A stretch of 34,133 nt of DNA from Gemmatimonadota bacterium (GTDB lineage: Bacteria; Gemmatimonadota; Gemmatimonadetes; Gemmatimonadales; GWC2-71-9), in contig QHUC01000005.1 of NCBI GenBank assembly GCA_003221045.1, positions 1 to 34,133 on the forward strand. The letters are read 5' to 3'. How positions within the stretch are numbered: the first letter of the stretch is position 1; every line of letters starts with the position of its first letter. Of this stretch, positions 1-34,133 are shown one piece after another. The position numbers and the translations under genes were made by a program. The notes under the pieces were generated by a model, which saw only the letters and a program-made list of their open reading frames with translations, was not told where the DNA came from and searched no databases.

Positions 1-837
1 TGGGTCGATGTAGCCCTCGAGGACGAGCTCGGCTTCGGCCGGCACCTCGAGATCGGAAGTGAGCGCTTTCGCGAGCCGTACCGGCTCCCGCCGCAGGAAC
101 CCCGCGAACAGAAACTCGTCGATCGTGGGCGGCAGCGGCGCCGACGCCGCGTAGATGGATGCGGGATCGCCCCCCAGCGCGATGGCCACCGGCATCTGCT
201 CCCCCCGATCCGCCATCGCGCGCCAGTGCGCCGCCCCCACCTTGTGCCGCTGCCAGTGCATCGCCAGCTCGTTCCGGCCGATCACCTGGATGCGGTACAT
301 ACCGACGTTGCGCACGCCGGTCGTCGGGTCACGCGTGATGACGCCCGGCAGCGTGATGTATGGCCCGCCGTCTTCCGGCCAGCACACCGGCACGGGGAAC
401 TGCGTCAGGTCCACGTCCTGGGTTCGGATCACGGTCTCCTGGCAGGGCGGCCGTCCGCCGACGGTCTTGGGTGGGAACTTCCCCATCTCGGCGAGCTGCG
501 GCAGCATGGCGAGCTTGCCGAGCAGCGTGTCCGGGACCTTCAGGTTGAGAAGCGTGGCGATGCGCTCGCCGATTTCGTCGAGGCAGTCGACGCCAAGCGC
601 CAGCGCCATCCGCTTCTCTGAGCCGAAGAGGTTCACCGCGACAGGTTGGCGCGCCGGTGCGCCGGATGAGAGCGTGGGACGCGTGAACAAGAGCGCCGGT
701 CCGCCCCCCGGGGTCTTCATGCAACGGTCGGCGATCTCCGTGATCTCCTTGTCCACCGACACGGCATGCTGGACCCGCACGAGATCGCCGCGGGCGTCCA
801 CCGCGGCGACAAAGTCCCGCAGACTATCGAGTGCCAT
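1..837 (-). CDS. ubiD: UbiD-family decarboxylase (N-terminal part; continues beyond window start)
   Basis: Minus-strand reading MALDSLRDFVAAVDARGDLVRVQHAVSVDKEITEIADRCMKTPGGGPALLF...NVGMYRIQVIGRNELAMHWQRHKVGAAHWR...; UbiD-typical motifs; open to window edge. Confidence 0.9.
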   Translation of the reverse strand, partial: MALDSLRDFVAAVDARGDLVRVQHAVSVDKEITEIADRCMKTPGGGPALLFTRPTLSSGAPARQPVAVNLFGSEKRMALALGVDCLDEIGERIATLLNLKVPDTLLGKLAMLPQLAEMGKFPPKTVGGRPPCQETVIRTQDVDLTQFPVPVCWPEDGGPYITLPGVITRDPTTGVRNVGMYRIQVIGRNELAMHWQRHKVGAAHWRAMADRGEQMPVAIALGGDPASIYAASAPLPPTIDEFLFAGFLRREPVRLAKALTSDLEVPAEAELVLEGYIDP

Positions 838-1555
838 GATGGACGGCACAGATCCCGCCGCTCAAGAGCTCGTAGCCAACGGCGGAGAACCCGGCGCGCG
901 CGAGCCGGCCCGCCAGCGCGTCGGGGTCCGGGAAGTCGTTCACCGACTCTGGCAGGTAGCTATAGGCATCCCTATGTTTCGACACCGCGCGGCCGATCGC
1001 GGGGAGGACGCGCCGGAAATAGAACTGATACAGCGCGCGCAGCGGCGCGAAGCGCGGCGTGGTGAACTCGAGCACCACGAAACGTGCGCCGGGCCGGAGC
1101 ACGCGATGCGCCTCTTTGAGCCCGGCGTCGAGATCCGCCAGGTTCCGGACTCCGAACGCGACCATGGCGCCGTCGAACCGGCCGTCGCGGAACGGGAGCG
1201 CGAGGGCGTCGGCGCCGACGGGACGGGTACGGGTCGCCTTGCCCCGTCCCCGCGCCAACATGGGAATCACGAAGTCGGCTCCAATCACGCTCCCGCGAAA
1301 CGCGGGCCCTCGGGCCAGCGTCGCCGCAAGATCGAGGGTGCCGGCGCAGAGATCGAGGTACGTGCCGTCGGGTCGCCGCTCCCAGCCGAGTCGCCGCACG
1401 GCGGCCCGGCGCCACGAGCGGTCCACATTGAGGCTCAACAGATGGTTCAGGAAGTCGTAGCGCGGCGCGATCGCGGTGAACATGCTGCGCACGTACGACC
1501 GCTTCGCCTCGCCACCCGAGTGCGCGGCCACCTCGAATGCAGGAGACGGGGTCAT
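824..1555 (-). CDS. ubiE: Ubiquinone/menaquinone biosynthesis C-methyltransferase UbiE/MenG
   Basis: KRSYVRSMFTAIAPRYDFLNHLLS..., SAM motif YLDLCAGTLDLA, GVRNLADLDAGLKEAHRVLRPG; start set at MTPSPAF. Confidence 0.93.
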   Translation of the reverse strand: MTPSPAFEVAAHSGGEAKRSYVRSMFTAIAPRYDFLNHLLSLNVDRSWRRAAVRRLGWERRPDGTYLDLCAGTLDLAATLARGPAFRGSVIGADFVIPMLARGRGKATRTRPVGADALALPFRDGRFDGAMVAFGVRNLADLDAGLKEAHRVLRPGARFVVLEFTTPRFAPLRALYQFYFRRVLPAIGRAVSKHRDAYSYLPESVNDFPDPDALAGRLARAGFSAVGYELLSGGICAVHHGTR

Positions 1556-2165
1556 AAGCGCGAAAGATAGGCCGGGCAACCTGACCGGCGCCAGCGATCA
1601 GGAGGTCATCGCATGGGCCAAACAGGGGCACGAAGCGGCGTTCCGCGAGCTGGTCCGCCGTTACGAGCGACCGGTGTTCTCGCTCCTTTACCGCATGGTG
1701 CGCGATCGCGGGTTGGCCGAGGACCTCGCGCAGGAAACGTTCATCAAGGTGCTGAACGCCATCGGGTCCTATAATCCGCAGTTCAAGTTCTCGTCCTGGA
1801 TCTTCAAGATCGCGAACAACGCGGCGATCGATCACCTCCGCAAGCGCGAGCTCGACACGCTGTCGCTCGACGGCTCGCCCCATGCCACCACGCCCGACGA
1901 AATGAGTGCCACCGCATTGCAGCTCGGCGATCGGCGGGAGACGCCCTTACAGGAGCTCGAGGCGCGGGAATTGGGTTGCGCCATCGATCATGCCATCGCC
2001 CGGCTCCGGCCCGAGTACCGGGCGTGCATTCTGTTACGGCACGTGGAGGGCCACAGCTACGAAGAGATCGCCCGCATGCTCGACCTGCCGCTCGGCACCG
2101 TGAAGACGTATATCCATCGGGCCCGCAACGAATTGCGCGGCTACCTCGAGGATCGGAAGGCATGA
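1476..2165 (+). CDS. ECF (sigma-70 family) RNA polymerase sigma factor
   Basis: RYERPVFSLLYRMVRDRGLAEDLAQETFIKVLNAI (region 2) and HVEGHSYEEIARMLDLPLGTVKTYIHRARNELR (region 4). Only in-frame canonical starts are at 1476 (GTG) or 1482 (ATG). Confidence 0.93.
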   Translation: MNMLRTYDRFASPPECAATSNAGDGVISAKDRPGNLTGASDQEVIAWAKQGHEAAFRELVRRYERPVFSLLYRMVRDRGLAEDLAQETFIKVLNAIGSYNPQFKFSSWIFKIANNAAIDHLRKRELDTLSLDGSPHATTPDEMSATALQLGDRRETPLQELEARELGCAIDHAIARLRPEYRACILLRHVEGHSYEEIARMLDLPLGTVKTYIHRARNELRGYLEDRKA

Positions 2166-2202
2166 AACCCGCCCGTGAACGCATGCGTAGGGCTGGGCCA
2201 AG

Positions 2203-2466
2203 ATGAGCCCGACGCCTGACCCCCGACACCTGACCCCTGACGAAATCGAGCTGTGGGCTCAGGGCCTGTTGCCCGCCGCGCGCGACGTGCACATCGGCGA
2301 GTGCGCCGAGTGCCGCGTCGCCGCCGAGCGGGAGCGCAAGCTGCTTCGCGAGCTGGCGCAACTTACGCGATTCGCACCGGAGTTCGGGTTCGTCGAGCGG
2401 GTCATGGCCAAGGTGAAAATCCCGGCGCCCTCAGGCCCGCACCTCCGCCCCGACTCCGACGCCTAG
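2203..2466 (+). CDS. Putative zinc-finger (zf-HC2-like) anti-sigma factor
   Basis: HIGECAECR H-x3-C-x2-C motif; directly downstream of ECF sigma gene; 87 aa. Confidence 0.6.
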   Translation: MSPTPDPRHLTPDEIELWAQGLLPAARDVHIGECAECRVAAERERKLLRELAQLTRFAPEFGFVERVMAKVKIPAPSGPHLRPDSDA

Positions 2467-3031
2467 CAGTCTCGCGGCGCTGCCGTCGCGCACCGCGATC
2501 TCGACCGTCCCCCCGCTGCCCACAAACGCGAGCAGCCCGCCCCGCCCCACATCTCCGAAGGTCCGCGCCAGCGGCCCGATCTCCGTCCCCTCGACGCGGA
2601 TCCGCACCCCGGGCTCGACCGCCGCTCCTTGAATGTTCGAGATGAGAGTGCCAAAGCGGTCGACGTCCATGAAAAGTCGGAGCGGCGCCCGCCGGGATCG
2701 GAAGTGCGACGAAATGCGCGTCCGCTGGCAAGAAGGAGAGCAGGCCGTTGTCCGGGGCCACGAAAAAGTGGCCCCCCGTGGAGGCGGCGAGCACCCGGCG
2801 GTCGGTGCCGACCCCCGGATCGACGATGGCGAGGTGCACGCTTCCTTGCGGGAACCGGTGCCACACGCGCGACAAGACGTACTGCGCCGCGCGTACGTCA
2901 CCCGGCGAGACCTCGTGCGTGATGTCGACCAAGACGACACCGTGGACCTGCGACAAGAGCACCCCCTTTACTTCCGCCACGTAGCTGTCGGCGCTTCCGC
3001 AGTCGGTGAGGAGCGTAATGAGGGTGGCCAC
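2431..3031 (-). pseudogene. SAM hydroxide adenosyltransferase (DUF62 / SAM hydrolase-chlorinase family), internally deleted and frameshifted
   Basis: N-terminal half MATLITLLTDCGSADSYVAEVKGVLLSQVHG...VDPGVGT...APDNGLLS...TFHGR in one frame (3031 to about 2665); C-terminal half MDVDRFGTLISNIQGA...VGVGAEVRA in another frame (about 2670 to 2431); the usual segment between them is absent. Confidence 0.8.
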
Positions 3032-3064
3032 GGGTCGGAGCTATGGCCTGGGGTTAGGGATTGG

Positions 3065-4405
3065 TCACACCGTGGCGCGTCGCCACGAGCCGCGCAGCCA
3101 AAAGATCGTCATCATGACGCCGCGCGAGACGGCCGTCACCGAAAGCGCAATCCAGATGCCGAGCAAGCCGAGCGTCCCGGACCACCACGCGGCGAGGGGC
3201 ACACGGAGCAGCGTGAGCGTCGTGCTGGCGATCTGGGGCCACAGCGTGTAGCCCGCACCCGCGAGCGCGCCTTCGAGAATGATCTCGAACGTCTGACCGA
3301 TCTGGGCGAACGCGATCACCCGGAGATAGAGGCTGCCATCCGTGATCACCGCGGGATCCGGCGTGAATAGCGCCACGAGCGTGCGCGGGATCGTCAGGAA
3401 CGCGACGGCGGTCGTGATCGTGACCGCGAGGCAATAGCCGACCGTCATCCGCACGGCCTGGCGGGCACGGTCCTCCTGGCCGGCGCCGAGATTTTGCCCC
3501 ACCAGAGCAGACGCGGACAAGGCGAAGCCGGAGATCGCGATGAAGCCGAGGCCTTCGACTTTGTGCCCGACGCCGAGCGCGGCGAGCGCCGCGGTACCGA
3601 AGCGCGACGTGTACCGCGTGAGCCACATGTAGACGATCGACAGCAGGACTCCGGCGAGCGATAGGGGGGCGCCCACACGGACCACGGTGGGGACCGCCGA
3701 CCAGTCTGGCGCGTCGAGGCGGAGCAGCCCGCGTCGCCACGCGATGCCGATCCCGATGAGGAACCCGCCACCCCGCACCATGACCGAGGCCAGGGCGGCC
3801 CCCTCGACGCCGAGCCGCGGGAAGGGGCCGAGCCCGGCGATGAGCAGCGGATCGAGCCCGACGGAGAGCAGCACGGACGCCATGAGCAAGAGGAACGGGG
3901 TACGCGTGTCGCCCGACGCACGGAACGTCGCCTCGATCGCGAAAAACCCGAAGACCAGCGGCCCTCCGAGCAGCCAGGTGCGGAGGTAACGGCGTCCCAG
4001 CGTGGCCACGTCGGGCGGCACGGTCATGAGGCGGAACAGATCGTCGGTGAGGGCAAACCCGACGGACGCGACCACGGCGCCAGCGGCGAGCGCATACAGC
4101 ACCGCCGCCCCCGCGGCGCGCGCGGCCGCGTCCGGCCGTCCCTCGCCGTGGCGCCGCGCGGCGACGGCGATCAGCCCCACTTCCACCATTTCGCCCAGCG
4201 ACAGGAGCACCCAGACGTAGAATCCGGCAGTCGACACCGCCGCGAGCGCCGCCGGCCCGATCAGGTGTCCCACCCAGATGGCATCGATGAGATTGAAGCA
4301 GAAGTGACACGCCATCATGGCGACGGCGGGCGCGGCAAGCTTCAGGATGACGGGCCGGAGTGGCCCCACGGTGAGGGAACCCGGCGTGCCGGCGACGCTG
4401 GTCAT
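3065..4405 (-). CDS. MATE family efflux transporter
   Basis: 446 aa polytopic protein; LAAPAVAMMACHFCFNLIDAIWVGHLIGPAALAAV..., FRASGDTRTPFLLLMASVLLSVGLDPLLI typical of MATE/NorM. Confidence 0.92.
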   Translation of the reverse strand: MTSVAGTPGSLTVGPLRPVILKLAAPAVAMMACHFCFNLIDAIWVGHLIGPAALAAVSTAGFYVWVLLSLGEMVEVGLIAVAARRHGEGRPDAAARAAGAAVLYALAAGAVVASVGFALTDDLFRLMTVPPDVATLGRRYLRTWLLGGPLVFGFFAIEATFRASGDTRTPFLLLMASVLLSVGLDPLLIAGLGPFPRLGVEGAALASVMVRGGGFLIGIGIAWRRGLLRLDAPDWSAVPTVVRVGAPLSLAGVLLSIVYMWLTRYTSRFGTAALAALGVGHKVEGLGFIAISGFALSASALVGQNLGAGQEDRARQAVRMTVGYCLAVTITTAVAFLTIPRTLVALFTPDPAVITDGSLYLRVIAFAQIGQTFEIILEGALAGAGYTLWPQIASTTLTLLRVPLAAWWSGTLGLLGIWIALSVTAVSRGVMMTIFWLRGSWRRATV

Positions 4406-4439
4406 GGCGCCGGAAGCTACCGGGGCCCCGGGCCGGGGG

Positions 4440-5879
4440 TCAACGAGCGGGTCGAGGCGAGCGGCGGTGTCGGGCTTTGTTGTCGTACAGCGAGTGATCG
4501 GCGGCGTTCATCAGCGCCTCGAGCGTGGCCCCGTCGCGTGGATGAACGGCGACGCCGATGCTGATGGTGAGGGGCGGCTTCTCGCCGTCCCGCGCCACCC
4601 GCTCGGCCACCCGCCGCGCCACGTGCCATGCCGCGGCGTCGCCCGTCTCGGGTAACACCAAGGCGAACTCGTCCCCACCGAAGCGGGCGGCGGTGTCGAT
4701 GCCGCGGCAGGAGCCAAGTAACGTCTCCGCCACGCGCCGGAGCGCCATGCTTCCCACCAGATGGCCGTAGCGATCATTGATCTTCTTCAGGCCGTCCAGA
4801 TCCAGGAGCACCACCGCGAACGGCCGATCGGTGCGCGAGGACCGCTGAATCTCCGTGTCGAGCGCCTGGGTGAGGTGGCGGTAATTGGCGAGCCCGGTGA
4901 GCGGATCGCTCACGGCGAGCCGCCGCAGCCGGTCTTCCGCTTCCTTGCGCTCCCCCACGACCGCCGCCAGCACGAGGGTCATGAGGGCGGACGCGCCCTG
5001 AAACGCCTGGAGCAAAAGCAGCGACTCGTTGAACGTCGGCCGGGCGAAGGGACCATAGCCGCTCAGCGTGCCCAAGATGGCGATGGCTGAGAGGACGACG
5101 ACGGCGGTCATCGCCACGCGCTGCTCGAAGCGGAGTGCCGCCCACAGGAGCAACGGGACGCAGAGAAATTCCAGCGGATAGTGACTGCTCTTCCACGGGA
5201 CCACGCCGTCGAAGACGGCCGTTCCCACCACGAGCAGCGATGCGCACAGGGCCGCCACCTCGAGGGTGCGCCGCCGGCTCCAGTGGATCCGCGGCCGGGC
5301 CGCCCAGAGGAGCAACGCGGGGGCGACGACCAGGTCGCTGACCGCGTCGCCCATCCACCAGGTCGCCCAGACGGGCCAAAAGTCAGCCCATCGCGCGAAG
5401 CCGCCAAGGGAGAGGGAGACGGCGCCTGCCGTCGCGCTGACGACCGTGCTCGCCCCGGCGGCCAGCCCCGCGAACTTGAACACGTCGGGGGCGCGCTCGC
5501 ACGCTCGTGCCCCGCGCGCGAAGCGGCTCACCAGCCTGGCGCCCACGAGGCCCTCGAGCACGTTGCCCGCCGCAATGCCGACGGAGGTCGCGACGGAGCC
5601 CGCGGTGGTGATGTTGACCAGGAACGCGCCGAGGAAGATGGCGGGCCACACCTCGGCGCCGGCCAGCAGGAACGCGGCGAGCGCGATGCCCGTGCAAAGC
5701 CACACGGGAGTCGCGCTCGGGTTCATAAAGGCGAGCCGCAACCCGAGCTTGCCGGCGATGAAGTAGCCGGCGGTGATGGCCAGGAGCAGCCCGAGACGTC
5801 TCAGCCACTGCACATGCATCATCCCCGTCCTCGAGGTGTCGGGACGGCGGGGCGCGCGCCTTCGTTCTACGAGTAACAC
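4440..5879 (-). CDS. MASE1-like membrane sensor diguanylate cyclase (GGDEF)
   Basis: Multi-TM N-terminus (LGLRLAFMNPSATPVWLCTGIALAAFLLAG) plus intact GGDEF (RFGGDEFALVLPET) with I-site RGID 5 aa upstream. Start may be at MMHVQW. Confidence 0.9.
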   Translation of the reverse strand: MLLVERRRAPRRPDTSRTGMMHVQWLRRLGLLLAITAGYFIAGKLGLRLAFMNPSATPVWLCTGIALAAFLLAGAEVWPAIFLGAFLVNITTAGSVATSVGIAAGNVLEGLVGARLVSRFARGARACERAPDVFKFAGLAAGASTVVSATAGAVSLSLGGFARWADFWPVWATWWMGDAVSDLVVAPALLLWAARPRIHWSRRRTLEVAALCASLLVVGTAVFDGVVPWKSSHYPLEFLCVPLLLWAALRFEQRVAMTAVVVLSAIAILGTLSGYGPFARPTFNESLLLLQAFQGASALMTLVLAAVVGERKEAEDRLRRLAVSDPLTGLANYRHLTQALDTEIQRSSRTDRPFAVVLLDLDGLKKINDRYGHLVGSMALRRVAETLLGSCRGIDTAARFGGDEFALVLPETGDAAAWHVARRVAERVARDGEKPPLTISIGVAVHPRDGATLEALMNAADHSLYDNKARHRRSPRPAR

Positions 5880-5912
5880 GGGAGTGGGGCCGGTCGAACT
5901 GAAGCGGCCCGG

Positions 5913-6296
5913 TCAGCCCACCCCGACGAACCCCTCTCCCCACGCCACACGGAACGTCTGGTCGCATCGCGGACAACGCAGCGCTTGCGGCGCTTGGCGG
6001 AGCTGGGCGCGGTTCCGGCAGCCAGGGCACACGGCGTATTTCTCGCCCCACTGCGCCGTGAGGTTCTTCGCGTCGCGAGGCCGCGGGACGATGCTCCAAG
6101 ACTGAGGTGGTGCGGCGACGATCTGCAGCGAGTCGCGCGGCAGCGACACGCGCTGCCGGTTGACCTCGAGCAGGGCCTGATCGTCCGTCAGGGTCACGAT
6201 GCGATACCATGCGCCGCGACGCAACCCGTAATTGGCATCCAAGCGAACGCGCGCCCACTGCGGGTCGGTCTTCTCCACCCCCTTACGGGTCTCCAT
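5913..6296 (-). CDS. Conserved hypothetical protein with C-terminal zinc ribbon
   Basis: 127 aa ORF; CPGCRNRAQLRQAPQALRCPRC double CxxC. Confidence 0.6.
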   Translation of the reverse strand: METRKGVEKTDPQWARVRLDANYGLRRGAWYRIVTLTDDQALLEVNRQRVSLPRDSLQIVAAPPQSWSIVPRPRDAKNLTAQWGEKYAVCPGCRNRAQLRQAPQALRCPRCDQTFRVAWGEGFVGVG

Positions 6297-6358
6297 GCGA
6301 GGATGCTACGAGATCGCCGACGTAACGCTAGAGTTGCGGCCGCGCAACAGCGCCCACG

Positions 6359-7132
6359 TCAGGCCCTTCGCCGCGGCTCGTCGCCGAGCGTCCGCAGAAA
6401 TCGCTGAAACACGGCGTTCCCCGGGTAGCGTTCGGCCAGGCGCGCCACGGCCTCCCGCGCCTCCTCCTCCAGCGCCGGTCGGTCGGCAGGATCGCGGGCG
6501 GCCTCGCGCTCGAGCGACGCCGCGAGCACCCACTCCGCCTCGACACGGGCGAGGTCTCCCTCGGTCGCCGCCCGCCGCATGTACCCGATCCCTCGCTCCG
6601 CATTTCCGCTCCCGAGTCCGACGATCTTTGCGACGAGACGCGCGAGCGCACCGGCGCGCGCCAGGCCGTACTGGTACACGCCCAGGCCCAGATAGCAGTC
6701 GGCGCAGCTCGAATCGACCGCGAGTACCCGGGCGTAGGCGTCGTGCATCGCCTTCCCATCCTTGGCGGCGCCCCAGGAATGCCCCTGCAGATCGCGTTGA
6801 CGGGCGCGATACCCGAGTGCCGTGGCGAGCCAGAAGTCGCGTGCGGGACCGGGGGCCGCGGCCCGCCCGCGCACGATCGCGAGATCGAGGAGCGAATCGA
6901 TACGGGCGCGCTCGTACTCGTCGTTCTCGAGCGCGGCGGCCCACCAGATGTAGGCGCTCGCCTCGAAGGTCAGCGGGGCTGGGTCGGTGGTATCCCGCGC
7001 ACCCACCTCTGCGAAGTAGGCAGCGGCGGTGGGGAATCCCCCCGCGTAGAGCGTGTCGAGGCCCGCGCGCAAGTCGGCACGCTGGGTGCGAGGGTGCTGC
7101 AGCAGCAGGAGCGCGGCCGCGAGGGCCCGCAC
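6359..7132 (-). CDS. Hypothetical TPR-like protein
   Basis: Ala-rich helical repeats; AMHDAYARVLAVDSSCADCYLGLGVYQYGLAR; directly downstream of mrp on the same strand. Confidence 0.6.
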   Translation of the reverse strand: MRALAAALLLLQHPRTQRADLRAGLDTLYAGGFPTAAAYFAEVGARDTTDPAPLTFEASAYIWWAAALENDEYERARIDSLLDLAIVRGRAAAPGPARDFWLATALGYRARQRDLQGHSWGAAKDGKAMHDAYARVLAVDSSCADCYLGLGVYQYGLARAGALARLVAKIVGLGSGNAERGIGYMRRAATEGDLARVEAEWVLAASLEREAARDPADRPALEEEAREAVARLAERYPGNAVFQRFLRTLGDEPRRRA

Positions 7133-7133
7133 G

Positions 7134-8231
7134 TCAGCGCGGCAGAGCCACGAGCGCGTCGCTCACGCGCCGCGCGACGGCGTCGAGCGCCTGAGCGGCT
7201 GGCGAGCCGGGCTCGGCGGCCACGATCGGCCGGCCCGCATCAGCAAGGTCCGGCATGCGCGCTTGTAGCGGGATCTGGCCGAGGAGGGGGACGCCCAGCT
7301 CGTCGGCGAGCCGGCTGCCGCCGCCCGCGAGGAATACCTCGGTCCGCTCGCCGCAGTGCGGGCAGACGAAGTAGCTCATGTTCTCCACCACGCCCAGCAC
7401 CGGCACGCCGACGCGCTCGAACATCTTGGCGCCGCGCAACGAGTCGCCCACCGCGACCTCCTGGGGGGTGGTGACGATGATCGCCGCACGGATGTGAACG
7501 GTCTGGGCGAGCGAGAGCTGCGCATCTCCGGTCCCCGGCGGCAAATCGACGAGGAAATAGTCGAGCTCTCCCCAGTCGACGTCGCGCACGAACTGCTGGA
7601 TGACTTTCATGATGATGGGTCCGCGCCAGATGGCGGGTGAATCGCGCTCCACGATGAGCGCGAGCGACATCAGCTTCACGCCGTATGCCTGGAGCGGCTG
7701 GATCTTGCCGCCCCGGATTTCGGGCTTCTGGTCCGCGCCCATCATGCGAGGGATGTTCGGCCCGTAGATGTCCGCGTCCATGAGGCCGACGCGGCGGCCG
7801 GCGCGGGCGAGCGCCACCGCGAGGTTCGCCGAAACGGTGGACTTCCCCACCCCCCCCTTTCCGGACGAGATCGCGAGGACGGCGCCCAAATGGGGAAGCT
7901 CGACGGGCGTCGGAGGCGGGGGAACCGCCGCAGCGCCCGGACGGGAAGCGGCCTGGCGGGGAGCGGTACCCGATGCTCCGCTGCTCGCATCTGTGACGTT
8001 CACCCGAACCGCGGTCACACCTTCCACCGCCTGTACGGCCTTCCGGACCTCACGGGCGAGCGAGCCGGGATCGTCGCGCGCGAGGAGAAAGGTGAACGTG
8101 ACGGTCCCGGCATCGTCCACGGCGAGATCTTTCACCATGGACGAGGCGAGCACGTCGGTCCCGCTCCGCGGATTCTTGAGCTGGGACAACGCGCGCTCGA
8201 CGCGCCCCTGAAGCGTGCTGGAAGGAGCCAC
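7134..8231 (-). CDS. mrp: Mrp/NBP35-family iron-sulfur cluster carrier ATPase (with DUF59-like N-terminal domain)
   Basis: AISSGKGGVGKSTVSANLAVALA, VGLMDADIYGPNIPRMMG, MSYFVCPHCGERTEVF. Confidence 0.95.
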   Translation of the reverse strand: MAPSSTLQGRVERALSQLKNPRSGTDVLASSMVKDLAVDDAGTVTFTFLLARDDPGSLAREVRKAVQAVEGVTAVRVNVTDASSGASGTAPRQAASRPGAAAVPPPPTPVELPHLGAVLAISSGKGGVGKSTVSANLAVALARAGRRVGLMDADIYGPNIPRMMGADQKPEIRGGKIQPLQAYGVKLMSLALIVERDSPAIWRGPIIMKVIQQFVRDVDWGELDYFLVDLPPGTGDAQLSLAQTVHIRAAIIVTTPQEVAVGDSLRGAKMFERVGVPVLGVVENMSYFVCPHCGERTEVFLAGGGSRLADELGVPLLGQIPLQARMPDLADAGRPIVAAEPGSPAAQALDAVARRVSDALVALPR

Positions 8232-8305
8232 AAGAGAAAGGTAGAGGGGCGCACGGGAGATGGGGGAGGGGGCGGGAGCCTAGCCTCCGACCCACGGCGG
8301 ACCTG

Positions 8306-8659
8306 TCAACCGCGACGGCGCTCCCGCATCGCCTGCACATTCCGATCGAATGTCGGCTGCTGATCGGGGGTCAGCACCGCCCGAAAGTCGTCCAACTCGT
8401 GGCGAAACAGCGCGCGAACCCGCTCTCTCGTCGCCGAGTCCGGCGGACTCCCGGGCGTGAACGACGGCATCTGCTCGCGATAATGCGACTGGATCGAGTC
8501 GATCTTGGCCTGCTGGACAGGCGTCAGCGTGATGTCCTTGAACAGGATCTCCATTCGCCGGCTGGGCCCGCGGCTCATCGGGTTCTGGGCCGGGGCGCGA
8601 CCCGGGAACACCACGAGGGCGGCTAACGCGATCCCCATGAGCATGACGTACGATTTCAT
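8306..8659 (-). CDS. Small exported Spy/LTxxQ-like protein
   Basis: Signal peptide MKSYVMLMGIALAALVVFPGRAPAQ; LTPVQ...LTPDQ motifs. Confidence 0.6.
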   Translation of the reverse strand: MKSYVMLMGIALAALVVFPGRAPAQNPMSRGPSRRMEILFKDITLTPVQQAKIDSIQSHYREQMPSFTPGSPPDSATRERVRALFRHELDDFRAVLTPDQQPTFDRNVQAMRERRRG

Positions 8660-8734
8660 TTCTCTCTCCTCCTCTTCTCGTGGATACGGTCGCGGGACCG
8701 CGGACGCTGAGCTTGACGGGCTGCTCCCTGAGCC

Positions 8735-8764
8735 GGGGGGGGGGCGGGGGGGGCTGGGGGGCGG
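8735..8764 (+). repeat. Poly-G tract cluster (G10-C-G8-CT-G6), G-quadruplex-capable
   Basis: Read directly: ccgggggggggg c gggggggg ct gggggg c gg, intergenic just past the M20 stop. Confidence 0.9.
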
Positions 8765-10228
8765 CTACAGCGCCGCGTTCTTCAAGAGCTGAATGTAGAT
8801 CCGTACCGAGTTCGCGTACGCCTGGACGCCCACGCGCTCATCGGTGCCGTGGACGCGTCGCACGTCGTCCGGGCCGATGGGGGCGCCCACGAAACGCAGG
8901 ATGTTGGGCGTGAGCCCGCTATAGTGCCGCGAGTCGGTCGCGCCCACCACGAGCCAGGGCGTCACCACGGCCTCGGGAATCACCTGCCGGATGGTGCGCG
9001 CCAGGAGCTGGAATGGCTCGGCATTGGCACTCGTCACCCCGGAGGGGTTGCTCACCGTTTCCTGGAGCTCGCGTACAGTGATGCGCGGATCGTCCACGGC
9101 GCGCCGCACGTGCTCAAGCACGCTGCCCGCGCTGTCCCCCGGCAGGATCCGGAAGTTCACCAGCGCCCGGGCCGTGGACGGGAGCACGTTCTCCTTCACT
9201 CCCGCCTGGAGCACGGTCGGTGCGGTGGTGGTTCGCAGCATGGCGTTCCCCTGCGGCGTCGCGCCGAACCCCGCGGCCAGGAGCCCGCCGAACAACCAGC
9301 GATTCGCCATCACGAGGCGCGGTCCGAACGGCATCTCGGGGCCGAGAAAATCGAACAGGTCGGCGGTGGGCCCCCGGATGGCGCGCGGCATCTGGTGGTG
9401 CTCGAGCCGCGTGAGGCCCGCGGCCAGAATCCCGACCACTGTCTCCTTCGGCGGCATCGACGAATGCCCACCTTCTGCCTGCGCCGTGAGCTCGACGGTG
9501 ACGTAGCCCTTCTCGGCGATCCCGATGAGCGCCACGGGTGCGGCCACGCCCGGAATCAGGCCCGTGGCGAGCGCACCACCCTCGTCGAGTACGAACTCGG
9601 GGCGCACGTTGCGAGTCGCGAGCAGGGCGGCAATGCGCGCCGCCCCGCGACGGCCCCCGACTTCCTCGTCATAGCCGAACGCGAGGTACACCGTGCGCCG
9701 GGGCTTGGCGCCGACTGAGATCAGGTGCTCGACGGCCTCGAGAATCCCCACCACACTGCCTTTGTCGTCCAGCGCGCCGCGGCCCCACACGTATCCACCG
9801 GCGATCGTCCCGCCGAATGGCGGCTCGGTCCACTTGCCTTCGGTCCCGGGCTCGACAGGCACGACGTCCTGATGGGCCAGGAGCACCACCGGCGCGAGAC
9901 CGGTATCGGAGCCAACCCACTCGTACAGCAGGCCGTATCCGTTCACCTTCTCCAGCTTGAGGACCGCGTGGAGCTTCGGGAACGACTCGCGGAGGTAGCG
10001 CTGGAATCCGTCGAACTCACGCGCCTCGAACTGCGTCGAGTCCTGGTAGGAGATCGTCTTGAACCTGAGCGCACCCGCCAGCCGCTGCGCCAGGGCGTTC
10101 GAGTCGAGCGGCTCGGGAGCAACGGGCGCGACCGCGGCCTGCCGGGAGTGGAGCCCCAGCGTTCGCGTGACGACCGCCGCAATGAGGCCGACCAGGACGA
10201 CCAGCAGGACGAGGACGATACGTTTCAT
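8765..10228 (-). CDS. M20-family metallopeptidase (PM20D1/CPS1-like)
   Basis: VVLLAHQDVVPVEPGTEGKWTEPPFGGTIAGGYVWGRGALDDKGSV, YDEEVGG, EGGHSSMPP; N-terminal signal anchor. Confidence 0.93.
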   Translation of the reverse strand: MKRIVLVLLVVLVGLIAAVVTRTLGLHSRQAAVAPVAPEPLDSNALAQRLAGALRFKTISYQDSTQFEAREFDGFQRYLRESFPKLHAVLKLEKVNGYGLLYEWVGSDTGLAPVVLLAHQDVVPVEPGTEGKWTEPPFGGTIAGGYVWGRGALDDKGSVVGILEAVEHLISVGAKPRRTVYLAFGYDEEVGGRRGAARIAALLATRNVRPEFVLDEGGALATGLIPGVAAPVALIGIAEKGYVTVELTAQAEGGHSSMPPKETVVGILAAGLTRLEHHQMPRAIRGPTADLFDFLGPEMPFGPRLVMANRWLFGGLLAAGFGATPQGNAMLRTTTAPTVLQAGVKENVLPSTARALVNFRILPGDSAGSVLEHVRRAVDDPRITVRELQETVSNPSGVTSANAEPFQLLARTIRQVIPEAVVTPWLVVGATDSRHYSGLTPNILRFVGAPIGPDDVRRVHGTDERVGVQAYANSVRIYIQLLKNAAL

Positions 10229-10300
10229 GATTTAAGTCCCGATTACGCGCGTAAGGTCACGCAAGCTCGCTCGGCCGTGCTCGCGGGGCAAGGCACGGCC

Positions 10301-11275
10301 TCAAGCGCGACTGCGCCGGGCGGCCACTCGGTCCGCCACCGCTTGCTGCAACAGTTCTTCGATGGAAGCAGTCGCCCCCCCTGGCCCCCTTGCCCCCTCT
10401 GACTGTTCAGAGCCATCGAACGCGGCGTACCCGAGATTCACGACGAGGTTGTACTGACGGACGGTCCTACCGTTGTAGCGTCGCACCTGCTGGGCGATGC
10501 GAGCGGTGATGATCGCGCGCTTGTCGGGCGCCGCATCGGCGGCGAGCACCGCGAAGGCGCTCCCCTCGATGCGCGCCACGAGGTCACAGTCGCGGAACGT
10601 TCCCTTCAGGAGCACTGCGGTCTCGCGGAGGACGCGGTCCCCTTCATCGTGTCCGGCCACCCGATTGATGTCGCCCAGGCCGGCCACGTCGGCCGAGACC
10701 ACGAGGAAGCGGCCCTTGGTCCGCTGGGCGAGCTTCACGTGCGGCTCCGTGAGGGAGATAAAGCCGCGACGGTTGTAGAGCCTCGTAAGGGCGTCATTGA
10801 GCGAAAGGCTCCGCATCCCGACTTGCAGACGCCGCACCTGAACGGCGTAGCGGATGCTCCGCGCCAGGAGCGCCGCGCTGAACTTCCCCTTCGTCAAGTA
10901 GTCCTGGGCGCCGGCGCCCAGGGCCTGGGCCGCCAGGTGGTCCTGGTTCAGGCCCGTGAGTGCCACCACCGGCACGTCCGGGTCACATTCCCGGACCCGC
11001 TGGAGCGGTTCGAGCCCGGTTGTCTTCGGCAGGGAGAGGTCGAGCAGGACGACGTCCACGCCGCCCTTCCCGAGTCGGTTGAGGCCCTGGGAGAGACGGG
11101 GTGCGTGCGAGAACTCGTAGGGCGCCGCTCCCGCGAACGCCACACCCGCCTCGCCGATCGCGTTCTCCAACTGCCTTGCGTGACGGGGATTGTCCTCGAT
11201 CAGCAGGACGCGGACGGGGTCGCTCTCGATTCCCGTCAACGTCCGCCGGGCCAGTCTGCTGGATGAGCGCCGCAC
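10301..11275 (-). CDS. Response regulator: receiver domain + degenerate GGDEF domain
   Basis: REC: VLLIEDN, VVLLDLSLPKTTGLEPL, YLTKG; GGDEF-family fold DALTRLYNRRGF... with RIEGSAFAVL where GGDEF is expected. Start chosen at in-frame GTG 11275; longer ORF open upstream. Confidence 0.85.
   Translation of the reverse strand: MRRSSSRLARRTLTGIESDPVRVLLIEDNPRHARQLENAIGEAGVAFAGAAPYEFSHAPRLSQGLNRLGKGGVDVVLLDLSLPKTTGLEPLQRVRECDPDVPVVALTGLNQDHLAAQALGAGAQDYLTKGKFSAALLARSIRYAVQVRRLQVGMRSLSLNDALTRLYNRRGFISLTEPHVKLAQRTKGRFLVVSADVAGLGDINRVAGHDEGDRVLRETAVLLKGTFRDCDLVARIEGSAFAVLAADAAPDKRAIITARIAQQVRRYNGRTVRQYNLVVNLGYAAFDGSEQSEGARGPGGATASIEELLQQAVADRVAARRSRA
10377..10400 (-). repeat. 8-bp tandem repeat (CCCCCTNN x3 on + strand) inside GGDEF coding region
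   Basis: CCCCCTGG CCCCCTTG CCCCCTCT at 10377-10400; encodes low-complexity SEGARGPGG. Confidence 0.8.
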
Positions 11276-11398
11276 AACGCACCTCGCTTGGAGCCGGATT
11301 GTCCGGACCGGGATAATTGGCCCTCCAGTACGCCTGGTTGTCAAACCGCGGGCACCTGCTCCCCCGGAAACCGCGTCGACAGGTGTTACACTCCCGGT

Positions 11399-12202
11399 GT
11401 GATCCTCTGCTCCGATTATGGCGACGTCCGCTATTTCCGAATGGCCCGGACATTCCTCGGCCGCGCGATCTACTGGACGGGCGTCTACTTCGTGGACGGC
11501 TTGCTCATCGATTCGGGTCCACCCAACCTCGCGCGGGACGTGCGCACCCTCGCGGGCGAGTTGCGCGTGCGGCAATGCGTCACGACGCATCACCACGAAG
11601 ACCATTCAGGCAACAACGGGGTGCTGGCCAGCGAGCTGCGCATCACACCGCTCGCCCATCGGTTCGCCGTGGCGCGCCTGGCGCAGCCCGAGGCGCACCC
11701 TCAGCTCTATCGGCGAGTCGCGTGGGGCGCCCGTCCGGCCGCGCGAGTCGAGCCGCTCTCCGACCGGCTCGATACGCCGAGCTTCCAGTTCAAGGTGATC
11801 CACACCCCCGGACACGCCGCTGATCACGTGGCGCTCTTCGAGCGCGACCGCCGGTGGCTGTTTTCGGGCGACCTGTATCTCGCCCCGAAGCTTCGCTACC
11901 TCCGTGCCGACGAGGACGTGTACGCGATGATCGCCTCCCTGCGCCGGGTCCTGGCGCTCGAGCCCGAGGTGTTGTTCTGCCAGCACCGCGGGCGGGTGGA
12001 GCATGGGGCGGCGCGGATGCGCCAGAAACTCACCTTTCTGGTCGAGCTCGGCGAGCAGATACACGAGCTCCACGGCCGCGGCTGGAGCGAGGCCGCGATC
12101 GCCCGGGCGCTTCCGGGGAACGATCTCGCGTGGCGCATCTGGACCGGTGGAGATTTTTCCAAACGGAACTTCGTGCGAGGGTTCCTACGGAAGAGCCCCT
12201 GA
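11399..12202 (+). CDS. Metallo-beta-lactamase fold hydrolase
   Basis: THHHEDHSGNNG motif, HTPGHAADH, FSGDLYL; GTG start at 11399. Confidence 0.9.
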   Translation: MILCSDYGDVRYFRMARTFLGRAIYWTGVYFVDGLLIDSGPPNLARDVRTLAGELRVRQCVTTHHHEDHSGNNGVLASELRITPLAHRFAVARLAQPEAHPQLYRRVAWGARPAARVEPLSDRLDTPSFQFKVIHTPGHAADHVALFERDRRWLFSGDLYLAPKLRYLRADEDVYAMIASLRRVLALEPEVLFCQHRGRVEHGAARMRQKLTFLVELGEQIHELHGRGWSEAAIARALPGNDLAWRIWTGGDFSKRNFVRGFLRKSP

Positions 12203-13468
12203 AGCGACCTCACGCTCGCGGGTGACACGTTGCGAAAACACGAGGCAGCCGACGAACAACAAGATCTCGGTCCACACGATAACGCTGTAGCCATCTATGC
12301 GGTGTTGAACCACGCGCCCCACCAGATCTCTCCCGGTCAACCCGACCACAAACATCATGGCTACCAGCACGTATACGAAGACCCGGAGCCGTCGCCCGAG
12401 CTCCCGCACTCGGATCGACAGAAAGCAGTAGAAGGTGAACAGCAAGGTCACGAGATGGGCCTTCCACGTGATGCCCGACAGCAAATGTCCCGCGAGAAAC
12501 ACGGAGGCCAGCTCGAACCCGGTGACGGAGGCGTGCCGGAGCCGCAGCGCGACCAGATTGCCGACGAACGCGAGCAGCACGACGGCGAAGGCCGTGCCGT
12601 AGATCGCCGCCGCGGTCCGCTCGGAGGTCGGAAACAGCGGCCGGTAGTCTCGGTTGATGTCGTCGGGGGCGGGCACGGTCAGCCGGTACACCAGCGCGCC
12701 GAGGTTCTGGTTGGTCGAGCTCGAGATCACGTGGCCCCGCTCGAACTGGCTGAGGACCTTCGTCTGGTACTCGGCGAGGTCACGCACCCCGGCGTCCACG
12801 CCGCGGAACACGACGGGTAGCGCGAGGCAGGCGGCCGCCGCGGGGATGACGGCCAGCGCCGCACGGCGGCGGCCACGCAGGATCAGCCATCCGACGAACA
12901 CTGCGGGCACCACCTTGATGGCGGCCGCGGAGACGAAAGCGAGCGCCGCCCAGCCGTCGTTCCCGTCAAGGTACGCCTTGATTCCGAGGAGGCAGAGGAC
13001 GAGGATGACCTCATTCAGCTGAATGAGGTTCATGTTGTTGAGGAAGAACTGCAGCGAGAGGATCACGGCGACCACGAGCGGCCAGGCGGCACGATTGCGC
13101 TCGGGATGGAGCTTGTCGACGATGCCTTTCGTGAGGTATGCGGCGACGGGCACCAGGAGCAGGTTGACGAAGTACAGGATCGCGGCCGATGTCGGGAGCG
13201 GTAACAATGCGAACAGTTGGAAGACCATGGCCGCGAACGGCGGGTACGCAGGGCCGCGGACGTGCGGAGGGAGGTCGAAAAGGGGGCGTCCCGTCAGAAA
13301 GTAGTAGCCCTGCAGCCAGAAAGCGCCGAAATCGCTGTGGACCACCGTCTCTCGCGCTCCCCGTACCGCCGAGACCCGCCACAGCACCAAGAGGAGGAGC
13401 AGGAGGGCAAGCCCGGCCAACACACGCCCCGCCGTCCAGAGGTCGCGCCGCAGGAGCCGCTTCAGCAC
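12185..13468 (-). CDS. GT87/DUF2029-like polyprenol-phosphate-mannose-dependent glycosyltransferase (membrane)
   Basis: Polytopic; DFGAFWLQGYYFLTGRPLFDLPPHVRGPAYPPFAAMVFQLFALLP; FLNNMNLIQLNEVILVLCLLGIKAYL; SSSTNQNLGALVYRL. Confidence 0.8.
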   Translation of the reverse strand: MLKRLLRRDLWTAGRVLAGLALLLLLLVLWRVSAVRGARETVVHSDFGAFWLQGYYFLTGRPLFDLPPHVRGPAYPPFAAMVFQLFALLPLPTSAAILYFVNLLLVPVAAYLTKGIVDKLHPERNRAAWPLVVAVILSLQFFLNNMNLIQLNEVILVLCLLGIKAYLDGNDGWAALAFVSAAAIKVVPAVFVGWLILRGRRRAALAVIPAAAACLALPVVFRGVDAGVRDLAEYQTKVLSQFERGHVISSSTNQNLGALVYRLTVPAPDDINRDYRPLFPTSERTAAAIYGTAFAVVLLAFVGNLVALRLRHASVTGFELASVFLAGHLLSGITWKAHLVTLLFTFYCFLSIRVRELGRRLRVFVYVLVAMMFVVGLTGRDLVGRVVQHRIDGYSVIVWTEILLFVGCLVFSQRVTREREVASGALP

Positions 13469-14490
13469 CTGGCGCCGGCCAGCGAAGCAAGGTACTCCCG
13501 AGCCGCCGATAACACCTTCCCCTGGACGTCGGCGATCGAGCCCTCGAGCGACGCCCCCGCCGCCTTTCGGTGCCCGCCGCCGCCGAAGCGGTACGCCAGG
13601 TCCGCCACGTCCACGTCACCGAGCGAGCGGAAGCTCACCTTCACCTTCCCGTTCGCGAGCTGGCGGAACAGGAGGGCGAGCCGGACGCCGGCAATCGAGC
13701 GCGGGTACTCGACGATCCCGTCCAGGTCATCGGCGGTGGCGCCGTGACGCTGCAGCGCGTCCGGCGGGACCGTGACCCACGCCAGGCCCCGCTCCCGTTC
13801 GACCACGAGCGTCTCGAGCACCTCGGTCATGAGGCGCACCCGTCCTTCCGGCGCGCTCGCGTACACCGTTTCGTAGATCGACTCCGGATCCACGCCACAC
13901 TCGAGCAGGGCGCCGGCGACCCGCAGTACGCGCGGTGAGGTATTCGCAAACCGGAACGCCCCCGTGTCGGTCAGGATCCCGACATACAGCGCCCGAGCGG
14001 CTTCCGGCGAGAGCGGCCACTCCAGCGCGCTCGCGAAGTCGAAGACCAGCTCAGCGGTGGCAGCCGCCTCCGGCGCGACGAGGCGAGGGCCGCTCGGCAG
14101 CGAGCCGCCGCTCACGTGATGGTCGATGCACGCGACCGTGTGCGACTGGCGGATGGCGCGCGCCAGGTCACCGAGGCGGCTCAGGTCGGAGATGTCGAGC
14201 ACCACGACCACGTCGGCCCCCTCGATCTCGCGGCTGGCGCGCGCCGAGTGGTCGGCGCCGTCGGGCAGGAGGAAGTGAAACCGCTCGGGGATCGGCGTGG
14301 GGTTCGCGATGGTCGCGCGCAGCCCGCGCTCGGTGAGGAGATGCCACAGCGCAACCTCGCTCCCCACCCCGTCTCCGTCGGCGTTCACGTGCGTCGTGAG
14401 CGCGACACGCCGTCCGGGCCCAAGCACGGCGGCGACGGCTTCGGCCGCGCGGACTCGCTCCGGAGGAATGGGTACGCCGTTGGTCGTCAT
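13462..14490 (-). CDS. nrnA: DHH-family bifunctional oligoribonuclease / PAP phosphatase NrnA-like
   Basis: THVNADGDGVGSEVAL, DISDLSRLG, CIDHHVS, ILTDTGAFRFANTSP, GGGGHRKAAGA. Confidence 0.9.
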   Translation of the reverse strand: MTTNGVPIPPERVRAAEAVAAVLGPGRRVALTTHVNADGDGVGSEVALWHLLTERGLRATIANPTPIPERFHFLLPDGADHSARASREIEGADVVVVLDISDLSRLGDLARAIRQSHTVACIDHHVSGGSLPSGPRLVAPEAAATAELVFDFASALEWPLSPEAARALYVGILTDTGAFRFANTSPRVLRVAGALLECGVDPESIYETVYASAPEGRVRLMTEVLETLVVERERGLAWVTVPPDALQRHGATADDLDGIVEYPRSIAGVRLALLFRQLANGKVKVSFRSLGDVDVADLAYRFGGGGHRKAAGASLEGSIADVQGKVLSAAREYLASLAGARC

Positions 14491-14507
14491 GGCATCAAGA
14501 TAAACAA

Positions 14508-14583
14508 AGGCGTCAAGCAGAGGCGTCACGCGAGGCCGTCACGCAAGAGCGTCGCGCGAAGGCGTCGCGCGAACCCGTCACAC
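14508..14583. repeat. 13-bp tandem repeat array, six degenerate copies
   Basis: AGGCGTCAAGCAG / AGGCGTCACGCGA / GGCCGTCACGCAA / GAGCGTCGCGCGA / AGGCGTCGCGCGA / ACCCGTCACACCT; GTC core at 14512, 14525, 14538, 14551, 14564, 14577, exactly 13 bp apart. Confidence 0.92.
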
Positions 14584-15012
14584 CTATGGAACGCGGGTCC
14601 CGACGAGTGACAGACGCTGGCCCGCCACGGTGCCGCTCACCGCGAGACTGTCGTTGCGGAGGCGGTAAGTCCCCACGAGATCAGTCGGTAGTGGGCTCGT
14701 TAAATGGACCGTGATACCATCGGGCGGCGTGGTGCTGTAGGTTCCGCTGTAGTTGGTGGTGATACCTTGACTGGTGACGGAGGCACTGAAGTTGCCGGTG
14801 GCATCCGTACCCATGATGGCGATGTTATCACCGCTCGTCCCCGCCTGATCGGGCTTCGTTCCCGAGCAAAACGACTTGAGCGCGTATGAGCCGGGCAAGG
14901 CACCGGTCCCAATTATCCCGCCCGTGTAGGTATCACACGGGAGCGGTGCCGTGACTTTGTCCCCGCCGCAGGCGACCACGGCCAGCACGACGCAGCATGA
15001 CCACACTCTCAT
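14584..15012 (-). CDS. Hypothetical lipoprotein
   Basis: MRVWSCCVVLAVVACGGDKVTAP lipobox-like N-terminus; 142 aa beta-rich. Confidence 0.65.
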   Translation of the reverse strand: MRVWSCCVVLAVVACGGDKVTAPLPCDTYTGGIIGTGALPGSYALKSFCSGTKPDQAGTSGDNIAIMGTDATGNFSASVTSQGITTNYSGTYSTTPPDGITVHLTSPLPTDLVGTYRLRNDSLAVSGTVAGQRLSLVGTRVP

Positions 15013-15127
15013 GGGACCTCCTGCCTTTGCGTTGCCACTCGAACAAACCTACGGCGCAGCGCCGCAAAACGACAGAACCGCCGGGACAATCCCGACGGTT
15101 CGTCGTGACGCCTCGCCGTTACGCGCT

Positions 15128-16624
15128 CTACTTCTTGCCCGCCAGCTCCCGGTGGAGCACGCTGTACTTGCGGCTGTAGCCGAAATAAATCCCGAGTCCG
15201 ATCACGAGCCACACCGCCAGCCGGATCCATGTATCGAGTGGAAGCGTGAGCATGAGACCAAGACAGGAGAGGATCCCGAGCAGCGGCACGAGCGGGACGA
15301 GGGGCACTCGGAACGGCCGCTCGAGATCCGGGCGCGTATGCCGCAGGATCCACACACCACCACAGACGAGGACGAACGCGAGGAGCGTGCCGATGTTGAC
15401 CCACGTTCCGAGGAGCTGCAGCGGCAGCAGACCGGTGGCGACGCACACCGCGATCCCGGTGTAGATCGTGGAGCGGTACGGCGTGCGGAAGCGAGGATGG
15501 ACCTCGCCGGCCCACCGCCCGAGCAGCCCGTCGCGCGACATCGAATAGAAGACGCGCGACTGGCCCAACAGCATGACGAGGATGACCGAGCCCATCCCCA
15601 ACACCGCGCCGACGTCGACCGACACCCGAATCCACCACGGGGCGCCGATCCGTTCCATCGCATAGGCCACGGGCGCCGGGAGGTTCAGATCGCGGTACGG
15701 CACCACCCCCACCAGGACGGCCGACATGACGACGTACAACACCGTGCAGACCACGAGCGACCCGAGGATGCCAATGGGCATATCGCGCTGGGGATTCTTC
15801 GACTCCTGTGCCGTGGTCGAAACGGAGTCGAAGCCGATATAGGCGAAGAACACGAGTCCCGCACCGCGCAACACACCCGACCATCCATACGTGCCCCAGT
15901 CGCCGGTGTTGGGTGGGATAAACGGGGTCCAGTTGGCTCGGTCGACGTGGACCAGACACACGAGTACGACGAGCAGCACGATGGCGACTTTGAGAATCAC
16001 GATGAGCGTGTTGACCCGCGCCGACTCCCGAATGCCGATCACCAGCACGGTGGACATCAGGATCACGATGCAGACCGCCGGGAGGTTCATGATCGCGCCG
16101 GTCAGGTTCAGCCCGGTATGCGCGCACCCGACGGCATGGGCGGCCACCTGGCCGCCCGTACACCATTGAGTCGGCGGGGCCGTGAGGCTCGCGGGGATGT
16201 GGATGCCGAACAGGCCCGTGAGAGAAACGAAGTGGCCCGACCAGCCGACGCCTACCGTGGCCGCGCCGGCAGCGTATTCCAGCACCAGGTCCCAGCCGAT
16301 GACCCAGGCCGCGAACTCGCCCATCGTGGCGTAGGCGTAGGTGTAGGCGCTCCCTGCCACTGGCACGGCGCTCGCCATCTCGGCGTAACAGAGCCCTGCG
16401 AACGCGCAGGTGACGCCGACGAGGATCATCGAGAGGGGCACCGCGGGGCCGGCGTACAGCGCCGCCACCTGCCCCGTGATCACGAAGATGCCGGCGCCGA
16501 TCACGGCGCCGATGCCGAGGGTGACGAGATTGAGCGGACCGAGGGCACGCGTGAGCGCGTGCTCGCCCGCTGCCCCGGCTTCGGCTCGAAGCGTGGCGAT
16601 CGGCTTCGTGGCGAAGAGGTTCAT
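15128..16624 (-). CDS. APC-family amino acid permease
   Basis: MNLFATKPIATLRAEAG...LGPLNLVTLGIGAVIGAGIFVITGQVA...; AGLVFFAYIGFDSVSTTAQESKNPQRDMPIGI; complete paralog of the 17541-18835 gene. Confidence 0.93.
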   Translation of the reverse strand: MNLFATKPIATLRAEAGAAGEHALTRALGPLNLVTLGIGAVIGAGIFVITGQVAALYAGPAVPLSMILVGVTCAFAGLCYAEMASAVPVAGSAYTYAYATMGEFAAWVIGWDLVLEYAAGAATVGVGWSGHFVSLTGLFGIHIPASLTAPPTQWCTGGQVAAHAVGCAHTGLNLTGAIMNLPAVCIVILMSTVLVIGIRESARVNTLIVILKVAIVLLVVLVCLVHVDRANWTPFIPPNTGDWGTYGWSGVLRGAGLVFFAYIGFDSVSTTAQESKNPQRDMPIGILGSLVVCTVLYVVMSAVLVGVVPYRDLNLPAPVAYAMERIGAPWWIRVSVDVGAVLGMGSVILVMLLGQSRVFYSMSRDGLLGRWAGEVHPRFRTPYRSTIYTGIAVCVATGLLPLQLLGTWVNIGTLLAFVLVCGGVWILRHTRPDLERPFRVPLVPLVPLLGILSCLGLMLTLPLDTWIRLAVWLVIGLGIYFGYSRKYSVLHRELAGKK

Positions 16625-16666
16625 CGGGAGAATCTGCGACCATCGCCCGCGCGAGCCGAGCGATTC

Positions 16667-16710
16667 GGGACGGGCGGGACTCGGATGGGGACGAGCGGGA
16701 CTTACGGGAC
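16667..16710. repeat. 9-bp-period tandem repeat (CGGGACNNN), five units with one 3-nt insertion
   Basis: GGGAC at 16667, 16676, 16688, 16697, 16706; covers the LytTR stop codon and the gap before the permease start. Confidence 0.75.
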
Positions 16711-17535
16711 CGGCGTGCCGAGCAGGTTGGCGCGATAGCGACGCGACAGGGCGAGGCGCGCGCCGCTCTCGAGAATCACGATGGCGTCCCCGTGAAACCA
16801 GGGTTGCACCTCGCGGACGCGGTCGAGGTTGACGACCGCGGACCGGCTGATGCGACGAAACCGCGCGGGGTCGAGCCGCGCCTCGAGCGACGCCAACGTG
16901 GTGCGAAGCACATGGGTGCGGTCGCCCACGTGGAGGCGGACATAGTTCCTCGCCGCTTCGATCCAATCGACGTCACTTGTCCGCACGAAGAAGCTGCGAC
17001 CGTCGTTCTCCACCAACAGTCGATCGGTCAGCGACCGCGGCTGGACCTGCCGCTCCAGATCGGCGAGCGCGGCGCGCCGTTCTTCGAGATCACGGTGGTA
17101 GTCGCGGGCGTGTACGACGGCGAGGATCGTCCAGTAGATGAGGATGTTCCAATGGTAGAACTGCGCGAAGTTGTCCACCAGCTTCTGCGCGAACGCGAAC
17201 GGCTCACCGGCCGCCGCGTGCAGTAAGTCTTGCACGCCCACGGCGGCCAGAAGCTGCAGCAGTGCGAGGTCGAGGCTCGCGCCCAGATGGATGAAGAAGT
17301 GGCGTCCGAAGTTGGCACGGTCCACGCGGAAGCGGCGCCCCAGCCAGGCGACGACAAGCGACAAGAGGCCCCACAGGTACCACGCCGGGAGCGTGGTCGC
17401 GAGCGCCTGCCACCACACGTACGGATGAAGCGCCAACCGCTGGTCGGCGAAGAAGAGCTGCGCGCCCGTGGCGAGTCCGAGTGCTGTCCAGAGGCCGAGC
17501 CAGGCGAGCCGCCTGCTCCAAGGCGCGTACCGCAT
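16702..17535 (-). CDS. Membrane-anchored LytTR-domain transcriptional regulator (no receiver domain)
   Basis: N-terminal TM helices (WLGLWTALGLATGAQLFF..., TLPAWYLWGLLSLVVAWLG) plus LytTR: DVDWIEAARNYVRLHVGDRTHVLRTTLASLEARLDPARFRRISRSAVVNLDRVREVQPWFHGDAIVIL. Confidence 0.88.
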   Translation of the reverse strand: MRYAPWSRRLAWLGLWTALGLATGAQLFFADQRLALHPYVWWQALATTLPAWYLWGLLSLVVAWLGRRFRVDRANFGRHFFIHLGASLDLALLQLLAAVGVQDLLHAAAGEPFAFAQKLVDNFAQFYHWNILIYWTILAVVHARDYHRDLEERRAALADLERQVQPRSLTDRLLVENDGRSFFVRTSDVDWIEAARNYVRLHVGDRTHVLRTTLASLEARLDPARFRRISRSAVVNLDRVREVQPWFHGDAIVILESGARLALSRRYRANLLGTPVP

Positions 17536-17540
17536 GTTGT

Positions 17541-18835
17541 TCAGAGTTTCTGCGCGAGCTTCGAGTGCCGCACGCCGTAGAGAAAGTATAGAAACATTCC
17601 CGCAATGAACCAGATGATCAGCCGTCGCCACGTGGTCCACGGCAGCGAGACCATGAGGTACGCGGCTGACAGGGCACCGAGTGGCGCCACGACAAAGACC
17701 GCCGGTGTCTTGAAGGCCCGCGGCAGGTTGGGCTCGCGCACCCGCAACACCATCACCCCGATCGACACGATTACGAACGCGAGCAGTGTACCGATCGAGA
17801 CCAGGTTCCCTGCTTCGCGGACGGTCAGCAGGGATGCCACGATGGCGACGACGATTCCTGTGACAATCGAAGTGATGTACGGGGTCTGGAACCTAGGGTG
17901 GACCTTGTTGACGAACTGCGGCAGCAGCCCGTCGCGCGCCATGGAGTAAAACACCCGGGATTGACCGAGCAACATCACGAGAATCACCGATGAGAGGCCC
18001 GCGATGGCGCCGAGCTTGATGAGAGACGCCATCCAGCCGAGGCCCGCGCGATCCGCCGCCACGGCGATCGGGTCGGGGACGTTCAAGTCCTTGTAGCTCA
18101 TGACGCCGGTCGCGATGCCCGATACGAGGATGTAGAGCACCGTGCAAATCAGCAGCGAGCCGATGATACCGATCGGCATGTCGCGTTGGGGGTTCTTCGC
18201 TTCTTGTGCGGCCGTGCTCACGGCATCGAACCCGATATACGCAAAGAACACCAGCCCAGCGCCCGCCATGACTCCGGTCCAGCCAAAGGAACCCCGATCA
18301 CCCGTGTTCGCGGGAATGAAGGGATGCCAATTGGCGGGGTTCACCGCGCGTGCCGCCGCCACGATGAAGAGGAGGACCACAGCCACCTTGATGAACACGA
18401 TGACGTTATTCACGTTCGCTGACTCTTTGATCCCGATCACGAGCAGCGTAGTCACGACCACCCGATCGCCACCGTAACCGCCCCGAGTGCGTACTCGAGG
18501 ACCAGGTCCCATCCGATGATCCAGGCGAAGAGCTCGCCCAGCGTGGCATAGCCGTACGTGTAGGCGCTCCCGGCCATCGGGACAAGCGAGGCGAACTCGG
18601 AGTAGCACAGCGCCGCGAAGATGGACGCGACGCCGGCGAGCACGAACGACAGCACCACGGCCGGACCGGAGTTCTGCGCTGCCACCGTTCCAGTCAGCAC
18701 GAAGATCCCGGTGCCGATGATCGCGCCGATGCCGAGCATCGTCAGGTTCAGCGCGCCGAGGGCGCGCTTCAAGCTGTGATCCGTGAGCGCCTCGGTCTGG
18801 AGATCGGTGACGCTCTTCCGTCGCAGCAGATTCAT
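17541..18835 (-). pseudogene. Second APC-family amino acid permease, internally deleted and frameshifted
   Basis: N-terminal part MNLLRRKSVTDLQTEALTDHSLKRALG...VLEYALGAVTVAIGWS* stops at 18452; remainder VVVTTLLVIGIKESANVNNVI...HSKLAQKL continues in another frame. About 60 aa present in the neighbouring paralog are missing. Confidence 0.85.
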
Positions 18836-18922
18836 GCGGCCCTCGACTCTGGTTCGAGAGACTGGCGAAGAGACGGCAGGACGGCGGCTAGAGTAAGGTC
18901 CGGCTGGCGGGCCTGTCAAGCT

Positions 18923-20705
<1,783 letters not shown>

Positions 20706-20709
<4 letters not shown>

Positions 20710-21842
20710 GGGAGCGTCTCGAGGCTGATCAAATCCAGCACGGGGTTGCCGAGGAATCGCGTGCGGCCGATCCGCACGCGAGCGGTCACCTGGACGGTGG
20801 CGAGGGGCGTGATGCTCTCGAGCTGCGGTCGCTTCGCCTCGGGCACCACCACATAGACGAAGCCGCGCTCGGGTAACGGTCCCCGCGCGAGCAGGTAGGT
20901 GGCGCCGCTCGGCATCTCGGGGCGCAGCTCGTCGGCCTTTTGTAGCGAGATGAATTGCAGTGTCCACCGGAGCACCTGCCCGGCGTACCGTTGTGGGTCG
21001 GCGCGCAGCTCGGCGGCGGTGACGCCGACGAGCACGCCGGGCGGCGCGATCTGGAGGTCGCCGCTCCTCACCCATCCCTCGAGCTCGACCCGCGTCCACT
21101 CGCCCGATTTGCCCAGGACGCGGAGCGGCGCAGATGGCGCGAGCGTGCCCGCGGGCTGGCCCTCCGGGGCGCGGTACAGCACGGTGCGGCGCGCGGATTC
21201 GACGCGCGTGGGATCAACCGGTGCGGTCGTGGTGAGGCCGGTATCCGGGGAGCCAGCGCCGGGGGAGGTCGTATGGCCCCCCGCAACGGAGCCACCGGGG
21301 CGCGTCAGCGGCGCAGGCGTGCTGGTCGCGGGGGGGGGCGGGGGGGGCGGGGCCTCGACCTCGGCGCTGTCCGAGTCGGACGCCGCAGTGCGCGACCCCG
21401 CCACCTGCGCGACTGGCTCGAGATCGTTCCGGTCCGCCCAGCCCGAGCGCATCACATGCACCCACCGGCCCGAGCTGCCCTCGGCCACGCGGCTCAACAG
21501 GAATCCTTCGGGCAGCTTCGCATTGAGGGCGCCGGCCGGCGCGGACCGGAGGTTTTCCTCCGGTGCCCGGGTCACCGCGAGATCGAAGCCCGCACGCGGC
21601 GTGGGACCCACCGAGGTCGCGAAGATCCAGCCTTCGAGGATCAGGCCCTGCCAGTTGCCCTGCGCATCGCCGGCCATGAGCACCGCCCCGCGCGCGAGGC
21701 GCGCCAGGCGTTTGCCGTTGGCCTCCTGGTAGAACCAGGCGCCGTCGGTGGTGACTCGATAGCGCGCTTGCGAGGCGAGCGGCGGGGGCGTCACGAGCCA
21801 CAGCACAACTGGAAGGGCGCGGAAGGCCCGGCTAGATTGCAT
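20706..21842 (-). CDS. Exported SH3-like domain protein with poly-proline linker
   Basis: Signal peptide MQSSRAFRALPVVLWLVTPPPLASQ; two SH3-like segments (GAWFYQEANGKRLARLARGAVLMAGDAQGNWQGLILEGWI; TVLYRAPEGQPAGTLAPSAPLRVLGKSGEWTRVELEGWVRSGDL); EAPPPPPPPATSTPAP linker. Confidence 0.75.
21330..21352 (+). repeat. Intragenic poly-G tracts (G9-C-G8-C-G4 on + strand; poly-C on coding strand)
   Basis: Read directly; encodes the poly-proline linker. Confidence 0.9.
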
Positions 21843-21852
21843 CCCCTTCAAT

Positions 21853-23439
21853 ATGGCAAAGAGGCATGGGCCGCGCACCCCGGTCGTCCTGATCGTGCTC
21901 GACGGCTGGGGCTTCCGTCCCGGCCGCGAGGGCAACGCCATCGAGCTCGGGCGGACGCCCACCTGGCATCGCCTCTGGGCCCACGCGCCACGCACGCTGC
22001 TCAACGCATCCGGCCTAGAGGTCGGCCTCCCCGAGGGACAGATCGGTAACAGCGAAGTCGGCCACCTGAACCTGGGCGCGGGCCGCGGGGTGCCGCAGGA
22101 CATGGTGCGCATTTCCCAATCGATCGAGTCGGGCGAGTTCTTCCGCCTGCCCCCCCTCGTGGAGCTCTGCGAGACGGTGAAGCGACGGCACGGCACGCTG
22201 CACTTGATGGGACTGATCGGGACCGGCGGCGTGCACGCCCTCGACCAGCACCTCGTCGCCGCCGTGATGCTCGGCCACCGATACGAGCTGCCGGTCGCGA
22301 TTCATGCGTGGCTCGACGGTCGCGACACGCCGCCGCAATCCGGTCTCGCCTTCATGCAGGAGCTGGTCGAGGGGCTCGGGATTCGGGGCTCGGGGCTCGG
22401 AGGTGGCGGGGTCCGAACCCCGAGTCCCGAGCCCCGAGCCCCGGTCATCTCCACCGTCGTGGGCCGCTACTACGCCATGGACCGCGACAAACGCTGGGAG
22501 CGCACGAAGATCGCCTACGACGCGATGGTGCACGGCGTGGGTGAGCCCGCGCCCGACCCGGTAAACGCGATCCGGCGCGCCTACGAGGCCGGGGAGACCG
22601 ACGAGTTCGTGAAGCCCCGCGTGGTCACCGGAACGCCGCGCATCCGCTCGGGCGACGGAGTGTTCTGCTTCAATTTTCGCGCGGACCGCATGCGCCAGAT
22701 CGTGCGGGCACTCGCGGTCGAAGGATTCGACGCCTTCGACACCGGCACGCGGCCATCGATCGACCTGGTGACCATGACCCAGTACGACGAAACGTTCGCG
22801 TTTCCCATGGCCTTCGGGCCGATGGTGCTCTCGCAGATCGTGGCCCAGGTGCTTTCCGAACGGGGCAAGACGATGTTCCGGACGGCCGAAACGGAGAAGT
22901 ACGCCCACGTCACCTACTTCTTCAACGGCGGCCGCGAGACTCCGTTCCCGGGCGAGGAGCGCCTGTTGGTGCCGTCGCAAAAGGTCGCCACGTACGACTT
23001 GATGCCGGAGATGAGCGCGCCGGCGGTGACAGACGTATTGTGCAAGGCCATCGAAGCCGGGCATCACGATTTCATCCTGTGCAACTACGCGAACGGGGAC
23101 ATGGTCGGGCACTCGGGGGTACTAAGCGCGGCCGTGAAGGCCGTGGAGGCGGTGGACCAATGCCTCGACCGCGTGCTGCGGAGCGCCGAACAACGCGACG
23201 CCACGCTGCTCGTGACGGCGGACCATGGCAACTGCGAGCTGATGATCGACCCGACGACGGATGGGCCGCACACGGCACATACCACGAATCCGGTGCCGTT
23301 TGTGATCGTCGGAGACCGAGCACGCGGGCCGCTGCGCCACGGCGGGGCGCTGCGCGACGTCGGCCCCACCGTGCTTCGGATGCTCGACATCGAACCGCCC
23401 CCGGAGATGACGGGACGCGACTTGAGGGAGACGGACTAA
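21853..23439 (+). CDS. gpmI: 2,3-bisphosphoglycerate-independent phosphoglycerate mutase
   Basis: VVLIVLDGWGFR, GNSEVGHLNLGAGR, GRYYAMDRDKRWERTKIAYDAMVHG, TADHGNCE. Contains a repeat-encoded extra segment near aa 174-196. Confidence 0.96.
   Translation: MAKRHGPRTPVVLIVLDGWGFRPGREGNAIELGRTPTWHRLWAHAPRTLLNASGLEVGLPEGQIGNSEVGHLNLGAGRGVPQDMVRISQSIESGEFFRLPPLVELCETVKRRHGTLHLMGLIGTGGVHALDQHLVAAVMLGHRYELPVAIHAWLDGRDTPPQSGLAFMQELVEGLGIRGSGLGGGGVRTPSPEPRAPVISTVVGRYYAMDRDKRWERTKIAYDAMVHGVGEPAPDPVNAIRRAYEAGETDEFVKPRVVTGTPRIRSGDGVFCFNFRADRMRQIVRALAVEGFDAFDTGTRPSIDLVTMTQYDETFAFPMAFGPMVLSQIVAQVLSERGKTMFRTAETEKYAHVTYFFNGGRETPFPGEERLLVPSQKVATYDLMPEMSAPAVTDVLCKAIEAGHHDFILCNYANGDMVGHSGVLSAAVKAVEAVDQCLDRVLRSAEQRDATLLVTADHGNCELMIDPTTDGPHTAHTTNPVPFVIVGDRARGPLRHGGALRDVGPTVLRMLDIEPPPEMTGRDLRETD
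22371..22442 (+). repeat. Inverted heptad-repeat hairpin element inside gpmI
   Basis: Left arm GGGGCTC GGGATTC GGGGCTC GGGGCTC GG; right arm CCCCGAG TCCCGAG CCCCGAG CCCC; perfect 16-bp inverted match 22385-22400 / 22427-22442; inner CGGGGT-CCGA-ACCCCG hairpin. Confidence 0.93.
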
Positions 23440-24179
23440 TGCCAGAGGCGACGGAACGACGGAACGTTGGAACGGGGATGCGGCGGAGAGCAACGGTGCT
23501 CGGGATTGCACTACTTTCCGTCATTCCGTCGTTCCGTCGCCTTTCAGCTCAAGTGGGCCACGACCCCGGCCACTCACCCTACCGTGACATCCCGAAGGGT
23601 GCGGTGTGGGTGGCCACCTTCGGAGATTTGGGCGGCGGCCGGGGGAGCGTCGGCGTCGGTCCGTCCGACGGCATGACGGCCGGCCTCCGCTACGAGGTTC
23701 CTCTGGGCGCCATCGGGGCGTCCCTCGGCGTCGCGTATGCCCGGACCACGAGCTTCGTCATAGATGCGAGCACGACGACGGACTCCCTGTCGCGCAGGAG
23801 CGGTCCGTACGATGCCGGCGTGGTCCTCGTCGACGCCGGGCTCCAGCTTGCGCTCGCCGGGAGGAAGAGCTGGCGCGGACTGGCACCCTACATCGGGGGA
23901 GCGCTCGGCGTGGCGGTGGGACAGAGCATCGCCAAGGACTCGAGCGGCTACAAGTTTGGAACCAAGATCACTCTCGCGCCCAATGCGGGGTTCCGCTGGT
24001 ACCCGGCGCGGCGGCTGTCGCTGCGCGGCGACTTCCGCCTGGAGCTCTGGAAGCTCTCGTACCCCCTATCGTACAAGCAGCAGAATTTCCAGGGCAACCG
24101 CGTCCTCGACGTGAACGCGTCGCTGAGCGAGTGGACGGCACACCCGTGGGCGACGATCGGCATCGGATGGATTTTTTAG
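23439..24179 (+). CDS. Exported outer-membrane beta-barrel-like protein
   Basis: Signal peptide followed by glycine-rich amphipathic strands (LRYEVPLGAIGASLGVAYARTT..., APNAGFRWYPARRLSLRGDFRLELW...) ending in ...HPWATIGIGWIF; start overlaps gpmI stop (TAATG). Confidence 0.7.
   Translation: MPEATERRNVGTGMRRRATVLGIALLSVIPSFRRLSAQVGHDPGHSPYRDIPKGAVWVATFGDLGGGRGSVGVGPSDGMTAGLRYEVPLGAIGASLGVAYARTTSFVIDASTTTDSLSRRSGPYDAGVVLVDAGLQLALAGRKSWRGLAPYIGGALGVAVGQSIAKDSSGYKFGTKITLAPNAGFRWYPARRLSLRGDFRLELWKLSYPLSYKQQNFQGNRVLDVNASLSEWTAHPWATIGIGWIF
23446..23542 (+). repeat. Inverted 8-bp tandem-repeat element in the signal-peptide region of the beta-barrel gene
   Basis: CGACGGAA CGACGGAA CGTTGGAA (23449-23472) and TTCCGTCA TTCCGTCG TTCCGTCG (23516-23539); 19-bp perfect inverted match AGGCGACGGAACGACGGAA (23446-23464) / 23524-23542. 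Confidence 0.92.
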
Positions 24180-24871
24180 CGGAAGGATTCCGGCGCGCGC
24201 TCGCGCTGCTCTTCTCGGCCGATGCCGAGGTGACCGGCATCGCCCTCCTTACACTCAAGATCGGCCTGCTCGCCACACTCGTTGCCTGCGGGCTCGGCAT
24301 TCCCGTCGGCTTCATGCTCGCGACGAAAGCTTTTTGGGGTCGTCGGGCCGCGCTCACGGTGGTCAACACCGCCCTGGCCTTCCCCACCGTGGTAGTGGGC
24401 CTCCTCCTCTACGGCTTCTTGTCGCGTCGCGGCCCGCTCGGGGGTCTGGAGTGGCTGTACACATGGCAGGCCATCGTGGTCGGTGACGTGCTGCTCGCGT
24501 TTCCTATCGCCGCGGCGCTCGCGGCCGCGGCCGTGCAAGGCGTGGATCCCCGCATCCGTCGCACGGCCCAAACCCTCGGCGCGGGTCGCTGGCGCACGGC
24601 ATGGACCGTTGCGCGCGAGGCTCGCTTCGCGCTCGCCGCCGTCATCACCACCGCGTTCGGCCACGTCGTCGCCGAGATCGGCTCCGCCATGACCGTGGGC
24701 GGCAATATCCGCGGCCAGACCCGCACGCTCACGACCGCAGTCGCGCTGTATACGAGTCAGGGCGATTTCGGCCTCGCGCTCGCGCTGGGCCTCATCCTGC
24801 TGCTCCTGGCGTTGCTCGTGAACGTCGCGCTGCAGGTGCTCCAGGGCCGCGGAGGAGTCGGTCATGCTTGA
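24167..24871 (+). CDS. tupB: ABC transporter permease, tungstate (TupB)-like
   Basis: MDFLAEGFRRALALLFSADAEVTGIALLTLKIGLLATLVACGLGIPVGFMLATKAFWGRRAALTVVNTALAFPTVVVGLLLY...; EIGSAMTVGGNIRGQTRTLTTAVAL. Confidence 0.85.
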   Translation: MDFLAEGFRRALALLFSADAEVTGIALLTLKIGLLATLVACGLGIPVGFMLATKAFWGRRAALTVVNTALAFPTVVVGLLLYGFLSRRGPLGGLEWLYTWQAIVVGDVLLAFPIAAALAAAAVQGVDPRIRRTAQTLGAGRWRTAWTVAREARFALAAVITTAFGHVVAEIGSAMTVGGNIRGQTRTLTTAVALYTSQGDFGLALALGLILLLLALLVNVALQVLQGRGGVGHA

Positions 24872-25862
24872 GCTGGTGGGCGTCGTGCATCGCTACGAAA
24901 GTCGCATCGTGCTCGATATCGAGCGGTTCCAGGTTCCACCCGGCTCCGGCGTGGCGATCGTGGGCCCGAATGGATCGGGCAAGAGCACCTTGCTACGGCT
25001 GCTCGCTCTCCTCGAGCGGCCTACGCAGGGCGAGGTTCGGCTCGACGGCGCGGTGGTGACGGGGACGAGCGGCGCACGCCGCCGGGTGACGCTGGTCGAG
25101 CAACGGCCCGTGCTGTTCCGCGGAACGGTGCGCGAGAATCTCAGGTTCGGGTTAGAGGTGCGGGGGACCAAACGCACGGACGTGAACAGGGTCATCGACA
25201 ACGTGGCAGGAAGGCTCGGCATCACCTCGCTGCTCAATCGCCGGCGGCACGAGTTGTCGGACGGCGAGGTGCAGCGCGTCGCCGTGGCGCGGGCGCTCGC
25301 CGTCGAGCCCGACGTGCTGCTGCTCGACGAGCCGACGAGCTCCGCCGACCGCGCAGCCGCCCAGACGCTGTATCGCGCCCTGGCCGAAGAGCGCGCCCGG
25401 CGCCCGCTCGCCATCTGTCTCGCCTCCCACCAGCTGGAAGACGCATACCGCTGGGCCGACGATGTGCGAGCTCTTGCCGAGGGGAAGCTGGCTCCCGTCA
25501 CCCCCGAGAACCTGTTTCGGGTCGAGCTCCCGCCGGGCACGGGCGATGCGGGGCTGAAGCACGTGTGCGTCGGCTCGATCGAGGTGGCGGCGACCACCGA
25601 CAAGACCGGCCCGGCCATCCTCGCGGTGTCGCCCACGGACATCTTCGTCAGCCGCGAGCCGCTCGCGTCCTCCGCGCGCAACGTCTTCTCGGGACGCGTC
25701 ACCCGGCTGAGCCATCGGCGGCCCGGCGTGGTGCACGTCGCCGCCGACGTCGGGGTGGAGCTGGTCGCGGTGATCACCGAGGATGCGGTGCGGGATCTGG
25801 GACTCGTGCCGGGCGGCCCGGTGGTGTTCTCCTTCAAGGCCAGCGCGGTACGTGTGTTCTGA
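24864..25862 (+). CDS. tupC: ABC transporter ATP-binding protein, tungstate/molybdate-type (TupC-like) with TOBE-like C-terminus
   Basis: Walker A GPNGSGKST, signature LSDGEVQRVAVARAL, Walker B VLLLDEPTSSAD; C-terminal SARNVFSGRVTRL...GPVVFSFKASAVRVF. Confidence 0.87.
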   Translation: MLELVGVVHRYESRIVLDIERFQVPPGSGVAIVGPNGSGKSTLLRLLALLERPTQGEVRLDGAVVTGTSGARRRVTLVEQRPVLFRGTVRENLRFGLEVRGTKRTDVNRVIDNVAGRLGITSLLNRRRHELSDGEVQRVAVARALAVEPDVLLLDEPTSSADRAAAQTLYRALAEERARRPLAICLASHQLEDAYRWADDVRALAEGKLAPVTPENLFRVELPPGTGDAGLKHVCVGSIEVAATTDKTGPAILAVSPTDIFVSREPLASSARNVFSGRVTRLSHRRPGVVHVAADVGVELVAVITEDAVRDLGLVPGGPVVFSFKASAVRVF

Positions 25863-25864
25863 GA

Positions 25865-26284
25865 ATGCCGATCTGCTATCTTACACGCATCGTTGAGTTT
25901 AGCGCGACGCACCGGATTCGACGGGCCGACTGGACCGCAGAGCAGAACACGGCCGAGTTTGGCCGGGCGGCGACCGAGCACGGGCACCGCTATCAATGCC
26001 GGGTCACGGTCAAGGCGCCGCTGCGAGCCGAAGCGGGCGGCGTAATGAGTCTGCCGCTGCTCGATACCCTCCTCGACGAAGAGGTGGTACGGCGGTTCGA
26101 CGGCAAGAGCATCAACGCGGCGGCGCCCGAATTCGCCGACGGCCGGCGGCTCGCGACGGGCGAGGCCCTGACCGTGTATGTGTGGGAGCGGATCGCCCCG
26201 CGGCTGCCATCCGGTGTGCAGCTCCATGCCGTGCGGGTACAGGAGGGGCCACATTTGTACTCGGAGTATTTTGGTGGAGAATAA
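25865..26284 (+). CDS. 6-pyruvoyl-tetrahydropterin synthase / QueD-like protein with atypical active site
   Basis: EFSATHRIRRADW..., TEHGHRYQCRVTV, GVMSLPLLDTLLDEEVVRRFDGKSIN, VRVQEGPHLYSEYFGGE; zinc His residues and Glu kept, catalytic Cys and His positions changed. Confidence 0.8.
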   Translation: MPICYLTRIVEFSATHRIRRADWTAEQNTAEFGRAATEHGHRYQCRVTVKAPLRAEAGGVMSLPLLDTLLDEEVVRRFDGKSINAAAPEFADGRRLATGEALTVYVWERIAPRLPSGVQLHAVRVQEGPHLYSEYFGGE

Positions 26285-27047
26285 GCCAGTAGCCCCGGGC
26301 GCAAGCCCGGGGTCTCGTCGCGGCCGGATGCTCGCCGAGTCGGCCGCCGTGGAAGAAGTGCCGGTCTGGCTCGAGGTGAACGGCGAGCCCGCCGTGACAT
26401 GGATGTGCACGCCCGACCTGCTCGAGGAGCTGGCGACCGGTTGGCTGCACGGCGAAGGCTACATCGAGAGCCTCAATGACCTCGTGAAGTTGCGCCCCTG
26501 CGCCACCGACCTCGGGTTCTGGGCGGACATACGGCCGGAGCGCCTGGCCGCCGTGAAGGCAGAGAACCGCAAGCGGGTGTTGGCCTCCGGATGCGGGGCG
26601 GTCTCGACGTTCCTGGCCGATCCGCACGTCATCGCCCGAGCACCCTCGCGGGGCGAGCCCCCGGCGGCTGACCGGCTGCGGGTGCTGTTCAAAGAGCTGT
26701 TCGGCCGGGGCGAGCGCTACAACGAGACGGGCGGCATCCACGCGGCGGCGCTCACCGACAACGAGCGGTTGTTGTTCCACGCCGAGGACATCGGGCGACA
26801 CAACGCGGTGGACAAGGTGATCGGCGCGGCCGTCATCGCGCGCACGCCGATCGTGGGGCGTGGGCTGCTCGTCACGGGTCGGATATCGGCCGAGCTGGCG
26901 TACAAGGCCGCGCGGGCCGGCGTGGCGTATGTGGCGACCCCGAGCGTGCCGTCGACGCTCGCCTTGACGATCGGCCGCCGCTCGGGACTGGTCCTGGTCG
27001 GGCGCGCGGTGAGCGGCACGCCGCACATCCACCGGCCGGACGCGTGA
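26274..27047 (+). CDS. fdhD: Formate dehydrogenase accessory sulfurtransferase FdhD
   Basis: VEEVPVWLEVNGEPAVTWMCTPDLLEELATGWLHGEGYI, ERYNETGGIHAAAL, HAEDIGRHNAVDKVIGAA, TGRISAELAYKAARAGV. GTG start at 26274 (GGAG 7 nt upstream); alternative ATG at 26328. Confidence 0.93.
   Translation: MENKPVAPGASPGSRRGRMLAESAAVEEVPVWLEVNGEPAVTWMCTPDLLEELATGWLHGEGYIESLNDLVKLRPCATDLGFWADIRPERLAAVKAENRKRVLASGCGAVSTFLADPHVIARAPSRGEPPAADRLRVLFKELFGRGERYNETGGIHAAALTDNERLLFHAEDIGRHNAVDKVIGAAVIARTPIVGRGLLVTGRISAELAYKAARAGVAYVATPSVPSTLALTIGRRSGLVLVGRAVSGTPHIHRPDA
26291..26313 (+). repeat. Palindromic hairpin CCCCGGGC-GCAA-GCCCGGGG at 5' end of fdhD
   Basis: Perfect 8-bp stem 26293-26300 / 26305-26312 with GCAA tetraloop. 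Confidence 0.92.
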
Positions 27048-27457
27048 CGGCCGACGAGCTCCGCGGCATTCTCGGCGCGACGCGAACGATCGCGGTCGTC
27101 GGGCTGTCGCCCTCGCCCGAGCGACCCAGCCACGGTGTGGCAGCCTACCTCCAAGGTGCCGGCTATCGTATCGTGCCCGTGAACCCGCACCACGACACCA
27201 TCCTCGGTGAGCGGAGCTACCAGACGCTGACGGCGGCGGCGGTCGATCACCAGATCGACGTGGTCGATGTGTTTCGGCGCAGCCAGTTCGTGGGCCCGAT
27301 CGTGGACGAAGCGATCCGCCTGAAGCCCGCCCCCCGGCTGATCTGGCTGCAGATGGGCGTGGTGGACGAGACGGCCCGGCAGCGCTCGCAGGCGGCGGCA
27401 ATTCCGTTCGTGATGGACCGCTGCCTGATGGTGGAGCACCGGGCGCTCGGAGGGTGA
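27044..27457 (+). CDS. CoA-binding domain protein (YccU-like)
   Basis: TIAVVGLSPSPERPSHGVAAYLQGAGYRIVPVNPHHDTILGERSYQTL; VDVFRRSQFVGPIVDEAI. Confidence 0.9.
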   Translation: MTADELRGILGATRTIAVVGLSPSPERPSHGVAAYLQGAGYRIVPVNPHHDTILGERSYQTLTAAAVDHQIDVVDVFRRSQFVGPIVDEAIRLKPAPRLIWLQMGVVDETARQRSQAAAIPFVMDRCLMVEHRALGG

Positions 27458-28077
27458 CCGTGCGCGGCGCCGTCCTGGCGGGCGGTGCCGCCCGCCGCTA
27501 CGGCGGGCGTCCCAAGGGACTCGTGGAGCTCGGCGGGCGGCGCATTCTCGACCGGGTGGTCGACGTGGTCGCCGCCGTGACCGGCGATGCTCCCCTGCTC
27601 GTCGCCAACGCTCCCGACGCCGCCGGTTGGCGACCCGACCTCCGGACCATTCCCGACGTGCGCCGGGATTGCGGCAGCCTCGGCGGCATCTACACCGCCG
27701 TCGTGTCCGGCGCGGGTCCAGTCCTGTGCGTCGCCTGGGACATGCCGTTTCTCACCGCGGACTTGCTCCGAGCGCTGGTGACGGGGGCGGGGGTGGGGGC
27801 GACGAGCGGGGGGTACGACGCCTTTCTGCCCGAGAGCGACGGCCGCCGCGGCGTCGAGCCGCTGTGCGCCGTGTATGGCCCCGCCTGCGGCCCCGCCATC
27901 GAGCGGCAGCTCGCGCGTGGCGACCTGCGGGCCATCGGCTTCCACGCCGATGTGAAGGTCGGTACACTACCTCTCGAGCGCGTCCGGGCGTTTGGCGACC
28001 CGGTCGACCTGTTTTTCAACGTCAACACTCCCGCGGACTTGGAACGGGCGGAGGCGGCGTGGCGGCGACGCGGATGA
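27454..28077 (+). CDS. mobA: Molybdenum cofactor guanylyltransferase MobA
   Basis: GAVLAGGAARRYGGRPKGLVELGGRRILDRV, RRDCGSLGGIYTAV, CVAWDMPFLTADLL. Confidence 0.92.
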   Translation: MTVRGAVLAGGAARRYGGRPKGLVELGGRRILDRVVDVVAAVTGDAPLLVANAPDAAGWRPDLRTIPDVRRDCGSLGGIYTAVVSGAGPVLCVAWDMPFLTADLLRALVTGAGVGATSGGYDAFLPESDGRRGVEPLCAVYGPACGPAIERQLARGDLRAIGFHADVKVGTLPLERVRAFGDPVDLFFNVNTPADLERAEAAWRRRG

Positions 28078-28595
28078 TCTCGATCATCGGCCGGAAGAAC
28101 GCCGGCAAAACCACGCTGCTCGTGGCCCTCTCGGCCGAGCTCGTGCGCCGCAAGTTCCGGGTGATGACCATCAAGCAAGTCACCCATCCGGCCGTTACCG
28201 ACCAACGCGGCAAGGATTCGTGGCGTCATTGGCACGAAGGCCGCGCCGAGCGCGTCCTCATGGAGGGCCCCGGCCAGCGGGTCCTCTGGGAGAAGACGGA
28301 GAAGGAATCCGATCCGGTGACCCTCGCGCGACGCTATCTCCAAGGCGCCGACATCGTGCTGGTCGAAGGATTCAAGGCGGCGCCCCTCCCCAAGATCGAG
28401 GTGTACCGGCGAGCCGCGGGCCCCGAGCCGATCTTCGACTCGAAGGTCCACGACCCGGGCGACTGGGTGGCGATCATCACCGATAATCCCGCCTATCGGG
28501 CGGACGACGTGCCCGTCTTCCGGTTCGCCGATACCGCGTGGCTCGTCACCCTCGCCAACCTGGCCTGGGACCGGGCCAAGATCCTCCCGCCCTGA
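28074..28595 (+). CDS. mobB: Molybdopterin-guanine dinucleotide biosynthesis protein MobB
   Basis: MISIIGRKNAGKTTLLVALSAELVRRKFRVMTIKQ..., ADIVLVEGFKAAPLPKIEVYR. Confidence 0.93.
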   Translation: MISIIGRKNAGKTTLLVALSAELVRRKFRVMTIKQVTHPAVTDQRGKDSWRHWHEGRAERVLMEGPGQRVLWEKTEKESDPVTLARRYLQGADIVLVEGFKAAPLPKIEVYRRAAGPEPIFDSKVHDPGDWVAIITDNPAYRADDVPVFRFADTAWLVTLANLAWDRAKILPP

Positions 28596-28596
28596 C

Positions 28597-29838
28597 ATGC
28601 TGACGCCAACCGAGGCGGCGCACCGCATCCTCGAGCATATAACGCCGCTCCCGGCGTCCCGGCGGCCGCTCCGCGACTCGCTCGACCGCGTGCTCGCCGA
28701 GGATGTGTCGAGTCCCATCGACCTGCCCGCGTGGGACAATTCCGCGATGGACGGCTACGCGGCGCGCGCGGCGGACATCGCGCGCGGCAAAGTCACGCTC
28801 GCGGTGGTCGAGACCGTGGCCGCCGGCCAGTTCCCCAAGAAGTCGATCGGTCCGGGCGAGGTCACGCGGATCTTCACGGGTGCCCCATTGCCTCCCGGCG
28901 CCGACACCGTGGTGCGCCAGGAAGACACGGAGGCGGCTGCGCCCGGGCACGTGACCGTGGTGAGCGGCCGCGACGCCCGGAAGAACGTCCGCTACCGGGG
29001 CGAGGACATTCGAAAGGGCGCCGTCGTGCTCGAGGCCGGCACACCGCTCGGCCCGGCGCAGCTGGGGGTGCTTGCCTCCATCGCTCACGGCACGCCGGTG
29101 GTACACGATGCGCCGCGGGTCGCATTCATGGGATCGGGGGACGAGATCGTCGACCTGGACCGGGCCGACGAGATCCTCGCCGGCCGGAAAGTGGCAACGT
29201 CGAACTCTTACACGCTCCACGCCCTCATCCAACGGACCGGAGGTATCCCCGTGGATCTCGGGCTGGCCCGCGATACGAAGGACAGCCTCCGCGAGCGGCT
29301 GTCCGCCGCGCGGGGGACGGATCTTCTCGTCACGACCGCGGGGGTGAGCGTCGGGGAGCACGATCTGGTGCGCGAGGTGTTGAGCGAGCTCGGGGGCGAG
29401 ATCAAGCTGTGGCGCATCGCGATGCGTCCCGGCGCGCCCGTGGGGTTCGGCACGCTGCACGGCAAGCCGTGGATCGGCCTGCCCGGCAACCCGGTGAGCG
29501 TGATGGTGACGTTCGAGCTGTTCGTGCGGCCCGCAATGCGCCGAATGCTCGGTCATCGGCTGCCGTTCCGCCGTGTCGTCCACGTGTGCGTAGGGGAACC
29601 GATCACCCTGGGACCCAAGCTCCGTCACTTCCTGCGGGCGGTTGTCAAGCCGGAGGGCCCGGAGGGGAGGCTGACGGCGCGCTTGACTGGCCCACAGGGT
29701 TCGGGCATCCTCACGTCCATGGCCCGTGCAAACGCGCTCCTGATCGTGCCGGAGGACCGGCCCGCGGTGCCCGTGGGGGAGACCCTGGCCGCCCTGCTGC
29801 TCGACGATCCGCACCACGTGGCCGAGGCCCCCTTCTAG
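28597..29838 (+). CDS. moeA: Molybdopterin molybdotransferase MoeA
   Basis: DLPAWDNSAMDGYAARAADI, RIFTGAPLPPGADTVV, TTAGVSVGEHDLVREVL, GLPGNPVSVMVTFELFVRP. Confidence 0.96.
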   Translation: MLTPTEAAHRILEHITPLPASRRPLRDSLDRVLAEDVSSPIDLPAWDNSAMDGYAARAADIARGKVTLAVVETVAAGQFPKKSIGPGEVTRIFTGAPLPPGADTVVRQEDTEAAAPGHVTVVSGRDARKNVRYRGEDIRKGAVVLEAGTPLGPAQLGVLASIAHGTPVVHDAPRVAFMGSGDEIVDLDRADEILAGRKVATSNSYTLHALIQRTGGIPVDLGLARDTKDSLRERLSAARGTDLLVTTAGVSVGEHDLVREVLSELGGEIKLWRIAMRPGAPVGFGTLHGKPWIGLPGNPVSVMVTFELFVRPAMRRMLGHRLPFRRVVHVCVGEPITLGPKLRHFLRAVVKPEGPEGRLTARLTGPQGSGILTSMARANALLIVPEDRPAVPVGETLAALLLDDPHHVAEAPF

Positions 29839-30666
29839 GTGACCGCCCGCCCGAGACTGTACCACGCGCTCCGGCTGTTCGGCGTGGCCGCGCTCGTCGC
29901 GGGGATCTATGCCCTGAACGCCCGGACGCCCGGCGAGCTGCGCCTGGGCATCCTCTATCTGATTCCCGTGCTGCTCGCGACGTGGCTGGATGGGACGGGA
30001 TGGGGCATCGCCTTCGCGGCCGCGACCAGCCTGCTGCGCTTGCGGACCGGGTTCGACCAGATGCCCGAGACCACGCCGCTCCAGCTCCACATCCTGAATG
30101 AGGTGGCGTATTTCGCGGTGGTGGGCGTAGCGATCGCCGGGCTGTCGCAACTCCGGCGCACCCAGGATCAGCTCGCCCAGCTGGCGACGCATGATCCGCT
30201 GACGAGCGTGCTCAATGCCCGCGCCTTCTCCCAAGAGCTGACGCAGGAGCTGGGGCGCAACCGGCGCTACGGGCGACCGCTGGCGTTGATCTACCTCGAT
30301 CTCGACGACTTCAAGAAGGTGAACGACGCGCACGGCCACGCCACCGGTGACGCCGTGCTGCGGCTAGTCGCGGACGCGATGCGCGGGGCGGTTCGCCAGG
30401 CGGACGTCGTGGGCAGGCTGGGCGGCGACGAATTCGGCGTGCTCATGCCCGAAACGGATGGGGACGTGGCGCACGCCGCCGCGTCTCGCCTCGTAGCAGG
30501 CATCCGTACCGTGTTCCGCGGCACACCGTCGGTGACCGCGAGCATCGGCGTCGTGGCCGTATCCGGAACCGAGGCCGGGAGCGACGAGCTGCTACGCAAG
30601 GCGGATCAGGCGATGTACGCCGCGAAGCAGGCCGGCAAGGACCGGGTGGTCCAAGTCGCCATGTGA
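29839..30666 (+). CDS. Membrane-associated diguanylate cyclase (GGDEF)
   Basis: N-terminal TM segments; DPLTSVLNARAFSQEL, LDLDDFKKVNDAHGH, RQADVVGRLGGDEFGVLMPET (active site and I-site both intact). GTG start. Confidence 0.9.
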   Translation: MTARPRLYHALRLFGVAALVAGIYALNARTPGELRLGILYLIPVLLATWLDGTGWGIAFAAATSLLRLRTGFDQMPETTPLQLHILNEVAYFAVVGVAIAGLSQLRRTQDQLAQLATHDPLTSVLNARAFSQELTQELGRNRRYGRPLALIYLDLDDFKKVNDAHGHATGDAVLRLVADAMRGAVRQADVVGRLGGDEFGVLMPETDGDVAHAAASRLVAGIRTVFRGTPSVTASIGVVAVSGTEAGSDELLRKADQAMYAAKQAGKDRVVQVAM

Positions 30667-31298
30667 CCGGCATGCTGAAGACGCTGCAGGAGCTGTTCCT
30701 GATATTCACGTCGGTCCTCTTCATCGTCGATCCCCTCACTGCCGTACCGACGTTTCTCGCCATGACCGCCCGGGATTCTCCGGAGACGCGCCGCTTCATG
30801 GCCCGCCGGGGCGCGTGGACGTGCTTCATCACCCTGACGTCGTTCGCCCTGGGCGGCAGCCTCATCTTCCGGCTGTTCGGCATCACCATCGCGGCGTTCA
30901 AGATCGCGGGCGGCGTGCTGATCGGCCTCAACGCGCTCGACATGGTGCAGGCGCGCCGGAGCCAACAAAAGGAAACGCCGGCCGAAAAGGCGGAAGGGAT
31001 TCAGAAGGAAGACGTGGGGATCATGCCGCTCGGGGTCCCGATGCTCGCGGGGCCGGGCGCAATTTCGACGGTGATGGTCCTCGCCGGCGCGTCGAAGAGT
31101 CCGGTGACCACGATCGGCGTGTACGCGGCCATCGCCCTCACGGCATTTCTTTGCTACGTCACGCTCGCGGCGGCCACCGGGCTGGAGCGGAGGCTCGGCC
31201 AGACGGGGATGCGGATCCTCACCCGGCTCATGGGCCTGGTGCTGTGCGCCATCGCCGTGCAGTTCATTATCGATGGAATCAGGATGGCCGGATTGTAA
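30663..31298 (+). CDS. MarC family membrane protein
   Basis: ELFLIFTSVLFIVDPLTAVPTFLAMTA..., IMPLGVPMLAGPGAISTVMVLA, LTRLMGLVLCAIAVQFIIDGI; start GTG 30663 or ATG 30672. Confidence 0.9.
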   Translation: MTGMLKTLQELFLIFTSVLFIVDPLTAVPTFLAMTARDSPETRRFMARRGAWTCFITLTSFALGGSLIFRLFGITIAAFKIAGGVLIGLNALDMVQARRSQQKETPAEKAEGIQKEDVGIMPLGVPMLAGPGAISTVMVLAGASKSPVTTIGVYAAIALTAFLCYVTLAAATGLERRLGQTGMRILTRLMGLVLCAIAVQFIIDGIRMAGL

Positions 31299-31313
31299 CC
31301 GCGGGGAGTTCTA

Positions 31314-32984
31314 TTACATCCGCTTGTACTTCGGCCCGCTGCCACCCTCGCGGGGCGTCCAGCGGGGGCCCAGAACGTCCGTCGCCTTGCAGTCCACACA
31401 GTTGGGAGCGTTCACGCGCAACGTCCCCTGGGCGAGTTCGTACACTCCCGCCGGACACAGGTGGGCGTAGAACTCCGCCACCGCGGCCGGCACGTCCTTC
31501 CCCACGACCAGATGAATCGGGATCGTGTCGCGCGTCGCGTTCCCGGACTTGAAGACTCCGTCGAGCTTTCCGAACATTAGCTTGCCGTCCGCCGTGACCC
31601 CCGGCCTAGCGCCCGGGGTTAGTTGGCGCTCCACCTCTGCGTCGCTCTCCATCCCGATCTTGCCGCCCGGGAACCGACCACCCGTCGCAGTCATAACCGT
31701 CGCCTTCACGCCGCCAACGTAGAATCCGTCCTTGAAGGCGAGCCGCATGTTCCGGGTGCGGTACAGGTCCTTCATGATGAACGAGTCTTTGACCAGGCGG
31801 TCGTATTCGCCGAGTCGCGCCGCGGAGGGATCGTGCACCTCGAGGGCGGCGAAGATGGCCCGCGCGGCGAAGATCCCCGATTGCATGGCGTAGTGGATCC
31901 CCTTGAGCGAGGGCACATCCACGAAGCCGGCCGAGTCTCCCACGATCACGACGCCCTCGCCCGCGCGTCGCGCCGGGACCGAGTAGTACCCCCCCTCCGG
32001 GATGGTCTTGGCGCCCCATTCGACCATCTCGCCTCCCTCGAGCACGCGCCGGAACATGGGGTGCAGCTTCATGCGCTGGAACAACGCATGCACGTCGAGC
32101 CCCGCGTCCCGATAGTCGAGCCCCACCACTAAGCCGAGCGCGACCAGGTTCGGCTCGAGCGGATACATGAAGCTGCCGCCGAACGCATCCGTCGGGAGCG
32201 GCCAGCCGAGGGTGTGGACGATCGTATCGAGCGGTTGCTTGGTCTCCCAGATCTCCTTTACACCGAGCGCGTAGATCTGCGGATTCGTGCTCCCCACCCG
32301 CTGCCACTCGAGCCACGCCTGCGACAGCATTCCTCGCGTGCCTTCCGCCAGCACCGTGACCCCGGCGACGACGTCATTGGGCGCGAGGTAGTTCGCGAGC
32401 GGCCGTCCGTCGCGGTCGAGGCCGGTCGCGGCGGTCCGGACGCCCGCCACGCGCTCTCCGTCAACCAGGAGGCTCGCGGCCGGGAATCCGGTGAACACGT
32501 TCACGCCCAACCCTTCGGCTCGCGTGCCCAGCCAACGCACGACCTCGCACAGCGACGCGACGTAATTCCCGGCGTTGTGCATCGTGGGCGGCGTCGGCAG
32601 GGTGATGGCGCGACGCGACGTGAGCAGACGAACCGCTTCTTTCGTCACGGGGCCGCGGAACGGGAAATCGGTGATCGGCAGATCGGGGAACAGCTCGCGG
32701 AAGGCGCGCGGGTTCACCACGGCGCCCGAAAGCGAGTGCTCTCCCAGGGCTTCGGCCTTTTCGAGGACGCCGATGTTGAGGTCGCCGCCCCCGCGCTTGG
32801 CGAGCTGGGCCAGCTCGATCGCGCACGCGAGCCCGGCGGGACCGCCGCCCACGATGAGCACGTCCAGCTCCATCCGGTCGCCGGCGCCGGCGGCGCCTTC
32901 CTTCAAGATGAGTCGATCGAGGGGCAGCGGCGGCTGGTACTGCGCCGGAACGAACCTCTCCCCTCTCTCCTCTCCTTTATCCAT
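31314..32984 (-). CDS. Electron transfer flavoprotein-ubiquinone oxidoreductase (ETF-QO)
   Basis: MELDVLIVGGGPAGLACAIELAQLA, EHSLSGAVVNPRAFRELFPD, GDSAGFVDVPSLKGIHYAMQSGIFAA, AHLCPAGVYEL...NAPNCVDCKATD. Confidence 0.93.
   Translation of the reverse strand: MDKGEERGERFVPAQYQPPLPLDRLILKEGAAGAGDRMELDVLIVGGGPAGLACAIELAQLAKRGGGDLNIGVLEKAEALGEHSLSGAVVNPRAFRELFPDLPITDFPFRGPVTKEAVRLLTSRRAITLPTPPTMHNAGNYVASLCEVVRWLGTRAEGLGVNVFTGFPAASLLVDGERVAGVRTAATGLDRDGRPLANYLAPNDVVAGVTVLAEGTRGMLSQAWLEWQRVGSTNPQIYALGVKEIWETKQPLDTIVHTLGWPLPTDAFGGSFMYPLEPNLVALGLVVGLDYRDAGLDVHALFQRMKLHPMFRRVLEGGEMVEWGAKTIPEGGYYSVPARRAGEGVVIVGDSAGFVDVPSLKGIHYAMQSGIFAARAIFAALEVHDPSAARLGEYDRLVKDSFIMKDLYRTRNMRLAFKDGFYVGGVKATVMTATGGRFPGGKIGMESDAEVERQLTPGARPGVTADGKLMFGKLDGVFKSGNATRDTIPIHLVVGKDVPAAVAEFYAHLCPAGVYELAQGTLRVNAPNCVDCKATDVLGPRWTPREGGSGPKYKRM
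31597..31621 (-). repeat. Palindromic hairpin related to 26291-26313, inside the ETF-QO coding region
   Basis: Minus strand TAACCCCGGGCGCTAGGCCGGGGGT versus TAGCCCCGGGCGCAAGCCCGGGGT at 26290; one stem mismatch; encodes LTPGARPGV. Confidence 0.85.
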
Positions 32985-33954
32985 GCAGCTTCTTGATCTC
33001 CTCGGTCAGCTTGGGAACCACGTCGAAGAGATCACCGACAATCCCATAATCCGCCACCTTGAAGATGGGCGCGTCTTTGTCCTTGTTTATCGCCACGATG
33101 ACCTTGGAGGTGCGCATACCGGCCAGGTGTTGAATGGCGCCGGATACGCCCACCGCAATGTAGAGCGTCGGGCTGACCGTCTTTCCGGTCTGCCCCACCT
33201 GGTCCGCATGCGGGCGCCAGCCCGCGTCCACGACGGCGCGCGACGCGCCAACGGCCGCGCGACCGCCGAACGCCGCCGCCAGCTCTTCCAGGACCTTGAA
33301 GTTCGCGGGCTCCTTGAGGCCGCGGCCGCCCGACACAACGATCGGCGCCTCGGCCACGTCGAGCGTGCCCGCCGGCGCCGCCTTGATCTCCTTCACCACC
33401 ACGCGACCGGCCACTCCTTCGACCGCCGCCGTCTCGACGGTCCCGCTCTTGGGACGCCGCACCGGTGTAAACACGTTGGGCCGCAGCGAGAGCACCGCCG
33501 GGCTCCCCGCGATTTTGACCTTGAGCAGTGCTTTCCCCGCATACACCGGTCGAAGCGCGATCACGGCGCCGTCTTCGACCGCCAGATCGGTGACGTCCTG
33601 GGCGAGCGGCCGCCCGAGCCGGGCGGCGACCCGCGGGGCGAGATCCTTGCCCGTTGCGCTTGCCGCGAACACCACGGCGCGGTACCCACCGGCCTTCACC
33701 CGCTCCGCGATCGCCCGGGCATACCCTTCGGGCGCGTAGCTGCCGAACGCCGGTTTGGTCAACGTGATCACCTTGTCGGCGCCGAACCCACCCACTGCAT
33801 CGGTGCCTCGCACTGTTCCGGCTGCAACCACCAGCGCGTCCACGGTGCCGTTGCCGAGCGCGTCGGCCAAACGCCGCCCCCCCGTCACGACCTCATGGGA
33901 GACCTTGCGCAGCGCCCCATCACGCTGCTCGAGCACCGCGAGGACGTGGCTCAC
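32977..33954 (-). CDS. etfA: Electron transfer flavoprotein alpha subunit
   Basis: MSHVLAVLEQRDGALRKVSHEVV..., IVVSGGRGLKEPANFKVLEELAAAFGGRAAVGASRAVVDAGW, QVGQTGKTVSPTLYIAVGVSGAIQHLAGM. Confidence 0.95.
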   Translation of the reverse strand: MSHVLAVLEQRDGALRKVSHEVVTGGRRLADALGNGTVDALVVAAGTVRGTDAVGGFGADKVITLTKPAFGSYAPEGYARAIAERVKAGGYRAVVFAASATGKDLAPRVAARLGRPLAQDVTDLAVEDGAVIALRPVYAGKALLKVKIAGSPAVLSLRPNVFTPVRRPKSGTVETAAVEGVAGRVVVKEIKAAPAGTLDVAEAPIVVSGGRGLKEPANFKVLEELAAAFGGRAAVGASRAVVDAGWRPHADQVGQTGKTVSPTLYIAVGVSGAIQHLAGMRTSKVIVAINKDKDAPIFKVADYGIVGDLFDVVPKLTEEIKKLHG

Positions 33955-34133
33955 AGAACCTTGGCTTCCTCGCGCAGCAGACGCACCAGCTCCGGCACCG
34001 CCGCCGCGCCTGCGCCCACGATCATCCCCTCTTTGCGCTCCGGCGGCGGCGTGAGGGCGAGGATCTCGAGCTCGCCTCCCCCCGCACCGAGCGTTGCGGG
34101 CTTCACGTCCAGCGGTTTTTTCTTCGCGGCCAT
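33951..34133 (-). CDS. etfB: Electron transfer flavoprotein beta subunit, C-terminal end (partial, continues beyond window)
   Basis: AAKKKPLDVKPATLGAG...PPPERKEGMIVGAG...LVRLLREEAKVL, overlapping etfA start by 4 nt. Confidence 0.8.
   Translation of the reverse strand: MAAKKKPLDVKPATLGAGGGELEILALTPPPERKEGMIVGAGAAAVPELVRLLREEAKVL

Follow-up and report, generated by a model that had tools for sequence, protein, structure and literature searches.

The gpmI gene of a Gemmatimonadota MAG, an essential gene of sugar metabolism, contains, within its uninterrupted reading frame, a palindromic DNA element whose two arms are built from tandem 7-bp units. The element is not unique to gpmI, since dozens of heptad hairpins occur across the genus. 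On alignment with related proteins, the segment of GpmI that it encodes is an insertion with a net length of approximately 15 amino acids. We believe that it is probably one copy of a family of dispersed, non-autonomous palindromes with tandem arms, which would spread as whole hairpins, change by slippage and be tolerated in frame as near-neutral additions.

The element was found in a stretch of 34,133 nucleotides (the window), and the identity of its host protein is supported by the NCBIfam model TIGR01307 (626 bits against a cut-off of 330.65) and by the PDB entry 5vpu_A (E 2.3e-139). The original prediction described four G-rich units followed by three inverted ones, and both arms are as described: the four left units occupy 22371-22398, and the three right units, extended by CCCC, end at 22442 (Table 1). 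Paired in phase, the arms are 31 nt each and 87% complementary, whereas the perfect inverted match within the stem, given previously as 16 bp, is in fact 17 bp long and lies out of phase (22384-22400/22427-22443). No inverted repeat in the window scores higher (19, compared with 10-14 in 20 Markov-1 random sequences), and the RNA fold of 22365-22450 reaches -64 kcal/mol (z = -5.25), a stability equalled by none of 200 shuffles. As had been claimed, the gpmI frame is continuous through the element, which encodes the peptide IRGSGLGGGGVRTPSPEPRAP. The loop may align with the codons of an ancestral YGGR turn, although this is suggestive only.

Table 1. Tandem-armed palindromes in the window and the gene that hosts the first of them.
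Feature	Position	Strand	Remarks
gpmI, 2,3-bisphosphoglycerate-independent phosphoglycerate mutase, 528 aa, element host	21853..23439	+	ORF; TIGR01307 equivalog; PDB 5vpu_A
Heptad-armed palindromic element, class I (GGGRYTC), in frame	22371..22442	+	GpmI residues about 174-197
G-rich left arm GGGGCTC GGGATTC GGGGCTC GGGGCTC GGA	22371..22401	+	four-G-tract quadruplex motif, + strand
Loop GGTGGCGGGG between the arms of the gpmI element	22402..22411	+	10 nt
C-rich right arm TCCGAA CCCCGAG TCCCGAG CCCCGAG CCCC	22412..22442	+	quadruplex motif, - strand
Second tandem-armed palindrome, period 8 (GACGGAAN units), just 3' of the gpmI stop codon	23446..23542	+	arms 23446-23472 and 23516-23542

A search of 61 genomes, among them the element's own, found GpmI in 52, and a total of 80 database loci was gathered. 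The distance from the LDGRD motif to the MDRDKRW motif is 62 amino acids in the window GpmI and 60-62 in its sisters G001, G002, G005, and G009, compared with 47 in G003, G004, G006, and G008 and about 44-52 in distant GpmI proteins. Within one genus, the site is therefore occupied in G000, G001, G002, G005, and G009 and vacant in G003, G004, G006, and G008; the element looks shortened in G007 of the same genus and collapsed in G024 of the same family (GAGGGGCTCGGGGATCCCC), and G028, from a different genus, shows a segment of heptads at this position. The element was absent from all distant GpmI proteins that were read, and the aligned stretch of the solved GpmI structures is about 14 residues shorter than that of the window GpmI. 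The insertion that had been claimed is thus borne out by close as well as distant GpmI proteins that lack the segment, and no close relative was found with a segment of the same length but devoid of heptads. The earlier figure of about 22 amino acids stands as the length of the heptad-encoded segment but not as the net insertion, which is 15 amino acids relative to element-free relatives, since the element takes the place of part of a helix end and turn.

The AF2 model of GpmI has a mean pLDDT of 91 and falls below 50 solely at residues 179-192 and at the N-terminus, so that residues 179-192 are predicted to form a disordered surface loop; when mapped onto this model, the segment falls in the low-confidence loop, which is rich in Gly, Pro, and Arg and sits between helix 164-177 and strand 198-204. 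The copy is probably near-neutral for the enzyme. The gpmI codons 3' of the element form two linked haplotypes among G000-G009 and G024, one ATCTCCACCGTCGT-like with the element or a remnant of it and one GTGTCGACCGTGGT-like without it. Given that filled and empty alleles differ in the following codons too, exchange of gpmI alleles between species may account for part of the pattern of presence and absence.

The original prediction proposed a search of the host genome, and the same kind of element was recovered, in frame, in other genes of both that genome and the genus. In the element's own genome it also separates a penicillin-binding-protein gene from an amidohydrolase gene (both named by eye), where it begins directly after the TAA and extends up to the ATG; in addition, there is an in-frame heptad array in a hydantoinase-B-like gene and a degenerate, in-frame hairpin in the mutL linker. 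Triple heptads were present in 18 of the 61 relatives searched. A stringent convergent double-arm pattern was found in 15 of 298 genomes of the phylum, the reversed control being zero in all but two genomes, and the divergent arm order was not found in any of 37 genomes. About 60 heptad and 20 octad loci were read. The 70 heptad clusters comprise 43 with a G-rich arm followed by a C-rich arm, 26 single-strand arrays or same-strand pairs and one triple, with no instance of the C-then-G arrangement; heptad hairpins are convergent, with the G-rich arm 5', without exception. Arms in these clusters mostly have 3-4 units, and the spacers GC, AC, GT, and AT make up 239 of the 277 in GGGRYTC arrays. 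An assembly artefact was rejected, as independent genomes have orthologous elements and the 5.3-Mb contig of G111 contains the hairpins too.

About a third of the copies are in frame within core genes, adding flexible loops with no visible disruption of the proteins. By codon-usage scoring trained on local genes, applied to pattern-sampled clusters from the window genus and G028, 22 of the 70 heptad clusters are inside one continuous coding frame; as orthologues were counted separately, these correspond to about 14 distinct genes. In G111, 11 of 25 hairpins are in frame inside genes. Hosts identified above the curated NCBIfam cut-offs are gpmI, mutL, engB, purL, ligD, dxr, and a heavy-metal P-type ATPase; dnaG, kgd, an Lhr-type helicase, and mtaB gave strong NCBIfam matches below cut-off with partial sequences, and dnaE, rsmB, and atpG were named by eye. 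In sugar-isomerase-like genes (L206, L215, L222, and L245), convergent heptad arms 60-90 nt apart flank the start codon and a Tat-like signal, one arm being in the 5' region and the other in coding sequence just past the signal peptide.

The architecture is shared by units of another period. The octad palindrome downstream of gpmI folds with -60.3 kcal/mol (z -6.3), and its GACGGAAN family is dispersed in G008 (24 forward and 26 reverse matches) and also present in G014. The octads of G008 mostly have three units per arm, with GGC/GCC at the outer borders and GGGGATG/CATCCCC at the inner ones, and in-frame octads occur in valS, tgt, atpG, and two hydrolase/peptidase genes of G008. A pair of octad arrays 1.07 kb apart on contig C76 of G008 was considered as an autonomous copy and rejected: the arrays lie in and at the start of a dipeptidyl-peptidase-like gene, and there is no transposase.

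Evidence on how such hairpins spread comes from G111, an order-level relative with a finished contig of 5,311,527 bp. Several loop types, for example, GGGAACTGCTCCCCCAC, are common to dispersed copies among its 25 hairpins, in either orientation and with varying unit number. No similarity was found between the flanks of these copies, and no target-site duplication longer than 2 nt. Since the loops are common but the flanks unrelated, whole hairpins were copied in this genome, each together with its loop and without its flanks. We infer that the copies of the window genus spread in the same manner. In our model, a family member would have approximately 3-4 G-rich 7-bp units in its 5' arm and the inverted units in its 3' arm, with a short loop between them. 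Complete hairpins would spread through the genome, and slippage would add or remove whole units and thereby alter arm length. Insertion within a gene would be tolerated at flexible surface turns, provided that the overall length leaves the frame intact, given that a stop-free 7-bp unit yields, by arithmetic, the same cyclic heptapeptide in every frame; the sites would be surface turns, as modelled for GpmI only. No transposase linked to the heptad hairpins was found.

The unit itself varies between species at the same site. In the mutL linker it is GGGRYTC in G002, G005, G006, and G009, GGGGTTA/CTA-like in G000 and G001, and GGTGTCN in G004, G007, G008, and G019, both arms being of the same class within each species; pairing of arms from the same species exceeded cross-species pairing (permutation p = 0.0004, uncorrected for relatedness). 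The class changes cut across clades, as the tree places G002, G006, and G004 in one clade and G001, G009, and G005 in another. Because the mutL loop type follows the class, allele exchange may be a simpler cause of these changes than rewriting in place. Genome-wide, among 37 genomes, GGTGTCN palindromes were found only in G004, G007, and G008, and GGGNAGC palindromes only in G000 and G001. A turn of engB (YihA/YsxC GTPase; L216, L350-L359) has in-frame hairpins of five sequence types in seven species: by eye, the units are GGGGCTC in G028, GGGGAGC-like in G000 and G020, GCGCGGT in G001, and GTGGTGC in G007, and G002 has a REP-like GTAGGGGCGCAGCATGCTGCGCCCCTAC palindrome that is near-identical in G004. 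The insertion is absent from this turn in G005, G008, G009, G019, and further outgroups.

A second reading, which we consider unlikely, is that a trans-acting process in Gemmatimonadota writes palindromes with a fixed period of 7-8 bp, a fixed arm length of about 3-4 units and a fixed polarity (the G/purine-rich arm 5') but a free choice of unit, each lineage having active classes of its own. Existing sites, the mutL linker among them, would then be rewritten in both arms with a current class. If true, this would be a mobile or self-templating repeat of a new kind and not a single repeat family.

Besides the lack of a target-site duplication and of a linked transposase, two observations tell against the spread of whole hairpins. 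Loops in the window genus are mostly not common between copies, and some arm pairs bracket apparent host sequence, such as the SW..P..xLF segment of mutL, for which the arm-free G010 may have a counterpart, or the start codon and Tat signal at L206, L222, and L245; growth arm by arm fits these two observations better than insertion of hairpins does. Such growth could occur in situ and without mobility, if a chance short inverted repeat (TCGGG...CCCGA) grew through slippage and through template switching, with one arm being copied into the other by snap-back. The heptad period and variable unit number agree with this, as does the fixed polarity, which would follow if folding back were confined to G-rich nascent strands; so do the joint class switches of the mutL arms and the apparent host sequence between them, although the p value for the former ignores relatedness. 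However, the classes are properties of whole genomes and not random per site, and the dispersed copies of G111 have loops in common. Furthermore, the variable letters of class I arms match each other no better than those of shuffled arms (p = 0.91, 43 pairs), and the duplex test of the gpmI arms gave p = 0.13, so we rejected arm-to-arm templating within class I. We therefore regard growth in situ as unlikely, and continue to favour the spread of whole hairpins.

It is very improbable that the elements are selected nucleic-acid structures, regulating their host genes as RNA hairpins, DNA cruciforms or G-quadruplexes. The gpmI hairpin is strong, each arm has four G-tracts as a sequence motif (on opposite strands), and related heptads form quadruplexes in vitro (PMC4692102). 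Yet the same gene is filled in only some species of one genus, the sites are in the middle of unrelated housekeeping genes, the arms do not covary within a class, and the GACGGAAN octads have the same architecture without a quadruplex motif; Rehm et al., 2015 likewise found no regulatory role (PMC4692102). We see as little reason to invoke a REPIN-like element mobilised by a RAYT transposase of the IS200/IS605 type, even though Y1 transposase matches occur in 26 of the 61 relatives, including G000 (four) and G028 (two), and the hairpin form and the intergenic copies adjacent to stop codons are reminiscent of REPs. The heptad-bearing genomes G002 and G007 (93-94% complete) have no Y1 match, the flanks of the transposase genes in G004, G005, and G024 have CCCCGGGG-type palindromes of their own, and GGGRYTC, GGTGTC or GACGGAA arrays were found in none of the 15 RAYT neighbourhoods read, two of which have a lone GGGNAGC pair. 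Moreover, no GTAG/CGTC terminal tag was found in the outer flanks of 86 heptad arms. RAYT-type Y1 genes at L391, L392, and L398 are near ACCCCGGGGCATGGCCCCGGGGT-type palindromes, a separate REP-like family. Least probable of all is an adaptive linker, in which the Gly/Pro/Arg-rich loop itself is selected: it is kept in five species and occurs at the same place in G028, but neither its peptide sequence nor its length nor its presence is constrained, close relatives have the site empty or collapsed, and the loop is disordered in the AF2 prediction.

Heptad repeats are familiar from cyanobacterial structural RNA genes, where degenerate complementary STRR heptads form the two stem sides of hairpins in P6b of the tRNA-Leu intron and in RNase P RNA, whereas the Gemmatimonadota elements are in protein genes. 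Among known elements, the nearest is the G-rich heptad repeat of Xanthomonas, which also forms convergent pairs and was described together with that of Nostoc (GGGNATC/GGGGAYT; Rehm et al., 2015; PMC4692102). Both groups of repeats are built of 7-bp units in tandem, in which a G-tract is constant and other letters vary (GGGRYTC here), with at least two units and a preference for about four, and both show genome-wide dispersal and convergent inverted pairs. Those of Gemmatimonadota differ in phylum, in the unit and in having several unrelated unit classes, including an octad, with one architecture. They also lack a strong intergenic bias: Xanthomonas genomes have 70-75 convergent pairs each, 89-93% intergenic and 7-11% intragenic (PMC4692102), in contrast to the in-frame fractions reported above for the 70 clusters and for G111, which are pattern-sampled and count orthologues separately. 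The function and origin of the bacterial heptads were left open by Rehm et al., 2015 (PMC4692102).

The original prediction likened the element to Rickettsia palindromic elements (RPEs; Ogata 2000, 2002, reviewed in PMC10969869) while assigning it a different architecture. The likeness holds for behaviour, as both are selfish-looking palindromic DNA in frame in unrelated functional genes to which they add peptide; membership we retain as a comparison only, as RPEs are about 150 bp long with family-specific sequence and peptide, and the elements here have tandem heptad or octad arms and variable loops. The architecture is different from that of RPEs but not without precedent, given the published Xanthomonas pairs. 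REPs and REPINs are also short hairpins and some are intragenic, including REPs inside repair genes at about the same site across related species (PMC3733652), but the present elements have tandem arms and no RAYT link; a MITE would be expected to leave the target-site duplication that the G111 copies lack. We found nothing relevant on heptad palindromes in Gemmatimonadota among open-licence papers. What is new is that tandem-unit arms, a single architecture common to several unit classes and a large proportion of in-frame copies occur together in Gemmatimonadota, which become a second bacterial group, after Rickettsia with its RPEs, whose core proteins have repeatedly gained loops from palindromic DNA. 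As close species offer recent copies, vacant sites and same-site class switches, the mechanism of birth and spread is directly testable in this phylum. Elsewhere in the window, the segments 16238-16550 and 18455-18767 are 71-78% identical at a spacing of 2217 bp and are probably tandem paralogous genes.
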